Positions 1-64,000 of a stretch of DNA of 64,000 nt are shown one piece after another. The first letter of the stretch is position 1. Every line of letters starts with the position of its first letter. Source of the stretch: an uncultured Bacteroides sp. (lineage in GTDB: Bacteria; Bacteroidota; Bacteroidia; Chitinophagales; Chitinophagaceae); the NCBI GenBank assembly GCA_902168085.1, contig CABHOP010000089.1, forward strand, positions 1 to 64,000, given 5' to 3'. The notes beneath the pieces are model-generated. The model had not been told where the DNA came from. It did no database searches and was given only the letters and a program-made list of their open reading frames with translations. Both the position numbers and the translations under genes were made by a program.

Positions 1-143
<143 letters not shown>

Positions 144-247
144 TTATAAATGTTGTATTGTTTACAGTTGTAAGAATCTATTTTCAATATGCATGCCATC
201 GCCGGCAATCCTGAAATAATGTCAGCCATACTGTCAAACTGAAACAA

Positions 248-279
248 AAATGCCTTAATGAACGAACATTAAGGCATTT
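248..279 (-). terminator. Rho-independent terminator of the lipoprotein gene
   Basis: A 13-bp perfect stem (248-260 with 267-279) has a 6-base loop. On the minus strand it is followed by TTTTTGTTTC. It sits 30 bases after the stop codon of the lipoprotein gene at 310-1401 and separates that gene from dnaK. Confidence 0.8.
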
Positions 280-309
280 GATATATGTTTTGAATGAAAT
301 ATTGTCAAA

Positions 310-1401
310 CTATTCGTCACTACGGCCTTGTATATTCATGCTTAAGGTTACAGGGTTCACTTTCAGTGAATCTATAGTGACAGTTTCGATAGGTACATTC
401 CTATAAGTCCTTAATGCCCTTGAGCCTATAAGGCCTAATACGTTTTCGCCACGCATATTGGTATAGTTAGGCTTTATCTGGTCTCCCAAAAGCCCGCTGC
501 CCTGTGCAATCTGCACTTGCTGGTAATTGTATATCTCATTGCTGCTTACATAAACAAACAGGTCGCAGCTATCTACATACCGTTGCACATTTGCCCCTGC
601 CGGGCCGAATGAGCTTGCAATGAATGAATAGAGGGCTGTTGTAGGCACTGAAACCTTAAACTGGCCGGCAGAAGTAACCGCTGCATTTGCGTAGGTATAA
701 TCTGCACTCAGGCGTTTCTTCTCACCTGTGGCTGCATTTTTTTCTACTATGTGGAACCTGATGATGCTTTCTAACAGTTTGCCATTACGGGGTACCCTGC
801 CACTTAGCTCATATGCGGCGTTGTTTGTGGTCTTAGAAAAGCTTAACTGGTAGTTCGCATTCGTGAAATCCCTGATATAGAAGCTATTTGGGTCGTTATT
901 TTTATTGCTGTTTACAACATAAAATACATCCGACGAATCTGTACGGCCGGTATTATTGTTCTTAACCACTACGCGATATTTAAGAAATGCATTCAGAGAG
1001 TCGCCTGCGGGTAGTTTTAGTTTATATGCATAGTGAGGATTCGTAAAAAAGCCCTGGCTGCCGGCAGCATCTTTCGGATAACCCTCCAGTGCCATATCTA
1101 CACGATACATATCGAATGTTCTGTTGACTATCTGGCTGGCCGGATCATCGTTTTTATATTCCTTCATCACTACCTCGATATTCTTATAATAACTGGAATC
1201 CGCTATTTGCGCCATTTCAATAGCACTTTTATTCTCATCCAGGAAAGCCTTTTCTACTCTGATGTAATGAGCTGTATCATCGCGATTGAGAACGCCGTAT
1301 GCTACGGTTATATCTTTATAAGGGGCGGCTACATCGAAATCTTCATTACAAGCGCCTAAAAAAAGGCCTGCGGTAACAAGAGGAAGCAGTATTTTTTTCA
1401 T
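310..1401 (-). CDS. Conserved Bacteroidota lipoprotein of unknown function
   Basis: This is a 363-residue protein. Residues 1-17 form a lipoprotein signal peptide ending LFLGAC, so Cys18 is the likely lipidated residue, and the mature protein would be anchored in the outer or inner membrane facing the periplasm. The rest is mostly beta-rich with no catalytic motif that I recognise. The N-terminal stretch (YGVLNRDDTAHYIRVEKAF, about 35-53) resembles uncharacterised Bacteroidota lipoproteins of the DUF4249 kind, but I am not certain of the family. It is a single gene with its own promoter element (1431-1438) and terminator (248-279). The function is unknown. Confidence 0.85.
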   Translation of the reverse strand: MKKILLPLVTAGLFLGACNEDFDVAAPYKDITVAYGVLNRDDTAHYIRVEKAFLDENKSAIEMAQIADSSYYKNIEVVMKEYKNDDPASQIVNRTFDMYRVDMALEGYPKDAAGSQGFFTNPHYAYKLKLPAGDSLNAFLKYRVVVKNNNTGRTDSSDVFYVVNSNKNNDPNSFYIRDFTNANYQLSFSKTTNNAAYELSGRVPRNGKLLESIIRFHIVEKNAATGEKKRLSADYTYANAAVTSAGQFKVSVPTTALYSFIASSFGPAGANVQRYVDSCDLFVYVSSNEIYNYQQVQIAQGSGLLGDQIKPNYTNMRGENVLGLIGSRALRTYRNVPIETVTIDSLKVNPVTLSMNIQGRSDE

Positions 1402-1430
1402 TTTATTGTTATAGAACCTTAGGTAGTTGG

Positions 1431-1438
1431 CAAAGATA
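1431..1438 (-). promoter_or_regulatory. Promoter -7 element of the lipoprotein gene
   Basis: On the minus strand this reads TATCTTTG, a perfect match to the Bacteroidota -7 consensus TAnnTTTG. It lies 29 bases before the ATG. No good -33 TTTG is visible at the expected spacing. Confidence 0.45.
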
Positions 1439-1633
1439 GCCTAATACTTGTAAGTTTCGTTTGGCCAGTTATTTATGATACAAAATTGACATTTCTATAT
1501 TAATGCTGTTAGTTAAAAATATGTGTGCAAAGAGTGAGAAAGAATATTGAGAAATGGCTGTATACATTGCTGTAGCTACAACATATTAGAAATACCGGTG
1601 AAAAAACGGGTATTTTTTGTCAAAAATCCTTTT

Positions 1634-1641
1634 TATGTTTG
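1634..1641 (+). promoter_or_regulatory. Promoter -7 element ahead of a short untranslated transcript
   Basis: TATGTTTG matches TAnnTTTG perfectly. A TTTG lies at 1616-1619, but the spacing of 14 is shorter than the usual 19-21. Transcription would start near 1646 and run into the terminator at 1807-1837. Confidence 0.4.
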
Positions 1642-1645
1642 CAAC

Positions 1646-1837
1646 ACATTAGAAGGACAACACAAAAACTTACTTATCAACATTATAACCGGTCTTGTTT
1701 TCCGGATGCGCTGAAGAGAGAACGCACAAATACACTAAACGTATCAATACACATTATAAAAATATTTTACAGCCCAGCACCTGCTGTGCCCATTCACTGT
1801 CAGAACAAACCGGTAACATTAGCTACCGGTTTTTTTA
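1646..1837 (+). ncRNA. Candidate small RNA or untranslated leader (about 190 nt)
   Basis: The interval is bounded by a consensus -7 element and an intrinsic terminator and lacks a plausible coding frame. It contains short potential stems (CCGG at 1691-1694 with CCGG at 1704-1707; GCAC/GTGC around 1778-1790). It could be an independent small RNA or an attenuated leader of the DUF721 gene 40 bases downstream. I could not match it to tmRNA, 6S RNA or any riboswitch by eye. The ends are approximate. Confidence 0.3.
1807..1837 (+). terminator. Rho-independent terminator upstream of the DUF721 gene
   Basis: AACCGGTA (1808-1815) pairs perfectly with TACCGGTT (1824-1831) and is followed by a run of T. 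It faces the plus strand, with no convincing coding gene in front of it. Confidence 0.75.
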
Positions 1838-1877
1838 TTTCTATAAAAATAGCTGGTTATCTTTGTTTGACATTTTT

Positions 1878-2159
1878 ATGGGTTCCTATAGTATTGGTGA
1901 GGCAATTAATCTGTTGATGCAGAAATCGGGCTGGAAGCCCAAGGTGAATGAACTGCGCCTGCGCCAGGAATGGGAGGCGATAGCAGGCAAAACCATTTCT
2001 AAATATACCCGTAACCTGTATCTCAGCGGTACTACCCTGACTATTTATACAGATGTTGCTCCGTTGAAGCAGGAATTACTCTTGGGCAAGGAACAACTGG
2101 CAGCGCGCATCAATGAATATTTTGAAGAGCGTGTGGTAGAGGATATTGTAATAAAGTAA
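1878..2159 (+). CDS. DUF721 domain protein (DciA-like)
   Basis: This is a 93-residue cytoplasmic protein. The body shows the DUF721 pattern: an N-terminal helix with LLMQKSGWKPKVNELRL, then WEAIAGKTISKYT (about 33-45) and a hydrophobic strand LTIYTDVAPLKQELLLGKEQLAARIN. DUF721 includes DciA, the loader of the replicative helicase in bacteria that lack DnaC, but the Bacteroidota branch is short and its role is not established. I chose the ATG at 1878 because the family begins a few residues before this helix, and because the longer open frame upstream crosses a terminator. The gene converges head-on with the HAD gene, whose stop codon abuts this one. Confidence 0.85.
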   Translation: MGSYSIGEAINLLMQKSGWKPKVNELRLRQEWEAIAGKTISKYTRNLYLSGTTLTIYTDVAPLKQELLLGKEQLAARINEYFEERVVEDIVIK

Positions 2160-2858
2160 TCAGAAAACTTCTTTCAGTTCAGACAAGCAGCTTACTTCAT
2201 ATGTGGGTTTGTGCTTGTGAGCTTTTTTAGCGGGGTTGAAATAAACCTGGTCCCAACCGGCATAGAAAGCCCCCAATATGTCTATATCCAGGGCATCGCC
2301 TATCATTATGCTTTCATCGCATACAGCGCCTGTGGTTTTCAATGCATAGTTGAATATTTCTGCATTCGGCTTGATGCTCTGGCTTTTTTCGGAGGTGATC
2401 ACTTCTTTGAAATAGCCGGCAATGCCTGAATAGTGCATTTTTTGCCATTGCGTAGCCTCAAAACCGTTGGTAATAAGATGTAAGGTGTACTTATCCTTGC
2501 AATGCTCCAGCAGTTCTTTTGCAAAAGGCATCAATACAGTTTGTGTGGGCAGTATTTCAAGATAAGCCTCGCTCAGTTCGTGCGCCAGCGGCGTATTCCC
2601 TATTTTAAAGTCCAGCAATGTAAGCCAGAAGCGTTTCCACCTCAATTCCTCGCGTTTTATAAACCCATTCCTGAAGCGTGCCCACAGTTTTTCATTATGT
2701 ACATTATACACTGCTGCAAATGCTTGGAAATCGGTGATGCCATACTGTGGCAGGTTATACTCTGCAAATACCTGCTGCAGTGTATTGGCAGAGTTTTGCT
2801 CAAAGTCCCACAGGGTGTGGTCCAGGTCGAAGAATAAATGTTTATAAGCTTTGCCCAT
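2160..2858 (-). CDS. YjjG-family HAD nucleotidase
   Basis: This is a 232-residue haloacid-dehalogenase hydrolase. Motif I FFDLDHTLWDFE (about 9-20) carries the nucleophile Asp and the acid-base Asp. Motif II is LITNGFEATQ (about 132-141), motif III is the Lys in SIKPNAEIF, and motif IV is IGDALDIDILGA with the metal-binding Asp pair. A helical cap lies between motifs I and II, as in the YjjG/PynA (noncanonical pyrimidine 5'-nucleotidase) subfamily, which clears modified nucleotides in the cytoplasm. The substrate assignment is by family resemblance only and other phosphatase substrates are possible. Downstream the gene abuts the DUF721 gene. Upstream it is separated from rpoZ by a terminator. 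Confidence 0.85.
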   Translation of the reverse strand: MGKAYKHLFFDLDHTLWDFEQNSANTLQQVFAEYNLPQYGITDFQAFAAVYNVHNEKLWARFRNGFIKREELRWKRFWLTLLDFKIGNTPLAHELSEAYLEILPTQTVLMPFAKELLEHCKDKYTLHLITNGFEATQWQKMHYSGIAGYFKEVITSEKSQSIKPNAEIFNYALKTTGAVCDESIMIGDALDIDILGAFYAGWDQVYFNPAKKAHKHKPTYEVSCLSELKEVF

Positions 2859-2878
2859 TGCCCGTCAGCTCTAAATAT

Positions 2879-2912
2879 AAAAAGCCACCCTTTTCAATAA
2901 GGATAGCTTTTT
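2879..2912 (-). terminator. Terminator after rpoZ
   Basis: On the minus strand AAAAAGCTATCCTT pairs with AAGGGTGGCTTTTT using two G-U pairs, so the hairpin is stable only in minus-strand RNA. It follows the rpoZ stop by about 20 bases and ends in a T run. Confidence 0.6.
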
Positions 2913-2932
2913 AAGGTGTTTAAATGCAAAAA

Positions 2933-3253
2933 TTACTTCTTGCGATGGTATATTTTGTCTTCGAAAAACTCGTTCGTCGCTTGCAGGGCAGGGTTTGCCA
3001 TGCGCTCGTAAATACGTGATATTTCGATTTGTTCTTTGTTTTCGTGTATTTCTTCCAGGTTATCAGCGTGGCTCGAAAACTCATCCAGTTTACGGTGCAA
3101 CTCCTCTTTCATTGTAACTGAAATCTGGTTAGCACGCCTGGCCATAACAACGATAGACTCGTACAGGTTGCCTGTCCTGTTCTTTATTGCCACTACATCA
3201 CGGGTTTCCACCATTGGGTTAACCGCTGCCATTGCCCTTTTATTTGTGCTCAT
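2933..3253 (-). CDS. rpoZ: RNA polymerase omega subunit (Rpb6-like, Bacteroidota type)
   Basis: This is a 106-residue protein with the omega/Rpb6 signature: NPMVETRDVVAIKNRTGNLYESIVVMARRANQI (split here across residues 12-44), where helix 1 and the RANQI segment contact the beta-prime subunit. Omega helps fold and assemble RNA polymerase and, in some bacteria, senses ppGpp. The Bacteroidota form is longer at the C-terminus than in Proteobacteria, as here. The start overlaps the last 14 bases of bamD, so the pair is translationally coupled, as is common for this gene pair in the phylum. Confidence 0.92.
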   Translation of the reverse strand: MSTNKRAMAAVNPMVETRDVVAIKNRTGNLYESIVVMARRANQISVTMKEELHRKLDEFSSHADNLEEIHENKEQIEISRIYERMANPALQATNEFFEDKIYHRKK

Positions 3254-4052
3254 TGCGTATTTTATTTATAGAATTATTTGCTAAGGTATAATATTTTTCC
3301 GCGTCGCGAAGATACTTAGAATTTGGATAACCGTCAACTAGTTCCTTATATGCATTCAGGGCGGCTGCATAACGCTCTTCCTGCTTTTCCCTGATGCTTT
3401 CATTAGCATACTTGTACCAGGAGCGTACTACCATATATTGGTAATAGTCGCTTCTTGCAGATTCAGGGAAATTGCGCATGACTTGCTTATAAGATATGCT
3501 GGCAGCTTTAAACTGGCCTATATTATAATAAAGCTTGGCTGCAGAAGCATCTTTTTCTTCCAGTTTGCCGCGGCATTCATCTATATATTTATTAGCCTCT
3601 TCCAACCTTTTAGAGTTGGGGTGGGTATTGATAAAAGATTGCAATGCCTCCATTGCCTTTTCAGTATTTGTCTGCTCCAGGGATGGTTTGGGCGACATTC
3701 TATACAAGCACAGGCCATACATAAACTCTACCTCTTCCGCTTCCTTGCTGGTGGGGAAAAAATCGAGATAGTTCTTAAAATGGTAGGAGGCCGACAGGTA
3801 GTCTTTCATATTGTAAAAAGAATACGCGTAACGATAATACATCGGCTCATAATTGCGCGTGTTTTTCATTACGGGTATCAAAGACTCATACAGGCTGTTG
3901 GCGTGTTGCCATTGCTTTTTATCATAAAACTCGTTGGCTTTTGCCAATTTGTAATTGATGTCTTTGCTTTTCAGGGCTTTTTCATAGCCACTGCAAGCGC
4001 TGATGGTAATCAATACCAGCAGCAGGAGCGTATTTCTTAAGCGTATTGGCAT
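3240..4052 (-). CDS. bamD: Outer-membrane assembly lipoprotein BamD
   Basis: This is a 270-residue lipoprotein. The signal peptide ends LITISAC with Cys20 as the lipidation site. Residues 30-260 form five tetratricopeptide-like helical hairpins, for example YYRYAYSFYNMKDYLSASYHFKNYL in the second repeat (quoted in part: MKDYLSASYHFKNYL) and the pattern FPTSKEAEEVEFMYGLCLYR. BamD sits on the periplasmic side of the outer membrane and works with BamA to insert beta-barrel proteins. The size and the repeat layout fit the family. The gene has a -7 element only 9 bases before its ATG and overlaps rpoZ at its end. Confidence 0.93.
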   Translation of the reverse strand: MPIRLRNTLLLLVLITISACSGYEKALKSKDINYKLAKANEFYDKKQWQHANSLYESLIPVMKNTRNYEPMYYRYAYSFYNMKDYLSASYHFKNYLDFFPTSKEAEEVEFMYGLCLYRMSPKPSLEQTNTEKAMEALQSFINTHPNSKRLEEANKYIDECRGKLEEKDASAAKLYYNIGQFKAASISYKQVMRNFPESARSDYYQYMVVRSWYKYANESIREKQEERYAAALNAYKELVDGYPNSKYLRDAEKYYTLANNSINKIRNEHK

Positions 4053-4060
4053 AAGGGCTG

Positions 4061-4068
4061 CAAAAATA
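4061..4068 (-). promoter_or_regulatory. Promoter -7 element of bamD-rpoZ
   Basis: On the minus strand this reads TATTTTTG, a perfect TAnnTTTG. The bamD ATG begins at 4052, so a start site 4-7 bases downstream of the element would give a nearly leaderless mRNA. Confidence 0.45.
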
Positions 4069-4142
4069 GCGAATGTATGCTGGTTTGCATAATTTATGAG
4101 CTAAAAGACTGTTAAATCGGTGATTTGCAGCTATTTCACAGG

Positions 4143-4253
4143 TTATCCACATTTATCAACACGTTTTTAACATGTAGTTATTGAGACTGCGTGGAAAAAG
4201 CGACGAAAAGCAATACAGGCAAATGCTTTAGCAACATATGTATCTGTGGAAAA
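4143..4253. promoter_or_regulatory. Cluster of DnaA-box-like sites between bamD and mraZ
   Basis: TTATCCACA at 4143-4151 is the textbook DnaA box. TTATCAACA at 4153-4161 has one mismatch. TGTGGAAAA at 4245-4253 is TTTTCCACA on the other strand, which fits TTWTNCACA. CGTGGAAAA at 4190-4198 has one mismatch. The four lie in about 110 AT-rich bases between divergent operons. They could bind DnaA to couple division-gene expression to replication, or mark an origin. No binding data exist here. Confidence 0.4.
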
Positions 4254-4281
4254 ATATGTCCGTTTTTCTTTAAGTAGAATC

Positions 4282-4319
4282 GTGGGAAAATGTGTTATTT
4301 TGTGTCAAGAAAGGTGAAA
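4282..4319 (+). promoter_or_regulatory. Candidate MraZ operator and mraZ promoter
   Basis: GTG recurs at exactly 10-base steps (4282 GTGGG, 4292 GTGTT, 4302 GTGTC), with a further GGTGAAAA at 4313. MraZ of other bacteria binds direct repeats with GTGG cores spaced by 10 bases upstream of its own gene. The octamer TTATTTTG (4295-4302), one base off the -7 consensus, lies inside the repeats, so a bound repressor would cover the promoter. The mraZ ATG is at 4337. Confidence 0.4.
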
Positions 4320-4336
4320 ATACTCTCAATCCTCGC

Positions 4337-4801
4337 ATGGTAAGCTTTTTCGGAGAATATGAAGTTTCGGTTGACGCAAAAGGGCGCTTTTTAGTGCCTG
4401 CATCGTTGCGTAAACAGATACCGGAAGGTGCCGAAGAAGTATTTGTGATAAACAGAGGTATTGAAAACTGCCTGAACATGTACCACATCAGCATGTGGAA
4501 AGCGCTGACAGGTAAATTGAACACCATGAATGATTTTGATGATGACGTGCGCGAATTCAAGCGTGTGATTATGGATGGAGCCACAATGATAGAGCCGGAT
4601 AGCGCAGGGCGCATCCTGATGCCAAAGTCGCTGATGGAACATGCAGATATCAAAAAAGACATGGTTCTGGTATCGCTCGGCAATAAAGTAGAGCTGTGGG
4701 ATAAAGATACTCATAAAGAATACATGAATAAGCGCCGGTCGAACATAAAAGACCTGGCTAAGAAAGTGGGTGGTGGTGTTAACCTGTTTGAAAATCTGTA
4801 A
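4337..4801 (+). CDS. mraZ: Transcriptional regulator / division protein MraZ
   Basis: This is a 154-residue protein built of two AbrB-like swapped-hairpin domains. Each domain carries the family motif: DAKGRFLVPASLR (about 12-24) and DSAGRILMPKSLM (about 96-108). MraZ oligomerises into a ring, binds phased repeats ahead of its own gene and represses the dcw operon. The frame is open 45 bases further upstream, but MVSFFGEYEVSVDAKGR is where the family starts, so I place the start at 4337. It is the first gene of the dcw operon, and the rsmH ATG follows its stop by 5 bases. Confidence 0.93.
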   Translation: MVSFFGEYEVSVDAKGRFLVPASLRKQIPEGAEEVFVINRGIENCLNMYHISMWKALTGKLNTMNDFDDDVREFKRVIMDGATMIEPDSAGRILMPKSLMEHADIKKDMVLVSLGNKVELWDKDTHKEYMNKRRSNIKDLAKKVGGGVNLFENL

Positions 4802-4806
4802 AGAAT

Positions 4807-5721
4807 ATGGCGGGTGACACTTTTTACCACACAACAGTCCTTTTAAAGGAAGCGGTTGACGGATTGGCGATAAAAGAGGATGGTGTATATGTGGATGCAA
4901 CATTTGGCGGCGGCGGGCATAGCAGGGAGATATTAAGCAGGTTGGGTGCCAATGGTAAGTTGATAGCTTTTGATCATGATGCGGATGCCTGGAGGAATAA
5001 GCCCGAAGATGCGAGGTTGGAACCGGTAACGGAAAACTTCAGGTATATCAACCGTTTTTTAAGGCTGCATGGTTATAAAGAGGTAGATGGCATCTTGGCC
5101 GATTTAGGCGTAAGTTCTTTTCAATTCGATACTGCAGAACGTGGTTTTTCCATACGGTTTGACGGTCCGCTGGATATGCGGATGGATAAGCGGATGGAAA
5201 TGACTGCGGCAGATATACTGAAAACATATAGTGAAGTGCAGTTGCACAAGCTGTTTGAGCAATATGGAGAGGTGCGGAATGCAAAACAGCTAGCAAAGCA
5301 TATAGTAGATAACCGGAATAAGGGCGGACTGGATAGTATAGAGTCTTTGAAAGCGATGATAGCGCCAGTGATGCGTGGATTGCCTAATAAGTACCTGGCG
5401 CAGATGTTCCAGGCGCTGCGGATAGAGGTGAATGATGAGATGGGGGCGCTAAAGGAGTTTCTGGAGCAGGCGACGAAAAGTCTGAAGCTAGGTGGAAGGC
5501 TAAGCATTATCACCTTTCATTCGCTGGAGGACAGGCTGGTGAAGCAGTTTATGAAGAAAGGCACCTGGGAGGAAGAAGTGGTGGATGTATTTGGCAGGTC
5601 GGAACATAAGTCGGTATTAAAGCCGGTAAATAATAAACCTATAGAGCCTACAGAAGAAGAAGTGAAAAATAACAACCGTGCACGCAGTGCGCGGCTAAGA
5701 ATAGCAGAGAAGATAGCATGA
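4807..5721 (+). CDS. rsmH: 16S rRNA (cytosine-1402-N4) methyltransferase RsmH
   Basis: This is a 304-residue enzyme that methylates C1402 of 16S rRNA in the ribosomal P site. The SAM-binding motif DATFGGGGHSREIL begins at Asp30. Further family blocks are GILADLGVSSFQFD, GFSIRFDGPLDMRMD and LSIITFHSLEDRLVKQFM near the C-terminus. The length is normal. It is the second gene of the dcw operon. Its last four bases (ATGA) overlap the ftsL start, which indicates coupled translation. Confidence 0.96.
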   Translation: MAGDTFYHTTVLLKEAVDGLAIKEDGVYVDATFGGGGHSREILSRLGANGKLIAFDHDADAWRNKPEDARLEPVTENFRYINRFLRLHGYKEVDGILADLGVSSFQFDTAERGFSIRFDGPLDMRMDKRMEMTAADILKTYSEVQLHKLFEQYGEVRNAKQLAKHIVDNRNKGGLDSIESLKAMIAPVMRGLPNKYLAQMFQALRIEVNDEMGALKEFLEQATKSLKLGGRLSIITFHSLEDRLVKQFMKKGTWEEEVVDVFGRSEHKSVLKPVNNKPIEPTEEEVKNNNRARSARLRIAEKIA

Positions 5722-6092
5722 GTACGGATGCAAATATTGCAGCAGAGCAGGAAGTAACCCCGGTGCAGCGTGTAAGAAACGACTGGAAAACACTGGTGGA
5801 GAAAGTGTCTTACAAGGCTATCGTAAATAATGTGCCATTTCTGGCTTTTGTAGCCCTGCTGTGTGTGTTGTACATCAACAATACACAGCACGCTGTAGAA
5901 ATGCAGCGGGAGCTGAACAAGCAGAATAAAACGCTGAAAGAACTACGCTGGAAATATATGGATATCAAAACCCAGCTGATGTATACGCGGATGGAAACGG
6001 AGGTAATAAGGAAAGCATCAGCACTGGGATTGAAACCAATGGAATTGCCGGCATACACAGTTTCTATAGATAGTACAAGCGTTAAACCATAA
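5718..6092 (+). CDS. ftsL: FtsL-like divisome protein
   Basis: This is a 124-residue bitopic membrane protein. It has an N-terminal cytoplasmic tail (1-36), one transmembrane helix (about 38-54) and a periplasmic leucine-zipper-like coiled coil (about 57-98, with heptad pattern in MQRELNKQNKTLKELRWK), ending in LGLKPMELP. This layout and the position between rsmH and the class B penicillin-binding protein identify it as FtsL, which forms the FtsQLB complex that activates FtsWI. Sequence conservation in this family is low, so the call rests largely on synteny and topology. Confidence 0.85.
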   Translation: MSTDANIAAEQEVTPVQRVRNDWKTLVEKVSYKAIVNNVPFLAFVALLCVLYINNTQHAVEMQRELNKQNKTLKELRWKYMDIKTQLMYTRMETEVIRKASALGLKPMELPAYTVSIDSTSVKP

Positions 6093-6109
6093 TAATACAA
6101 ACCTGTTAG

Positions 6110-8197
6110 TTGAATATAAAGAAAGACATACGGTTTAGGGTGTATGTAGCCTTTTCGTGTATCTGCGTGCTGGGTATTGCTATCATATTGAAAGCTGCCG
6201 CCATTCAGATAAATGAAGGCCCGGAGCTGCGTAGGATGGCAAAGGAGATGCATACGCGTACCACACTGTTGCCTGCCGAACGCGGTAATATATATACCGA
6301 AGGCGGACAGCTGCTGTGTTCTTCTATTCCGCAGTTTGATGTGCATGTCGATTTCTCGGTAATACAGAAAGATACTTTTAATAAATATGTAGATACCCTG
6401 TCTGTGTGCATCAGTGAACTGTTTGGTGACGCACCGGCATCGGCATATAAGAAACAATTGATGGCCGGCTTTAAAAAACAGTCGCGCTATTGGTTGCTGT
6501 GTAAGAACCTGCCTTATTATCAGTATCAATCGCTGCGCAGCTTCCCGATATTCAATAAAGGGAAACGCCGTGGTGGCTTTATAGAAGACCCGCGCATCAA
6601 ACGTATAAACCCGTATGGTATGCTGGCCTACCGTACCATAGGCCTGTGGCGCGAAAACAGCCAGACGATAGGTATGGAAAAAACCTACGATACGGTGCTG
6701 AATGGCGAAAATGGCAGCAGGGTAGAGCAGAAGGCAACGGGCGGTGTATGGGTGCCGGTAGAAGGATCGGAAGTGGATGCACAAAACGGTAAAGACCTGG
6801 TAACGACACTGGATATAGGTATACAGGATGTGGCAGAGCATGCTATGCTGAGTGTATTGCAGCAATATGAGTGCCTGTATGGTACGTGTATAGTAATGGA
6901 AGTGGAAACGGGTAAGATCCGCGCATTGGTAAATCTGGGCCGCCAGAAGAATGGTACGTACTGGGAAGACTTCAATTACGCTATGATACCCACAGAGCCC
7001 GGGTCCACCTTTAAACTGGTAACGCTGCTGGCTTTGTTGAAAGATAAATATATCAACATCAATGATAAGGTAAATGCACAAGGTGGTGTAATGAAATTTG
7101 GCAGGCTGACACTGCGCGACTCTCACCTGGGCCTTGGTGTGCTGAGTATCAAAGATGCGTTCGCGCATTCATCGAATGTGGCTATGGCGAAGCTGGGTTA
7201 TCAATACTATGGTTCTAAACCGGAAAAATATATAGAGCATCTACATGACCTGCACCTAAATGAACGCACAGGCATAGACCTGGCAGGAGAGCGTAAGCCA
7301 TTGGTGAAAACGCCTAAGAGTAAAAGCTGGAGTGCTACCACATTGCCCTGGATGGCCTATGGTTATGAGATACAGATAAGCCCGCTGCATACGTGTATGG
7401 TATATAATGCTGTAGCCAACAATGGTAAAATGATGCGCCCATACCTGATAAGTGAGGTAAGGGAGTATGGCAAAGCAGTAAAAACAATCAAGCCTAAAGT
7501 AGTTGAAGAGTCTATAGCCGATTCTTCTACCATCAGGCAACTGAAAGAGTGCATGCGCGAGGTGGCGGTGAGCGGTACCGCTAAACATATACAAGGCCCG
7601 TTTTATAGCATAGCAGGCAAAACCGGTACGGCACAAGTAGCAGATAAAGGCATTAAATATAGCGATGGGGTTTATCAAGGTTCGTTTGTAGGGTATTTCC
7701 CGGCTGAGAAGCCTAAGTATACGATAGCAGTAGTTATCAGGACAAAGCCGCGTTCCGGTGCTTATTATGGTGGTACCATAGCAGCGCCGGTATTCAGGAT
7801 GATAGCAGACAAGGTATTTGCAGGCAGTAAGGGGTGGGATGGCCCGCTGGATAGCATTGCTATGCTGAATAAGAACATTATCCCTGCAAAGCTAGCTGGC
7901 GTAAGCAGTTATAATGTGCTGCTGCGCGCATTGGGTAAGCAGGCGCAATTTGAAACAGATGAATATATAGGCCAGTTGGTGGCAGACTCGAATAAGAATG
8001 TGTACGTGAAGCCGGCTAGTATATATAAAGGACAAGTGCCGGATGTAAATGGCCTGGGCTTGAAAGATGCTGTATACCTACTGGAGAAAGAGGGGTTGCA
8101 AGTGACGGTGAGAGGCAAGGGTAAAGTGCAGGTGCAATCAATAGCACCGGGAACAAAAATCGTAAAAGGACAATCTATAACACTGCAACTGAGCTAA
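6110..8197 (+). CDS. ftsI: Septal class B penicillin-binding protein (FtsI/PBP3-type) with PASTA domain
   Basis: This is a 695-residue peptidoglycan transpeptidase. It has an N-terminal transmembrane anchor (about 10-28), a dimerisation/pedestal domain (about 45-250) and a transpeptidase domain with STFK (Ser299 nucleophile), SSN (354-356) and KTG (504-506). A C-terminal PASTA domain follows (about 635-695, PDVNGLGLKDAVYLLEKEGL). PASTA domains are common on Bacteroidota and Gram-positive homologues but absent from the E. coli enzyme. It crosslinks septal peptidoglycan with FtsW. The start is TTG at 6110, because the next in-frame ATG would remove the membrane anchor. The stop overlaps the murE ATG by one base (TAATG). 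Confidence 0.95.
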   Translation: MNIKKDIRFRVYVAFSCICVLGIAIILKAAAIQINEGPELRRMAKEMHTRTTLLPAERGNIYTEGGQLLCSSIPQFDVHVDFSVIQKDTFNKYVDTLSVCISELFGDAPASAYKKQLMAGFKKQSRYWLLCKNLPYYQYQSLRSFPIFNKGKRRGGFIEDPRIKRINPYGMLAYRTIGLWRENSQTIGMEKTYDTVLNGENGSRVEQKATGGVWVPVEGSEVDAQNGKDLVTTLDIGIQDVAEHAMLSVLQQYECLYGTCIVMEVETGKIRALVNLGRQKNGTYWEDFNYAMIPTEPGSTFKLVTLLALLKDKYININDKVNAQGGVMKFGRLTLRDSHLGLGVLSIKDAFAHSSNVAMAKLGYQYYGSKPEKYIEHLHDLHLNERTGIDLAGERKPLVKTPKSKSWSATTLPWMAYGYEIQISPLHTCMVYNAVANNGKMMRPYLISEVREYGKAVKTIKPKVVEESIADSSTIRQLKECMREVAVSGTAKHIQGPFYSIAGKTGTAQVADKGIKYSDGVYQGSFVGYFPAEKPKYTIAVVIRTKPRSGAYYGGTIAAPVFRMIADKVFAGSKGWDGPLDSIAMLNKNIIPAKLAGVSSYNVLLRALGKQAQFETDEYIGQLVADSNKNVYVKPASIYKGQVPDVNGLGLKDAVYLLEKEGLQVTVRGKGKVQVQSIAPGTKIVKGQSITLQLS

Positions 8198-9663
8198 TGC
8201 CACTGTTGAAGAACATATTATCTGCTATTGAACCGCTGAAAGTGGTGGGAAGTGATAATGTAGAAGTGTCTGCATTATTCATCGACTCGCGCAAAGTATC
8301 TGCAGGTAGCATGTTCATTGCCATCAGCGGAACAGCTATAGATGGCCATGCGTTTATAGATAAGGCTATTGCTTCAGGTGCAACTGTTATCGTATGTGAG
8401 CAACTGCCGGAGGAACAACTGCCTGGTGTAACATATGTGCAGGTAAAAAGCAGTAATAAGGCAGCAGGTTTTCTGGCAGCTGCTTTCTATGGTAATCCTT
8501 CGTCTAAAATGAAGGTAGTAGGTGTGACGGGTACAAACGGTAAGACTACAACCACAACACTTTTATTTAATCTATTTAAAGGGCTGGGATATAAATGCGG
8601 ATTGATATCTACTGTACAGAATCGTATAGATGACGTGATAGAGGTATCAACCCATACTACGCCGGATGCTATCAGTGTGCAAACATTGCTGACACGTATG
8701 CAGGCTGCAGGTTGCTCACATGTATTTATGGAAGTAAGCTCGCACGCTATACACCAGCACCGTATAGCAGGTATTGAGTTTGCAGGTGCGGCATTTACGA
8801 ATATTACACACGACCACCTGGATTATCATAAAAATTTTGACGAATACATCAGGGTTAAAAAGCAGTTGTTTGATGAATTACCGGCCGGTTCATTTGCACT
8901 TACAAATGCAGATGATAAACGCGGTATGGTAATGCTGCAAAACACGAAGGCTGAAAAATATACTTACAGCCTGCGTATGCCTGCCAACTTTAAAGGTAAG
9001 GTGCTGGAAAACAACCTGACCGGCCTGGTCATGCATATAGATAATCACGAGGCTTATTTCAGGATGATAGGCACTTTCAATGCTTATAACCTGCTGGCGG
9101 TATATGGTATAGCTACACTGATGGGGGAAGATAAGATGCAGGTATTGGCCACGCTAAGCAACCTGCATGGTGCAGCGGGCAGGTTTGAAACCTTCATGTC
9201 GGAAAATGATAAGGTGCTGGGTATAGTAGACTATGCGCATACACCTGATGCATTGATAAATGTGCTAGCTACTATCAATCAACTGCGTACCGGTGGCCAA
9301 CAATTGATAACCGTAATAGGCTGCGGTGGTGATAGGGATAGAGCCAAGCGCCCGATAATGGCAGAAGTGGCTTGCGAGCATAGCGACAAAGCCATATTGA
9401 CAGCGGATAATCCACGTAGTGAAGACCCGGAAGTGATATTGAATGAAATGGAATCAGGTCTTACTATGTCGCACAAAAGAAAAGTGTTGCGTATTACAGA
9501 TAGGAAAGAAGCTATCAAAACAGCTTGCGCATTGGCCCAGCCGAACGATATAGTACTAATAGCCGGTAAGGGACATGAAACCTACCAGGAGATAAAAGGA
9601 GTAAAGTACCCGTTTGACGACCGTGAAATATTAGTGGAAGCTTTTAAAACATTAAATAAATAG
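8197..9663 (+). CDS. murE: UDP-MurNAc-tripeptide synthetase MurE (meso-DAP adding)
   Basis: This is a 488-residue cytoplasmic Mur ligase that adds the third amino acid to UDP-MurNAc-L-Ala-D-Glu. The ATP-binding loop GVTGTNGKTTTT starts at 109, with Lys116 in the P-loop. The middle domain carries EVSSHAIHQHRI and THDHLDYH. In the C-terminal domain, DNPR at 404-407 is the signature of enzymes that use meso-diaminopimelate, as opposed to the DDNP/DNPA-type motifs of lysine enzymes. So the peptidoglycan is predicted to be of the DAP type. The start overlaps the ftsI stop. Confidence 0.96.
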   Translation: MPLLKNILSAIEPLKVVGSDNVEVSALFIDSRKVSAGSMFIAISGTAIDGHAFIDKAIASGATVIVCEQLPEEQLPGVTYVQVKSSNKAAGFLAAAFYGNPSSKMKVVGVTGTNGKTTTTTLLFNLFKGLGYKCGLISTVQNRIDDVIEVSTHTTPDAISVQTLLTRMQAAGCSHVFMEVSSHAIHQHRIAGIEFAGAAFTNITHDHLDYHKNFDEYIRVKKQLFDELPAGSFALTNADDKRGMVMLQNTKAEKYTYSLRMPANFKGKVLENNLTGLVMHIDNHEAYFRMIGTFNAYNLLAVYGIATLMGEDKMQVLATLSNLHGAAGRFETFMSENDKVLGIVDYAHTPDALINVLATINQLRTGGQQLITVIGCGGDRDRAKRPIMAEVACEHSDKAILTADNPRSEDPEVILNEMESGLTMSHKRKVLRITDRKEAIKTACALAQPNDIVLIAGKGHETYQEIKGVKYPFDDREILVEAFKTLNK

Positions 9664-9671
9664 TAGCATAG

Positions 9672-10943
9672 ATGCTGTACTACCTCTTTACATATTTGCG
9701 TGAGCACTTCGGGATGTTTGGGGCAGGTGTGTTTTATTATATCACCTTCCGTGCAGCAATGGCTATTATATTGTCGTTGATCATCACTACTGTATTGGGT
9801 AAAACCCTGATAAAATATCTGCAGCGCAAACAGATAGGTGAACTGGTGCGGGATCTTGGTTTGCAAGGCGAAAACCAGAAACGCGGCACGCCAACGATGG
9901 GTGGTATCATCATCATAGCAGCTATAGTGATCCCAACCTTGCTATTTGCAAGGATAGAGAATGTGTACATTATCCTGATGCTGGTATCAACGGTATGGTT
10001 GGGGCTGGTTGGTTTTATAGATGATTATATAAAAGTATTTAAGAAGAATAAAGAAGGCCTTGCAGGTAGGTTTAAGATAATGGGCCAGGTAGGCCTGGGT
10101 ATCATCGTAGGGCTGACCATGTACTATAACGAGCACGTAGTGACTACCAGGCAAGTGATAGAAGGGCAGCCGATACTTAAAAACGCAACAGAACAGCAGG
10201 TAAATAAGCCATATACCCGTATGGACCAGAATGGTCAGTCGCATACATATGTAACGGTGCGTACAGCTACCACCACCATTCCATTTGTAAAGAATCATGA
10301 GCTGAGTTATGAGCGCATAGCAGCGGTATTTGGCGAAGGGGTAGTTGGTATAGTGACGCCAATTATTTACGTGCTGTTTGTGATATTCATCATCACTGCG
10401 GTGTCAAATGGTGCAAACATTACAGATGGCATAGATGGGCTGGCGACAGGTGTATCAGCTATTATAGGTGTATGCCTGGGTGTATTTGCCTACGTATCGG
10501 GTAATTACATTTTTGCCGGGTACCTCAATATTATGCATATACCTAATCTTAGTGAGCTATCCATATTCATCGGTGCCTTTATTGGTGCGTGTGTAGGCTT
10601 CCTTTGGTATAATGCTTACCCGGCCCAGGTGTTCATGGGCGATACGGGAAGCCTTGCACTCGGTGGCATCATTGCGTCGCTGGCCATAATCGTAAGGAAA
10701 GAACTTTTGATACCTATCATATGTGGCATCTTCCTGGTGGAACTGTTGTCGGTTATCATACAGGTAGGGTATTTCAAACGCACTAAAAAGAAATACGGTG
10801 AAGGTCGCAGGATATTCTTGATGTCACCATTGCACCACCATTACCAAAAACTGGGTTACCATGAAAGTAAAATTGTAACGCGTTTCTGGATAATAGGTAT
10901 CGTGCTGGCAGTATTGAGTATTGTAACATTAAAGATGAGATAG
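9672..10943 (+). CDS. mraY: Phospho-MurNAc-pentapeptide transferase MraY
   Basis: This is a 423-residue polytopic inner-membrane enzyme that makes lipid I from UDP-MurNAc-pentapeptide and undecaprenyl phosphate. Family motifs are KRGTPTMGG (about 74-82), [13 protein letters not shown] with the catalytic Asp pair (about 115-127), [12 protein letters not shown] (about 249-260) and LHHHYQKLG near the C-terminus. It is about 60 residues longer than the usual 360. The extra length is a hydrophilic stretch at about 155-215 ([20 protein letters not shown] and following), which is typical of Bacteroidota MraY and probably periplasmic. The stop overlaps the GTG start of murD by one base. Confidence 0.96.
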
Positions 10944-12301
10944 TGAGTAACGGGCAACAAAAACGACTGGTAATACTTGGCGCTGCTGAAAGTGGCGTAG
11001 GTGCTGCATTGCTGGGTAAACAGCAGGGCTGGGATGTTTTTGTAACAGATGGTGGACAATTGAAACCGGAGTATAAAGAGACATTGGTAAATGCGGGCAT
11101 CGTTTTTGAAGAAGGTGGCCACACAATAGAGCAAGTGATGAATGCTGATGTAGTGGTGAAAAGCCCCGGTATCAGTGACAAAGTAAGTATAGTAAAACAA
11201 ATCCGTGAAGCAGGTATTGAAGTATGCAGTGAAATAGAATTTGCATACAGGTATAAAGATGATAGCAAGATAATAGCGATAACTGGCAGCAACGGTAAAA
11301 GCACCACAACAAAACTAACATATCACCTGCTGAAAGAAGGAGGGCTTGATGTGGCGATGGTAGGTAATATAGGCTACAGCTTTGCCAGGCAAATAGCAGA
11401 AAAGCCTTGCGAATGGTATGTAATAGAGGTGAGCAGTTTTCAGTTAGATGATATACATGAATTCAGGCCGGATGTAGCTGTACTATTGAATATAACACCA
11501 GACCATCTTGATAGATATGACTACAAATTTGACAACTACATAGCATCGAAGTTTAATATAGCCAGGAACCAAAGAGAGAATAATTATTTCATTACTAACC
11601 AAGACGATCCTGTAATAACCAACTATTTGCAGGAACATCCCATTCATTCACAAACAATATTTTTTACGATGAGCGAGCAACAACATCTGAACGAAGGAGG
11701 CTTTATTAAAAATGATGAAATGCACATTAAGGTTGATGGCGAAGAATTAAACATGTCTATCCACGATCTTTCTCTAAAAGGCAAGCACAATCAATTCAAT
11801 AGCATGGCAGCAGGCATATCAGCGCGTATAGCAGGTATTCGTAAAGAAAAGATCAGGGAAAGCTTCGCCACATTTGAAGGTCTGGAGCACAGACTTGAAT
11901 TTGTAGCAACCGTGCGTGGTGTTGATTTCATTAATGATAGTAAAGCTACCAATGTAAACTCTGTATGGTTTGCATTAGAAAGCATGAAGCAGCCAACTGT
12001 ATTGATACTGGGAGGCCAGGACAAGGGTAATGATTATAACGAGATCATGGAACTGGTACAGGAAAAGGTAAAAGCTATAGTGTGTATGGGGATAGATAAT
12101 ACCCCGATACATGCAGCATTTGATAGCGTAGTAGACAATATAATAGATACACAAAGCGCAAAAGATGCCGTAAAAGCAGCTTATGCATTATCAGAAAAAG
12201 GCGACGCGGTACTACTCTCACCCGCATGCGCCAGTTTCGACCTGTTTAAAAATTATGAGGACCGTGGCCGTCAGTTTAAAGATGCCGTACACGAACTGTA
12301 A
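10943..12301 (+). CDS. murD: UDP-MurNAc-L-alanine--D-glutamate ligase MurD
   Basis: This is a 452-residue cytoplasmic Mur ligase that adds D-glutamate to UDP-MurNAc-L-Ala. The N-terminal domain binds the UDP-sugar (LGAAESGVGAALLGKQQGWD, about 10-29). The ATP loop ITGSNGKSTTTK has Lys119, and the middle domain has NITPDHLDRYD. The C-terminal domain shows NDSKATN (about 331-337) and LSPACASFDLFKNYEDRG near the end, both typical of MurD. The start is GTG (10943-10945), overlapping the mraY stop codon TAG. No better ATG is available near the start. Confidence 0.96.
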   Translation: MSNGQQKRLVILGAAESGVGAALLGKQQGWDVFVTDGGQLKPEYKETLVNAGIVFEEGGHTIEQVMNADVVVKSPGISDKVSIVKQIREAGIEVCSEIEFAYRYKDDSKIIAITGSNGKSTTTKLTYHLLKEGGLDVAMVGNIGYSFARQIAEKPCEWYVIEVSSFQLDDIHEFRPDVAVLLNITPDHLDRYDYKFDNYIASKFNIARNQRENNYFITNQDDPVITNYLQEHPIHSQTIFFTMSEQQHLNEGGFIKNDEMHIKVDGEELNMSIHDLSLKGKHNQFNSMAAGISARIAGIRKEKIRESFATFEGLEHRLEFVATVRGVDFINDSKATNVNSVWFALESMKQPTVLILGGQDKGNDYNEIMELVQEKVKAIVCMGIDNTPIHAAFDSVVDNIIDTQSAKDAVKAAYALSEKGDAVLLSPACASFDLFKNYEDRGRQFKDAVHEL

Positions 12302-12323
12302 TTCAATAATTAAGTAAAGTAGA

Positions 12324-13535
12324 ATGAACCAGCTATTTAAACGTACAAAAGGAGACCAGGTAATATGGGCGGTAGTCATCGTACTGTCGTTTATAAGCCT
12401 GCTGGCTGTATATAGCTCTACAGGTTCGTTGGCTTACCGTATGGATAAGAATTCAAGCTACTACCTGATAAAGCAATTGATGGTATTAGGTCTTGGTTTG
12501 CTTATCATATATTGGGTACATAAGGTGAACTACACCAAATTCGCCCGTATAGCTATACTGTTATACCTTATCAGTTTACCGTTATTGATATATACACTGT
12601 TTTTCGGTACTACACTTAATGAAGGTTCGCGTTGGATAAGGCTCCCGGTTATAAATGTTACATTCCAGACTTCTGACCTTGCCAAGCTGGCACTGTTCAT
12701 GTTTCTCGCTCGCATTATGTCAGTTAAGCAAGCGGTCATTAAGGAGTGGAAAAAAGGCTTTATGCCGGTGTTGGTGCCGGTACTGGTAACCTGTGCACTT
12801 ATTGCACCGGCTAACCTTTCTACGGCACTGATGTTAGGCTTTACCTGTTGCATACTGTTCTTTATAGGCAGGGTAAAAGTTAGCCACATTGCATTGCTTG
12901 CATTTGCAGGATTGATTGGTGTGGTTATGCTGTTTACCGTTTCTAAAATAACAGGCTTTGGCCGTGCCGCTACATGGGAGCAGCGTATACACGACTTTAT
13001 AGGTAAGGATGATGAGAACGGTAAAAAGAAAGAAGACGTGTACCAGGTGCAGCAGGCTAAAATAGCTATTGCAAATGGTGGTGTTACTGGGCGTGGGCCT
13101 GGTAATAGCCAGCAGCGCAATTTCCTGCCGCACCCTTACTCAGACTTTATTTATTCTATAGTAATAGAGGAATATGGATTGATTGGCGGCGCAGCACTGA
13201 TAGTGCTATACCTGCTATTCTTGTGGAGGAGTATCCTCATATTCAGGCGGTGCCCTTATGCCTTTGGTGCCTTCCTGGCAGTAGGGTTGAGTATTACGCT
13301 GGTATTTCAGGCAATGCTGAACATGGCTGTAAATGTGCACCTGGTGCCGGTTACAGGTTTAACACTGCCGCTGGTAAGTATGGGAGGGTCATCTATATGG
13401 TTTACCAGTGTGGCGATAGGCGTAATACTGAGTGTAAGCAGGTATGTAGATGAAATGGAGGGTAAAAAGAAAGGTGTTAAAGACACTGAAACAGAAAAAG
13501 AAACAACAACGAAAACAAAATTAGCTGCGGCATAG
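12324..13535 (+). CDS. ftsW: Septal peptidoglycan polymerase FtsW (SEDS family)
   Basis: This is a 403-residue SEDS-family membrane protein with about ten transmembrane helices. Recognisable SEDS blocks are GSRWIRLPVINVTFQTSDLA (about 92-111), the cytoplasmic or periplasmic loop with QQAKIAIANGGVTGRGPGNS (about 245-264), LPHPYSDFIYSIVIEEYGLIGG and VTGLTLPLVSMGGSS near the C-terminus. FtsW polymerises lipid II glycan strands at the septum together with the class B PBP encoded upstream. The C-terminus carries a hydrophilic Lys/Glu/Thr tail (about 378-403). The murG ATG follows one base after the stop. Confidence 0.95.
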   Translation: MNQLFKRTKGDQVIWAVVIVLSFISLLAVYSSTGSLAYRMDKNSSYYLIKQLMVLGLGLLIIYWVHKVNYTKFARIAILLYLISLPLLIYTLFFGTTLNEGSRWIRLPVINVTFQTSDLAKLALFMFLARIMSVKQAVIKEWKKGFMPVLVPVLVTCALIAPANLSTALMLGFTCCILFFIGRVKVSHIALLAFAGLIGVVMLFTVSKITGFGRAATWEQRIHDFIGKDDENGKKKEDVYQVQQAKIAIANGGVTGRGPGNSQQRNFLPHPYSDFIYSIVIEEYGLIGGAALIVLYLLFLWRSILIFRRCPYAFGAFLAVGLSITLVFQAMLNMAVNVHLVPVTGLTLPLVSMGGSSIWFTSVAIGVILSVSRYVDEMEGKKKGVKDTETEKETTTKTKLAAA

Positions 13536-13536
13536 T

Positions 13537-14634
13537 ATGAACAAACTGCGTGTGATAATAGCTGGTGGCGGCACAGGAGGGCATATCTTTCCTGCTGTGG
13601 CTATCGGGCATGCGCTGAAACGTATGAACCCGAATACACAACTACTGTTTGTAGGCGCGCTGGACCGTATGGAAATGGAGAAAGTGCCGCAGGAAGGTTT
13701 TGAAATAGTGGGATTGGATATCGTAGGGTTTAACCGCAGCAATATGCTTAAAAACCTGTCGTTGCCATTTAAAATGATAAAAAGCGCATTGAAGGCACGC
13801 AGCATTATAAAGGAGTTTAAACCCAACGCAGTAGTGGGTGTGGGGGGCTATGCCAGTTTCCCGATGCTGAATGCAGCACAAGGTATGGGTATCCCCACGC
13901 TGGTGCAGGAACAAAATTCTTATGCCGGAAAGAGCAACAAAATATTGGGCAGGAAAGCAAAGGCTGTATGTGTGGCTTATGAAAAAATGGACCGCTTCTT
14001 CCCGAAAGAAAAACTAGTGCTGACAGGCAACCCTGTGCGTGCTAAAATATCCCAGTCGGCTGTTACGAAGCAGGAAGCCATATCCTGGTTTGGGCTGAAC
14101 AGTGCAAAGAAAACGGTGCTGGTAATAGGTGGAAGCTTGGGGGCTAAGTCTATAAACGAAGCTATAGATGCCGGCCTGATGGAAATTTTGAAAGAAGATG
14201 TGCAGGTGATATGGCAAACGGGTAAACCATATTATGAAACTGCTGTGTCAAGCGTAGTGCTGAATCAGGATAAAGTAAAGGTTTTTGACTTTATACGTGA
14301 GATGGATTATGCATATGCTGCGGCGGATGTGGTGGTATCACGTGCAGGCGCATTGGCAATTGCTGAGTTGTGCATAGTAGCGAAGCCGGTAGTATTTGTG
14401 CCGTATCCATATGCAGCGGAAGATCACCAGACCAGCAATGCAATGGCGCTGGTAGAGCACAATGCTGCTATGATGGTGAAAGACAGTGATGCTAAAGCAG
14501 AGTTGGTAAAGAAACTGAAAAATTTGCTGCATGATAATGCCATGCAGGAAGTAATGAAGAATGCGCTACGCAGCATGGCTATAAAAAATGCTGATGAAAG
14601 AATTGCTAATAAAGTAATAGAGATAGCTAAGTAA
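13537..14634 (+). CDS. murG: Lipid II synthase MurG
   Basis: This is a 365-residue GT28 glycosyltransferase that transfers GlcNAc from UDP-GlcNAc to lipid I on the inner face of the cytoplasmic membrane. The N-terminal glycine loop IIAGGGTGGHIFPAVAIG (about 6-23) binds the diphosphate. VGVGGYASFPMLNAA (about 99-113) is the second glycine-rich motif. The C-terminal donor domain has LVIGGSLGAKSINEA (about 195-209) and VVSRAGALAIAELC with the conserved Glu. The normal length of the family is about 355. The stop TAA overlaps the murC ATG by one base. Confidence 0.96.
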   Translation: MNKLRVIIAGGGTGGHIFPAVAIGHALKRMNPNTQLLFVGALDRMEMEKVPQEGFEIVGLDIVGFNRSNMLKNLSLPFKMIKSALKARSIIKEFKPNAVVGVGGYASFPMLNAAQGMGIPTLVQEQNSYAGKSNKILGRKAKAVCVAYEKMDRFFPKEKLVLTGNPVRAKISQSAVTKQEAISWFGLNSAKKTVLVIGGSLGAKSINEAIDAGLMEILKEDVQVIWQTGKPYYETAVSSVVLNQDKVKVFDFIREMDYAYAAADVVVSRAGALAIAELCIVAKPVVFVPYPYAAEDHQTSNAMALVEHNAAMMVKDSDAKAELVKKLKNLLHDNAMQEVMKNALRSMAIKNADERIANKVIEIAK

Positions 14635-15992
14635 TGGACGTAAGGAATATAAAAAGAGTTTACTTCATAGGTATCGGTGGTATCGGTATGAGTGCGCTTG
14701 CCCGCTTTTTCAAGCAGCAGGATGCAGCAGTATCCGGCTACGACCGTACAGAAACCACGCTTACTAAAAAGCTGGTGGCTGAAGGTATTCCTGTTCATTA
14801 CACCGATGATATAACGATAGCAGATAAAGCGGCAGAGCTGATTGTATACACACCAGCGATACCTAACGAGCATACAGAGCTTAATTGGTTTCGTGATAAT
14901 GGTTATGCGGTATATAAAAGAAGTGATGTACTGCAATGGATAACGGAAGCACTGTTTTCAGTGACAGTTGCAGGTACGCATGGTAAAACAACAGTATCTA
15001 CCATGATAGCTTACCTGCTGCACGAAGCCGGTGCAGGTTGCAATGCTTTCCTGGGTGGTATATCTGTAAATTATGATAGCAACTATTGGAGTAGTGAACA
15101 GCCAACTGCCGTTGTAGAAGCCGATGAATATGACCGTAGTTTTCTAAAACTGCGCCCGGATATTGCTGTGCTTACAGCTATGGACCCCGACCATTTGGAT
15201 ATTTATGGCACTGCCGAAGAAATGGAAGCTGCTTTTATACAGTACACTGCCAATATAAAAGCAGGTGGTACACTGCTGGTAAAGCATGGCTTGCATAGGG
15301 CTAAAGATTTGAAAGGTGATAATATTATAAGCTATAGTCTGCAGAATGATGCCGCTGATATATATGGAGCTAACATAGTGCAGAAAGATGGCGGTTACAT
15401 TTTTGACATAATAGCGAAAAGCTGGACGATAGAAGGGTTGCACCTGCCGATAGGGGGTATGCATAATGTAGAGAATGCAATAGCCGCTGTAGCTGTTACG
15501 CAACTGATGAAGGTTGATGCAATAAAAGTGAAAGCTGCACTATCCGGTTTTAAAGGTATCAAACGCCGCTTTGAGTATATCGTGAAGAATGATAAAGTGG
15601 TGTATATAGATGACTATGCACATCACCCGGAAGAGCTGGCAGCGTTAATAAGCAGCGCTAAGCGCCTGTTCCCGAAACGTAAGTGTGTTGTGGCATTTCA
15701 ACCGCACCTGTATAGTCGCACACGCGACTTTGCAGATGGGTTTGCACACAGCCTGGATATAGCAGATGAAGTATTGCTACTGGATATCTACCCTGCACGA
15801 GAACTGCCAATGGAGGGTGTGAGCACGCAGATGATAGCAGATAGAATGGGTAACCCCAATCATACTGTTTTATCGAAAGAAGGATTGATAAAATATGTGG
15901 AATCTGCACCACTGGATCTGTTTGTAACAGCAGGTGCAGGTGATATAGATAAGCTGGTAGCACCTATTAAAGAAATACTGGAAAAGAAGTAA
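14634..15992 (+). CDS. murC: UDP-MurNAc--L-alanine ligase MurC
   Basis: This is a 452-residue Mur ligase that makes the first peptide bond of the stem, L-alanine onto UDP-MurNAc. The N-terminal Rossmann loop is YFIGIGGIGMSALARFF (about 10-26). The ATP loop VAGTHGKTTVSTM has Lys118. VVEADEYDRSFL (about 161-172) and DPDHLDIYG are the metal-binding region of MurC. The C-terminal domain has DDYAHHPEELAALI and FQPHLYSRTRDF, the latter characteristic of MurC. The last base overlaps the ftsQ start (TAATG). The gene order murG-murC-ftsQ is usual for the phylum. Confidence 0.96.
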   Translation: MDVRNIKRVYFIGIGGIGMSALARFFKQQDAAVSGYDRTETTLTKKLVAEGIPVHYTDDITIADKAAELIVYTPAIPNEHTELNWFRDNGYAVYKRSDVLQWITEALFSVTVAGTHGKTTVSTMIAYLLHEAGAGCNAFLGGISVNYDSNYWSSEQPTAVVEADEYDRSFLKLRPDIAVLTAMDPDHLDIYGTAEEMEAAFIQYTANIKAGGTLLVKHGLHRAKDLKGDNIISYSLQNDAADIYGANIVQKDGGYIFDIIAKSWTIEGLHLPIGGMHNVENAIAAVAVTQLMKVDAIKVKAALSGFKGIKRRFEYIVKNDKVVYIDDYAHHPEELAALISSAKRLFPKRKCVVAFQPHLYSRTRDFADGFAHSLDIADEVLLLDIYPARELPMEGVSTQMIADRMGNPNHTVLSKEGLIKYVESAPLDLFVTAGAGDIDKLVAPIKEILEKK

Positions 15993-17200
15993 TGAGCGAA
16001 AAACGCAAAATATCGACACGCAGGATTATCCAGACATTTGTAACCATACTGGTTACAGGTGCTTGTATTGTGGCGGTATTCAGTGCAGCAAAAGTGCAGG
16101 ATAATAAAAAGGTAAAAGGCTTCGAGATAACTATAAAAAATGATAAGTACCAATTTATAGATAAAGAAGAAGTGAAGAGCATACTGCAGAATGATGCAGG
16201 TGTGGATGTGAATAAGACCGGCATCGGCAGCATCAATACCAGCCGCATGGAAAAAGTAATGGGTGCAAACCCATGGGTAGAAGATGCGCAGGTATATGTA
16301 GATAACAGGAAAGTGGTGCACGTAAATATTGAACAGCGCGTTCCCGTGGCACGCTTGTTTGACCAGAGCGGCGCAAGTTATTACCTGGATCATACAATGA
16401 AGGCCATGCCGCTTAGCGATAGGTACGTACACTACAGCACTGTAGTAACCAATGTGCCTGTGCTGAATGAAGATAGTAGTGGCGATGCTATGCGGGCACA
16501 GATCGTGGCGATGGTGAAATACATAGAACATGATTCTTTCTGGAGTGCACAGATATCGCAGATAGTATGCACTGATGATAAAACATTTGAAGTAGTGCCC
16601 GTATTAGGCAATCACAAAATACTGATAGGAGATACCAGCAGGCTGGATGAGAAGTTTGATAATTTGTATGCCTTTTACAAAAAAGTATTGAACCGCATAG
16701 GCTGGGATAAATATGAAGTGCTGGATGTACGTTATGCATCACAGGTAGTGGCATCACCGGCAGTGCAATGGAAAGCACCGGTGGACAAAGCGATGAGCAA
16801 TATGAATTGGGTGAAAGCGGTGATAGGTTCAGATTCTGCTGCCAACAGTAAATCGATGGCTATATCGAAACCGGTACCCCAAACAGCCATCACCATTGCC
16901 AAAACTACCAAAGCACCTATGCAGAAAGCGGTAGTGCATGAACCGGTAGCACCTGCGCAAACGGTAATAGCTAAGCCAACCAGCGCAAAACCGGCAATAA
17001 AGCCACAGCCTAAACCGGTAATGAAGCAAACAAAACCCAACCCGGTGAAAACTACTAAGGCTGTTGTAGCGCCAAAGAAAGCACCGGCAAAGAAAGCAGT
17101 AGTAACAAAAGCAGTAAAAGATAAAAAGAAGCAAACAGCCCCTAAAGATAAAAACGACAATAAAGAGAAAAAACCTAAATACCTCTATCAAGCGCAATAA
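15992..17200 (+). CDS. ftsQ: Division protein FtsQ with a long Lys/Pro/Ala-rich tail
   Basis: This is a 402-residue bitopic protein. It has a basic cytoplasmic start (SEKRKISTRRI), one transmembrane helix (about 13-33), and a periplasmic POTRA-like part (about 45-110) with GIGSINTSRMEKVMGANPWV and VHVNIEQRVPVARLF. The FtsQ beta domain follows to about residue 260. From about 285 to the end, a low-complexity tail of roughly 115 residues is dominated by Lys, Pro, Ala, Thr and Val (for example KKAPAKKAVVTKAVKDKKKQ). By topology this tail is periplasmic. FtsQ recruits FtsL and FtsB to the divisome. The body fits the family, but the tail is the odd feature. Confidence 0.92.
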   Translation: MSEKRKISTRRIIQTFVTILVTGACIVAVFSAAKVQDNKKVKGFEITIKNDKYQFIDKEEVKSILQNDAGVDVNKTGIGSINTSRMEKVMGANPWVEDAQVYVDNRKVVHVNIEQRVPVARLFDQSGASYYLDHTMKAMPLSDRYVHYSTVVTNVPVLNEDSSGDAMRAQIVAMVKYIEHDSFWSAQISQIVCTDDKTFEVVPVLGNHKILIGDTSRLDEKFDNLYAFYKKVLNRIGWDKYEVLDVRYASQVVASPAVQWKAPVDKAMSNMNWVKAVIGSDSAANSKSMAISKPVPQTAITIAKTTKAPMQKAVVHEPVAPAQTVIAKPTSAKPAIKPQPKPVMKQTKPNPVKTTKAVVAPKKAPAKKAVVTKAVKDKKKQTAPKDKNDNKEKKPKYLYQAQ

Positions 17201-17231
17201 ATGAAATAACAGCTTAAAAACGCAACGCAAT

Positions 17232-18629
17232 ATGAGTAAAAAAGATCAACCCATCATTGTAGGCCTGGATATAGGCACCACTAAGGTGGTAGCTATTGCA
17301 GGTCGAAAAAACGAGTATGGTAAGCTGGAGATACTTGGCTTTGGTAAGTCGGAATCTCAGGGTGTGAGCCATGGCGTAGTAATGAATATAGAGCAGTGCA
17401 TCCGCTCTATAGAAATGGCAATAGAAAAATGCATACAGTCGAACCCGAACCTTGAGATCAAGGAGGTGTATGTAGGTATAGCCGGGCAGCATATCAAGAG
17501 CTTGCAAACACGTGGTGACAGGGTAAGGACACGTACGGAAGAAGAGATCAGCAAGGAAGATATAGACCTGCTGGTACGTGACCAATACAAAACATACATT
17601 CCTGCCGGTGATCAGATCATCGATATCGTGCCGCAGGAGTTTATGGTGGATAGCACGCCTAATGTGATAGACCCGATAGGGATGAGTGGCGTGAAGATAG
17701 GTGCTAACTTCCACATCATAACTGGTGACCGAAATGCTATACGCAACATCAAACGTTGTGTAGATAAATCGCAACTCAAAACACGCGACCTGGTGTTGCA
17801 ACCATTGGCATCTGCTGCGGCTGTAATGAATGATGAAGATTTGGAAGCAGGCGTGGCTATAGTGGATATAGGTGGGGGCACTACCGATATGGCAGTGTTT
17901 TATGATGGTGTATTAAAGCATACAGCAGTAATACCATACGCGGGTGTGAACATCACCAACGATATACGTAACGGGCTGGGTGTATTGCGTGCACAGGCAG
18001 AACAGATGAAAGTACAGTTTGGTACGGCACTGGCTGATGAAGCCAATGCGAATGCATACATTACCATCCCTGGTCTGCGTGGTTTACCGCCGAAAGAAAT
18101 TTCTGTAAAGAACCTGGCGAATATTATACAGGCGCGTATGCAGGAAATACTGGACTATGTAGTATATCACCTGAAAACGATAGACCTTGATAAAAGGTTG
18201 TATGGTGGCATCATTCTTACAGGTGGTGGTGCACAGCTGAAGCACATCATACAACTTACGGAATATGTAACGGGTTTAGGTGCCCGCATCGGTTATCCAA
18301 ATGAGCATTTGTCGGGAAATCATTCTGAAACAATGATGAACCCTATGTATTCTACATGTATCGGTTTGATACTGCGTGGCTATCATGATTTTGAAAATGG
18401 ACGTCTGCGTTTTGTTGGTGAAGGTGGCAACATCATCCACGTAACAGAAGAAGAGCTGGCACCGGTAGTAGATGAAATGAAAGTAGCAGAAGATACAGAT
18501 GAAGAAATGGCTGAGATGAACGGACAGAAAAACGTAAAGCGCACGGAGAACCTGAAGAAACTGTTTGACGGGCTGAAAGGAAAATTCATGCGCTTTTTTG
18601 AAGAAGTAGACGATCAGGAAATTGAATAA
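17232..18629 (+). CDS. ftsA: Cell division protein FtsA
   Basis: This is a 465-residue actin-like ATPase that tethers FtsZ to the membrane. Phosphate loop 1 is IVGLDIGTTKVVAIAG (about 9-24), the 1C domain lies about 85-165, phosphate loop 2 is VDIGGGTTDMAVF (about 211-223), and the adenosine loop is ILTGGGAQLKHI (about 326-337). The C-terminus (about 445-465) ends in an amphipathic stretch GLKGKFMRFFEEVDDQEIE that resembles the membrane-targeting helix followed by an acidic tail. It is expressed with ftsQ (31-base gap) and ftsZ (60-base gap). Confidence 0.96.
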   Translation: MSKKDQPIIVGLDIGTTKVVAIAGRKNEYGKLEILGFGKSESQGVSHGVVMNIEQCIRSIEMAIEKCIQSNPNLEIKEVYVGIAGQHIKSLQTRGDRVRTRTEEEISKEDIDLLVRDQYKTYIPAGDQIIDIVPQEFMVDSTPNVIDPIGMSGVKIGANFHIITGDRNAIRNIKRCVDKSQLKTRDLVLQPLASAAAVMNDEDLEAGVAIVDIGGGTTDMAVFYDGVLKHTAVIPYAGVNITNDIRNGLGVLRAQAEQMKVQFGTALADEANANAYITIPGLRGLPPKEISVKNLANIIQARMQEILDYVVYHLKTIDLDKRLYGGIILTGGGAQLKHIIQLTEYVTGLGARIGYPNEHLSGNHSETMMNPMYSTCIGLILRGYHDFENGRLRFVGEGGNIIHVTEEELAPVVDEMKVAEDTDEEMAEMNGQKNVKRTENLKKLFDGLKGKFMRFFEEVDDQEIE

Positions 18630-18689
18630 TTAAAAAACAGAAACACTTACTCATAACAACTGAATTACTAACCCACAAATAATTATTGT

Positions 18690-20363
18690 ATGATACACTT
18701 TGAAATTCCCAAAAATCAATCTTCTATCCTGAAAGTGATAGGTGTAGGTGGTGGCGGTAGTAACGCCGTTAACTATATGCATAGCCTTGGCGTTGAAGGC
18801 GTAGACTTTGTGATATGTAATACCGATTCTCAGGCGCTGGCTTTGAGCCCGGTAGCTAATAAAATACAATTGGGACCACATCTTACACAAGGTTTAGGTG
18901 CAGGTGCTAATCCTGAGATTGGAAAGCAAGCTAGCGAAGAAAGCTTTGAAGATATTTCGAAGATATTGAAAGTAAATACCCGCATGGCTTTCATCACTGC
19001 CGGTATGGGTGGTGGTACGGGTACGGGTGGTGCGCCGGTAGTGGCTAAAATATGCCGCGAGCTGGGCATCCTTACCGTGGGTATCGTTACTACACCATTT
19101 ACATACGAAGGTCGTAAGCGTATGAAACAAGCGCAGGAAGGTATTGACCGTATGCGCGAGCATGTAGATACCATCCTTATCATATCTAATGATAAACTGC
19201 GTCAGCAATTTGGTAACCTGCCATTTACACAGGCTTTTGCAAAGGCAGATGACGTACTGGCTACTGCCGCAAAATGTATCACCGATGTCATCACCAGCAC
19301 AGGACAGATAAACGTGGACTTTGCGGACGTATGCACTGTAATGAAAAGCGGAGGCGTAGCGATACTGGGTAGTGCTTGCGTATCAGGCGAGAACCGCGCA
19401 CTGCATGCAGTAGAGCAGGCTATGAATTCACCATTGCTGAATGATAACGATATCCGTGGTGCTAAATGGATACTGCTGAACATCACATCTGCAGCTGGTG
19501 AGTTTGAGCATACTATGGATGAGGCGGAAGCAATCCAGGCGTATGTGCAACAACAAGCCGGTGATAACTGCGATGTAATACTGGGTATGGGGCATGATCC
19601 GAACCTGGATGATAAAATATCTGTAACTGTTATTGCTACAGGCTTCAACCATAAAGAGATCAATATGGAGATGCCCGCAAAGAATAATGAGCCGGAGAAA
19701 ATAATCGTAACACTGGGCGACCAGAATACAAACGCAACACCTGCTCCGGAAGCACCGGTTGCAGAGGTAGATCCAATGGCGCCTACGCTGGTGGAAATGC
19801 CGGTGGTTAACCAGGGCGTAGTTATTGATGCAAAACCTTCGTTCCCTGTTCAGGAAGATACGCGTGAAGTGTTTACACTGGATGCAAATGAGAAAACATC
19901 TGCTACAGCGATACCAGCTCCTGCAACTCCAAATGAAACGGTGAATACGCAAGTGCCGCCTACAACAAGTGCTGCTGATAATGATATACAACTGGTTATT
20001 AAAAACGAACTGCCTGCGCAGCCGGAACAACCACAAAACGCATCATCGTCTTACAGAATAGGGGATCATGTGCTTACAGCGTTTGAACTGGAAGAAAAGA
20101 AACGCTTTGAAGAGCAAAAGCGGGCACTGGAAGAGCGTGCAGAGCGCCTCCGCAGATTGAGCTTCAACGTGAAGGCTACAGAAAGCCATGATGATATGGA
20201 AAATGTACCTGCATACGTGCGCCGCAACATGCAGCTGGATAATAATACACCATCTTCAGAAACATACTACAGCGGTTATAGCGTAGGTGTCAACGATACA
20301 AAGAATAGCCAGGGTTCTATACAAACCATCAATACATTCCTGGATGGTAAGAAGCCTGATTAA
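18690..20363 (+). CDS. ftsZ: Cell division tubulin FtsZ
   Basis: This is a 557-residue GTPase that forms the Z ring. The tubulin signature GGGTGTG is at 107-113, preceded by the N-terminal loop VIGVGGGGSNAVNYM (about 14-28). The T7 loop NVDFADV is at about 209-215. The GTPase and C-terminal domains end near 325. A disordered linker of about 175 residues, rich in Pro, Ala, Thr and Glu, follows, then a charged helix (about 465-495). The ENVPAYVRR peptide (504-512) resembles the FtsA-binding tail, and a second short conserved-looking end (INTFLDGKKPD) follows. The extra C-terminal segment after the FtsA-binding peptide is seen in other Bacteroidota. It is the last gene of the operon and a terminator follows at 20397. 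Confidence 0.97.
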   Translation: MIHFEIPKNQSSILKVIGVGGGGSNAVNYMHSLGVEGVDFVICNTDSQALALSPVANKIQLGPHLTQGLGAGANPEIGKQASEESFEDISKILKVNTRMAFITAGMGGGTGTGGAPVVAKICRELGILTVGIVTTPFTYEGRKRMKQAQEGIDRMREHVDTILIISNDKLRQQFGNLPFTQAFAKADDVLATAAKCITDVITSTGQINVDFADVCTVMKSGGVAILGSACVSGENRALHAVEQAMNSPLLNDNDIRGAKWILLNITSAAGEFEHTMDEAEAIQAYVQQQAGDNCDVILGMGHDPNLDDKISVTVIATGFNHKEINMEMPAKNNEPEKIIVTLGDQNTNATPAPEAPVAEVDPMAPTLVEMPVVNQGVVIDAKPSFPVQEDTREVFTLDANEKTSATAIPAPATPNETVNTQVPPTTSAADNDIQLVIKNELPAQPEQPQNASSSYRIGDHVLTAFELEEKKRFEEQKRALEERAERLRRLSFNVKATESHDDMENVPAYVRRNMQLDNNTPSSETYYSGYSVGVNDTKNSQGSIQTINTFLDGKKPD

Positions 20364-20396
20364 CCTTCTCTTTTGTTATATTTCATATTGCGTAAC

Positions 20397-20428
20397 AGCT
20401 CCCTTTGTCTAGAGGGAGCTTTCTTTTT
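20397..20428 (+). terminator. Terminator of the dcw operon
   Basis: AGCTCCCT (20397-20404) pairs perfectly with AGGGAGCT (20413-20420) around an 8-base loop, followed by TTCTTTTT. It lies 33 bases after the ftsZ stop. Confidence 0.85.
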
Positions 20429-20511
20429 GTATTGGGTTTTCTTTAACAGTCGCCGGTTAAACTCAAGAATACCACGACGGTCTATCTATTATAAACAGCA
20501 AAAAGAACGTT

Positions 20512-20835
20512 ATGAAAAAGATCATGATTATTGTGGCTATAGTGGGTTCAATGTTCATAGCTAACAGCGCAGAAGCAAGAAATCCATATACGCCAAAAGT
20601 GGATAAGCGTCAGTATAACCAGCAAAACAGGATAAAGCATGGCGTAAGGCATGGGCAGCTTACCCGCCATGAAACACGTGGCCTGCGCATGCAGCAAGCC
20701 AAGATACGCCACTATGAATATATGGCGAAGGCCGATGGTAGGATAACACCGCGTGAAAGGCATATACTGCAACATGAGCAGCGCAAGGCAAACAAGCATA
20801 TATACAGGGCAAAACATAATAACAGATATTATTAA
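20512..20835 (+). CDS. Small secreted basic protein with duplicated helical motif
   Basis: This is a 107-residue protein with a signal peptide (1-22, cleavage near NSAEA-R). The mature part is very rich in Arg, His, Lys and Gln. It contains two related units: RIKHGVRHGQLTRHETRGL with QQAKI (about 43-66), and ADGRITPRERHILQHEQRKA with NKHI (about 74-97). Both follow the pattern G/DG-x-(L/I)T-x-x-E, which resembles degenerate EF-hand-like loops. Similar small periplasmic proteins occur widely in Gram-negative bacteria, but I know of no assigned function. It stands alone between two terminators. Confidence 0.8.
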   Translation: MKKIMIIVAIVGSMFIANSAEARNPYTPKVDKRQYNQQNRIKHGVRHGQLTRHETRGLRMQQAKIRHYEYMAKADGRITPRERHILQHEQRKANKHIYRAKHNNRYY

Positions 20836-20870
20836 TAAGAATGGTTGGTTGGTTTTTTGGTTAATGAAGG

Positions 20871-20896
20871 GGGCGCAGTTATGCTGCGCCCTTTCT
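20871..20896 (+). terminator. Terminator of the small secreted protein gene
   Basis: GGGCGCAG (20871-20878) pairs with CTGCGCCC (20884-20891) around a 5-base loop and is followed by TTTCT, 36 bases after the stop codon. Confidence 0.75.
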
Positions 20897-20922
20897 ATTT
20901 GCATTAGCCTAATTTGGTTGAC

Positions 20923-20957
20923 AAAAAGCGGGGCGATTTCTTATTGCCCCGCTTTTG
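20923..20957. terminator. Second, bidirectional-looking terminator hairpin
   Basis: AAAAGCGGGGC pairs with GCCCCGCTTTT (20947-20957) around an 11-12 base loop. It has A and T runs at the two ends, so it could stop transcripts from either side. It backs up the terminator at 20871-20896. Confidence 0.6.
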
Positions 20958-21052
20958 TCATAAACAGGTCAGTTTCAACCGGAAATTATTATTATCCCAA
21001 CCTTTATTGTCACTGTTACGTCTACTATTATCCAGCCTTTTTAGAAAAATGG

Positions 21053-21083
21053 TTTGATTGTATCGGAACTGTTAATTAATTTG
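21053..21083 (+). promoter_or_regulatory. Candidate promoter of the ECF sigma-factor gene
   Basis: TTTG (21053-21056), then 19 bases, then TTAATTTG (21076-21083). This fits the Bacteroidota TTTG-N19-TAnnTTTG layout with one mismatch and gives a leader of about 150 bases before the ATG at 21240. Confidence 0.4.
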
Positions 21084-21239
21084 GCTCGAAATTTGTTTTA
21101 ACTTTTTTACAACAGTTGATACTAAAACAAGACAACTGGCGTTATTTAACTCTTAAACAAAGGCATATACGGTAAACTTCTACTTAATATTTACATCCGA
21201 GATGGTTTGAACTCTACGTTCGAAAACTGGTAGAAGTAT

Positions 21240-21824
21240 ATGCAAATAATCCAACAACGTTCTGACTCAGAGCTGATACACGCCTTTATACAGGGCGATG
21301 AAAGAGCGCTTGAAACCCTGGTATACCGCTATAAAGACAAGCTGTATACATCCATCTATATGCTGGTGAAAGACAAGTATATAGCAGAAGACATCTTCCA
21401 GGATGCCTTCCTTAAAATGATACGTACCATGCGCGATGGGCGCTATTCGGAGCAAGGCAAGTTTTTACCATGGGCCATACGTGTAGCGCACAACCTATGT
21501 ATGGATCATTTTCGTAAAGTGAAGCAGCAGGTGCAGGTGTTATTGCCAGATGGTAAGGATATTTCTGACCTGATAGGTACTTCCGACTACAATGCGTCGG
21601 ACAGGATAGAAACCCGCCAGACAAATGAAAGCGTGCGGCAACTGATAGAAGCACTGCCAGAAGAGCAACGTGAAGTGATCGTGCTGCGCATGTATGGCGA
21701 CCTTAGCTTTAAAGAAATAGCAGATATGACTTCGGTAAGCATTAATACGGCATTAGGCCGCATGCGCTACGGACTCATAAATTTGCGCAAAATGATACAG
21801 GACAGGCAGATGGTTTTGCGTTAA
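21240..21824 (+). CDS. ECF-type RNA polymerase sigma factor
   Basis: This is a 194-residue sigma-70 family protein. Sigma region 2 (about 10-80) has LETLVYRYKDKLYTSIYMLV and EDIFQDAFLKMIRTM for core and -10 binding. Region 4 (about 125-185) has LPEEQREVIVLRMYGDLSFK and the helix-turn-helix EIADMTSVSINTALGRMRYG. No anti-sigma gene is adjacent, since the next gene is rsmE after 28 bases. Close homologues with the SINTALGRMRY motif are widespread in Bacteroidota and seem to act without a linked anti-sigma factor. The target genes are unknown. Confidence 0.9.
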   Translation: MQIIQQRSDSELIHAFIQGDERALETLVYRYKDKLYTSIYMLVKDKYIAEDIFQDAFLKMIRTMRDGRYSEQGKFLPWAIRVAHNLCMDHFRKVKQQVQVLLPDGKDISDLIGTSDYNASDRIETRQTNESVRQLIEALPEEQREVIVLRMYGDLSFKEIADMTSVSINTALGRMRYGLINLRKMIQDRQMVLR

Positions 21825-21852
21825 GATGCCATTTTGTGTTTAATTTGCCGGC

Positions 21853-22581
21853 ATGGCATCTCTACCATTGTTTTTTCATGAAGCACCTATGCCCTTGCAC
21901 GGAAAGGTATCGCTGGACGAAGATACTGCCCGGCATGTGGTGCAAGTATTGCGAATGCAGCAAGGTGAAAATTTAAGGCTGACGGATGGGAAAGGTACTG
22001 TGGCAACTGTTTCTATTTCGGCCACGGCTAAAAAGAAATGCGAGGTAACTGTCGATAATATTGTTTTTCACGAAAAGCCTACTGTTGGGTTGCACCTGGC
22101 AGTAGGCTTTACTAAAAATACCAGCCGCAACGAGTGGCTGCTTGAAAAAGCTACCGAACTGGGCGTGCGAACCATTATACCACTCAGTACCGCCCGCACC
22201 GAAAAGGAACGTATACGGCACGATAGGTGGAAAGGTATCCTGGTATCGGCCATGCTGCAATCGCAGCAATATTACCTGCCTGAATTGACGGAGCCGCAAC
22301 CTATAAAGTCGCTGATAGACCGCTATAAAGACATGCCCCAAAAACTCATTGGCCATTGCATAGAAGATAAGGAACGCATACCGCTGCCTAAAATATTGCA
22401 GGCAGGTAGCGATGCCATCATATTGATAGGCCCCGAGGGTGATTTCACGGCAGAAGAAGTAACATTGTGCGAACAGGCGGGCTTCTCAGGCATATCGCTG
22501 GTGAGCCAGCGCCTGCGTACGGAAACGGCAGCGATGATGGTTTGTGCTTATTTTAATACTATAAACAATGAAACAGCTTAG
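21853..22581 (+). CDS. rsmE: 16S rRNA (uracil-1498-N3) methyltransferase RsmE
   Basis: This is a 242-residue SPOUT methyltransferase. The N-terminal PUA-like domain (1-75) has HVVQVLRMQQGENLRLTDGK. The knotted C-terminal domain has EWLLEKATELGVRTIIPLST (about 95-114), LIGPEGDFTAEEV (about 195-207) and LVSQRLRTETAAM, which form the SAM-binding trefoil knot. It methylates U1498 in helix 44 of 16S rRNA. The stop overlaps the next gene by 14 bases, suggesting coupled translation with the DUF4159 protein. Confidence 0.93.
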   Translation: MASLPLFFHEAPMPLHGKVSLDEDTARHVVQVLRMQQGENLRLTDGKGTVATVSISATAKKKCEVTVDNIVFHEKPTVGLHLAVGFTKNTSRNEWLLEKATELGVRTIIPLSTARTEKERIRHDRWKGILVSAMLQSQQYYLPELTEPQPIKSLIDRYKDMPQKLIGHCIEDKERIPLPKILQAGSDAIILIGPEGDFTAEEVTLCEQAGFSGISLVSQRLRTETAAMMVCAYFNTINNETA

Positions 22582-23230
22582 GTATATATTATTAGCATTA
22601 TTACTGGCACCAACTATGGCTGGAGCACAACAAATGAAACTGGCACTGCTGATATACGGCGGTGGTGGCGATTGGTATGCAAACCCAACAGCATTGAAAA
22701 ACCTAGCTGCATATTGTAACCAGCAACTGTATACCAAATTTTCGCTGCAGGAAGCGCAGGTAGAGGTCGGCAGCCCCGAAATATTCAATTACCCGTTCAT
22801 CCACATGACGGGCCATGGCCGCTGGGTATTGAACCCTGCTGAGGCACAAAACCTGCGTAAGTATTTAGAAGCCGGCGGTTTCCTTCATATAGATGATAAC
22901 TACGGCATGGACCAATATGTGCGGCCGGCGTTAAAACAAGTATTCCCGGAGCTGGAGCTTGTAGAACTACCATTCTCTCATCCTATCTATCATCAGAAGT
23001 TCAACTTTACGAATGGCGTACCTAAGATACACGAACATGATAATAAGCCGCCAAAAGGGTACGGATTGATATACAAAGGCAGGCTGGTGTGTTTTTACAG
23101 TGTAGAAACAGACCTTGGCGATGGTTGGGAAGACCCTGAAGTACATAATGATAATAATGCAAAGCACATTGAAGCTTTGCAGATGGGCGCTAACCTGGTG
23201 CAGTATGCTTTTAACGGAGTGGGGCAGTAA
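22568..23230 (+). CDS. DUF4159 domain protein, exported
   Basis: This is a 220-residue protein with a cleavable signal peptide (1-20, ending MAGA-QQ). The rest is a single DUF4159 domain with a glutamine-amidotransferase-like fold: LLIYGGGGDWYANPTALKNL (about 27-46), FPFIHMTGHGRWVL-type motif here as YPFIHMTGHGRWVLN, then EAGGFLHIDDNYGMDQYVRP and FSHPIYHQKFNF. The domain occurs in proteins of uncharacterised envelope function across Bacteroidota. The 14-base overlap with rsmE and the convergent 20-base overlap with the glycosyltransferase gene show tight packing. Confidence 0.85.
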   Translation: MKQLRYILLALLLAPTMAGAQQMKLALLIYGGGGDWYANPTALKNLAAYCNQQLYTKFSLQEAQVEVGSPEIFNYPFIHMTGHGRWVLNPAEAQNLRKYLEAGGFLHIDDNYGMDQYVRPALKQVFPELELVELPFSHPIYHQKFNFTNGVPKIHEHDNKPPKGYGLIYKGRLVCFYSVETDLGDGWEDPEVHNDNNAKHIEALQMGANLVQYAFNGVGQ

Positions 23231-24353
23231 GCTTGCCGTTCATAATACTTAGTATTTTCCTGGCAGCATTATCCCAATAATAGGTATCGTAAAAGCGTTG
23301 AGGTATTGCTGGTTTTTGTTGGGTTGCCGTAATTACTTTTTCTGCAAAAGCATCCCAGTCATAATCTGCGGTTACAAGCAGGTTGCTACCACACACTTCT
23401 TTCATTAATCCTGCAGCACCTGCGGCACTGCTTACTACTATCTTGTTGTAGCCTAATGCTTCTACAGCTTTGGTTTTAATACCGCCACCGGTCATTACAG
23501 GGTTCACCATTATATCGCAAGACCGGATGAATATATCCAGATCATCAACAAAGCCGGTATAGCTAACATTAGGTGTTTCCTTTATCTTGCTTACAATCTT
23601 TTCATCCAGTCCTTTGCCTGCTATGAACAGGTGATATTTCTTTCCCGCTTTATCCAGTCTCGGTATCAGTTCATCCAGCAAATACACCACTGCATCTATA
23701 TTAGGCTGATAGTTAAAAGTGCCAAGAAAGTACAGCCATGGTATATCTGCAGGTATGCCCGTAGCATTTGCCTGTGCCTGTTTTATAGCTGTGCTATCTG
23801 CGGGGGGGGCAGACAGGTTGGTGCCGTACGGAATAAAATGTGCTTTGCCAGCAGGTAACTTATAGTGCTGTTCAGCCCATGCTTTGTCTTCCGGTGTAAT
23901 GAAGAACACGCCATTAGATTTTCGCATTGTGTACCTTTCAAAACGGTGCATGATAGGCCACCACCATTTTCCCAGTGTCCTGAAGCGCTCTGATTCTATA
24001 TTGTGGCTGCGCATATACCAGGGTATATGCAGCGCGCGCGATAATGCAATGGCTGTAATAGCCATATAAGGATGGTCGCAATAAATATGTTTTACATCAT
24101 ATGCTTTGGCCAATCCCTTTAATTTGGTATAGTTATACAGCGGAATATACCTGCGTACAGATGGTGGAAAAACACGGTGAAGTTTGAAGGCATATCTCCC
24201 TTCATCTCCATTATCAGTAGTGCCTGCAAGGTGGTCCTGGCAGTGCCTGCCTATATAATTATGCAGGTCTACTATACTAAGGTGGCCGCCGGTGGTAGCC
24301 GGTAACACCCTATATGGAATAATGCTGAGGATACTGCTGTTAGAAATAGGCAT
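23211..24353 (-). CDS. Family 4-like glycosyltransferase
   Basis: This is a 380-residue GT-B fold glycosyltransferase. The N-terminal acceptor half includes HIPWYMRSHNIESERFRTLG (about 102-121), which resembles enzymes that recognise an ASHNVE-type motif. The C-terminal donor half has LYFLGTFNYQPNIDAVVYLL (about 207-226), the hinge FVDDLDIFIRSCDIMVNPVM and the nucleotide-sugar motif TGGGIKTKAVEALGYNKIVV with the conserved Glu. It has no signal peptide and is cytoplasmic. The donor and acceptor are unknown. It follows the heme lipoprotein gene after 43 bases and may share its transcript, though no functional link is evident. Confidence 0.85.
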   Translation of the reverse strand: MPISNSSILSIIPYRVLPATTGGHLSIVDLHNYIGRHCQDHLAGTTDNGDEGRYAFKLHRVFPPSVRRYIPLYNYTKLKGLAKAYDVKHIYCDHPYMAITAIALSRALHIPWYMRSHNIESERFRTLGKWWWPIMHRFERYTMRKSNGVFFITPEDKAWAEQHYKLPAGKAHFIPYGTNLSAPPADSTAIKQAQANATGIPADIPWLYFLGTFNYQPNIDAVVYLLDELIPRLDKAGKKYHLFIAGKGLDEKIVSKIKETPNVSYTGFVDDLDIFIRSCDIMVNPVMTGGGIKTKAVEALGYNKIVVSSAAGAAGLMKEVCGSNLLVTADYDWDAFAEKVITATQQKPAIPQRFYDTYYWDNAARKILSIMNGKLTAPLR

Positions 24354-24396
24354 TGCGGGCTAAAAATAAGCATAAGCATTTAACCCGCAATGCTTT

Positions 24397-24807
24397 TTAA
24401 TGCGTGCTGTTACTATCGTCTTCACTGTGCTTTACAGGAATCCCGGTTTTGTTTTTATAAGTTAGAAATACATATATTAATGCGAGATCTTCAGCAGATA
24501 CTACCGATTCCGACAATGCATCTTCGTGCCTGGCGTTACCCTGCCTCAGGTTATAACCTGCCAGTTGTGCTTCCGTAAAATCAGGAATAATTTCTTTGCG
24601 ACCTACTTTTATGTTGTGGCACTTAGCACAAGTAATCCCGTATATCACTTTGCCCTTTTCCCAATGCACTAAATATTGTGCTTTAACCGGCGCTATCATA
24701 GCCTCCGGAAATTCATGCCTTACTGCTGTTTGTTTTTGCGATGCGCATGCTGCGAAAATCATAAAGACTGCGGCTATGCTACTCAAATGCCATTTTCTCA
24801 ATTTCAT
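24397..24807 (-). CDS. c-type cytochrome lipoprotein
   Basis: This is a 136-residue lipoprotein. The signal peptide ends MIFAAC with Cys21 as the lipidation site. A single heme-binding motif CAKCH is at 60-64. No Met follows the CAKCH, so the usual Met axial ligand is missing. His in ARHEDA or near the C-terminus (VKHSEDD, STH) could be the sixth ligand, or the heme may be five-coordinate. It starts 3 bases after the stop of the two-heme peroxidase and probably passes electrons to it on the periplasmic side. It could instead be a sensor heme. Confidence 0.82.
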   Translation of the reverse strand: MKLRKWHLSSIAAVFMIFAACASQKQTAVRHEFPEAMIAPVKAQYLVHWEKGKVIYGITCAKCHNIKVGRKEIIPDFTEAQLAGYNLRQGNARHEDALSESVVSAEDLALIYVFLTYKNKTGIPVKHSEDDSNSTH

Positions 24808-24810
24808 ATC

Positions 24811-26736
24811 TTAATAAGATCCACCAACACGGCGGTTATTCAATGTTTTTATTTTAGAAGAAGGAAGCTTTTCAGGTGCAGATTCAAATGCGATGTTTTC
24901 ATTTAATGAAGAAATGAATTTCAGCAAGTGGTTTTTATCCTGCACTGTCAGCTTCAATGAATCTGATGACAGCGTCTGGTTCTCTACATGCAGTCCCCTG
25001 CCTGCACCGCCGCCAGCATTGTAAAAGTCTATCACCTCGCCCATAGTATTGAATACGCCATTGTGCATATATGGTTTGGTATAGTCTGCATTACGGATAC
25101 TACCGGTACGGAAAGCATTAGCTGTTTCATACGCAGGGTTTATTTCATAGCGTCCCTTGTCTTTGCTCAGTGCTTTAAAATTTTTATCAGCTGGTACACC
25201 CAGCACTTCAAATTCAGAACCTATATACGGTGGCTTCACGCCATTAAACTGTGGCACGAAGTGGCAGGTAGCACATTGTGCCTTGCTCATAAACAGGTTG
25301 AACCCTTCTTTAGTAGCGGCATCAACCATTCCATGATTATTCATTGCGGCATCGAAAGGAGAATAGTATTTGCTGAATTTGCTGTAGTAGAAAGTGATGG
25401 CAGATGCAATATGATCCATCGTTACTTCTTTTTCCTGCGGTGTGTATTTCAACAGTTTATTGAAGGCGTTGCTGTATTCTTTGCAGCTCATTACTTTTTC
25501 CAGTACTTCTTTTTCATTGCTGCCCATTTCATTAGGATTGCATATCACATCTTTCGTTTGATTTTGCAGGGATATATGCTTGCCATCCAGCATGGTAAGG
25601 TGGTTATACTCTACATTGATAAGCGATGGTGCATTCCTGGGTAGGAAATTGCTATGGTCAAAGTGATGTGAAGTAGTAAGTACTGTATCGGTAAAGTATG
25701 CAGTAGGGTTGTGGCAAGATGCACAGCTACGCATATTATTGGCAGATAATATGGGGTCGTAGAAGAGCAGTTTGCCAATACGGTCTATTTCAGCAAGGCC
25801 TTCTTCATCATTCACACGCAGGAAGATGCCTTTAGGGTTCTGGCCATTGTACAGCGTTTTGCTGAATATGGTTGCGGTGCTTTTGTTCAGCGAATAATCC
25901 AGCAGGTTTTTGGATATCACTTTATAGTCGCGTATCAATTGCTGGTTGATGGTGAACAGTGGGTTTACGTATTCTTTTAAGAAAGTAAAGTGGTCGAATT
26001 TGGTGTAGTCTTCCGACTGTGTTTCTACAAAAGCAACCGTTTTAGCATACAGCTGTGTATATTCAGCTGTGAGCGGTGTGGCCGGAAAGCTTTCATTGAA
26101 TGTATTGTATGTGTTGCCAACATCCGCCAGCATCTGTTTCAGCTCCGGTATTACGCGGTCAGTATTCGGGCATTCAAACCCCGTGGTATATATGGCAGCC
26201 AGGTTTAGCAGGAATAAGCGATTGCAAAGATAAAAGTGGTGGTATGTATTCAGCTGGCTTGTAATAGAGTCGGCGCCATACGTTTCAAAAACGACAATAG
26301 ACTGCGTTATCAGCGATTTGAGAGAATCCTTTGTGATATGCTCTTCGTCAAGGTACAGTTCTGCAAGGGTCAAACCTGCGCCTTCACGTTTATATGGGTT
26401 CTCAAATTTTTCAAACACTTCAGTTTCCCACTCTACAGGTAGGGGGCTGTTTATTTTTTTATACGCCAGGGGTTCCAGGTAGCGCAGCCAGTAGTCCATT
26501 GATTTCATGGAAAGCCTGGTAATGGCTATTTCCTGTTTAATGTGCGCTACATCAGCAGGTTTACTTAAGTCGCTGCCATCTATAACAGCCAGAAGTTTTT
26601 GTTCTTGCTGTTTAAAGCTTTGCAAGCGTTGCAAATAATGTTTGGCATATGCATCCGGCTGTGTAGCCGTATTGCGAAAAGAATAGAAGATAGCAATACC
26701 TGCAAGGAAAAGAATGAGTATGTACTTCTTATTCAT
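24811..26736 (-). CDS. Di-heme cytochrome c peroxidase (CcpA/MauG family) with extra N-terminal domain
   Basis: This is a 641-residue protein with an N-terminal signal anchor (about 1-20). The C-terminal half is a di-heme peroxidase: CASCH at 338-342 and CATCH at 488-492, preceded by GKLLFYDPILSANN and followed by AFRTGSIRNADYTKPYMHNG. The first 300 residues form an all-helical domain that standard peroxidases of about 350 residues lack; it vaguely recalls imelysin-like helical domains. The family reduces hydrogen peroxide or carries out related oxidations in the periplasm. I chose the ATG at 26736 because the frame upstream of it has no signal sequence. It is operonic with the heme lipoprotein. 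Confidence 0.88.
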   Translation of the reverse strand: MNKKYILILFLAGIAIFYSFRNTATQPDAYAKHYLQRLQSFKQQEQKLLAVIDGSDLSKPADVAHIKQEIAITRLSMKSMDYWLRYLEPLAYKKINSPLPVEWETEVFEKFENPYKREGAGLTLAELYLDEEHITKDSLKSLITQSIVVFETYGADSITSQLNTYHHFYLCNRLFLLNLAAIYTTGFECPNTDRVIPELKQMLADVGNTYNTFNESFPATPLTAEYTQLYAKTVAFVETQSEDYTKFDHFTFLKEYVNPLFTINQQLIRDYKVISKNLLDYSLNKSTATIFSKTLYNGQNPKGIFLRVNDEEGLAEIDRIGKLLFYDPILSANNMRSCASCHNPTAYFTDTVLTTSHHFDHSNFLPRNAPSLINVEYNHLTMLDGKHISLQNQTKDVICNPNEMGSNEKEVLEKVMSCKEYSNAFNKLLKYTPQEKEVTMDHIASAITFYYSKFSKYYSPFDAAMNNHGMVDAATKEGFNLFMSKAQCATCHFVPQFNGVKPPYIGSEFEVLGVPADKNFKALSKDKGRYEINPAYETANAFRTGSIRNADYTKPYMHNGVFNTMGEVIDFYNAGGGAGRGLHVENQTLSSDSLKLTVQDKNHLLKFISSLNENIAFESAPEKLPSSKIKTLNNRRVGGSY

Positions 26737-26779
26737 AACAAAACGATGAAATATTAGATTGTGCTTAAAATTCAAACAG

Positions 26780-26805
26780 GGTGCGCTACCTGTGCAGCGC
26801 ACCCT
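26780..26805 (-). terminator. Terminator of the PhoX-like gene
   Basis: GGGTGCGCT (26780-26788) pairs with AGCGCACCC (26797-26805) around an 8-base loop. On the minus strand TGTTTGAATTTT follows. It lies 30 bases after the stop at 26836, so the peroxidase gene needs its own promoter or readthrough. Confidence 0.65.
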
Positions 26806-26835
26806 TATTTGGGTAAACTTTTTATGGACAATTAA

Positions 26836-28947
26836 TTAGTGCGCTACAACTAGTCTTGTTCTTGTTACTACTGAACCTGCTTCTATCTGAACGAAGTAGA
26901 TACCGCTAGGTACAGTTGATGTATTCAAAACAACATTTTGCTCGCCTGCCCTGAATTGGTTAACTATAGCAGGAACCACAGTCTTGCCGTTCAGGTCTAT
27001 CAGGTTGATGATCACTTTTTCTTCTTTCTTCAGTGTTAAAGAAACAGTGGTAGCATCACCTGTCGGGTTAGGGTATAGTTTCACGAAAGATGAACCATCT
27101 ACAGCATTAATGCCAACTGCGTTCAGGGCAACGCCTTGGACTGCAAAATCATAGCTGCCTTCATTGAAATCGTTGTTGCTTACGTTTACTGTAGCTGTAC
27201 GTAGGCCTACTGCTGTAGGTGCAAACTGCACAGTGATGGTTTGAGCTTTTCCTGAATCAATAGTGAGTGGGAATGTTGGAGGTGTTACTAATGTAAACTC
27301 ACCTGCGTTTGCGCCACCAATGTTGATACCTTTAACAGTCAGTTTACCGGGACCTGCATTCTGAATGCTGAAAGTTTTTGTAGTTGTAGTATTTACCGGA
27401 ATGTTACCAAAGTCTGTGTTGTCACCTGTAGATGGTGTATTGTCGCCTTTGTTGATAGTATTATTGTTGCCGCTGATACTTACTTCAGGATTAGCTTTAT
27501 AGCTATCAGGGTTGAACAATGCAAATATTTGGCCGTTCTCAACTACTTCGCCGGATATTGAAGTAACACCGTTAGTAGTGTGCGCCTGGTCAACACCGAT
27601 GAACATACCGGGGCCCAGTATCTCTTGTGCATCGATGATACCTGAAGCCTCTTCATCTTGTGTCAGGAAGTTAGCACCGCCGGTTACGAAGCGTGTAGCA
27701 TCGTGAGAAGCAATTTCTACAAGCGCATCAGTAGCTATAGTATACTGCCATGTTCTGCCCAGACGGGCGTTGTTACCTACGTCCTCTTGTATAAGGATGT
27801 GACCCCAGTTGTCGATAGTCATGTTATCCATCATCTCAGCACCTTCGGTACCTTCCAGCAATACGGTAGCTGTACCACCTGCTGCAGGGTTGCTGATGTC
27901 ATTAAATCGTAACCTCCACAGACGGCTTTTGCCACCTGAAGCAGTAACAGTGTTGGTAGTTAGTATATAGAAATCTGATGGGTTCTGAGGGTCCCATGCA
28001 CCATCTTCAGGGCGCAGGAAGCCTGTAACACCCAGGTTGTTGCTGTTTGTGTTCAGTGTAGCACCTGTAGCATTATAAACGGTACCCATATCGATACATG
28101 TAAATGCTGTACCAGGAGCAGGTATACCGGCAGTTGTTTCCATTGCCAGGCCTGTTATAGCTATGCCATACAGTTTACCACCTGTCAACCCCGCTTTCTC
28201 TATGTCCAAGCCGGTATTTTTCTTAGTACCTACATACAGATAAACCTGGCCGGTAGGAGAAGCATCATCCATACCCATGACGATAGTAGTATCGCTGGGT
28301 CTTGGGTTAGCTACAGAGTTTTCCCATGAGAATTTACCCAGGTAAGGCAGTTCATATGTATTGCCTGCTGTAGCACCGCTAATAACGTGTGCGAAAGCGC
28401 GGCCTTCGCTACCTGTTTCTTCACCATTCATCATGATGCGGGCTTGGGTACCTTTACCTGTTGCAGCATTATAATAAGCAGTAGGTGCAGCCAGGTCGCC
28501 AGAACAGAAACGGCCCATGCCTTTTGTCATTGGGGTGGCTACAGAGTATGCTACATAAGAAGAAGTGGCAACATCCCAAAGGTGAACGCGTTGTGTAAGA
28601 TCTCCGCCGCTGATAACGCGTAAGTCAGATTTGTTGATGATCCATTTAGAAACGAATGCACCTTTTGAACCATGTGCCCTTACAACGCCTGATGCATCGC
28701 CTATTTCGTGGTTCAGAACGAATGTGAACGTGCCATCACCATTGTCGAAAGCGCCGGAACCATCCGGTAAGCCTACCATCCGGTAACCATTTATCACATC
28801 GCCTACGGATAGTATAGAAGTTATCTTAACATCAGGCAGTGAGTTGGTTAAAAATGGGGTTTGCGATGAACTGGGCCCGGTAGCGAGCTGCGCATTGGCC
28901 ATAGCTGCCAGCGCCAGGCAGCCACCTGTGAGTAATCCTTTTTTCAT
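26836..28947 (-). CDS. PhoX/DUF839-like exported protein with type IX sorting domain
   Basis: This is a 703-residue protein. It has a signal peptide (1-19, ending AMANA-Q). A DUF839/PhoX-like beta-propeller part (about 30-460) has GSGAFDNGDGTFTFVLNHEI, EETGSEGRAFAHVISG and WDPQNPSDFYILTTNT. A choice-of-anchor-D/ASPM-type Ig-like domain (about 490-610) has FGNIPVNTTTTKTFSIQNAG. A C-terminal type IX secretion sorting domain (about 620-703) has VKLYPNPTGDATTV and SGIYFVQIEAG. It is predicted to be exported through the outer membrane and attached to the cell surface or released. PhoX enzymes are Ca/Fe phosphatases, but I cannot confirm their metal ligands here. The ATG at 28947 is chosen over the in-frame start 27 bases upstream because the signal peptide begins there. 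Confidence 0.88.
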   Translation of the reverse strand: MKKGLLTGGCLALAAMANAQLATGPSSSQTPFLTNSLPDVKITSILSVGDVINGYRMVGLPDGSGAFDNGDGTFTFVLNHEIGDASGVVRAHGSKGAFVSKWIINKSDLRVISGGDLTQRVHLWDVATSSYVAYSVATPMTKGMGRFCSGDLAAPTAYYNAATGKGTQARIMMNGEETGSEGRAFAHVISGATAGNTYELPYLGKFSWENSVANPRPSDTTIVMGMDDASPTGQVYLYVGTKKNTGLDIEKAGLTGGKLYGIAITGLAMETTAGIPAPGTAFTCIDMGTVYNATGATLNTNSNNLGVTGFLRPEDGAWDPQNPSDFYILTTNTVTASGGKSRLWRLRFNDISNPAAGGTATVLLEGTEGAEMMDNMTIDNWGHILIQEDVGNNARLGRTWQYTIATDALVEIASHDATRFVTGGANFLTQDEEASGIIDAQEILGPGMFIGVDQAHTTNGVTSISGEVVENGQIFALFNPDSYKANPEVSISGNNNTINKGDNTPSTGDNTDFGNIPVNTTTTKTFSIQNAGPGKLTVKGINIGGANAGEFTLVTPPTFPLTIDSGKAQTITVQFAPTAVGLRTATVNVSNNDFNEGSYDFAVQGVALNAVGINAVDGSSFVKLYPNPTGDATTVSLTLKKEEKVIINLIDLNGKTVVPAIVNQFRAGEQNVVLNTSTVPSGIYFVQIEAGSVVTRTRLVVAH

Positions 28948-29211
28948 ATATGTCAAAGTGGTTTGTACTCGCAAAAGTGGTCTTAGTGTGTTATGCCAAC
29001 ATGTCTGGCGTGTTAACTAAAGGTGAATTAAATGTTATAGGGTATTCGGATGCAAAACATGTTATGAAAAAATAAATTCAAATGTTTCCTGTTGTGGTAC
29101 TAACATTTATTGTGTTATTTACGTCAAAGAGAGAAAACCTACGCTATTTGAATATTTCTACATGTTATTTTGACTGATCACCATAACATACAAGGTCAGC
29201 ATGATAAGCCT

Positions 29212-29751
29212 ATGCCAATCGGGGATTCCCTTCCCCGGCTAATAAACCATTGCCTGAAGGGTAGCAGGACCGCCCAGAAACAACTTTATGATGCCTATGC
29301 TCCATTTTTATACGGAGTGGTAAGAAGATATCTATACAATCAGCAGTTCGCTGGAGAAGTATTGAATGATGCTTTTTATAAAATACTGACCAGGCTTGAC
29401 CAGTATTCTTTTAAAGGATCGTTTGAAGGCTGGATGCGCAGGATAGTGCTGAATGTGATAACAGACCATATAAGACAAAATGTGAAACACGAAGTGATTG
29501 TGGCAAATAGTGTGGAAGATTACAATCCGCTTATTGAAGATTCAGGGCTCAACAAACTGTCTTACAAAGAGTTGTTGGCATTAATACACGCATTGCCGGA
29601 TACCCAGCGGGCTGTTTTCAACTTATATGTGTTTGAAGATTTCTCGCACAAGGAAATAGCAGAGCATATTGGAATAACAGAAATAAACAGCAGATGGCAC
29701 TTGAATGATGCCAGAAGAAGACTAAAAGAAAAGATAACAAGAAATATGTAG
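29212..29751 (+). CDS. ECF sigma factor paired with an envelope-spanning anti-sigma candidate
   Basis: This is a 179-residue sigma-70 family protein. Region 2 (about 10-75) has AQKQLYDAYAPFLYGVVRRY, AGEVLNDAFYKILTRLDQY and SFEGWMRRIVLNVITDHIR. Region 4 (about 115-175) has LPDTQRAVFNLYVFEDFSHK and the helix-turn-helix EIAEHIGITEINSRWHLNDA. The ATG at 29212 fits the usual distance to region 2. A TTG start 42 bases upstream is possible but overlaps a promoter-like TTATTTTG (29165-29172). The gene is followed after 12 bases by the membrane protein at 29764, the normal place for its anti-sigma factor. Confidence 0.9.
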   Translation: MPIGDSLPRLINHCLKGSRTAQKQLYDAYAPFLYGVVRRYLYNQQFAGEVLNDAFYKILTRLDQYSFKGSFEGWMRRIVLNVITDHIRQNVKHEVIVANSVEDYNPLIEDSGLNKLSYKELLALIHALPDTQRAVFNLYVFEDFSHKEIAEHIGITEINSRWHLNDARRRLKEKITRNM

Positions 29752-29763
29752 TAACAAACATTA

Positions 29764-32085
29764 ATGGAAGAAAGCAGGAAAAATATTGACGAACTGTTTA
29801 AACAGGGTTTAGGTGACTATACCGAGCAGCCACCGGCTGAGGTATGGGCTGCCCTTGACAGTCGTTTAACAGATACACACACTCCGAAGCCATCATATAA
29901 ATGGCTGTGGTATCTTATTGCTGCTGTGGTAGTAGGTACGTTGCTATTTTATATAATTAAAAATGCTGCTTCTGAAAAGGCTACGAAACACGCAAGGGTG
30001 GAAGATGTAGTGCCACTTGCTGCTGGAAACGAGCCAGATAATAATGCCAATATTTTAAATCCTGGAGTGTCGGATACGGAAGCAACAGCAAACGGAGGAA
30101 ACAAAAATGCTCAGCCGGAAAAAGAAGAAACAAAAAGAAACAAAATAAACACAGGCAATATAGGAGCGGCTGAAGCAGGGATAGAAAAAGCCCCCGATAA
30201 TAAAGATAGGGATCAAGATAAGGATGCTCCACATACTGGCGGCAATATAGGTAGCACAAATGGTGAGCATGCAAATACCGGCACCAGAGCTGTTAACAGT
30301 AAAAAGCCTGCAAATACAAGTAAGGCGACGGGAACGAGTAGTAACGGTAATGCAACCAAAAGCAGAAATAAAGATGTAAATAAGAAGGACAGGGTTGACG
30401 GCGGCGGCACCGGTAATAGCAATAATGCTAAAGGAACTACATCGGCAAGTACCAATAGAAGCGGACAAGCTGAAAAGAAGAAAAATGTAGATAGCAAACG
30501 GGAAAGCGGCAATAGCAAAACTACCGATAGCAGAACAGCAAATAATACCCAAAGCAAAACACCTCAAAAATCCAGTAAACAGCTGGGGGGTGAAATACGA
30601 AATACGGATAATACACCGGAAACGTCTGCTACAAATAGCAAGCCTGGAAAGTTGGGGTCAAACAATCAGCAAAGAAAACAACAGAGTGCTAACGATACTA
30701 ACAAAGGGTATGGAAATAATGCGAGCAATACTGCAAGTAATAATAGTGGTGTAAATACCCCGCAAGCTAAAACGAACAATAACAAGGGTACGGTGCAGAA
30801 TAAATCGGCAACAGGTGGTGAAACGAAGAAGGCGAATTCAAGAACAAGTGCTGGAAAGGGCAGCAATGATACAGACAAGTCATCAACAGCCAAAAATAAA
30901 AACAAGAAGGCTGGAAATGATAGAACCCAACCGGAGCGCCGCAAAGAAGAAACCTCTGATAACAGTACAGCTAAAAATGAAAATACTACGGATAGCCAAA
31001 CAGGTAGTGCTGATAGTTCCGTTCCCAGGAATAATACCGGTAGTGGAGGTGGTAGCAAAGTGCCGAAGGAGATTGTAACACAGGAGAATAAAGACATAAA
31101 ATATGAGAGCGCTTTTGTAGCAGATAAAAACCGTGAAGGTGGGATAAAAGTGAGCGATTATATGGATACTGAAAATGACGGTGAACAAGGAAGTGATGTG
31201 GCCGGGGATATCGTGCAGAAAGAAGAAAAACCACAAGCTAAAGGTGGCGGTGGCGGTAGCACTTCGGCAGAAGAAGAAAAGAAAGAAAAACAAAACAGGA
31301 AAGGCAAATTTGATTTTGGAGCCAAGATGGGGTATGAAGCAGCCTTCGGCTCTTACAACGCCAATAAAATAGTAGTAACGCCGTATGTGCAGTACTCCAT
31401 TGCACGGAATATTTCCATACTACTGCAGCCTACAGTTAAATATGCAACAATCAACAAGACAGATATTGGTGATGCACAGGCCTATTACAGGAAAGGTGCT
31501 ACCCGGCTGGATTCCAACCACATATACATACCCAGTACAGATACATTTGTTGTGGACAGCGTAATACGCAGGTATTACCATTCGGGTACTTACGATTCCA
31601 TATCTGTAAAAAGCGCTATAGCACAAAAAAAGTATTGGGAAATTGAATTGCCTGTACTACTGCAGTATAAGTTAAGCAAACAGCTTAGTTTCTTTTTTGG
31701 AGGTTCTGTAAACTTTAGTAAAGTGGTGCAGATAAAAGATGAACTATTGGAAACAAATGGATTTACCTGGAGCGATAGTACCATTTACCCCGCTGCGCCC
31801 GATCCGAGTCCAAGGCCTGTAGTGCCAACAGGCGAGAGCAAAGTACAGTATAACGGTAAGCCGTTCAACGAATATACCGGCAACCTGTACCCCAATGCCA
31901 CAACAAATCCTGTTCGTGTCAATCTGATGTTTGGTGTGGATTATCATGTAACAGACCGCTTGTTCTTTGATTTGCTGCTGCAGCAAAATGTATCGAACCT
32001 GAACAATATACCTAACAAGAGTGTAAGGGATATCTACAAACAATCTTACATACGGGTAGGCATTGGTTACAGGTTTAGCAAATAA
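29764..32085 (+). CDS. Candidate dual-membrane-spanning anti-sigma factor: membrane anchor, long disordered linker, outer-membrane barrel
   Basis: This is a 773-residue protein with three parts. Residues 1-46 are cytoplasmic and resemble the helical N-terminus of Bacteroidota anti-sigma proteins (NIDELFKQGLGDYTEQPPAE, VWAALDSRL). Residues 47-66 form one transmembrane helix (WLWYLIAAVVVGTLLFYII). Residues 67-514 are a low-complexity stretch dominated by Asn, Lys, Thr, Ser and Gly with almost no aromatic residues. Residues 515-773 have the alternating pattern of an outer-membrane beta-barrel domain and end in YIRVGIGYRFSK, with an aromatic residue near the C-terminus as in barrel insertion signals. 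It lies 12 bases after an ECF sigma gene. I recall a family called Dma in Bacteroides with this architecture that spans both membranes and controls a sigma factor. Membership is an inference. Confidence 0.85.
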   Translation: MEESRKNIDELFKQGLGDYTEQPPAEVWAALDSRLTDTHTPKPSYKWLWYLIAAVVVGTLLFYIIKNAASEKATKHARVEDVVPLAAGNEPDNNANILNPGVSDTEATANGGNKNAQPEKEETKRNKINTGNIGAAEAGIEKAPDNKDRDQDKDAPHTGGNIGSTNGEHANTGTRAVNSKKPANTSKATGTSSNGNATKSRNKDVNKKDRVDGGGTGNSNNAKGTTSASTNRSGQAEKKKNVDSKRESGNSKTTDSRTANNTQSKTPQKSSKQLGGEIRNTDNTPETSATNSKPGKLGSNNQQRKQQSANDTNKGYGNNASNTASNNSGVNTPQAKTNNNKGTVQNKSATGGETKKANSRTSAGKGSNDTDKSSTAKNKNKKAGNDRTQPERRKEETSDNSTAKNENTTDSQTGSADSSVPRNNTGSGGGSKVPKEIVTQENKDIKYESAFVADKNREGGIKVSDYMDTENDGEQGSDVAGDIVQKEEKPQAKGGGGGSTSAEEEKKEKQNRKGKFDFGAKMGYEAAFGSYNANKIVVTPYVQYSIARNISILLQPTVKYATINKTDIGDAQAYYRKGATRLDSNHIYIPSTDTFVVDSVIRRYYHSGTYDSISVKSAIAQKKYWEIELPVLLQYKLSKQLSFFFGGSVNFSKVVQIKDELLETNGFTWSDSTIYPAAPDPSPRPVVPTGESKVQYNGKPFNEYTGNLYPNATTNPVRVNLMFGVDYHVTDRLFFDLLLQQNVSNLNNIPNKSVRDIYKQSYIRVGIGYRFSK

Positions 32086-32087
32086 GA

Positions 32088-32115
32088 AAAGGAAGCTTTA
32101 CATGCTTCCTTTCTT
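32088..32115 (+). terminator. Terminator of the sigma/anti-sigma operon
   Basis: AGGAAGC (32090-32096) pairs with GCTTCCT (32104-32110) around a 7-base loop and is followed by TTCTT, directly after the stop codon of the barrel protein gene. Confidence 0.7.
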
Positions 32116-32131
32116 ATTAACCCCCGATTGC

Positions 32132-32257
32132 TTATTTTATTACAAAGTATCCCACTGCCAACCATATCAGGCCTTTAACCAGAAAGAACATAAATCCCCA
32201 AAAACCTATTTTACGCAGCCACTTTATGGCTTTGTTTTGTTTAGCTGCCATTTCCAT
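32132..32257 (-). CDS. Tiny single-span membrane protein (41 residues), function unknown
   Basis: The minus strand encodes 41 residues starting MEMAAKQNKAIKWLRKIG and continuing with the hydrophobic helix FWGFMFFLVKGLIWLAVGYF to a final VIK. The layout is a basic N-terminal amphipathic segment followed by one transmembrane helix, with a Lys in the middle of the helix. The ATG shares its first base with the last base of the TGA stop of the upstream monooxygenase gene (TGATG), a classic coupling arrangement. An alternative ATG two codons later gives 39 residues. I do not recognise a named family. It might anchor or modulate a membrane partner or be a small stress protein. Confidence 0.6.
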   Translation of the reverse strand: MEMAAKQNKAIKWLRKIGFWGFMFFLVKGLIWLAVGYFVIK

Positions 32258-32586
32258 CAGTTAGCTATGATTTCGTAGGTTTTAAAATCGCTGGTCATAG
32301 GCATTGGCCTGCCTTCCGCTTTTGCTTGTGCCAGGTCTGCAAAGCCCCTTTTATGGCCTTCCAGGAAAGCTTCAGATTTTGTCCAGTCTTTGAATGCCGT
32401 TTCAGTTTCCCAATAACTTACTATCAGGTAAGCATCACCTTCTTTAGCCGGTTTTAATACATGCATTTCCAGGAAGCCTGGCATCAAGTCTATAGCCTTG
32501 GCACGGCTGCCAAATAATTCTTCAAAACGCTCCCTGTATTCGGGTGTGCAATTGATATAGTTTACGGCAACGAATTTTTTGTTCAT
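32257..32586 (-). CDS. Antibiotic biosynthesis monooxygenase-domain protein (HmoA/HmoB-like)
   Basis: This is a 109-residue ABM-fold protein. VSYWETETAFKDWTKSEAF (about 56-74) followed by LEGHKRG matches the W-x-S/T-E-x-A-F-x-x-W ... H pattern of IsdG/HmoB-type heme-degrading monooxygenases, in which the Trp and His line the heme pocket. The family cleaves heme to release iron, though some ABM proteins have other substrates. The start is ATG at 32586, since the upstream frame has no conserved sequence. It has a perfect -7 element 19 bases upstream and overlaps the tiny membrane protein gene at its stop. Confidence 0.8.
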   Translation of the reverse strand: MNKKFVAVNYINCTPEYRERFEELFGSRAKAIDLMPGFLEMHVLKPAKEGDAYLIVSYWETETAFKDWTKSEAFLEGHKRGFADLAQAKAEGRPMPMTSDFKTYEIIAN

Positions 32587-32604
32587 TCTTACAATTTTAT
32601 GACA

Positions 32605-32612
32605 CAAAACTA
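32605..32612 (-). promoter_or_regulatory. Promoter -7 element of the HmoB-like gene
   Basis: The minus strand reads TAGTTTTG, a perfect TAnnTTTG, 18 bases before the ATG at 32586. The expected leader is only about 12 bases. Confidence 0.45.
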
Positions 32613-32675
32613 TCCTTGCCATACAATTGTCATTTCAATAAACAGGAAAATCAATTTGCAAAAACGGGAAATAGA

Positions 32676-33380
32676 CTAGCCCTCCAGGTGGATGGAGATA
32701 ACGATCATGCGCGTGTTTATCTGCTCTATCGCATTGCTTAAAGGAATACGGGAATCTTTATATTGCTGATTCATCAGCCCCTGGCTTAGCTTTATTTCGG
32801 GAGAGAAGATAAAGTTTGGGTAATAAAACTCGAAGCCTACCCCTATTTCATAACCGGCATCAAAAGGGCGCACTTTCAAAAATTCGTCTCTGCGGCGCGA
32901 ACGTGCATTTGCTGCCAGGTCAATATCAAACTTACCACCTGCCAAACCATAAAAGCGGAAATTGCCGATGCGGTCGCTTTTAAACTTCAACTGTAGGGGC
33001 ATGTGCATATATATAGACTCTATCGAACGGTTATAGATGCTATCTGTGCCTATTACGCTGCGTGTATTTACCTTCAGGCGTTTTTCTGCAAAAGCGAGCG
33101 ATGGTACAAAACGGAGATCTATAAACTTTGAAAGCCTGAGGTTACCCATCAAGCCAAGGTTAAACCCCGGGCCAAAGCGGCTCTCTATGATTTTAAAAGT
33201 ATCCTGTTCTGTGAAAGATTCGGTATAGCGCAGGCGGTAGGAAGAATAGTTGAGCCCGAAAGTAATGCCGAAATAATAGGCTTTGTCATCATGCTCTGCC
33301 ATGTTCAATACTTTACGTTGCGCGTGAGCATTAAAACATAGTATTGAAATTAATATGGTTATTATAAAGCGATTGAGCAT
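32676..33380 (-). CDS. porT: Type IX secretion / gliding outer-membrane protein PorT
   Basis: This is a 234-residue beta-barrel protein with a signal peptide (1-20, ending FNAHA-Q). Blocks typical of the PorT family are YYFGITFGLNYSSYRLRY (about 34-51), GPGFNLGLMGNLRLSKFIDL with RFVPSLAFAEKRL (about 68-100), and GYEIGVGFEFYYPNFIFSPE near the C-terminus. The protein ends in MIVISIHLEG. PorT is needed for type IX secretion of proteins with a C-terminal sorting domain, such as the PhoX-like protein at 26836. The ATG at 33380 is chosen because it begins the signal peptide; the frame is open 90 bases further upstream. A -7 element lies at 33452. Confidence 0.88.
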   Translation of the reverse strand: MLNRFIITILISILCFNAHAQRKVLNMAEHDDKAYYFGITFGLNYSSYRLRYTESFTEQDTFKIIESRFGPGFNLGLMGNLRLSKFIDLRFVPSLAFAEKRLKVNTRSVIGTDSIYNRSIESIYMHMPLQLKFKSDRIGNFRFYGLAGGKFDIDLAANARSRRRDEFLKVRPFDAGYEIGVGFEFYYPNFIFSPEIKLSQGLMNQQYKDSRIPLSNAIEQINTRMIVISIHLEG

Positions 33381-33451
33381 GCTATCCTTACTTAAAAAAC
33401 ATAACGCTGAATACGAAGATACAGTATGTATCCAGTTAAACAGCTGGGTAG

Positions 33452-33459
33452 CAAATGTA
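33452..33459 (-). promoter_or_regulatory. Promoter -7 element of porT
   Basis: The minus strand reads TACATTTG, a perfect TAnnTTTG, about 72 bases before the porT ATG. It also argues for the ATG at 33380, since the longer frame would start upstream of the transcript. Confidence 0.45.
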
Positions 33460-33654
33460 CATATAAACAAACTTTAACAATAGCAGTGCCATGAATGATT
33501 AAATTTAGCGTGGCTACATCTGCAGACTGGAAGAATGGGGGAAGATGTGATAGTAGTATACAGTATCAACGGAAGATGCAGAGAAGAAATTTTCGAAAGG
33601 GCTTAAAATTGTAAAACCCTTAGTTGAGACATATATGCCAATACGATCTGAACT

Positions 33655-33692
33655 AACGATAAAGGCTTGCAAATTTGCAAGCCTTTATCGTT
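33655..33692. terminator. Perfect 38-base palindrome acting as terminator of the MGMT-like gene
   Basis: AACGATAAAGGCTTGCAAA is followed directly by its exact reverse complement, with no separate loop bases. In RNA it forms a stem of about 17 bp with a 4-base loop. The stop codon of the gene at 33693 abuts it. On the plus strand it runs into TTTTAT, and on the minus strand it ends in TT then AGTTC. Confidence 0.7.
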
Positions 33693-34112
33693 TTATACGG
33701 GTAAACCTTCTTTCTCGCGTTGCGCTGCCAGGAAATCTGTACCGAAGCTAAGGCGCTTAGCGGTATTGCTTTTCAGGTCGATAATACGCCAGAAAGGCGT
33801 TATCTCACTCAGTGGCTTACCTTGTTGGTGTTCTTCATACGCTTTCTCTGCTACAATGCGCAGGAAGAGCCCTGATGTAATGGGGCAGGCATAAGCTGCG
33901 TGGTATTCAGCAGCAAGGTCTTTTCGCATTTGCTGCAGGTTGGTAGCTGTACCTTTGGGTATGTGCCGTACATAGTCATCTACAATAGTAGGTGTGGCTA
34001 TCAGCATTTTTACCCCTTCGGGTACATCGGCAAATGTTTTGTTGGTAATTTCGATTTTGTGGGCAATATGCGGATTCATTTTTTCTGCCCAGGTTTTACG
34101 TTTGTAGGCCAT
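33693..34112 (-). CDS. MGMT-family-like (alkyltransferase-like) protein
   Basis: This is a 139-residue cytoplasmic protein with VDDYVRHIPKGTATNLQQMR (about 45-64), CPITSGLFLRIVAE (about 76-89) and ITPFWRIID (about 104-112), ending FLAAQREKEGLPV. The order KVPKGK-type segment, CPITTG-type segment and ITPYWR-type segment is that of a family annotated as MGMT-like, whose winged-helix DNA-binding domain is shared with O6-methylguanine DNA methyltransferases. The PCHRV active-site Cys motif of true MGMT is absent, so transfer of alkyl groups is unlikely. It could act in damage recognition. The family name is from memory and the function is unproven. Confidence 0.6.
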   Translation of the reverse strand: MAYKRKTWAEKMNPHIAHKIEITNKTFADVPEGVKMLIATPTIVDDYVRHIPKGTATNLQQMRKDLAAEYHAAYACPITSGLFLRIVAEKAYEEHQQGKPLSEITPFWRIIDLKSNTAKRLSFGTDFLAAQREKEGLPV

Positions 34113-34238
34113 TGGTAGTTTGTTTGTAATGGTTTCTCTCTTTCATTAGGGGTGTGTCGGCAAGCCGGATTCAGGTAGTAGACCCGTACGGTATAAATAT
34201 CCTCAAAACATGTGACGCGGGTTTACAAAATCGGTAAA

Positions 34239-34625
34239 TTAATTGTCAATTTTGACCGGTTTTTTAAGCGCATCGATAGCCACAAAAGTGAAGGTGCCGG
34301 TGATGGCTTTCTGTCTGTCGAATGAATACATCTCTTCAATATATATCTCTACCAATACCTTCAGGCTGGTATTACCTACATGTATTACACGGCCTACCAG
34401 TTCTATTATAGTACCGGCAGGTATAGGTTTAGTAAAGTCTATCTTGTCTGATGATACAGTCACCATTCTTTTGCGGCTATATCTTGTAGCCGTTATAAAG
34501 GCTACTTCATCCATCAGGTGCATGGCGGTGCCACCAAATAATGTATCGTAGTGGTTGGTAGTATTGGGGAATACGGCTTTGAATATTCTTGTTTCCGATT
34601 GTTCCAGTCTTTGTTCTTTAGTCAT
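34239..34625 (-). CDS. Acyl-CoA thioesterase (hotdog fold)
   Basis: This is a 128-residue protein with a single hotdog domain. NHYDTLFGGTAMHLMDEVAF (about 19-38) carries the helix with the catalytic Asp/Glu position typical of the YciA/BFIT type, followed by VTVSSDKIDFTKPIPAGTII and LKVLVEIYIEEM. These enzymes hydrolyse acyl-CoA in the cytoplasm. Chain-length preference cannot be read from the sequence. The ATG at 34625 is preferred because the open frame upstream of it runs through the nrdA terminator hairpin and has no conserved content. Confidence 0.88.
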   Translation of the reverse strand: MTKEQRLEQSETRIFKAVFPNTTNHYDTLFGGTAMHLMDEVAFITATRYSRKRMVTVSSDKIDFTKPIPAGTIIELVGRVIHVGNTSLKVLVEIYIEEMYSFDRQKAITGTFTFVAIDALKKPVKIDN

Positions 34626-34652
34626 CTTATTTCCGGTTTTTGATAATAAATA

Positions 34653-34680
34653 GCGAAGCCTGCAGTAATGCAGGCTTCGC
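34653..34680 (-). terminator. Terminator of nrdBA
   Basis: A perfect 12-bp stem (34653-34664 with 34669-34680) has loop GTAA. On the minus strand TATTTATTATC follows. It lies 13 bases after the nrdA stop and between nrdA and the thioesterase gene. Confidence 0.8.
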
Positions 34681-34693
34681 GTATAAATAGATA

Positions 34694-37087
34694 CTATGAA
34701 CTGCAGGTAACGCAGCCTTCTTCCATCCTGCAAGAAGGTGCGGTGAAGTCTGTAGTGATATCGTCCAGATCATTTTGAGCAGCGCTTTGTTCTATGGTTG
34801 GAATAACAGGCTCTATATCGTTGCTGGCTTGTTTTTCAATCGTGAACTGTACGGCCTGTGCAGCTGCTTGCGTGCGCAGGTAATACATGCCTGTTTTCAA
34901 GCCCTTCTTCCATGCGTAGAAGTGCATAGAGGTAAGCTTAGCCGCTGTAGGATTATCAACAAACAGGTTCAGTGATTGAGACTGGCAGATGTAAGCGCCA
35001 CGGTCGGCAGCCATGTCTATGATGTTACGCTGCTTTATTTCCCATACGGTTTTGTACAGTTCTTTAATATCGGCAGGTATTTCATTGATGTGCTGAACAG
35101 AACCGTTGTTGGCAATGATGTTGTTTTTCATCGTATTGTTCCACAGGCCCAGTTGCACCAGGTCTTTTAGCAGGTGTTTGTTTACAATGATAAACTCACC
35201 GCTCAATACACGCCTTGTATATATGTTTGAAGTGTATGGTTCGAAGCACTCGTTATTACCCAGTATCTGCGATGTAGAGGCAGTAGGCATAGGCGCTACT
35301 AACAGGGAGTTGCGTACGCCATACTCCATTACTTCTTTGCGCAGTCCTTCCCAGTCGTGCCTGTCTGTAGGTTGCACACTCCACATGTCAAACTGGAACT
35401 GTCCTTTTGATAATGGTGAGCCTGCAAATGTTTCGTAAGCACCTTCAGTTTTAGCCAGGTCTTTACTGGCCGTCATAGCAGCGAAGTATAGGGTTTCAAA
35501 GATGTTCTTGTTCAGCATCTTTGCCATATCACTTTCAAACGGCAGGCGCAGCAGGATGAATACATCTGCCAGGCCTTGTACGCCTAAGCCTATAGGGCGG
35601 TGACGCATGTTTGAAGTGCGTGCTTCTTCTACGGGGTAGTAGTTATCATCTATAATGCGGTTCAGGTTTTCAGCAACATGATAAGTTACCTCGTACAGTT
35701 TTTCAAAGTCAAACTTGCCATCATTTACAAAGCGGGGCAGTGCCAGCGATGCCAGATTACAAACCGCTACTTCATCAGGGCTTGTGTACTCCATTATCTC
35801 TGTACACAGGTTGCTGCTTTTTATAGTGCCCAGGTTTTGCTGGTTGCTTTTTGAGTTGGCCGCATCTTTATACAGCATGTATGGCGTGCCGGTTTCTATC
35901 TGCGATTCCAGTATAGCAAACCACAGCTCTTGTGCTTTGATGGTTTTACGTGCACGTCCTTCTGCTTCATAGCGCTCATACAGTGCTTCAAATTCTTCGC
36001 CAAAGCAATCCTGCAGGCCCGGTGCTTCGTTAGGGCAAAAAAGGCTCCATTCACCATCTGCTTCCACACGTTTCATAAACAGGTCGCATATCCACAGGGC
36101 ATAGAACAAATCTCGCGCGCGCAACTCTTCTTTACCGTGGTTCTTCCGCAGGTCCAGGAATTCGAATACATCGGCATGCCAAGGCTCCAGGTATATGGCA
36201 AATGCACCTTTACGCTTGCCGCCACCCTGGTCTACATAGCGGGCTGTATCGTTAAATACGCGTAGCATAGGTACCAGGCCATTGCTGGTGCCATTGGTGC
36301 CACCTATATAGCTGCCTGTAGCACGTACATTGTGTATAGACAGGCCAATGCCACCTGCACTCTGCGATATTTTTGCTGTTTGTTTCAGTGTATCGTATAT
36401 GCCATCTATGCTGTCATCCTTCATCGTCAGCAGGAAGCATGAAGACATTTGTGGCTTTGGCGTACCTGCATTGAAGAGGGTAGGTGTAGCATGTGTAAAC
36501 CAGCGCTCACTCATCAGGTTATAGGTTTTAATAGCATTCTCTATATCATTCTTGTGAATGCCTATAGCTACACGCATGTACATATGTTGCGGGCGTTCTA
36601 CTACCTTGCCATCTATACGCAGCAGGTAAGATTTCTCCAGTGTTTTGAAGCCAAAATAATCGAAACCAAAATCACGATCGTAGATGATAGAGCTATCCAG
36701 CAATTCTGCATTGGCTTCTATTATCTGCATCACATCATCTGCAATCATAGGCAGGTGCTTGCCACTGGCAGCGTCTACATACTTATGCAGGCGACGCATG
36801 GTTTCTGAGAATGATTTGGTTGTATTTTTATGCAAGTTGCTTACCGCTATACGGCTGGCCAGCAATGCATAATCGGGATGCTTGGTAGTAAGTGATGCAG
36901 CCGTTTCAGCAGCCAGGTTGTCCAGCTCTGTAGTGCTTACACCATCGTAAATGCCTTCAATTACTTTCTTCGCTACATCTATCACATTCACCAGCGGGCT
37001 CAGGCTGTAAGATAGCTTTTCGATACGTGCCGTTATCTTGTCAAACTTTACGCTCTCGTGTTTTCCGTTCCTTTTAATAACTCTCAT
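34694..37087 (-). CDS. nrdA: Ribonucleoside-diphosphate reductase, class I, alpha subunit
   Basis: This is a 797-residue enzyme that reduces ribonucleoside diphosphates to deoxyribonucleotides in an oxygen-dependent reaction. An N-terminal ATP-cone domain (about 1-90, [18 protein letters not shown]) provides allosteric control by ATP/dATP. In the catalytic barrel, Cys217 ([12 protein letters not shown]) and Cys443 (VCNLASLAL) form the redox pair, and Cys428 in NLCTEIMEY is the thiyl-radical site with Glu430. The C-terminus [12 protein letters not shown] carries the mobile Cys pair (792, 795) reduced by thioredoxin or glutaredoxin. It lies 39 bases after nrdB and both sit under a cobalamin riboswitch. 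Confidence 0.97.
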
Positions 37088-37126
37088 GATATAAATATTA
37101 TGGGTTAGATAAAATCAAATTGATAA

Positions 37127-38092
37127 TTAGAAATCTTCATCCAGTGAAAAAGACTGTGCGTCTTTGTTTGCCAGTACACCTGCTTTCTGGTAATCGCCCA
37201 CACGTTTCTCAAAGAAATTGGTTTTGCCCTGCAGCGATATCATTTCCATGAAATCGAAAGGATTTGTGGCGTTGAACATTTTAGGATAGCCCAGTTCTGC
37301 CAGCCAGCGGTCTGCTACAAATTCTATGTATTGCTGCATCAGTTTGGCATTCATACCAATCAGGTCAACAGGTAATGCTTCCGTGATAAATTCTTTTTCA
37401 ATCGTTACAGCATCGCGGATGATGCTATATACTGCTTCCTGCGAAAGTTTATTGCTCAACATGCTGTATAGCAGGCAGGCAAATTCGCAGTGCAGGCCTT
37501 CGTCGCGGCTGATAAGTTCGTTGCTGAAAGTAAGGCCGGGCATCAGGCCACGTTTCTTTAGCCAGAAGATAGAACAGAAGCTGCCGCTGAAGAAGATACC
37601 TTCTACCGCTGCGAAAGCTACCAGTCGTTCAGCAAACGAACCATTCTCTATCCAGCGCAGTGCCCATTCTGCTTTTTTCTTTACCGCAGGTACCGTATCT
37701 ATAGCATGGAAAAGTTTATCTTTTTCCTGTGCGTCTTTTATGTAAGTATCTATCAGCAGGGCGTAGGTTTCAGAGTGGATGTTCTCCATCATTATCTGGA
37801 AACCATAAAAGCAACGTGCTTCCGGCAACTGTACTTCACTCATGAAGTTCACTGCCAGGTTCTCATTCACTATGCCATCGCTGGCAGCAAAGAATGCCAG
37901 TACATGCGATATAAAGTGGCGTTCCCCGTCATTCAGGTTGGCCCAGTCTTTCAGGTCACTGCCAAGGTCTATCTCTTCAGCCGTCCAGAAGCTGGCTTCA
38001 TGCTTTTTATACATTTCCCACACCTTGGGATAATTGATAGGTAGTATTACAAACCTGTCTTTGTTTTCCTTCAGTAACAATTCTTCCTGCAT
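37127..38092 (-). CDS. nrdB: Ribonucleoside-diphosphate reductase, class I, beta subunit
   Basis: This is a 321-residue ferritin-like radical-generating subunit. Metal-ligand helices are visible in [20 protein letters not shown] (about 17-36), [16 protein letters not shown] (about 103-118), [20 protein letters not shown] and [15 protein letters not shown] (about 195-209). The radical Tyr position is in the [12 protein letters not shown] helix. It supplies the tyrosyl (or metal-based) radical to NrdA. It is the first gene after the riboswitch, and its ATG lies about 119 bases downstream of the aptamer's 3' end. Sequence alone does not show whether the cofactor is iron or mixed metal. Confidence 0.96.
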
Positions 38093-38210
38093 ATGACTTG
38101 AAATAGTTTCTTCTTTTTAAATCTTTCGGGAGACAAGATGGCTAAGACTTACATCGCAAAGACGAGTCGTTTAACCCTTGCTTTTCCTCCGAAAGCAAAC
38201 AGCATTGATA

Positions 38211-38402
38211 TTATCCGGCAGGTCTTCTGGCTTTCCTGCATTTCCGGTCAACCTTCCCATTCGCAAAAACGAACAGTGGTTTGCAGTTACCGGAAACATT
38301 GGTGTATTGCTACAGCAGGATCACAGCTACGGGGATAGCACCGGTTTTACACCGGTTTCCCTATTAATCTTGACAAGCGATGCCTGTATTCGAACCCGAT
38401 AA
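38211..38402 (-). promoter_or_regulatory. Cobalamin (B12) riboswitch upstream of nrdBA
   Basis: Read on the minus strand, all main conserved blocks occur in order: AATAGGGAA, CCGGTG-TAAAACCGGTG, CCCCGTAGCTGTGA, CCACTG (38274-38279), GGGAAGG (38252-38258) and the B12 box AAGCCAGAAGACCTGCC (38217-38233). The ends TTATCGGG and CCGGATAA can pair as P1. A perfect -7 element (38408-38415) lies directly upstream. Downstream, CTTTCGGAG and CTCCCGAAAG can pair before nrdB, but no U-tract follows, so control may be at translation. Cobalamin binding would be expected to lower nrdBA expression. Confidence 0.9.
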
Positions 38403-38407
38403 CACTT

Positions 38408-38415
38408 CAAATGTA
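38408..38415 (-). promoter_or_regulatory. Promoter -7 element of nrdBA
   Basis: The minus strand reads TACATTTG, a perfect TAnnTTTG. A start 5-6 bases downstream coincides with the 5' end of the riboswitch P1 stem at 38402. Confidence 0.55.
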
Positions 38416-38521
38416 GAGCGCTTATTTTTCCTGATGAATTAATGATATGCACAGGTGTGGAAAAGCCGATTACCACTTTATACTCCTAATAAAAGAGCCA
38501 ATACAGCGGCTGATATAAAAG

Positions 38522-38552
38522 AAAAAGCGGCTCTGTGCAGAGCCGCTTTTTT
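38522..38552. terminator. Bidirectional terminator after ftsH
   Basis: AAAAAGCGGCTCTG pairs with CAGAGCCGCTTTTT around a 2-base loop region, with T runs on both strands. It lies 20 bases after the ftsH stop on the minus strand. Confidence 0.85.
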
Positions 38553-38571
38553 GTAATGATGTATTGAAAAA

Positions 38572-40572
38572 TTATGATGCCAGTGTATTGCCCGGCAGGC
38601 TGCTGCCAACAGGTGGCGTACCTTCTGAATAGATAGTCTCGCTATCTTCAAAAGGTCGCTTGCCTATCATACGATCCAAGTCATCTTTGTATAATACTTC
38701 TTTCTTCAGTAGTTCTTCAGCTATAGCGCGTACGGCATCTATTTTTTCTGTTAGCAGCTGTTTAGTTCTGCGGTAAGCCATATCTACCAGTTTGCGTACC
38801 TCGTCATCTATTATTCTGCCTGTTTCTTCAGAATAAGGCTTAGAGAAGCTGCCTTCGCTTTGAGGATCGTAGAATGATATGTTGCCTATTTTATCATTCA
38901 TACCATACATAGATACCATGGCATATGCCATACGGGTAACGTGCTGCAGGTCGCTCAATGCACCGGTAGATATTTTATTGAAGACGATATCTTCTACTGC
39001 TCGGCCACCCAGGGTCATGCACATATCGTCCAGCAGGTGGTCTGTATTGCGTATATACACCTCTTTAGGCAGATATTGCGCATAACCCAACGCTGCTACA
39101 CCGCGCGGTACGATGGTCACTTTTACCAGTGGGTGCGCATGCTCCAGGAACCAGCCGGCTACAGCATGGCCTGCTTCGTGGTAAGCTATTACTTTCTTCT
39201 CTTCCGGAGAGATGATCTTGTTCTTTTTCTCAAGTCCACCTATAACACGGTCAATGGCATCATTGAAGTCATCCATAGTAACTTCCGTCTTGCCTTTACG
39301 TGCAGCTATCAGGGCTGCCTCGTTACAGATGTTTGCTATATCAGCACCGGCAAATCCCGGTGTTTGCACAGCCAACTTGTGTATATCCAGGTCTTTCGAC
39401 CTTTTGATAGGTTTCAAGTGCACTTCAAATATTTTCTCGCGGCCTTTTACATCCGGTATGTCTATAGATATCTGGCGGTCGAAACGGCCGGGGCGCAGCA
39501 GGGCTGTATCCAGTACATCTGGACGGTTGGTAGCAGCCAGTACTATGATACCGGTATCACCGCTAAAGCCATCCATTTCTACCAGTAGCTGGTTCAATGT
39601 ATTTTCGCGCTCGTCATTGCTCATTACTACGTTCTTACCACGTGCACGACCTATGGCGTCTATCTCATCTATAAACACGATACAAGGTGCTTTTTCACGC
39701 GCTTGCTTAAACAGGTCGCGAACACGGCTGGCACCCACACCCACAAACAACTCCACAAAATCAGAACCAGACATAGAGAAGAAAGGTACCTGTGCTTCAC
39801 CTGCTACAGCTTTAGCCAGCAGGGTTTTACCGGTACCCGGAGGGCCTACCAGCAATGCGCCTTTAGGTATCTTACCACCCAGTGCAGTGTACTTTTTAGG
39901 ATTTTTCAGGAAATCAACGATCTCCATTACCTCCACTTTTGCTTCGTCAAGACCAGCTACATCGTTAAACGTTATGGTAACACGTGTACCTTTTTCAAAC
40001 AGTTGTGCTTTTGATTTACCAATGTTGAAGATACCACCGGCACCACCGGCGCCACCGGCGCCACCACCCATTTTACGCATTATCAGGAACCACATAGCTA
40101 TTAGCAGCAATGCAGGCAGCAGGAAGTTGGAAACTTCGCGCAACATGCTTACACGGTCCTGGTATTTTACACGTACACGTTGGTCTTCCGGTATGTTTGC
40201 CTGTGCATCTTTCAGGTTGTTCTCAAACTGCTCTACGCTACCAATGGTAAAGCGCACGGCAGGTTCCTTACCCTTGCTGGCAAACGGAGATTTATCTGTA
40301 GGGGTTGCATTGGATTTTGTATAAACTTCAGCTTCGCTTTTGTTTACAATAACCACTTCTTCAACAATGCCTTTGTCAAGGTATTCTCTTTTAAAATCCT
40401 GAAAGCCTATTTCTTTGGTACCCGTGTACATGTTGCCGCTAAAAAGCTGCAAGCCCAGCAATACAATTACCAGCAATGCATATACCCAATATATATTGAA
40501 GCGGGGCCCTTTTTTTGGCCCGCCTTTACCATCTCCGGTACCTATAGGACGTTTATTTTTATTTTCTTCCAT
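38572..40572 (-). CDS. ftsH: ATP-dependent zinc metalloprotease FtsH
   Basis: This is a 666-residue membrane AAA protease. It has a first transmembrane helix at about 27-45, a periplasmic domain (about 46-145) and a second helix with [20 protein letters not shown] (about 146-165), then a Gly-rich linker. The AAA domain has Walker A GPPGTGKT with Lys249, Walker [13 protein letters not shown] and the second region of homology [20 protein letters not shown]. The zinc site is HEAGH at 465-469. It degrades membrane and short-lived cytoplasmic proteins as a hexamer. It lies 38 bases after rsfS and is probably co-transcribed with it. Confidence 0.97.
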
Positions 40573-40610
40573 CGTTCCTTTAAAACTTATTATTATCCGA
40601 GTACAAATTA

Positions 40611-41009
40611 CTAATCATTGTGTTCTTCTCTGCCAGCATCTTCCCATAGGCTTTCCAGGTCGTAAAACTTCCTGTAGTCTTTCTGGAAGATGTGGACTAC
40701 TATATTCACATAGTCCACCAGTGTCCACTGGTCGCTGCGTTCTATATGATACGGTTTTTCGTCGCATTCTTTTTTTACCGTTTCCTCTACAAAATCGGCT
40801 ATCGCATTTATTTGAGTATTCGATTGCGCTTCGCACACAACAAAATAATCTGCTACCGCTTCGTCGATCTTTTTCAGATCGAGCGACACAATATTTTCAC
40901 CTTTCTTTCCCTTTATAGCTTTAATGATAGCTTTAAAGATCTTATTGTTTTTTGTAAGGCGGGCAGGGGATTTTTTGCGGCCCTGTAATGCAGTGATTAT
41001 TTTCTCCAA
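40611..41009 (-). CDS. rsfS: Ribosome silencing factor RsfS (Iojap family)
   Basis: This is a 132-residue protein. The RsfS domain covers about 25-125, with ENIVSLDLKKIDEAVADYFV (about 38-57), SNTQINAIADFVEETVKK and RSDQWTLVDYVNIVVHIFQ with the conserved Trp-x-x-(L/V)-D-Y, and finally YRKFYDLESLWEDA. RsfS binds ribosomal protein L14 and blocks subunit joining when nutrients are low. The N-terminal 20 residues are basic and not conserved. It is divergent from birA (63-base gap). Confidence 0.93.
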   Translation of the reverse strand: MEKIITALQGRKKSPARLTKNNKIFKAIIKAIKGKKGENIVSLDLKKIDEAVADYFVVCEAQSNTQINAIADFVEETVKKECDEKPYHIERSDQWTLVDYVNIVVHIFQKDYRKFYDLESLWEDAGREEHND

Positions 41010-41022
41010 ATCGGTAAAAGTC

Positions 41023-41030
41023 TATTTTTG
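41023..41030 (+). promoter_or_regulatory. Promoter -7 element of birA
   Basis: TATTTTTG is a perfect TAnnTTTG on the plus strand, 43 bases before the TTG start of the biotin ligase gene, in the gap between divergent rsfS and birA. Confidence 0.4.
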
Positions 41031-41072
41031 TTTGGCAATATCAGTATAATCATTCAAAATTAAATAATCTTT

Positions 41073-41831
41073 TTGGCACTAAGCTTACAATACTTACTGG
41101 ATGCCCCGATCATAGAACTTGACAGTATAGACAGCACCAATAACTATGCCATGCGGCTGGTAGATGCCGATACGGCACAGCCGGGACTGACAATCGTTGC
41201 CAGGGAGCAAACACACGGCAAAGGGCAGCGTGGGCGCAAATGGCAGGATGATGTCGGCCAAAGCCTGCTGATGAGCGTGCTGGTAGTACCGGAATACAGC
41301 CTGGACCGTCAATCACTGTTTAATATGAGAGTGGCGGTGGCCATTGCCGATACTATCCTACACCTTTATGAAGGATGGGATGTACGCATCAAATGGCCCA
41401 ATGATATTATAATTAATGACAAAAAGGCAGGAGGGGTACTTATTGAGAACATACTCCGTGGCAGTAACTGGGTGTACAGTATCATTGGCTTTGGGCTGAA
41501 TGTACAGCAAGAAAATATGCCCATAGATTTGCCTTATAGCACATCTTTAAAAATAGAATGTGGAAAGCAGTTTGGTGTGATGGATATGTGCAAACAAGTA
41601 CGTGTTGAAATATTTAAAAATTTTTCAACCCGGCAGACAGATGAAGTGGTACTACAAAAATATAACGACTATTTATATAGGATAGGGCAGGTGCAGCGAT
41701 TTTACAATGATAATAAAGAATGGGAAGGAGTAATTGATAGTGTAACAATGGCGGGTGACCTGCAGGTATTGTTAGCAGGTGGTGAAAGGATTAGCTACCA
41801 ACATGGGGTGGCAAACTGGAAATGGGAATAG
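41073..41831 (+). CDS. birA: Biotin--[acetyl-CoA-carboxylase] ligase (monofunctional BirA)
   Basis: This is a 252-residue enzyme that activates biotin with ATP and attaches it to biotin carboxyl carrier proteins. IELDSIDSTNNYAMRLV (about 14-30) and REQTHGKGQRGRKWQDDVGQ with the biotinyl-AMP binding loop (about 44-63) are followed by VRIKWPNDIIINDKKAGGVL (about 108-127) and IGFGLNVQQ. There is no N-terminal winged helix, so it lacks the repressor function of E. coli BirA. The start is TTG at 41073, since the first in-frame ATG is at codon 27 and would cut into the conserved core. Confidence 0.92.
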   Translation: MALSLQYLLDAPIIELDSIDSTNNYAMRLVDADTAQPGLTIVAREQTHGKGQRGRKWQDDVGQSLLMSVLVVPEYSLDRQSLFNMRVAVAIADTILHLYEGWDVRIKWPNDIIINDKKAGGVLIENILRGSNWVYSIIGFGLNVQQENMPIDLPYSTSLKIECGKQFGVMDMCKQVRVEIFKNFSTRQTDEVVLQKYNDYLYRIGQVQRFYNDNKEWEGVIDSVTMAGDLQVLLAGGERISYQHGVANWKWE

Positions 41832-41858
41832 ATTAATTTTAGATTAGCTTTAAGGCCA

Positions 41859-43721
41859 ATGGCGGAAACCTATCAAAAGAAATATATCTCATGGATGCAT
41901 GCTGCTATGATTGCAGTAGCAGTACTGTTGGCATATTTCAAAATATTTGATGCCGGGTTTATCAGTTGGGATGATGCAGACTACGTAGCGAATAACAAGG
42001 ATATACAGAATTTTTCGATCGACAACCTATCGCGTTGGTTCTCTTCGTTTTATATAGGCAACTATCATCCGCTCACTATGCTGAGCTATGCGATAGACCA
42101 TATGTTTTGGGGTGCTGCACCAGGAGGTTACCATATTACAAACATCCTGTTACACATAGCTAATGCTTTATTGCTGTACGCTTTTGCAAAAAGTGTACAA
42201 GCGAATATATGGGTCGCTTTTTTTGTAGCCATTCTATTTGCCATACATCCGGTGCAGACAGAAAGTGTATCGTGGGTGGCAGAAAGGAAGAATGTGCTAT
42301 ATGGCTTTTTCTTTTTGAGCAGCCTGTGGCTATACACCCGTTACGTAGCAGAAGAGCGCATAGGCTATTTGCTACTGGTGATAATAGCCGGTATCGCCGC
42401 TATGCTATCGAAAGCGGCGGCGGTAACATTGCCATTAACATTAATAGCAGTAGATATATGGCTGCACAGGCCATTGGGCAAAGCTAAAGTATGGCTGGAA
42501 AAGCTACCCCTATTGGCAGCCGCTGTGGTGCTGGGGCTTGTGGCCATAAGCGCCCAAAAATCGGGTGCCTTCCTGGCGCACCACGATACCACCGCATGGA
42601 ATGCCATTGTATATGCGGGCTATGCATATGTACAGTATATCATTCATTTATTAGTACCGGTAAAGCTATCGGTGCTGTATCCTTACCCCGCGTCGCCGGG
42701 AGTTATTCATTACCTATTCCTGCTGCTCGCATTGGGTATTGTAACAACCGGTGTGATAGCTTATAAACGAAAATGGTATGTGCTGAGCGGTGGTATATGG
42801 TTCTACACCGTAAATATTGCCATAGTGCTGCAATTCGTGCAGTTTGGCGAGGTGCTGATGGCCGACAGGTATCTGTATATAGCCAGCATTGGTGTATGGG
42901 TTCCACTTACTTACCTGTTGTTTGATGTATTGGCGAAAAGGGGTAAACAGGCTATTGCCATAGCATCGGCGGCTATAATATCTGTTCTCTTTCTGTTCGC
43001 TACTTTCAATCGTAATGAAATATGGCAGTCGGAACTGCAATTTTGGGAGGCTATCGTAGAAACGCATCCGCAATCGGCAGTAGCGCAAAACAGTTTGGGA
43101 GGTGTGTATATGATGCAGGGCAGGTATAATGAAGCGCTGAAGTATATAGATGAGGCCATAAAGCTGGATGGCAATAATTATAAGGCATGGTATAACAAAG
43201 GTGTGCTGCACCTGCGCAAAGGTGAGCTGAGCGAAGCGGAAGCAGCATTGAATAGGAGTGTAAACATTAATCAATACACAAAGGCGTTATTTTCAAGAGC
43301 ATTATTATACCAGCAGGCAGGTCAGCCATTGCGTGCGCTGAATGATATTGAAATAGTACTGCAACAGGAACCATACAATGCCCGCGCCCATTTTATAAAA
43401 GGGAATTGTATGGAACAAACAGGGAACCCGGAAACGGCGATAAGCAGCTATAACAAAGCAGTAGAATATGGCAACAATGAGCCATTGTTTTATTTGCGCC
43501 GCGGCATTTTGAAAATACGGCTGGGTGACTATCGCGGTGCCATACACGATTGCAGCCTGGTGATAGAACGCAATCCGCAAAATGCGGAAGCGTGGTATTG
43601 GCGCGGTATGGCGAAGCACGAAGCCCGGCAAATGCCTTGCCACGACCTGAACCGTGCCCGCAATCTTGGCTACCAGCCTGCACAGGAAGCGCTCATGAAA
43701 TACTGCAACAAAGACCAGTAA
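41859..43721 (+). CDS. Polytopic membrane protein with C-terminal TPR repeats (TMTC/GT-C-like)
   Basis: This is a 620-residue protein. Residues 1-395 contain about ten transmembrane segments and an early loop AGFISWDDADYVANNKDI (about 32-49) with the acidic pair typical of GT-C glycosyltransferase first loops, plus IHPVQTESVSWVAERKNVLY (about 127-146). Residues about 405-620 hold five or six tetratricopeptide repeats (YNEALKYIDEAIKLDGNNYK and similar). This is the layout of TMTC-like proteins. Eukaryotic TMTCs are linked to O-mannosylation, but the bacterial relatives have no proven reaction. Its stop overlaps the next gene start by one base. Confidence 0.82.
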   Translation: MAETYQKKYISWMHAAMIAVAVLLAYFKIFDAGFISWDDADYVANNKDIQNFSIDNLSRWFSSFYIGNYHPLTMLSYAIDHMFWGAAPGGYHITNILLHIANALLLYAFAKSVQANIWVAFFVAILFAIHPVQTESVSWVAERKNVLYGFFFLSSLWLYTRYVAEERIGYLLLVIIAGIAAMLSKAAAVTLPLTLIAVDIWLHRPLGKAKVWLEKLPLLAAAVVLGLVAISAQKSGAFLAHHDTTAWNAIVYAGYAYVQYIIHLLVPVKLSVLYPYPASPGVIHYLFLLLALGIVTTGVIAYKRKWYVLSGGIWFYTVNIAIVLQFVQFGEVLMADRYLYIASIGVWVPLTYLLFDVLAKRGKQAIAIASAAIISVLFLFATFNRNEIWQSELQFWEAIVETHPQSAVAQNSLGGVYMMQGRYNEALKYIDEAIKLDGNNYKAWYNKGVLHLRKGELSEAEAALNRSVNINQYTKALFSRALLYQQAGQPLRALNDIEIVLQQEPYNARAHFIKGNCMEQTGNPETAISSYNKAVEYGNNEPLFYLRRGILKIRLGDYRGAIHDCSLVIERNPQNAEAWYWRGMAKHEARQMPCHDLNRARNLGYQPAQEALMKYCNKDQ

Positions 43722-44344
43722 TGCGATCTCGCCAGCACATTTTGACAGGTATTGCCATATTGTTTCACCTGATAGGACTGCTGGGCATCGCCGTTTTCAA
43801 AAGTGAACTGATCAGTTTTACTACGCCATTTCATCTTTTGCTCATGTTTGGGTTGTTAGTGTTTTCTTATGATTCCAATAGGTGGGTATTCATCAAATGG
43901 GCCATAGTTGCCTATTTATGCGGCTTTTGGGCCGAATGGGTGGGTGTGCATACCGGGTGGCTTTTCGGGAGTTATAGTTATGGTGATGTATTAGGCGCTA
44001 AATGGCTGGAAATACCTTTAATAATCGGGGTAAACTGGATAGTAGTGGTAGCAGGGGCAATAGCGATAGCCACCCGAATAACAAAACGCACATGGTGGAT
44101 GCCCGTATGCGCCGCTACGATAGCAACTGCCTACGATTGGTTGCTGGAACCTGTAGCTATCAGGCTGGAATACTGGCAATGGGCAGGCGATGAAGTGCCG
44201 GTGTATAACTACATAAGCTGGTGGTTGGTAAGCCTGCTGCCGGCCGTGCTCTGGCAAAAAATGGAACTAAAACCGAACCAATTCAGTTTAAATTTGTTGG
44301 TAGTGCAGGCATTATTTTTCATTGCATTGAGGATACTGTTATGA
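43721..44344 (+). CDS. Carotenoid biosynthesis protein (CruF/DUF422-like hydratase family)
   Basis: This is a 207-residue integral membrane protein with about seven transmembrane helices. ETHTGWLFG-type sequence appears here as VGVHTGWLFGSYSYGDVLG (about 77-95), followed by IPLIIGVNWIVV and YDWLLEPVAIRLEYWQW (about 138-154), the blocks of the CruF family. CruF adds water at the psi end of carotenoids in bacterioruberin- or myxoxanthophyll-type pathways. The family also includes proteins of unclear activity in zeaxanthin makers. The start ATG overlaps the TPR-gene stop, and its stop overlaps crtZ (ATGA). Confidence 0.82.
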   Translation: MRSRQHILTGIAILFHLIGLLGIAVFKSELISFTTPFHLLLMFGLLVFSYDSNRWVFIKWAIVAYLCGFWAEWVGVHTGWLFGSYSYGDVLGAKWLEIPLIIGVNWIVVVAGAIAIATRITKRTWWMPVCAATIATAYDWLLEPVAIRLEYWQWAGDEVPVYNYISWWLVSLLPAVLWQKMELKPNQFSLNLLVVQALFFIALRILL

Positions 44345-44838
44345 TATGGATTTTCTACATACTGATAGCGCTGGCTACATTCCTTTTTATGGAGTTTGTA
44401 GCCTGGGTGACGCATAAGTATGTGATGCATGGCGTGCTGTGGTATCTGCACGAAGACCATCACGATGGCGGCTATCATCCGTTTCAAAAGAACGATGCAT
44501 TTTTCCTCATCTTTGCCATACCCTGCTGGTTGTGTATTATGTTCGGCCTGATGAATGCATGGGGATGGATGGTGTCTATAGGTGCAGGCATCTTTATGTA
44601 TGGCTGGTGTTATTTCCTGGTGCACGATGTTATTATACATCAACGCTTCAAATGGTTTACTCGCAGCAATAATCACTACATCAAAGTAATACGTTGGGCT
44701 CACAAAATGCATCACAAACATAGAGCAAAAGAAGGTGGCGAGTCCTTTGGGCTGCTTATTGTGTCCGCTAAGTATTGGGATAAGGTGCGTAAGGATGAAG
44801 CGGCGGCGGCATTAAATAAAAAGGCAAAAACAGCCTGA
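44341..44838 (+). CDS. crtZ: Beta-carotene hydroxylase (CrtZ-type fatty-acid hydroxylase superfamily)
   Basis: This is a 165-residue membrane-bound di-iron hydroxylase. All histidine boxes are visible: HKYVMH (about 25-30), HEDHHDGGYH (about 37-46), HDVIIHQ (about 95-101) and HKMHHKH (about 122-128). It hydroxylates the beta-ionone rings of carotenoids, giving zeaxanthin from beta-carotene. The start ATG at 44341 overlaps the CruF-like stop by four bases, and the lycopene cyclase gene follows 2 bases after its stop, consistent with one pathway operon. Confidence 0.93.
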   Translation: MIWIFYILIALATFLFMEFVAWVTHKYVMHGVLWYLHEDHHDGGYHPFQKNDAFFLIFAIPCWLCIMFGLMNAWGWMVSIGAGIFMYGWCYFLVHDVIIHQRFKWFTRSNNHYIKVIRWAHKMHHKHRAKEGGESFGLLIVSAKYWDKVRKDEAAAALNKKAKTA

Positions 44839-44840
44839 AA

Positions 44841-45551
44841 ATGAATAGCCATTATACCTATTTGCTCATCGATTTTCTTACGATCATTTTCCCGTTATTA
44901 TTAAGCTTTGATAAGAAGGTGGCATTTCACAGGCAATGGCGCTACCTGTGGATAGGCCTTGTAGTTACAGGTTTATTCTTCATAGCATGGGATGCGCTTT
45001 TTGCATATCAGGGTGTGTGGTCATTTAATGATGCATATATACTTGGGGTAAAGTTTTTTGGATTGCCTATAGAAGAGTGGTTGTTCTTCCTGGCTGTACC
45101 GTATAGCTGCACGTTTATCTATGAATGCTTGCTGGCTTACTTTCCCTTCAGGCAGTGGAGGGATTGGGGTTGGAAATTAATGTTGCCATTGGGTGTGCTA
45201 CTGGTGTTGACGGGCTTAATGTTCAGCTATAAAGCCTACACTTTTACTGCTTTTTCTTTTTGCGGTTTTGCCATGTTGTTGCTGCATGCTTTTCGTAACA
45301 GGTTCCCTTCTTTTAATGCGGCGGCATTCTTTACCTGCTATGTTATCAGTATCATACCTTTCTTTATTGTAAATGGTTTTCTCACCGCCCTGCCCGTAGT
45401 GCTGTATGATGATACTGAAAACCTTGGTATTCGTTTATATACCATTCCTTTCGAGGATACTTTTTATGGTATGCTATTGATGCTGGGGAATGTATTGGGT
45501 ATGGAATGGGGGAGGGGCAGACGTATCAATACATCGCAGCCCAGTTCTTAA
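44841..45551 (+). CDS. Lycopene beta-cyclase (fused CrtYcd type)
   Basis: This is a 236-residue protein with about seven transmembrane helices formed by two tandem lycopene-cyclase domains. The active-site type motif occurs twice: PIEEWLFFLAVPYSCTFIYE in the first half (about 76-95) and IPFEDTFYGMLLMLG in the second (about 203-217). It cyclises both ends of lycopene to beta-carotene, the substrate of CrtZ upstream. crtB and crtI, which make lycopene, are not in this window. Its 3' end overlaps the convergent amidotransferase gene by 26 bases. Confidence 0.92.
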   Translation: MNSHYTYLLIDFLTIIFPLLLSFDKKVAFHRQWRYLWIGLVVTGLFFIAWDALFAYQGVWSFNDAYILGVKFFGLPIEEWLFFLAVPYSCTFIYECLLAYFPFRQWRDWGWKLMLPLGVLLVLTGLMFSYKAYTFTAFSFCGFAMLLLHAFRNRFPSFNAAAFFTCYVISIIPFFIVNGFLTALPVVLYDDTENLGIRLYTIPFEDTFYGMLLMLGNVLGMEWGRGRRINTSQPSS

Positions 45552-46089
45552 GCAATTGTACCCCGTCGGTTGTTCCAACAGATTCGGGGTGGAACTGTAT
45601 GCCGATGCACGGATATGTATCATGCGTCAACGCCATGATGCTGCCATCTTCTGCATATGCCAGTGCCTGCAGACCGGTGTTCTCAAAGCCATCTACTGCC
45701 AGCGAATGGTAGCGCATTACCGTTATGGGATTAGGGCAGGCATTGAATAATGTATGGCCGTTGTGGTTCACTTCACTTGTTTTGCCGTGCATAGGGTAGG
45801 GTACATGCAACAGCTTTGCGCCAAAGAACATGCCCAACGCCTGGTGACCCAGGCATATGCCCAGTATGGGTATCTTATCGTGAAAGTGTTGTATGGCATC
45901 CATGGTAATGCCTGCTTGTAGCGGTGTTTCGGGTCCGGGAGAAATGATAAGCCTTGAAGGTTGCAAGTCTATCAGTTGTTTCAGGGTCAGTTCATCATTA
46001 CGGTATACCGTGCATGCAGTACCCGTTTGCAGCAGGTAATGGTGCAGTATGTACGTAAAGGAATCGTAATTATCCAGCAGTATCCACAT
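45526..46089 (-). CDS. pabA: Glutamine amidotransferase of anthranilate/aminodeoxychorismate synthase
   Basis: This is a 187-residue class I amidotransferase that supplies ammonia to a chorismate-using partner. The triad is Cys79 (GICLGHQALG), His167 and Glu169 (QFHPESVGT). The oxyanion strand SRLIISPGPETP (about 45-56) is present. TrpG and PabA cannot be separated by sequence alone. No trp genes are nearby, so an aminodeoxychorismate (folate) role is a reasonable guess. The start overlaps the cvpA stop by 20 bases. Confidence 0.88.
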   Translation of the reverse strand: MWILLDNYDSFTYILHHYLLQTGTACTVYRNDELTLKQLIDLQPSRLIISPGPETPLQAGITMDAIQHFHDKIPILGICLGHQALGMFFGAKLLHVPYPMHGKTSEVNHNGHTLFNACPNPITVMRYHSLAVDGFENTGLQALAYAEDGSIMALTHDTYPCIGIQFHPESVGTTDGVQLLKNWAAMY

Positions 46090-46627
46090 GGTCAGGAATT
46101 TGCCCGTTTACCTTATCGAAAAATGTACCCAGATCATGAAAGATATCTTTCGCCATAGGCCATAGCTTGCCTATATGTTCAAACACCCACGGTGCTACCT
46201 GCGAAAGATAAGGATAGGTTTTAGAGGCTGCAATAGTATCGGGTTCTATCAGTTGCATGCGGTTGGCTATCCACAGAAAACTGCTCCACACCATCGTGGC
46301 CATAGCAGCATATAGCAGCCCGCCGATGCCTTTGTTTACCCAGCCCAGCATAACGGCTTCAAAACTGCTCTCAACAGCCTTTGCCAGCAGGCGCACCAGG
46401 AATACGATGCCTATAAATATCACCACATAGCTGGCCAGTTGTGCCCAGCCCGATGTGATGATATGTTTTTCCAGCAGGTAGGTGGCTAGTAGAGAGGAAA
46501 GCTTAAGGGAGCATATGATGCCCAGTACTATGGCCAACATAGCAAAAACGGCTACAATGATACCTTTCATGTAGCCGCGTATAAAAAATATAAGTATCAG
46601 CGAAATGCCAATGATATCTAATGCCAT
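46070..46627 (-). CDS. CvpA family membrane protein
   Basis: This is a 185-residue protein with four predicted transmembrane helices: about 3-22, 24-45, 63-85 and 103-123. It has the CvpA N-terminal pattern DIIGISLILIFFIRGYMKGI (about 3-22) with the Arg-Gly and the second block VNKGIGGLLYAAMATMVWSS. CvpA proteins are linked to colicin V production, biofilm and envelope stress in other bacteria, but their mechanism is unclear. The pair with pabA is translationally coupled. yqeY lies 10 bases upstream. Confidence 0.85.
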   Translation of the reverse strand: MALDIIGISLILIFFIRGYMKGIIVAVFAMLAIVLGIICSLKLSSLLATYLLEKHIITSGWAQLASYVVIFIGIVFLVRLLAKAVESSFEAVMLGWVNKGIGGLLYAAMATMVWSSFLWIANRMQLIEPDTIAASKTYPYLSQVAPWVFEHIGKLWPMAKDIFHDLGTFFDKVNGQIPDHVDTAG

Positions 46628-46637
46628 AGGGCAAGCA

Positions 46638-47087
46638 CTATGGTGCCAACAGTTGCTTTACGGTTTCTGATATGGCCCTGCCATCGGCCTTGCCTGCCAG
46701 TTGTTTGCTTGCCACGCCCATTACTTTACCCATATCGGCAGGGGAACTGGCACCTACCTGTGCTATAATGTCTTTCAGTGCGGCCTGCAGTTCTTCTGCC
46801 GTCATTTGCTGTGGCAGGAAGCGGTCGATGATAGCCAATTCTTCACGTTCTTTCTGTGCCAGGTCCTCCCGGTTTTGCTGCACAAATATCTCCAGCGAAT
46901 CGCGGCGCTGTTTTGCCATTTTCTGAAGCATTTTAGTTTCATCTGCTTCTGTCATTTCTACGCCACTGCCCGATGTTTTTTCAAGCAGTATAGCAGCTTT
47001 TATGGCACGCAAGGTGCGCAGCGCAGCTTCATCTTTAGCGCGCATGGCTCCTTTCATTTCTTCCATTACTTTTTGTTCCAGTGACAT
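46638..47087 (-). CDS. GatB/YqeY domain protein
   Basis: This is a 149-residue helical cytoplasmic protein. SLEQKVMEEMKGAMRAKDEA (about 2-21) with LRTLRAIKAAI, KQRRDSLEIFVQQNREDLAQ (about 58-77) with EREELAIIDRFLPQQM, and SSPADMGKVMGV with ADGRAISETVKQLL match the YqeY family, which shares a domain with the C-terminus of the GatB amidotransferase and may bind tRNA. The free-standing function is not known. The start is ATG at 47087, since the upstream eight residues are not conserved. Confidence 0.9.
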   Translation of the reverse strand: MSLEQKVMEEMKGAMRAKDEAALRTLRAIKAAILLEKTSGSGVEMTEADETKMLQKMAKQRRDSLEIFVQQNREDLAQKEREELAIIDRFLPQQMTAEELQAALKDIIAQVGASSPADMGKVMGVASKQLAGKADGRAISETVKQLLAP

Positions 47088-47119
47088 ATGTAGTAATTTA
47101 AGTGTGTTCAATAATAAAA

Positions 47120-47464
47120 TTATCCTTGCTCTTCTTTCTCTAAAGCATCACTTGCTTTCTTCAGGAAGTCTTTGGCAAACTGCTTTAGTTCCTTAGCCAG
47201 TTCTTCATTGCGCGTAGCGCGCAGGTATGTGTCTGAAAGGCCATATAGTGTTTGGTAGAAAAAGTCGTTCATTTCGTCTACCATCATTTTCTTTGTCCAC
47301 AGGTCTATACGCAATGCCGACTTTTCATCACCATCCCACAGGCTTAACAATAAAGCTTTAGACTTCTGCATGTCGTCCACGCCACCACCCGGCGCATTCC
47401 ATTCTATGGTTTCCGGCATTTTGTCTTCGTCCAGCTGAACTTCAATATTTATGTTAGATTTCAT
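47120..47464 (-). CDS. gldC: Gliding motility-associated protein GldC
   Basis: This is a 114-residue soluble protein with no signal peptide. VQLDEDKMPETIEWNAPGGG (about 9-28) and KALLLSLWDGDEKSALRIDL with WTKKMMVDEMNDFFYQTLYG match GldC. GldC was found as a gene that supports gliding in Flavobacterium but is not absolutely required and is present in many non-gliding Bacteroidota. A charged helix closes the protein (about 95-114). It is 32 bases upstream of yqeY on the same strand. Confidence 0.88.
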   Translation of the reverse strand: MKSNINIEVQLDEDKMPETIEWNAPGGGVDDMQKSKALLLSLWDGDEKSALRIDLWTKKMMVDEMNDFFYQTLYGLSDTYLRATRNEELAKELKQFAKDFLKKASDALEKEEQG

Positions 47465-47541
47465 ATAAGCGTAACCTTAAAAGGCAGTTTGTTTTTAAAA
47501 GGGTTTCAAAAATACAACATCCAGATGCAATAATCGCCACC

Positions 47542-48279
47542 TTATTGATGGCCGCCTGGCAGCGGGCTCCATTTATCCAGTTGCTTGATGCACGCGCTGA
47601 TGTCTTTGGGAATGGTAGCTTCTACATCCACCAGTGTGCCATCCTGTTTGTGCAGCACCAGTCTGTAGGCGTGCAGCGCCATTCTGTTAAGCAGTGGCCT
47701 TTCTGTTTCTTCTTTCTCTGATAATTTATACTTGCGTTTGATGGCAGATAACAGGAATGGCTTACCATCGCCATACAGCTCATCGCACACCAGCGGGTGG
47801 CCTATCGATTGCATGTGCACGCGTATCTGGTGGGTGCGGCCGGTATATATACGAAACTGCACCAGTGAATACAGCGGCCATTGTGCCACTACTTTATAAT
47901 CGGTAACAGATGGTTTCCCTTTTTTTGCTACCGTCATTTTACCTTTAATGACAGGATGTTCGGCTATAGCTGCCTCGATGGTGCCTTCTTCGGGTACTAC
48001 CCGCCCTACTACCAGTCCGGCATAAAACTTACCTACTTCGTGCGCTTCAAACAGCCCCGACAAGTATTTATGAGCCTGCTCATTCTTGGCAAAGCATATC
48101 ACGCCGCTGGTATCGCGGTCCAGGCGATGCACTACCCATATTTGTTGTCCCAGTTGCTTTTCCAGCACTTTATTTAGAGAAGGAAGGTCTGAATTGAAGC
48201 GGTCGGGTATTACCAATAGCCCTGCGGGCTTGTTGGCTACCAGTATATCATCGTCTTCGTACAATATTTCTATATTCAT
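47542..48279 (-). CDS. RluA-family RNA pseudouridine synthase
   Basis: This is a 245-residue enzyme that isomerises uridines in rRNA or tRNA. The catalytic motif HRLDRDTSGV puts the nucleophile at Asp54. Further family blocks are LYEDDDILVANKPAGLLVIP (about 6-25), VQFRIYTGRTHQIRVHMQSI (about 137-156) and GHPLVCDELYG. There is no N-terminal S4 domain. The target uridine is not predictable from sequence. Its start codon overlaps the last base of ybeY, so the two RNA-processing genes are coupled. Confidence 0.92.
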   Translation of the reverse strand: MNIEILYEDDDILVANKPAGLLVIPDRFNSDLPSLNKVLEKQLGQQIWVVHRLDRDTSGVICFAKNEQAHKYLSGLFEAHEVGKFYAGLVVGRVVPEEGTIEAAIAEHPVIKGKMTVAKKGKPSVTDYKVVAQWPLYSLVQFRIYTGRTHQIRVHMQSIGHPLVCDELYGDGKPFLLSAIKRKYKLSEKEETERPLLNRMALHAYRLVLHKQDGTLVDVEATIPKDISACIKQLDKWSPLPGGHQ

Positions 48280-48713
48280 TACTTGTTTTTAAAATAAGCA
48301 GCCAGGCTTTCATCTTCCTTTTTTCGCATCAGCTCTTTGTCTGCTTTCTTTTTATCCTTAAATCCGCAAAGATGTAAAGCTCCGTGGAAAATGACACGGT
48401 GCAGTTCGTTGATATAATCCACACCGAATTTTTCAGCATTTTCGGCCACGCGTTCTATACTAATGTATATTTCACCGGTCAACGTATTGGGTTCCCCGGT
48501 CATATCAAAAGTCACGATATCGGTAAGTGTATCGTGGTTCAAAAACTCCTTATTAATACCAAGTAGGTAGTTATCGCTACAGAAAATATATGTTAGCTGT
48601 ACTTTTTTCAGGCCCTTGATATACTTGTTTGCAAGGCTATCGAGGTAAGCAGATAATGCGCGTTTATCTTTCAGTTTCGATTTTACTTCCTGCTCGTAAA
48701 AGCGTGCGGGCAT
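48279..48713 (-). CDS. ybeY: Endoribonuclease YbeY (rRNA maturation)
   Basis: This is a 144-residue UPF0054 metallohydrolase that takes part in 16S rRNA 3'-end maturation and ribosome quality control. TDIVTFDMTG (about 64-73) and GEIYISIERV precede the metal site. His110 and His114 are in HGALHLCGFKD, but the third metal position, His in most bacteria (HxxxHxxGxDH), is Asp120. As I recall, this variation occurs in other Bacteroidota YbeY proteins, so it need not mean loss of function. The last base overlaps the pseudouridine synthase start. Confidence 0.92.
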   Translation of the reverse strand: MPARFYEQEVKSKLKDKRALSAYLDSLANKYIKGLKKVQLTYIFCSDNYLLGINKEFLNHDTLTDIVTFDMTGEPNTLTGEIYISIERVAENAEKFGVDYINELHRVIFHGALHLCGFKDKKKADKELMRKKEDESLAAYFKNK

Positions 48714-48772
48714 GCCGTATAAAATTTGTGCAAAGGTCGCAACATTTTTTAGGTGTACCTATTACTAAGCAG

Positions 48773-48780
48773 TATTTTTG
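48773..48780 (+). promoter_or_regulatory. Promoter -7 element of feoA
   Basis: TATTTTTG is a perfect TAnnTTTG. The feoA ATG begins at 48786, so the transcript would be leaderless or nearly so. Confidence 0.45.
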
Positions 48781-48785
48781 CATAA

Positions 48786-49040
48786 ATGAGCACAGCCGCA
48801 GAAAAGAAGATCAGGTTATCGGAGCTGCCAACCGGCAAGCGTGCTGTTATTAAGGAGCATGAACACAGCGATTTTCAGCTTACGCTAATGGAAATGGGCT
48901 GCATACCGGGCGAACCGGTGTGGATAGAAATGATAGCCCCGTTGGGCGATCCACTGGCCATACAGATAGCAGGCTATTACCTGAGCATCCGCAAACAGGA
49001 TGCGGAAAAAATATGGGTAACTGTAGATACGGCTGCTTAG
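48786..49040 (+). CDS. feoA: FeoA-domain protein
   Basis: This is an 84-residue SH3-like protein. IRLSELPTGKRAVIKEHEH (about 9-27), LTLMEMGCIPGEPVWIEMI (about 33-51) and DPLAIQIAGYYLSIRKQDAE with the conserved I-x-L-R-K-x-(D/E)-A end are the FeoA pattern. FeoA binds the cytoplasmic side of the ferrous iron transporter FeoB. No feoB follows, since the next gene is nadD. It may partner a distant FeoB or be an independent FeoA-like protein. Confidence 0.88.
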   Translation: MSTAAEKKIRLSELPTGKRAVIKEHEHSDFQLTLMEMGCIPGEPVWIEMIAPLGDPLAIQIAGYYLSIRKQDAEKIWVTVDTAA

Positions 49041-49116
49041 ATCATCTCAAAGTAAATTAATATTTATATAAAAGTTGAGCCACTTCGCAGGGAGCGGTTT
49101 CATTACCTTTGCCACC

Positions 49117-49686
49117 ATGCATATCGGGTTGTACTTCGGCAGTTTTAATCCCATTCATATCGGACATTTAATAGTAGCCAGCCACATTGTAGAAAATGCG
49201 GATATAGATAAGATATGGTTTGTTGTTTCGCCCCACAACCCGTTGAAAGAAGCACACTCACTGCTGAATGAATATGACAGGCTGCACCTGGTAGAATTGG
49301 CCATAAAAGACAACAGTAAATTCAGGGCCAGCAATGTAGAGTTTCACTTGCCTAAGCCGTCTTATACTATAGATACGCTCACCTACCTGAAAGAGAAATT
49401 TCCGCTGGAACAATTCTCGGTTATCATGGGTTCAGATAGTTTTCAGAACATACATCGCTGGAAGAATTATGAGCAGTTGCTGGCCAACCACAGCGTCATA
49501 GTTTATAACAGACCTGGCTTTGATATTGCGGAAACACATGGTGCCAGGCTAACCAGGGTGCAAGCACCGCTGCTTGAAATATCATCTACCTACATACGGA
49601 AGCAAATAAAAGACAACAAGAGCATACGTTATATAGTGCCCGATGCTGTATGGAAATACATTGAAGAAAACAGGTATTATAAATAG
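49117..49686 (+). CDS. nadD: Nicotinate-nucleotide adenylyltransferase NadD
   Basis: This is a 189-residue nucleotidyltransferase of NAD synthesis that converts nicotinate mononucleotide to its adenylate. IGLYFGSFNPIHIGHLIVAS (about 3-22) carries the HxGH ATP site, FVVSPHNPLKE (about 41-51) lies in the substrate loop, and ISSTYIRKQIKDNKSIRYIV (about 155-174) is the C-terminal ISSTxIR motif. The ATG at 49117 matches the family start. An upstream TTG would add 14 unconserved residues. The stop abuts the stop of the convergent AI-2E transporter gene. Confidence 0.93.
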   Translation: MHIGLYFGSFNPIHIGHLIVASHIVENADIDKIWFVVSPHNPLKEAHSLLNEYDRLHLVELAIKDNSKFRASNVEFHLPKPSYTIDTLTYLKEKFPLEQFSVIMGSDSFQNIHRWKNYEQLLANHSVIVYNRPGFDIAETHGARLTRVQAPLLEISSTYIRKQIKDNKSIRYIVPDAVWKYIEENRYYK

Positions 49687-50709
49687 CTACTGTGGGCCTG
49701 TGTTGCCGAAGTTGGGCGCAAACTCTGCACGGTATACTTTTATCAGTAATAATAAGTAGGATATAAGGAGCGGGCCAAAGATAAAGCCCATGAACCCGAA
49801 TATAGGGATACCTACTATAATGCCCAATGCCGTAACGATAGGGTGCACATCGCCTAGCCGCTTGAGTATTGTAAAACGCAGCACGTTATCTATACCGCCT
49901 GTAATAACAAATGAATAAATAGACAAACCGATGGCTGCGCCTGTATGCCCGGTAGAGAAAAGGTAAACAACCAGGGGTCCCCATATTATCATACAGCCTA
50001 TGAGCGGCACCAAAGAAGCTACACCGGTAAGGATACCCCAAAGTATATACTCATCTATACCGAATATTAAGTAGCCTAATATGGCTACAGCAGCCTGGCT
50101 GGCCGCCAGTATGGGTATGCCAACTGCATTTGATACTACCATCGTTCGGGTAGCTTCCCATATATTGTCAATGTTTTCAGGCTGTAGCGGTATATATTTC
50201 TGAATGGACTGCTCCATTTTACGGCCATCTACCAGCATAAAATAGAGTATAAAGAAAGCTAACAGGGCATTGGTAAGCATATTGGCTGTGGCGCCCAGTA
50301 TACCGGGTACTTCGCCGGTTATTTTTTCCGCTATGTTCATAAGCTGTTGCTGGTTGATGCGGAATTGAGGTGATATTGCCAATAACCTTGTCGCCAGGTT
50401 ATTGATGGTATTGGTTAGCCTGTCCTTATTTTCTATTAATGCATTGAATTTTGGTATCAGTATCTGAAGAATGCCCACTATGGGCAGCACAAATACGATG
50501 ATGGCACTGAAAATAAATAATAAGGCAGTAGGTGCTTTTTTCCACTGGTGTATTACCGTAAGCTTAAAGTAGGGCTGGCGCAGCAACACATAAAACGTAA
50601 CGGCACCCAGCAGCCCCGGGAAAAATGTAAATAAGTGCATGCCGACTGTGAGGGCAAGGAACAGGATAAGCCCTATTAGCAGGTATTGTTTAATAGTATT
50701 GTTGCGCAT
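49687..50709 (-). CDS. AI-2E family transporter
   Basis: This is a 340-residue polytopic membrane protein. About eight transmembrane segments include paired N-terminal helices (about 6-45), a helix near 55-80, then a soluble amphipathic region (about 80-145) and the C-terminal group with GILTGVASLVPLIGCMIIWG (about 227-246) and GIIVGIPIFGFMGFIFGPLL near the end, the family signature. Members export autoinducer-2 or act as cation/proton exchangers, and the substrate cannot be told here. I prefer ATG at 50709 over an in-frame TTG 33 bases upstream. Confidence 0.88.
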   Translation of the reverse strand: MRNNTIKQYLLIGLILFLALTVGMHLFTFFPGLLGAVTFYVLLRQPYFKLTVIHQWKKAPTALLFIFSAIIVFVLPIVGILQILIPKFNALIENKDRLTNTINNLATRLLAISPQFRINQQQLMNIAEKITGEVPGILGATANMLTNALLAFFILYFMLVDGRKMEQSIQKYIPLQPENIDNIWEATRTMVVSNAVGIPILAASQAAVAILGYLIFGIDEYILWGILTGVASLVPLIGCMIIWGPLVVYLFSTGHTGAAIGLSIYSFVITGGIDNVLRFTILKRLGDVHPIVTALGIIVGIPIFGFMGFIFGPLLISYLLLLIKVYRAEFAPNFGNTGPQ

Positions 50710-50846
50710 TTGTCTGGGTATAAGATTGCCACTATATGTCAATTATTAAATAAAATAAAAAATTCCTGCCACCAACGATAAGGCTGGCACGATATTTATT
50801 AAATTTACAATGAAATTCATACATCAAACTTATTAAACGAATTGTT

Positions 50847-51041
50847 ATGGCTAAGACAGGAAAAACTGTAGCTACACTGCTGATAGGTGCTGCAATAGGT
50901 GCAGCTGTAGGCTATTTATTGGCAACAGATAAAGAAAAACGCCAGGAAGACCTTGGTAAAATAAAAGACCGAATCAGCAACCTGAAAGATAAACTGGGTA
51001 AGAAAACAGAAGACCTGGAACATCAAATTTATAATAGCTAA
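50847..51041 (+). CDS. YtxH-domain small membrane protein
   Basis: This is a 64-residue protein with a Gly/Ala-rich hydrophobic segment (about 7-26, VATLLIGAAIGAAVGYLLAT) followed by a charged helix (DKEKRQEDLGKIKDRISNLK, about 28-47). YtxH-like proteins are small, often stress-induced envelope proteins with no defined activity. It is the first gene of a three-gene group with short gaps (9 and 32 bases). Confidence 0.85.
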   Translation: MAKTGKTVATLLIGAAIGAAVGYLLATDKEKRQEDLGKIKDRISNLKDKLGKKTEDLEHQIYNS

Positions 51042-51050
51042 TTTACCGCC

Positions 51051-51413
51051 ATGTTCGAATTCATCGGCAAATGGAAGGATAAAATAACGGACTATATAGA
51101 CAAGCGCGTAAGTATCGTGAAGCTTGATATCATAGAACGTGTATCCCAGGTACTAAGCTTTTTTACATTTACCATTGTATGCTTTTTGCTGGTATTACCT
51201 ATACTGCTTTTTTTAGGTATGGGTATAGCTGAGTATATGGCAGAACTGGTAGGTTCGCGCGGAGGCGGTTATCTTATCATTGCCGGTATTTACCTGCTGG
51301 CACTAGGGGTGCTGTTTGCTTGCCGAAAGATGTTTATAAGAAAGTTTACCGGACTGTTCATTAAAGAAATGACAGATACGGATGAAGATGATACGGACGA
51401 GGATAACCAATAG
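51051..51413 (+). CDS. Phage-holin-family-type (holin superfamily III-like) membrane protein
   Basis: This is a 120-residue protein with an amphipathic N-terminal helix (about 5-30), two transmembrane helices (about 35-60 and 72-95) and an acidic C-terminal tail (DTDEDDTDEDNQ, 109-120). This layout is shared by the Bacteroidota proteins annotated as phage holin family, which sit with YtxH genes on chromosomes and have no connection to lysis that I know of. A role in membrane stress is a guess from the context. Confidence 0.8.
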   Translation: MFEFIGKWKDKITDYIDKRVSIVKLDIIERVSQVLSFFTFTIVCFLLVLPILLFLGMGIAEYMAELVGSRGGGYLIIAGIYLLALGVLFACRKMFIRKFTGLFIKEMTDTDEDDTDEDNQ

Positions 51414-51445
51414 TTACCGGCTTTTTAAAACTTTTGCGCTATAGC

Positions 51446-51850
51446 ATGAAACTTTATTCGAAACAACTGAATAGCCTTGAGGAGTTGAGACGTGAAAAGC
51501 GTATGCTGAAACGTGCAATAAAGGAAAGTGAGAAAGAAGGTTTTTTCCCCGGCAGTAAGAAGGAAGGGAAAGAAAATAGTGGCGAAACCGGCGATATATT
51601 GTCGGCAGCCACGGATTTATTCAGTAGTTCACCTTTAGGTAGCCTGGCTATGGCAGTAGGTATGCCGTTGTTGAAGCAAACAGCTGGGAAAACGATTGCT
51701 AAAAGTGGCGGAAAGATTTTAGGTTCTCTGCTAAAAGAAGTAGGTTTCTCGTACCTGAAATGGAAAGCCGTGGAACTGGGTATAAAAGGAGTAAGGCAGC
51801 TAATAAAGAAACGGAAAGAAAAAATGGAGAAACAAAAGGCGCATCGTTGA
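51446..51850 (+). CDS. Conserved basic protein of unknown function in the YtxH group
   Basis: This is a 134-residue protein. It has a charged N-terminus (LNSLEELRREKRMLKRAIKE, about 7-26), a Ser/Gly-rich middle with two weakly hydrophobic stretches (LGSLAMAVGMPLL, about 64-76, and ILGSLLKEVGFSYLKW), and a very basic C-terminus (KKRKEKMEKQKAHR). I do not recognise the family. The ATG at 51446 is preferred over the TTG 12 bases upstream. It closes the YtxH/holin-like group, and the terminator overlaps its stop codon. Confidence 0.75.
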   Translation: MKLYSKQLNSLEELRREKRMLKRAIKESEKEGFFPGSKKEGKENSGETGDILSAATDLFSSSPLGSLAMAVGMPLLKQTAGKTIAKSGGKILGSLLKEVGFSYLKWKAVELGIKGVRQLIKKRKEKMEKQKAHR

Positions 51851-51862
51851 TGCGCCTTTTTT
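51835..51862 (+). terminator. Terminator of the YtxH group
   Basis: AAGGCGCATC pairs with GATGCGCCTT around a 2-3 base loop and is followed by TTTT. The left arm lies inside the last codons of the coding sequence. Confidence 0.8.
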
Positions 51863-51870
51863 AATATCCA

Positions 51871-52692
51871 CTATTTTTCGTGTAAAGCAATGACGGGGAT
51901 GTGTGCCACTTTGGCTAAAGCCTTAGTGCTGCTTTTGTGAAATAATCCCTCAAAGAAGCTGTGCCGGTGAGGTATCATTACCAGCAGGTCTATGTTGTTT
52001 TCTTCAACAAAATGTTGGATACCCACTGTTTTATCCGCATTATCTATAAAATGATACTGAGGGTCGGCTTCTCCTACCAGGTCATTCAGCGCAGTGGCTT
52101 CTTCCGGTGTATTGGTAGCAAACTCTCTATTATCATGATCCACGTTCAATACATACAACGCTGCTTTTGTGTTGTTTACCAGTTTTAGCAAGTCTGCAGC
52201 AGGAAGCTGCTCGCGTATATTTTTATAATCACAGGCAAAACATATTTTCTTCGGAGGGATAAAATCTATACCCGGCGGCACGGCCATTACAGGGTGTTCT
52301 GAATTACGCAAGATATTGAGTAAACTGCCACCAAACCAGAACCCATCATCATCGCTAAGGCTATTGCCTACTACTATCAGCCACGGCTGATGTTGTTTGG
52401 CATAGTCGGCTAATGCTTCGGTAATATCGCCAAATGAGATATGGCTTTGTATCGATATGCCGGGATAAATAGCTGAGAGGGTTCTTACCAGCTCCGCCAT
52501 ATGATTTTCAGCAATTTCCCTGCTTTCCTCTATAGGCATTACCGGCATGGGGTTTTCCGTAAATGTTACCGGTATAGTATAAGAATGTACTACTGCTATG
52601 GAAGCATTATACTCCTGTGCCATGCGACATGCGTAGTGGAGTGCATGGTTGGCCACGTCAGAAAAGTCAGTAGCGGTAATGATTAAAGACAT
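51871..52692 (-). CDS. Universal stress protein with two UspA domains
   Basis: This is a 273-residue cytoplasmic protein of two tandem UspA domains (about 1-142 and 147-273). The first has IITATDFSDVANHALHYACR (about 4-23) and PWLIVVGNSLSDDD, and the second has KICFACDYKNIREQLPAADL (about 150-169) and DLLVMIPHRHSFFEGLFHKS (about 236-255). The ATP-binding G-x2-G-x9-G motif is only partly matched in either domain, so nucleotide binding is uncertain. Such proteins accumulate under starvation and stress. The start codon is buried in a perfect 15-bp hairpin (52692-52737), which suggests control of translation. Confidence 0.9.
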   Translation of the reverse strand: MSLIITATDFSDVANHALHYACRMAQEYNASIAVVHSYTIPVTFTENPMPVMPIEESREIAENHMAELVRTLSAIYPGISIQSHISFGDITEALADYAKQHQPWLIVVGNSLSDDDGFWFGGSLLNILRNSEHPVMAVPPGIDFIPPKKICFACDYKNIREQLPAADLLKLVNNTKAALYVLNVDHDNREFATNTPEEATALNDLVGEADPQYHFIDNADKTVGIQHFVEENNIDLLVMIPHRHSFFEGLFHKSSTKALAKVAHIPVIALHEK

Positions 52693-52737
52693 GTTCCCTT
52701 TTTTTTCAATGAAAAGTTACTTAAAAAAAAGGGAACA
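52692..52737 (-). promoter_or_regulatory. Perfect hairpin covering the start of the universal stress gene
   Basis: On the minus strand TGTTCCCTTTTTTTT (52737-52723) is the exact complement of AAAAAAAAGGGAACA (52706-52692), with a 16-base loop. The last A of the second arm is the first base of the ATG. The arm hides the A-rich region and GGGAA just upstream of the start. Eleven of 15 pairs are A-U, so a stress- or temperature-sensitive switch is possible. No T run follows the hairpin on this strand, so it is not a normal terminator. Confidence 0.5.
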
Positions 52738-52777
52738 CAAAAGCTGAAAATGCTATTTAAGATAGAAATAATGGCAA

Positions 52778-53518
52778 TTATTTCTTCTTCAGGATGCTGC
52801 CAAGGCTTTTTTCGATCACCTGGCCAAAGGTTGCTAATATGATCTTTATATCCATCAGGATACTGCGGTTCTTCAGATAGTATACATCCCACTGGATGCG
52901 TTTGCGCAGTTCACGCTCCACAGTTATCTCACCTATATAGCCTTTTATTTGGGCCATACCCGTCATACCGGGTGTAGCCTCATGGCGCAAATTGTAGTAT
53001 GGTATGAACTGTGAATAGTAGCGTGTATGGTACAGCATATGCGGGCGCGGGCCTACAATGCTCATATCGCCCAGCAGCACGTTGAAAAACTGTGGTGTTT
53101 CGTCCAGGTGTGTCAACCGGAGAAATTTACCTATTGTAGTAATACGTTTATCATTATTGGTAGCTTGCTTGGTATCAGCATCGGCATTTACATGCATGGT
53201 GCGAAACTTAAAGCAATCAAACTCAACGCCTTTATAACCTGTACGTTTTTGAATGAAGAAAACGGGCCCTTTAGATGTGAGTTTTATTAATATAGCCACT
53301 ATAGGGTATAACCACGACATCACAAGTGCTATAAATGTAAAAGATACCGCAAGGTCCATCACCCTTTTTACCGCAGCATAATAGGCAGATGGCTGATAAA
53401 CCATATACCTATGGTTTATTTCGCGAAACATTTCACGAATTTCTGCCATGTCAGATTGCGGCGCAGTCTGTCTGGGGGTGGCAGCATTAGGTATTTTTAT
53501 GACAAAGGGTTGTTCCAT
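52778..53518 (-). CDS. Initiating sugar-phosphate transferase (undecaprenyl-phosphate type)
   Basis: This is a 246-residue membrane-associated phosphoglycosyltransferase of the small PglC-like class. One membrane segment (about 50-78) follows KRVMDLAVS. The catalytic part has SKGPVFFIQKRTGYKGVEFD (about 83-102), FKFRTMH, DETPQFFNVLLGDMSIVGPR (about 139-158) with the conserved Asp-Glu pair, and PGMTGMAQIKGY. These enzymes load the first sugar phosphate onto undecaprenyl phosphate and so begin O-antigen or exopolysaccharide repeat units. It lacks the large N-terminal membrane region of WbaP/WcaJ. It is part of the polysaccharide cluster that continues to 61190. Confidence 0.9.
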   Translation of the reverse strand: MEQPFVIKIPNAATPRQTAPQSDMAEIREMFREINHRYMVYQPSAYYAAVKRVMDLAVSFTFIALVMSWLYPIVAILIKLTSKGPVFFIQKRTGYKGVEFDCFKFRTMHVNADADTKQATNNDKRITTIGKFLRLTHLDETPQFFNVLLGDMSIVGPRPHMLYHTRYYSQFIPYYNLRHEATPGMTGMAQIKGYIGEITVERELRKRIQWDVYYLKNRSILMDIKIILATFGQVIEKSLGSILKKK

Positions 53519-53641
53519 TACTTCTTAAAACGATCTTTTTTCAACTGTAGTATTACAGCAAAAATCGTGTCAAACTTTCTTTCGGGTGCAAATTTCTTAA
53601 TTTTTTTTGCAATAGTTTAATATTTGGGTAATATTATTTTT

Positions 53642-54940
53642 CTACACCAGTTGTTTTCGGCTATAATATATGTTCCAAAATATAGCTGAAAAAAATGTAT
53701 AATATATTACGCCGGCCTGTGTTTGCAATGCCGCTTCCTGAAACATGAAGAAAAGTGCGGTGATATGAAACACTATAAAAAAATACTTGAATGGTATTTT
53801 ACGGACGTACAGGAGCGGGGGAAGCGTAATAAGCATAAAAAGCAGCATACCCGGCAGCCCTATCATCAGTAGCGACTGAAACCACATATTATGCATATTT
53901 AAATTGAAGTATTCCGACCGTTTATTTGGGTCTGGGTTATTTACATCTATCCCATAGGTGGCCATTTTCTGGTTTTGCAAATCTTGCGCATCGCCATTGC
54001 CGGAACCTGTGAGCCATAAATGATGCTCGTTGATGTTTTCAAAGCCCATGCGCCAAACCATTAGCCTGAGCGTCAGGTTATTAAAATCTTTCTGCGGCAC
54101 ATTGTGGTAATCCTTTAGCCAGGCTTTACTAATATCCTTTTGAAAAATATCAGCATAACGTTTTTTAATAGGATTGTTTGTGAAGACAAGCAAGCCGGCT
54201 ATTGTCACAAAGACAGCCAATGTAGCACCTATTTGCATACGGGTAAGTCTGGCATGTCTGAATATTTTTACAATATATATAGGTATCAGCACTATAAAGA
54301 AGACCACGGTGAGCATGCGCGCCGAAAGCATCAGGAAAAAGGCTGTGAGCAGCACAATGAAGAATACCCGCCATTTTTTAGCTCCTTTATCGAAATAAAA
54401 CTCCCATGGCCACAAAAGTAAAGCGGTAAGGGAAAGCATAGTATGCCAGGCTACATACACAGCATTGGCGTCCAACCTGTAAACCAGGTCGTGATAAAAG
54501 AAAAATTTATAATAAAAATAGCCCTCTGTATTCACCCTGATGCAAGCCTGTATAATGCAAAACAGTGCAATAGTAGCAGAACCTAATATGGCGGATAAAA
54601 AAATGGTTTCTAGCTTTTTTTTATCAAATGATAGCCCGGCACCTATAATAATAGGCAAGATAAGTAAGCTGAATTTTGATTGAAGGTCGAAAGCCGATTG
54701 TGATTTATTAGCGCTGTAAGTATAGCTGATAGCATGCAACAGGAAATATGCTATCCATGGCCATAGCCACTTGCGTTCTTTTAGTTTTTTAAATATGTCG
54801 GCAAAGTTGGCCTGAAGTAACCATATAACCATCAGTAGCCCGATGGTAGCTGCGGCAAATATATAAGGGTATGATACGAAAAACGCTAGCATGCAAAGCA
54901 GCGCATGCATTGCTATTTGTAGCCATTTGCCTTTTAGCAT
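53642..54940 (-). CDS. O-antigen ligase/polymerase family protein (WaaL/Wzy_C)
   Basis: This is a 432-residue polytopic membrane protein with about eleven transmembrane helices. A large periplasmic loop (about 265-350) contains LTLRLMVWRMGFENINEHHL (about 288-307), and is followed by NMHNMWFQSLLMIGLPGMLL (about 349-368), the pattern of the Wzy_C domain with conserved Arg and His. It either ligates polysaccharide to lipid A core or polymerises repeat units. The two cannot be told apart by eye. The -7 element lies 5 bases before its ATG. Confidence 0.85.
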   Translation of the reverse strand: MLKGKWLQIAMHALLCMLAFFVSYPYIFAAATIGLLMVIWLLQANFADIFKKLKERKWLWPWIAYFLLHAISYTYSANKSQSAFDLQSKFSLLILPIIIGAGLSFDKKKLETIFLSAILGSATIALFCIIQACIRVNTEGYFYYKFFFYHDLVYRLDANAVYVAWHTMLSLTALLLWPWEFYFDKGAKKWRVFFIVLLTAFFLMLSARMLTVVFFIVLIPIYIVKIFRHARLTRMQIGATLAVFVTIAGLLVFTNNPIKKRYADIFQKDISKAWLKDYHNVPQKDFNNLTLRLMVWRMGFENINEHHLWLTGSGNGDAQDLQNQKMATYGIDVNNPDPNKRSEYFNLNMHNMWFQSLLMIGLPGMLLFMLITLPPLLYVRKIPFKYFFIVFHITALFFMFQEAALQTQAGVIYYTFFSAIFWNIYYSRKQLV

Positions 54941-54945
54941 GTTTG

Positions 54946-54953
54946 CAAAAGTA
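54946..54953 (-). promoter_or_regulatory. Promoter -7 element of the O-antigen ligase-like gene
   Basis: The minus strand reads TACTTTTG, a perfect TAnnTTTG. The ATG at 54940 lies 5 bases after it, so transcription would begin at or next to the start codon. Confidence 0.45.
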
Positions 54954-55006
54954 GCTGATTAAATAGTAATTTTACCGTCATTTTGTTACAGAATCAGCTC
55001 CTTTAA

Positions 55007-56431
55007 GTGAAAAATACCCTCTTCGGCAAAATTTTGTCTTCAGGTTTGCAAGCCATTGCCGTGCAGGTATTTGGCGGGGTGTTCTTTATTATCATTTCGT
55101 TTTATTTATCTAAAGACTATTTTGGAGTGATAAACTGGGCCAATGCTGTAGCCATGGTGCTTACCATGCTGCTAAGCTTTGGTATGGACCAAGTAGTAGT
55201 ACGCAGGATTGCAGCGTCCGAAACATCAGACTGGGCCGCTACAGCTTACCTGCTGCATGCCGGTGTAGGTTCATTGGTCACGTTTTTGATACTTTTTGGC
55301 ATCAGCATGGTGCCTTCGTTTCAGGATGCGCCTAAAATACAGCTGTTGCCATGGTTATTCTTATCCCAAGGGTTATTATTTACGGCCGGCCCTATAAAGC
55401 AATTGCTGAACGCCAAGCAACACTTTAAACCCTATGCACTGATAGCTATAATAAGCAACAGTGCCAAGCTACTGGCAGCCTACTGGCTGATAAAGACAAA
55501 TGCCTTATCGGTAAATGGTGTGATGGCAATTTTGGTAATATGTGGCTTATTCGAGTTGTTAGCTTTGCTGATATATTCTTTGGTTAAGAAAAAACTGGAT
55601 TTGACCTTTAGAAGGACAGCTTACCTTAAATTGCTGAAAGAGGCTGCGCCGCAATATATAGCTGTTTTGTTTGATGCCAGCCTGGCGCGTATTGATTGGA
55701 TATTATTGGGGATTATCAGCACACCGGCAGCTTCTGCCGAATATGGCCTTGCATACCGTGCTTATGAAATAGCCAAGCTACCACTAACGGTATTGAGTCC
55801 GATATTGCTGGCAAGATTTGCGAAAATACTGATGGTAAACACTACCCTGTCGGAGGGTACGCAAAAGCAGGTGAAAGACCTGTTTGTGCTGGAAATGTTT
55901 TTTGCTACCATGATACCATTGGTATTGAATATATTATGGTCGCCTGTACTGGATGATGTATTCAACGGCAAATATGGCTCTGTAAATGCTATGGAATTCA
56001 TGATATTATCCCTTTGTATCCCCATACAATTTTATATCAACCTGCTATGGACGCTCGGTTTCTCTGCACGTAAGTACAAGCAGATAAGCACTATAATAGC
56101 CAGTACTGCATTTATCAATATAGGGTTGAATGCGGTGCTGATACCGTTTTATGGTGGCATGGGTGCCGCCATAGCATTTCTTGCCACCTCTATTATGCAA
56201 CTGGTGGGCTATTACCGGTTATCAGATAAATATGTAATGAAATTCTCTTCGCTGCCCTTGTTTTCTTTCCTGTTGATAGGTGCGGTGAGCTATATAGCGG
56301 CTGTTAATATTGTATCGGCATTATGGATGCAGGTAGGGCTGGCTGTTTTTTTATATGTAGCTATAGCATTAGTTTTAAAGCAGGTAAATACCGGAAATGT
56401 AAAGTCGCTACTGACATTACTGAAAAAATAA
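55007..56431 (+). CDS. Polysaccharide flippase (Wzx-type, MATE/MOP superfamily)
   Basis: This is a 474-residue membrane protein with 12-14 transmembrane helices. The N-terminal pattern FGKILSSGLQAIAVQVFGGV and SKDYFGVINWANAVAMVLTM (about 33-52) is that of O-antigen flippases, and the central hinge has SLARIDWILLGIISTPAASA (about 224-243) with EYGLAYRAYEI. It moves undecaprenyl-linked repeat units across the inner membrane. The start is GTG at 55007, with no suitable ATG nearby. It heads the plus-strand polysaccharide operon, which is divergent from the ligase-like gene. Confidence 0.9.
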   Translation: MKNTLFGKILSSGLQAIAVQVFGGVFFIIISFYLSKDYFGVINWANAVAMVLTMLLSFGMDQVVVRRIAASETSDWAATAYLLHAGVGSLVTFLILFGISMVPSFQDAPKIQLLPWLFLSQGLLFTAGPIKQLLNAKQHFKPYALIAIISNSAKLLAAYWLIKTNALSVNGVMAILVICGLFELLALLIYSLVKKKLDLTFRRTAYLKLLKEAAPQYIAVLFDASLARIDWILLGIISTPAASAEYGLAYRAYEIAKLPLTVLSPILLARFAKILMVNTTLSEGTQKQVKDLFVLEMFFATMIPLVLNILWSPVLDDVFNGKYGSVNAMEFMILSLCIPIQFYINLLWTLGFSARKYKQISTIIASTAFINIGLNAVLIPFYGGMGAAIAFLATSIMQLVGYYRLSDKYVMKFSSLPLFSFLLIGAVSYIAAVNIVSALWMQVGLAVFLYVAIALVLKQVNTGNVKSLLTLLKK

Positions 56432-56444
56432 GCTGCTATAAAGA

Positions 56445-58031
56445 ATGACAAATACCAAAAGGAACATTTTTCAGGATGTGGATTGGGCAACCTTGTTGTT
56501 CCTGATAGGTATTACCTATGTAAAGCTGTATGTGAAGATTGCCGCTATCTGTTTTTATCTGGTATGGCTTATTTATAAAAAATATAAAACCACCAACTTT
56601 CCCGGCTTTAGCCGGTTCTATTTTCTGATGCCCGTAATAGGTATTGTGACGCCATTGCTGAATGGCTCTTTCAATGCAGATGGATATATGTTTGGCTATG
56701 CAATGGGTGTTGTGAACTGGCTGCTGGCTGGTATAGCATCTTACTTTTTATGTGTAGCCGTAGTAAATACTCCGATACATAAACTAAGAAGTACCGTAAA
56801 GGTTTTTTTTCTTTTCAATGCACTATTCAGCTTTGGTGAGCTGGGCAGGATGATGATAGACTCCGGGCAACTGGTGCCCTATTGGTACTGGGAGCCTACG
56901 GAATACTATGGCGGCTCAACCGGCGACCATGTGAAGGGATTGTTCAGCAATATATCTGTAGCTAATGCCACCGCCAATGCAATGGGTGTTATCTACTTTG
57001 TGTATCATAGAGAGATGAAGTGGGCAATACTTTGTGTGTTGGTACTATTGCTATGTACCAGTAACCTTACGCTGATTCTGTTATTGTTATTTCTCATTGC
57101 TATGTTGGTATTGCTGAAAGGTCGCGAGCCTAAAATGCAAGTACTGGCAGTATTGGCAACTATCGGTATTGTGTATCCCATACTCAGTCTTAATAACATA
57201 AAGTATGTAGGGGCAGTATATACACAGGAAACAGAAAGGAAGAAAGAAAAGGAGACGCAGCCTACAGCGGCTAAAAAGGCAAAACAGCCGGAAATAGGCG
57301 ATTTTTCAGGTATTGCTACTGCAGGCAACTATTATCTGCATAAAGAAAGCTATTATAAACTGCCACTGAATGATAGCCAGCTCATAAGCTATAAAGATGA
57401 TCTGAAATATCTGCAGCAGTTTGGTACCGCACGTTCACAGTCGAATGACAACCTGCACCTGGAGCCGGCTGTACTGAAAGGCATTATAGAAAAGTGGTAC
57501 GGCATACCTTATGCTAAAACACCATTAGCAAAAGATCCGGGCTTAGTGAAATTGTATACCGGTAAACAGACGCTGAACTATCTTAATAGTAGCATGAAAC
57601 ACTTGTTCTTTGGTGCAGGTGTGGGTAATTTTTCTTCGAAGCAGGCTATCAAGAGTACTGGTTTAGGCTGGCAGGGAAGCTATCCTACCAAATATATATA
57701 TGTGAGCAATGATTTTTTACAGTACCATTTGTATAGTTTAATGTTTGTGTTCTCGATGCCTATATCAGAGCATTCCATTATTAATATGCCCAATAGCATT
57801 TATAATCAATTGGCAGGTGAATACGGGTTGGCAGGCATAACGGCTTTTATTGTTTTTTATATAGGCTATATATGGAAGAACAGGCGTAGCCTGAAAGTTT
57901 CCAGGTATATCATACCAATCGTATTTTTATTTTTCGGGTTTGAGTACTGGTTTGAAATGATATCGTTAACGGCATTGTTTGAACTGATAATATTCATTGA
58001 TATTTACAAGCAGGATGAGCCAATCACATAA
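56445..58031 (+). CDS. O-antigen polymerase-like membrane protein with a large extracytoplasmic insert
   Basis: This is a 528-residue protein with transmembrane segments in two groups (about 14-260 and 420-520). Between them lies a hydrophilic region of about 150 residues that starts with a charged stretch (ETERKKEKETQPTAAKKAKQ, about 264-283). Near the second group it has FGAGVGNFSSKQAI and MPNSIYNQLAGEYGLAGITA (about 448-467), a typical Wzy motif. It is probably the Wzy that polymerises repeat units flipped by the upstream protein. The insert is unusually long. The next glycosyltransferase gene starts within its last 17 bases. Confidence 0.75.
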   Translation: MTNTKRNIFQDVDWATLLFLIGITYVKLYVKIAAICFYLVWLIYKKYKTTNFPGFSRFYFLMPVIGIVTPLLNGSFNADGYMFGYAMGVVNWLLAGIASYFLCVAVVNTPIHKLRSTVKVFFLFNALFSFGELGRMMIDSGQLVPYWYWEPTEYYGGSTGDHVKGLFSNISVANATANAMGVIYFVYHREMKWAILCVLVLLLCTSNLTLILLLLFLIAMLVLLKGREPKMQVLAVLATIGIVYPILSLNNIKYVGAVYTQETERKKEKETQPTAAKKAKQPEIGDFSGIATAGNYYLHKESYYKLPLNDSQLISYKDDLKYLQQFGTARSQSNDNLHLEPAVLKGIIEKWYGIPYAKTPLAKDPGLVKLYTGKQTLNYLNSSMKHLFFGAGVGNFSSKQAIKSTGLGWQGSYPTKYIYVSNDFLQYHLYSLMFVFSMPISEHSIINMPNSIYNQLAGEYGLAGITAFIVFYIGYIWKNRRSLKVSRYIIPIVFLFFGFEYWFEMISLTALFELIIFIDIYKQDEPIT

Positions 58032-58974
58032 TATACCGCTTACTGTATTGATGCCTGCTTATAATACAGGGTTATACATCAGAGAGGCCATTCAAAGCAT
58101 ATTGGACCAGACCTTTATTGATTTTGAGTTTATCATAATAAACGATGGCTCTAAGGATAATACATTGGACGTAATACGAACGTTTTCAGACCCGCGTATA
58201 AAAATAATAGACCAGCAGAATAAAGGGCTGATAGATACACTGAATGAAGGTATTAAAATAGCTAAAGGCGATATAATAGCCCGTATGGATGCTGATGATA
58301 TTTGTTATCCTGAAAGGCTGGAAATAGAATACAATTTTCTGGTTGAGAACTCCGATTATGTATTAGTAGGTTCAGAAGCTGATGTAATAGATAAAGATGG
58401 CAATTACCTGATGCATCTTTCTCCTGTGGGTCATACACATGAAGAAATCGAAGAACGTATAGATATTAAGTGCCCCTTTATTCACCCAAGTGTTATGTTC
58501 AGGAAAAGCGCCGTAATCGCCGCAGGCCTTTATCCTAAAAATGCATTAACATTTGAAGACCATCTACTTTGGAAAAAACTGCTGAAATATGGACGTATAT
58601 GCAATCTGCCTGAAACATTGTTGAAAGCACGTTTTAATCCTGAAAGTGTAACAATAGATGAGAAGTGGCGTGGCGGTGAATTTGTAGAGCTAAGGCGCAA
58701 AGCATTATCCAACGGCATTGTAGCCGAAGATGATGCAAAAAGACTAAAGGAAATCATACAAAGTCAGAATTTTGCTACATATAAACAGGCATCCTACTAT
58801 GCTATGGTAGGCAAAAAATACTTGTGGAACAATCCTAACGGCAAGCTTGCCCGTAAACATTTTGCAGAGGCTATCCGACACTATCCTAAAAATCCTGAAT
58901 CATATATACTATATATGTTTTCCTTTCTGCCTGCTGCATGGCGGGTGGGCTTGTATAAAAGCTTTAAGAAATAG
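58015..58974 (+). CDS. Family 2 glycosyltransferase
   Basis: This is a 319-residue GT-A fold enzyme. The N-terminus has TVLMPAYNTGLYIREAIQSI (about 10-29), FIIINDGSKDNTLDVIRTF (about 39-57) and the DxD metal site IARMDADDICYPER (about 85-98). The acceptor region has CPFIHPSVMFRKSAV and TFEDHLLWKKLLKYG with the ED base. It transfers a sugar from a nucleotide donor to a lipid-linked acceptor on the cytoplasmic side. Its start overlaps the polymerase-like gene, and the sugar is unknown. Confidence 0.9.
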   Translation: MSQSHNIPLTVLMPAYNTGLYIREAIQSILDQTFIDFEFIIINDGSKDNTLDVIRTFSDPRIKIIDQQNKGLIDTLNEGIKIAKGDIIARMDADDICYPERLEIEYNFLVENSDYVLVGSEADVIDKDGNYLMHLSPVGHTHEEIEERIDIKCPFIHPSVMFRKSAVIAAGLYPKNALTFEDHLLWKKLLKYGRICNLPETLLKARFNPESVTIDEKWRGGEFVELRRKALSNGIVAEDDAKRLKEIIQSQNFATYKQASYYAMVGKKYLWNNPNGKLARKHFAEAIRHYPKNPESYILYMFSFLPAAWRVGLYKSFKK

Positions 58975-58977
58975 TAA

Positions 58978-60060
58978 ATGAAAGTAGCGTTTATATCTAG
59001 GGCTACCTTATACACTTCGCCGGGTGGGGATACCAAGCAACTGGAAGAAACAGCTGCCGGCTTGCGACTTATGGGTGTGCAGGTAGATGTTTTCCTTGCT
59101 AATGAAAAAATAGATTACAGTTCTTACGACCTGCTTCATTTTTTCAATATTATTCGCCCAGCAGATGTGATAGCACATGTGCGGAAATCGCGTAAGCCAT
59201 ATGTGGTATCTACTATATTTGTAGAGTATGGCAGCGTAAAAGAAGAGGGGAGGACAGGTATGGTAGGCACAATAAAAAAAATGTTGCCGGAATCACTGTT
59301 TGAATATATAAAGACGGTAGCGCGTGCCATAAAAAATGGTGAAGAAATAGTAAGCAAAGAGTATTTGCTATGGGGGCATACAAAATCTACCATGTATGTG
59401 GCAAAGCATGCCAACATGTTATTGCCTAATTCGGAGAGTGAGTATAAGCGTTTTGTGGCAAAATACCCGGTACGCACACCGCACCGTGTGATACCCAATG
59501 GCATTAGCGAACAGCAAACAGGAGCTGCTTACCCGCACAACGACAAATATAAAAGTGCCATACTGTGCATGGGCCGCATAGAAAGTCGCAAAAACCAGTT
59601 GAACTTAATACGCGCGCTGAACAATAGCCCCTACCAGTTATACATACATGGAAAGCCATCGCCCAACAATATGGCATATTTTGAGCAGTGTAAGCTGGAA
59701 GCCGCACCCAATGTTCACTTAGAAGGACATCTGGATGAGCAGGAGCTTTACACGGCTTATGCTAATGCTAAGGTGCATGTATTGCCCAGCTACTTTGAAA
59801 CGACCGGCCTTTCATCGCTGGAGGCTGCGGTAATGGGTTGCAATATAGTGGTGACAGACAGGGGGGATACACGCGATTATTTTAAAAATGATGCATGGTA
59901 TTGCGAACCTGAAGATCCCGCATCTATAAGGCAAGCCGTGGAGGCCGCTTATGATGCACCTTATAATGAAGCCTTCAGGCAACGCATATTACGGGAATAT
60001 ACCTGGCAGCGGGCGGCTGAAGAAACTTTGAAAGCATATATGGATGTTTTAAAAGTTTAA
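58978..60060 (+). CDS. Family 4 glycosyltransferase
   Basis: This is a 360-residue GT-B enzyme. The N-terminus VAFISRATLYTSPGGDTKQL (about 3-22) has the glycine turn, VIPNGISEQQTG (about 172-183) marks the inter-domain linker, CMGRIESRKNQLNLIRALNN (about 197-216) opens the donor domain, and ETTGLSSLEAAVMGC (about 273-287) is the E-x7-E nucleotide-sugar site. It starts 3 bases after the GT2 stop, and its own stop overlaps the next gene. The linkage formed is unknown. Confidence 0.9.
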   Translation: MKVAFISRATLYTSPGGDTKQLEETAAGLRLMGVQVDVFLANEKIDYSSYDLLHFFNIIRPADVIAHVRKSRKPYVVSTIFVEYGSVKEEGRTGMVGTIKKMLPESLFEYIKTVARAIKNGEEIVSKEYLLWGHTKSTMYVAKHANMLLPNSESEYKRFVAKYPVRTPHRVIPNGISEQQTGAAYPHNDKYKSAILCMGRIESRKNQLNLIRALNNSPYQLYIHGKPSPNNMAYFEQCKLEAAPNVHLEGHLDEQELYTAYANAKVHVLPSYFETTGLSSLEAAVMGCNIVVTDRGDTRDYFKNDAWYCEPEDPASIRQAVEAAYDAPYNEAFRQRILREYTWQRAAEETLKAYMDVLKV

Positions 60061-61190
60061 TGTTCTTTTGCAGTTCGAAAAGTATGAAGCGCTCGCTGAA
60101 GATAGGCATATTAGGTACCAGGGGAATTCCCAACCGCTATGGTGGTTTTGAACAATGTGCAGAATACCTGGCACTGGGCTTGGTGGCGAAAGGGCACAGG
60201 GTGTGGGTATACAACTCTAAGCACCACGAGTATAAGGATAGCGAATGGAACGGAGTGAATATTATTCATTGTGCTGATCCGGAAAACGTACTGGGCACAG
60301 CAGGGCAGTTTCTTTACGACCTGAACTGTTTGAATGACGCTCATAAACGCAATTTTGATGTGCTGCTGCAACTGGGCTATACCAGCAACAGCCTTTGGCA
60401 TATGCGATGGCCAAAATCGTGCAAGCATATAGTGAATATGGATGGATTGGAATGGAAACGTTCCAAATACAGCAAGCCTGTGCAGTGGTTTCTGCGACAT
60501 GCTGAAAAATGGGCAGCCAAACATGGCGATGTACTGATAGCCGACTCTATAGGGATACAGGAATATCTGAAAGAGAAATACAACAAAGAATCCCACTTTA
60601 TAGCCTACGGCTCAGATATATTTGAAAGCCCTAGTGAAGCGGTGCTGCAATCTTATGGCTATGATGCTTATAGCTACCATATGCTGATAGCGCGCATGGA
60701 GCCGGAAAATAATATAGAACTGATCATTAAAGGCTACCTGCAAAGTGGAGATAAAAAGCCGCTATTGATAATAGGCAAAACTGAAAATACCTTTGGTACC
60801 TACTTGCTGAACACATATGGTAGCCAATCCGGCATAACCTTTTTAGGCGGTATTTACGACCTGGCTATTATTAATAACCTGAGGTATTATTCGCACTTGT
60901 ATTTTCATGGCCATTCAGTAGGGGGTACCAATCCGTCTTTACTCGAAGCTATGGGTAGCAGTGCCCTGATAGCTGCGCATAATAATGTGTTCAATAAAGC
61001 AGTATTGGGAACGGATGCGTTCTATTTCAGTAATGAAGATGAGATAGCAGCTATCATTAAAACGCAAACTGATAAGCAGGCGAGCCAGACATTTATCAGG
61101 CATAACCTCGAAAAAATACGCACCCAATATAATTGGGCGCGTATCGTAAATATGTACGAAGCTGTAATGTTAGAAGCAGCTTCTTTATAG
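60060..61190 (+). CDS. DUF1972-type glycosyltransferase (rhamnosyltransferase-like)
   Basis: This is a 376-residue GT-B enzyme with the DUF1972 N-terminal domain: LKIGILGTRGIPNRYGGFEQ (about 13-32) and VYNSKHHEYKDSEWNGVNII. The donor half has LIARMEPENNIELIIKGYLQ (about 216-235) and SVGGTNPSLLEAMGSSALIA (about 287-306). Relatives include CapM-like and rhamnosyl- or glucosyltransferases that decorate exopolysaccharide. The ATG at 60060 overlaps the previous stop (TAATG), while a second ATG at 60084 sits closer to the conserved start. Either may be used. It is the last gene of the polysaccharide operon, and its stop is 5 bases from the convergent hydratase gene. Confidence 0.88.
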   Translation: MFFCSSKSMKRSLKIGILGTRGIPNRYGGFEQCAEYLALGLVAKGHRVWVYNSKHHEYKDSEWNGVNIIHCADPENVLGTAGQFLYDLNCLNDAHKRNFDVLLQLGYTSNSLWHMRWPKSCKHIVNMDGLEWKRSKYSKPVQWFLRHAEKWAAKHGDVLIADSIGIQEYLKEKYNKESHFIAYGSDIFESPSEAVLQSYGYDAYSYHMLIARMEPENNIELIIKGYLQSGDKKPLLIIGKTENTFGTYLLNTYGSQSGITFLGGIYDLAIINNLRYYSHLYFHGHSVGGTNPSLLEAMGSSALIAAHNNVFNKAVLGTDAFYFSNEDEIAAIIKTQTDKQASQTFIRHNLEKIRTQYNWARIVNMYEAVMLEAASL

Positions 61191-61195
61191 TCTTA

Positions 61196-61969
61196 CTATT
61201 TTATTGTCCTGGTTTTAAACTTGTTGATGGCATTGCGCGTAAAATCGCTTAGTACCAGTCTGCCGCTTATGGCTGCACGCTCTACCAGCAAGGTGTCCCA
61301 GTTATCGGTACCATGCCAGAATACTTTTTTCAGTTCTGCCATTGCTTCCGGGCTGCTATGCGACAGGCGTTCTGTCAGGTTGTTAATTGCATCGTCCATT
61401 TCATCTACAGAGTTATACAGTTCTGCATACAAGCCATGTTTCTTAGCCCATTCTGCAGAGCGCCATTCCGTAGCATCGATAGCCAGCTGAGAAAAGCAAG
61501 ACAAGCCAATTTTCCTTTCAACTGCAGGGCCTACTACAAACGGGCCTATGCCTACTGCCAGTTCGCTCAGTTTTACAGAAGCTTCTTCCGTAGCAAAGGC
61601 ATAATCTACCGCAGCTGCAAGGCCTACACCACCGCCTACTGCTTTACCATGTATGCGGCCAATGATGAACTTAGAGCATTTACGCATGGCATTGATAACT
61701 TTGGCAAAGCCACTGAAGAATTCTTTGCCCTGCGCCTCGTTGCTGATAGCTACCAGTTCATCGAAAGATGCACCTGCACAAAAAGCCTTTTCACCGGCAC
61801 TGCGTACGATGATAACTTTTACATCTTTTATATTGCCTAACTCGGTTATGGTATGAGCCAAATCGCTTAGTATAACACCCGGTAATGAATTGCTGGCAGG
61901 GTGGAAGAATTCAACGGTTGCTATAGCATGATGCACTTCACTGCGTACATATCCTTCTGTGTGCTGCAT
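61196..61969 (-). CDS. Enoyl-CoA hydratase/isomerase family protein
   Basis: This is a 257-residue crotonase-fold enzyme. EFFHPASNSLPGVIL (about 20-34) and AFCAGASFDELVAISN (about 62-77) form the oxyanion region with GKAVGGGVGLAAAVDYAFAT (about 110-129). LSELAVGIGPFVVGP (about 138-152) carries the catalytic Glu position. It hydrates or isomerises enoyl-CoA thioesters. Its proximity to paaZ (about 43 bases) suggests a role in phenylacetate breakdown as a PaaF/PaaG-type step, but the exact reaction is not certain. Confidence 0.88.
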   Translation of the reverse strand: MQHTEGYVRSEVHHAIATVEFFHPASNSLPGVILSDLAHTITELGNIKDVKVIIVRSAGEKAFCAGASFDELVAISNEAQGKEFFSGFAKVINAMRKCSKFIIGRIHGKAVGGGVGLAAAVDYAFATEEASVKLSELAVGIGPFVVGPAVERKIGLSCFSQLAIDATEWRSAEWAKKHGLYAELYNSVDEMDDAINNLTERLSHSSPEAMAELKKVFWHGTDNWDTLLVERAAISGRLVLSDFTRNAINKFKTRTIK

Positions 61970-61986
61970 AATATTATTTTAGATTA

Positions 61987-61994
61987 CAAATATA
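61987..61994 (-). promoter_or_regulatory. Promoter -7 element of the enoyl-CoA hydratase gene
   Basis: The minus strand reads TATATTTG, a perfect TAnnTTTG, 17 bases before the ATG at 61969 and within the short gap after paaZ. The hydratase gene may therefore be expressed apart from paaZ. Confidence 0.4.
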
Positions 61995-62012
61995 CAATCA
62001 GGGATAATGGTA

Positions 62013-64000
62013 TTATTCCTGGCTCCTTTTCTTTACCATGGTCAGAATAGTAGCGATGGCTACTGTTTCACCTGTTTCATCATACACATCTACCAGCCAT
62101 TTTACGATTCCCTTGGCTATATCATCTTCGGTGCGCTTTTCCTGGTCTACCTTTTCCTTCACTGTCAGCTTCACGCCGATGGTCATGCCGGGGTATACGG
62201 GTTTGGTAAAGCGAGCCTCATCTATGCCGTAGTTAAGCAATACAGGACCTTTTTTCGCATCTACAAACAAGCCTGCTGCTTTTGATAACACAAAGTAACC
62301 ATGTGCTACACGACCTGTAAAAATCGTGCCTTCCAGTGAAGTCGCATCCATATGCGCATAAAAGTTGTCGCCGCTTACATTGGCAAAATTGGTGATATCC
62401 GTTTCGCTCACGGTGTGCTTAGCAGTAGTTACAGTATCGCCAATCTGCAGGTCTTCAAAATGTTTACGGAATGGGTGAACTTCTGTTTCGTTTTGTTTCG
62501 CGCCTTGCTGATATACGTTAGTGATGCGTGTGATGGTAGTAGGCGAACCCTGTATGGCCGTGCGCTGCAGGTAATGCAGCACCCCGCGCTTGCCACCCAT
62601 TTCCTCGCCGCCACCAGCACGGCCGGGACCACCATGCACCAGCAGTGGCATGGGTGAGCCGTGACCAGTGCTTTCTTTAGCACAGTCGGCATTTAGTACC
62701 AGTACGCGGCCGTGCATTACGGCTGTGCCCAATACAAATTCTTTAGCCACATCATCATCGGCAGTTATTACCGAACATACCAGCGAGCCTTTACCCATTT
62801 TAGCCAGCTCTATAGCCTCGTCAATGGTATTATAAGGCATGATGGTAGATACCGGGCCGAAGGCTTCTATGTTATGTACGTCTGTATTTTTGAACGGATC
62901 GTTATTGAAGAATATGATTGGCGCAAGGAAAGCGCCTTTTTGTTTGTCGGCACCTACAACCTCGAAGTTCTCCAGGTCGCCGATAATGATCTCCTGCGAT
63001 TTTGCCAGTTGCTCTACCTTTTCACGCACTTCCTTGCGTTGAGAAATACCTGCCAATGGCCCCATGCGCACACCTTCCACAGATGGGTCGCCAATAGTAG
63101 TACCCTTCAGGCGTTTGCCTAAGGCTATCTGCACATCTTCTACCATATTTGCCGGCACCATGATGCGGCGGATGGCCGTACATTTTTGCCCTGCTTTAGT
63201 TGTTACCTCGCGTACCACTTCTTTTATGAAGATGTCGAACTCGGGCATATCTGTTCTTACATCCGGCCCCAGTACACAACAATTCAGCGAGTCGGCCTCC
63301 AGGTTGAAAGGCACAGCTTCTGATACGATGCGTGGGTGAGATTTCAACGATTGACCTGTGGACGCGCTACCGGTAAAGGTTACTACATCCTGCGTTTGCA
63401 CATGGTCTATAATGCCACGGGCGCTGCCGCATATCAGTTGCAGGCTGCCTTCCGGCAATATGTTTGATTTTATGATCTCTTCAAATACCGCTTCTGTAAG
63501 AAAAGAGGTAAGTGTAGCCGGCTTCACGATGGCAGGAACACCCGCCAGCAGGTTTACCGCTATCTTTTCCAGCATACCCCATACGGGGAAATTGAAGGCA
63601 TTGATATGTATCGCCACGCCCTCGCGCGGTACCATGATGTGGTGGCCTATGAAAGTACCGTTTTTAGAAAGGTTGGCAGCTTCGCCATCTACATAAAAAC
63701 GCTCGTCTGGAAATTGGCGGCGTAGGCTGGCATTAGCAAACAAATTACCGATACCGCCTTCTATATCTACCCAGCTATCTACGCGCGTAGCACCTGTATA
63801 TGCGCTGATGGTGTAGAAATATTCTTTTTTTTCCATCAGGTATAGCGCCAGTGCCTTCAGCATGCGGCCACGCTCATGAAAAGTAAGCTTGCGCAGGGCA
63901 GGGCCGCCTACCTTGCGTGCATAGTTCATCATGGCACCAAAATCCAATCCCTCGCTGCTGGCAGTATATATAGTTTCGCCTGTGATGGCATTATGCAGTT
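62013..64000 (-). CDS. paaZ: Bifunctional oxepin-CoA hydrolase / semialdehyde dehydrogenase PaaZ, 5' end missing
   Basis: At least 661 residues are present and the frame runs off the right edge (the visible start reads LHNAITGETIYTASSEG), so about 20 N-terminal residues are missing. The aldehyde dehydrogenase domain has VTFTGSASTGQSL, the Glu in FNLEADSLN and the catalytic Cys near 63180 in AGQKCTAIRR. The C-terminal MaoC-like hydratase domain (about 62460-62020) has SGDNFYAHMD with GRVAHGYFVLSK, the Asp/His pair of R-specific hydratases. PaaZ opens the oxepin ring of phenylacetate intermediates and oxidises the aldehyde. The next methionine after the edge is internal, so this is not a complete gene. 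Confidence 0.95.
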   Translation of the reverse strand, partial: LHNAITGETIYTASSEGLDFGAMMNYARKVGGPALRKLTFHERGRMLKALALYLMEKKEYFYTISAYTGATRVDSWVDIEGGIGNLFANASLRRQFPDERFYVDGEAANLSKNGTFIGHHIMVPREGVAIHINAFNFPVWGMLEKIAVNLLAGVPAIVKPATLTSFLTEAVFEEIIKSNILPEGSLQLICGSARGIIDHVQTQDVVTFTGSASTGQSLKSHPRIVSEAVPFNLEADSLNCCVLGPDVRTDMPEFDIFIKEVVREVTTKAGQKCTAIRRIMVPANMVEDVQIALGKRLKGTTIGDPSVEGVRMGPLAGISQRKEVREKVEQLAKSQEIIIGDLENFEVVGADKQKGAFLAPIIFFNNDPFKNTDVHNIEAFGPVSTIMPYNTIDEAIELAKMGKGSLVCSVITADDDVAKEFVLGTAVMHGRVLVLNADCAKESTGHGSPMPLLVHGGPGRAGGGEEMGGKRGVLHYLQRTAIQGSPTTITRITNVYQQGAKQNETEVHPFRKHFEDLQIGDTVTTAKHTVSETDITNFANVSGDNFYAHMDATSLEGTIFTGRVAHGYFVLSKAAGLFVDAKKGPVLLNYGIDEARFTKPVYPGMTIGVKLTVKEKVDQEKRTEDDIAKGIVKWLVDVYDETGETVAIATILTMVKKRSQE

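Follow-up and report, generated by a model that had tools for sequence, protein, structure and literature searches.

A Dma-type anti-sigma factor predicted to span the envelope, its ECF sigma factor, and a promoter-like element placed before type IX secretion cargo genes

Described systems and the gene pair

In Bacteroides thetaiotaomicron, the Dma/Das proteins are described as an anti-sigma domain, a transmembrane (TM) helix, a disordered tether and a barrel, with an ECF sigma factor encoded next to them (PMC13088901). The account of the Phocaeicola vulgatus pair M0N98_03760/03761 places after a sigma gene that of a large anti-sigma factor, predicted to span the periplasm and to end in a barrel (PMC9308784). 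In Porphyromonas gingivalis, the sorting-domain surface protein PorA is described as signaling to the autoregulated SigP by an unknown go-between (PMC7712824). The wider question is how Bacteroidota match the making of type IX secretion system (T9SS) cargo to its export.

The window, meaning the whole stretch of DNA that was analysed (64,000 nucleotides), contains an ECF sigma gene and, 12 bases past its stop codon in the open reading frame (ORF) list, an anti-sigma gene (Table 1). The sigma factor matches the Pfam domains Sigma70_r2 (E 2.1e-12) and Sigma70_r4_2 (E 8.4e-13). It scores 83 bits against TIGR02985 in NCBIfam, where the cut-off is 126.4, and is therefore kept out of that subfamily. 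The anti-sigma factor has no cysteine anywhere in its 773 residues, ends in GIGYRFSK and is present in one copy in its own genome. Searched whole against Pfam and NCBIfam, it matches no barrel or anti-sigma family above cut-off. The sequence statements of the first-pass annotation (ORFs, 12-base gap, 773 residues, helix, low complexity and C-terminus) are all borne out. A second ECF sigma gene in the window (21240-21824) is 29% identical to the first and is also retained in the sister genome (L031 1094-1678).

The window protein has the same order of parts as that described for Dma/Das, and one TM helix, a long tether with disorder judged from composition, and an adjacent ECF sigma gene are all found here. 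Its start domain is homologous to that of gut Bacteroidales proteins of this build, Dma1-3 themselves lying outside the comparison. Profile-profile comparison with eight proteins from Bacteroidales (Parabacteroides, Tannerellaceae, Dysgonomonas and others) gives a start-domain match at 98.6% (E 5.2e-16), and homology of the barrel to the same eight is not detected (13%). The barrel is therefore shared with Dma as a fold only, not as a sequence family; the outer parts vary while the start domain and the sigma lineage stay the same. The first-pass reading of the protein as a Dma homologue is supported, in the barrel at the level of the fold. Three further points are unlike Dma. The window sigma falls in a separate, fully supported clade, the tether of approximately 449 residues exceeds the gut examples, which are 397-435 residues in all, and the predicted regulon is T9SS cargo rather than the published vesicles, NigD and PULs. 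A search of the window's own genome for NigD, which the literature connects with Dma1, gave no match.

The window pair is also like the P. vulgatus pair and the Bacteroides fragilis EcfO pair as these are described, with a sigma gene followed by that of a large barrel-ended anti-sigma factor. Those pairs are set apart by the description of their regulon, which includes O-antigen and NigD genes. With the published outline of PorY-PorX-SigP/PorA, the pair would share an ECF sigma factor that regulates its own gene and is connected with type IX secretion, both being predictions here. According to that outline, a two-component system controls SigP, whose targets are T9SS machine genes (PMC7712824). 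Unlike SigP, the window sigma has an adjacent, conserved anti-sigma factor and its predicted targets are cargo genes.

In RseA-sigmaE and FecR-type surface signaling, an ECF sigma factor receives an envelope signal through a membrane anti-sigma factor; in the FecR type, the anti-sigma factor has a FecR domain and the receptor is a separate, TonB-dependent protein. The sensor and the anti-sigma factor are separate in those types, whereas barrel and anti-sigma factor form one chain here, encoded by a single ORF in which Pfam finds no FecR domain. The Dma architecture is already known. New relative to the literature searched are the promoter element, the T9SS cargo link and the sorting-domain versions described below; a T9SS link of such anti-sigma factors was not found in the open-access literature searched.

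Table 1. Features of the locus, with coordinates in the window.
Feature	Position	Strand	Basis
Divergent gene, T9SS type-A sorting-domain protein (context)	26836..28974	-	TIGR04183 47.2 bits
Promoter-like element CTAACATTT-N13-CGTC, 44 nt before sigma start	29100..29125	+	Upstream alignment, genome scans
ECF sigma factor, 193 aa, TTG start	29170..29751	+	ORF list, Pfam/NCBIfam, tree
Dma-type anti-sigma factor, 773 aa	29764..32085	+	ORF list, hydropathy, family profiles
Putative cytoplasmic sigma-binding motif, residues 1-46	29764..29901	+	Profiles, model, dN 0 versus sister
TM helix, residues 47-66	29902..29961	+	Hydropathy (best segment 47-65), model
Low-complexity tether, residues 67-514	29962..31305	+	Composition, dN/dS 0.44, fast evolving
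Conserved tether island, residues 443-472 (KDIKYESAFVADKNREGGIKVSDYMDTEND)	31090..31179	+	By eye; similar in L032, L033, L034
Predicted outer-membrane beta-barrel with long extra hairpins, residues 515-773	31306..32082	+	Structure model, genus conservation
porT/sprT, T9SS component, convergent neighbor outside the operon	32676..33470	-	NF052311 207.2 bits versus cut-off 125

Architecture of the anti-sigma factor

At the inner end, residues 1-46 have zero replacements relative to the closest genome (L031). The start motif HIDDLFREELGGYTE.P...VW..LE.RL recurs among related anti-sigma proteins, and W28 is nearly invariant among 73 sigma-adjacent proteins from the best 80 of at least 590 candidate loci. 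The short N-terminus with a single TM helix that had been proposed agrees with the best hydropathy segment (Table 1). The sigma factor and the anti-sigma start were modeled as a joined chain. The two genes share a frame, and with TAG and TAA read as Q the proteins are joined through five residues; the alignment had 46 rows (8 joined, 21 sigma only and 17 start only). The model has a pLDDT of 87.6 and a pTM of 0.78, the joining easing contact compared with life. The anti-sigma start has helices at residues 8-16 and 25-38 in addition to the TM helix, with a block pLDDT of 81-97. The joined model contains only two strand segments, one at sigma residues 121-123, between the two sigma domains, and one at anti-sigma residues 5-7; they are therefore presumably paired. 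The sigma part resembles SigW and sigmaE structures in a fold search covering residues 5-194.

In the tether, residues 67-510 consist of 13.5% N, 12.2% K, 11.0% G, 10.4% T and 10.1% S, and 4 of these 444 residues are aromatic. This composition confirms the low-complexity linker noted at first pass. Among relatives, the tether is 124-626 residues long, the barrel match of L046 being weak (E 0.023), and the total anti-sigma length is 425 to 950. Relative to L031, dN/dS is 0.44 in the tether (six gapped codons), 0.084 in the barrel and 0.074 in the sigma factor. Low values at the ends and a high value in the middle indicate that selection keeps both ends while the middle drifts. A drifting middle between constrained ends would be the behavior expected of a tether. 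The exception to its fast evolution is the island at residues 443-472. A poly-Gly and Lys/Glu-rich stretch lies between the island and the barrel. Other members of the genus have a different conserved island at that place, DEMPLPLAGAPK...DISQYEPLITR. The estimated contour length of the tether is far above the width of the periplasm, so a pull is unlikely as the signal unless the tether is bound.

At the outer end, the C-terminal part (approximately 260 residues) is modeled as an 8-strand barrel, which is conserved across the genus. Searched alone against Pfam, this part matches PF13568 at E 8.8e-4 and 19.8 bits, below the cut-off of 27. Foldseek TM-scores of the barrel are low (0.37/0.54 with OmpA 1bxw). 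The C-terminal barrel that had been proposed is thus reproduced by the structure model, on which the claim rests because the sequence searches are sub-threshold.

Conservation and wider family

An anti-sigma match at E <= 0.001 is present in 17 of 59 genomes, the window's own included; within the genus, 13 of 15 genomes have one. A homologous sigma gene is directly upstream in 19 of 19 related loci, in agreement with the claim that the sigma factor is paired with an adjacent membrane anti-sigma protein. Taken together, these counts make the pairing more than chance.

A sigma-profile scan of 84,980 species genomes was used to sample the wider family, and the best 80 of at least 590 candidates, across Bacteroidota, were retained. 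Three loci without a downstream ORF or running off the sequence were removed, leaving 77, and four downstream proteins that are truncated or hold an X were left out, leaving 73. Within this sample of the best 80, the start-domain profile of the genus matches 49 of 77 downstream proteins at E < 0.01 and its barrel profile matches 15 of 77; shuffled sequences give 0 of 77 in both cases. The Pfam barrel families PF13568 and PF13505 match 30 and 20 of the 73 proteins in the same sample, overlaps included. In the sigma tree, the window sequence falls in a fully supported clade of 8.

The CHU_C T9SS sorting domain occurs in 9 of the 73 sigma-adjacent proteins at E <= 0.01, again among the best 80 of at least 590 candidates. 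The CHU_C type-B proteins that were scanned singly (L068, L076, L078, L090, L093, L096, L102 and L111) are all over cut-off. Their layout reads as a start domain followed by a TM helix and an acidic or polar stretch, and the sorting domain behind these closes with, for example, LFELRR or LTIKR. On the sigma tree, C-terminal sorting-domain (CTD) heads labeled by regular expression need 3 changes; these labels also number 9 and form a different set, without L090 and with L066 and L081. The CHU_C versions are inner-membrane proteins bearing the secretion signal of an outer-membrane machine. Three genomes of the genus contain another sigma/anti-sigma pair, at L047, L048 and L049 (G009, G002 and G006), whose tether is short (124-132 residues).

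The T9SS gene porT lies next to the anti-sigma gene in three loci, those of the window, the sister genome (L031) and G019 (L043). It was not found next to the anti-sigma gene in the other loci from L032 to L129, within the stretches examined. With adjacency seen in three loci only, porT is not counted as a conserved operon partner.

Promoter-like element, predicted targets and proposed mechanism

The upstream stretches of the sigma genes, aligned by eye, share CTAAC[AG]TT-N14-CGTC. AAC and CGT are the usual shape of ECF promoters. Among the 13 pair-bearing genomes of the genus, 12 have the element ahead of the sigma gene, and in the 13th a contig end interrupts the region. All 6 near relatives that could be tested also have it there, 5 as exact copies and one differing at a single base. 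No element site occurs in the two genomes of the genus that lack the anti-sigma gene.

Searched for YTAACRTT-N14-CGTC, the 15 genomes of the genus contain 44 sites. CTAAC is present in 37, of which 12 lie before the sigma gene; the 7 TTAAC sites are excluded from the 37, and one of them, which was checked, is inside an ORF. Most of the other CTAAC sites (17 of 25) are followed, 13-80 nt on, by genes encoding a T9SS type-A sorting domain that scores over cut-off. Of the remaining 8, three are just after the anti-sigma gene, two inside ORFs, one before the gene of a 163-aa membrane protein, one at the end of a contig and one before nothing. Distance to a gene was limited to 150 nt for genus sites and 200 nt for outside sites. 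The target proteins in the genus are of several unlike types (PKD-bearing, DUF11-repeat, GEVED-like, VIT-like and others). With an expected background of approximately 4% of genes bearing the domain (125 places in the window's own genome, gene number estimated), the binomial odds of 17 in 25 are approximately 1e-18, which is only a guide because related genomes share sites and genomes of one genus are not independent.

Outside the genus, all four sites in G019 are 36-132 nt before sorting-domain genes. Five genomes reached through named loci contain 20 sites, 4 of them before the sigma gene. The 16 others comprise 8 sites that lie 19-196 nt before sorting-domain genes, 2 in ORFs, 2 cut by contig ends and 4 before other things. 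In these five genomes the pattern is found 20 times and its reversed control 6 times. Elsewhere the reversed control is commoner than the pattern, at 73 versus 44 in the 15 genus genomes, 57 versus 17 in the window's own genome with one mismatch, and 10 versus 6 in the scan covering G019. With the wrong spacing (N9 or N10), the same genus genomes contain 5 sites, all inside ORFs, and 58 reversed sites, which shows the reversed string to be frequent here irrespective of spacing. Relative to the reversed control, N14 is approximately seven times richer (44/73 versus 5/58).

Only two exact sites occur in the window's own genome, the sigma gene's own and one on contig C78 that precedes the gene of a 301-aa sorting-domain protein. 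There are 15 further sites with one mismatch, 10 in ORFs and 5 intergenic. One of the latter, on C43, precedes the gene of a 600-aa PKD-type T9SS sorting-domain protein, and of three others, one lies before an oxidoreductase-like ORF, one before an ORF of 266 aa and one before nothing. The promoter element and these two cargo genes make the idea of a T9SS link testable.

Beyond the computed architecture, the conserved pairing, the element and its placement before T9SS cargo genes, we infer that the sigma factor reads the element, that the anti-sigma factor is located in two membranes, and that there are a signal and a release step. The preferred reading, to which we give a probability of about two in three, is an autoregulated ECF sigma factor with an envelope-spanning, Dma-type anti-sigma factor, driving the promoters of T9SS cargo. 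Residues 1-46 would hold the sigma factor at the inner membrane, the disordered tether would cross the periplasm and the 8-strand barrel would be inserted in the outer membrane. Some change there would alter the tethered protein or cut it and thereby free the sigma factor. Candidate signals are barrel assembly, an occupied surface hairpin, and the load or state of type IX secretion. Tether cutting or failed barrel insertion would be a simpler release than a pull; regulated proteolysis is assumed by analogy with RseA, and the tether could be cut in the cell, with its two ends then unjoined. The freed sigma factor would read the element at its own promoter and before genes of surface or secreted, T9SS-exported proteins. 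With T9SS cargo as the predicted output and a sorting domain present on sister anti-sigma proteins, export state would be a natural signal, and we offer it as a hypothesis. Judged from sequence, the pair most likely ties the state of the outer membrane or of secretion to T9SS cargo expression. A single chain from the outer membrane to the sigma factor would close, in one step, the gap between sorting-domain protein and sigma factor. Dma-type proteins, known for vesiculation in gut Bacteroides, would thereby be tied to T9SS in other Bacteroidota.

A general outer-membrane stress sensor, with T9SS cargo as a surface-remodeling output and secretion itself not sensed, is the strongest competitor and falls somewhat short of an even chance. 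The barrel-ended pair of P. vulgatus is described as induced by toxin and envelope stress and as lengthening O-antigen (PMC9308784), and Bacteroides Dma proteins are described as altering vesicle output (PMC13088901). Most of the sites here, however, lie before genes for T9SS cargo, not for chaperones, proteases or LPS, and a T9SS sorting domain is present in sister anti-sigma proteins, although neither fact identifies what is sensed.

A broader and rather unlikely proposal is an anti-sigma family that reads T9SS state through a barrel branch and a sorting-domain branch, such that cargo supply follows export capacity. In the window branch, the sensor would be the barrel on its tether, and the freed sigma factor would turn on cargo. 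In Crocinitomicaceae and kin, the T9SS type-B end would act as inner-membrane-anchored bait, and the T9SS machine would tug on it or process it to free the sigma factor. A sigma-type promoter just after the anti-sigma gene may, in some members, additionally drive a small RNA.

The element could instead be read by another sigma factor or regulator, the pair controlling something else. The genome does have other ECF genes, for example that at 21240-21824, but nearly all pair-bearing genus genomes and every testable near relative have the element ahead of the sigma gene itself, and neither of the two genus genomes lacking the pair contains it, which makes this improbable. There is a similarly small chance that the tether is cut or the barrel not inserted, leaving an ordinary membrane anti-sigma factor with a vestigial barrel that does not span the envelope, as the short barrel-less downstream proteins of 122-132 aa (L103, L105) and 255-282 aa (Roseivirga, Hymenobacter) might suggest, but strong purifying selection on the barrel (dN/dS 0.084) and its genus-wide conservation speak against this.

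Several sites have an unusual setting. In G010, G014 and G005, the element is directly 3' of the anti-sigma gene. There is no coding gene behind it in L033 (near 8349-8440), L032 (- strand, 7923) or L034 (- strand, 8793). Terminator-like hairpins lie approximately 60-90 nt past it in L033 and L034 and are not called in L032. An element without a coding gene, together with the hairpins, makes it possible that a small RNA is produced just after the anti-sigma gene in some members.

In L043, L237 and L249, the element precedes the gene of a 292-299-aa T9SS sorting-domain protein, and two of these proteins have a choice-of-anchor J domain over cut-off. The element is divergent from the sigma gene in L043 and L249. 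In the window's own genome, a one-mismatch element on C91 (G000:C91:3038; L215 3038-3559) is followed by the gene of a 157-aa protein. A 163-aa protein behind an exact site in G008 (L177 4670-5158) is, by eye, a likely homologue. Both have an N-terminal membrane helix and no family match, and both are 25-27 nt behind the element. Membrane proteins of this type are possible non-cargo members of the regulon.
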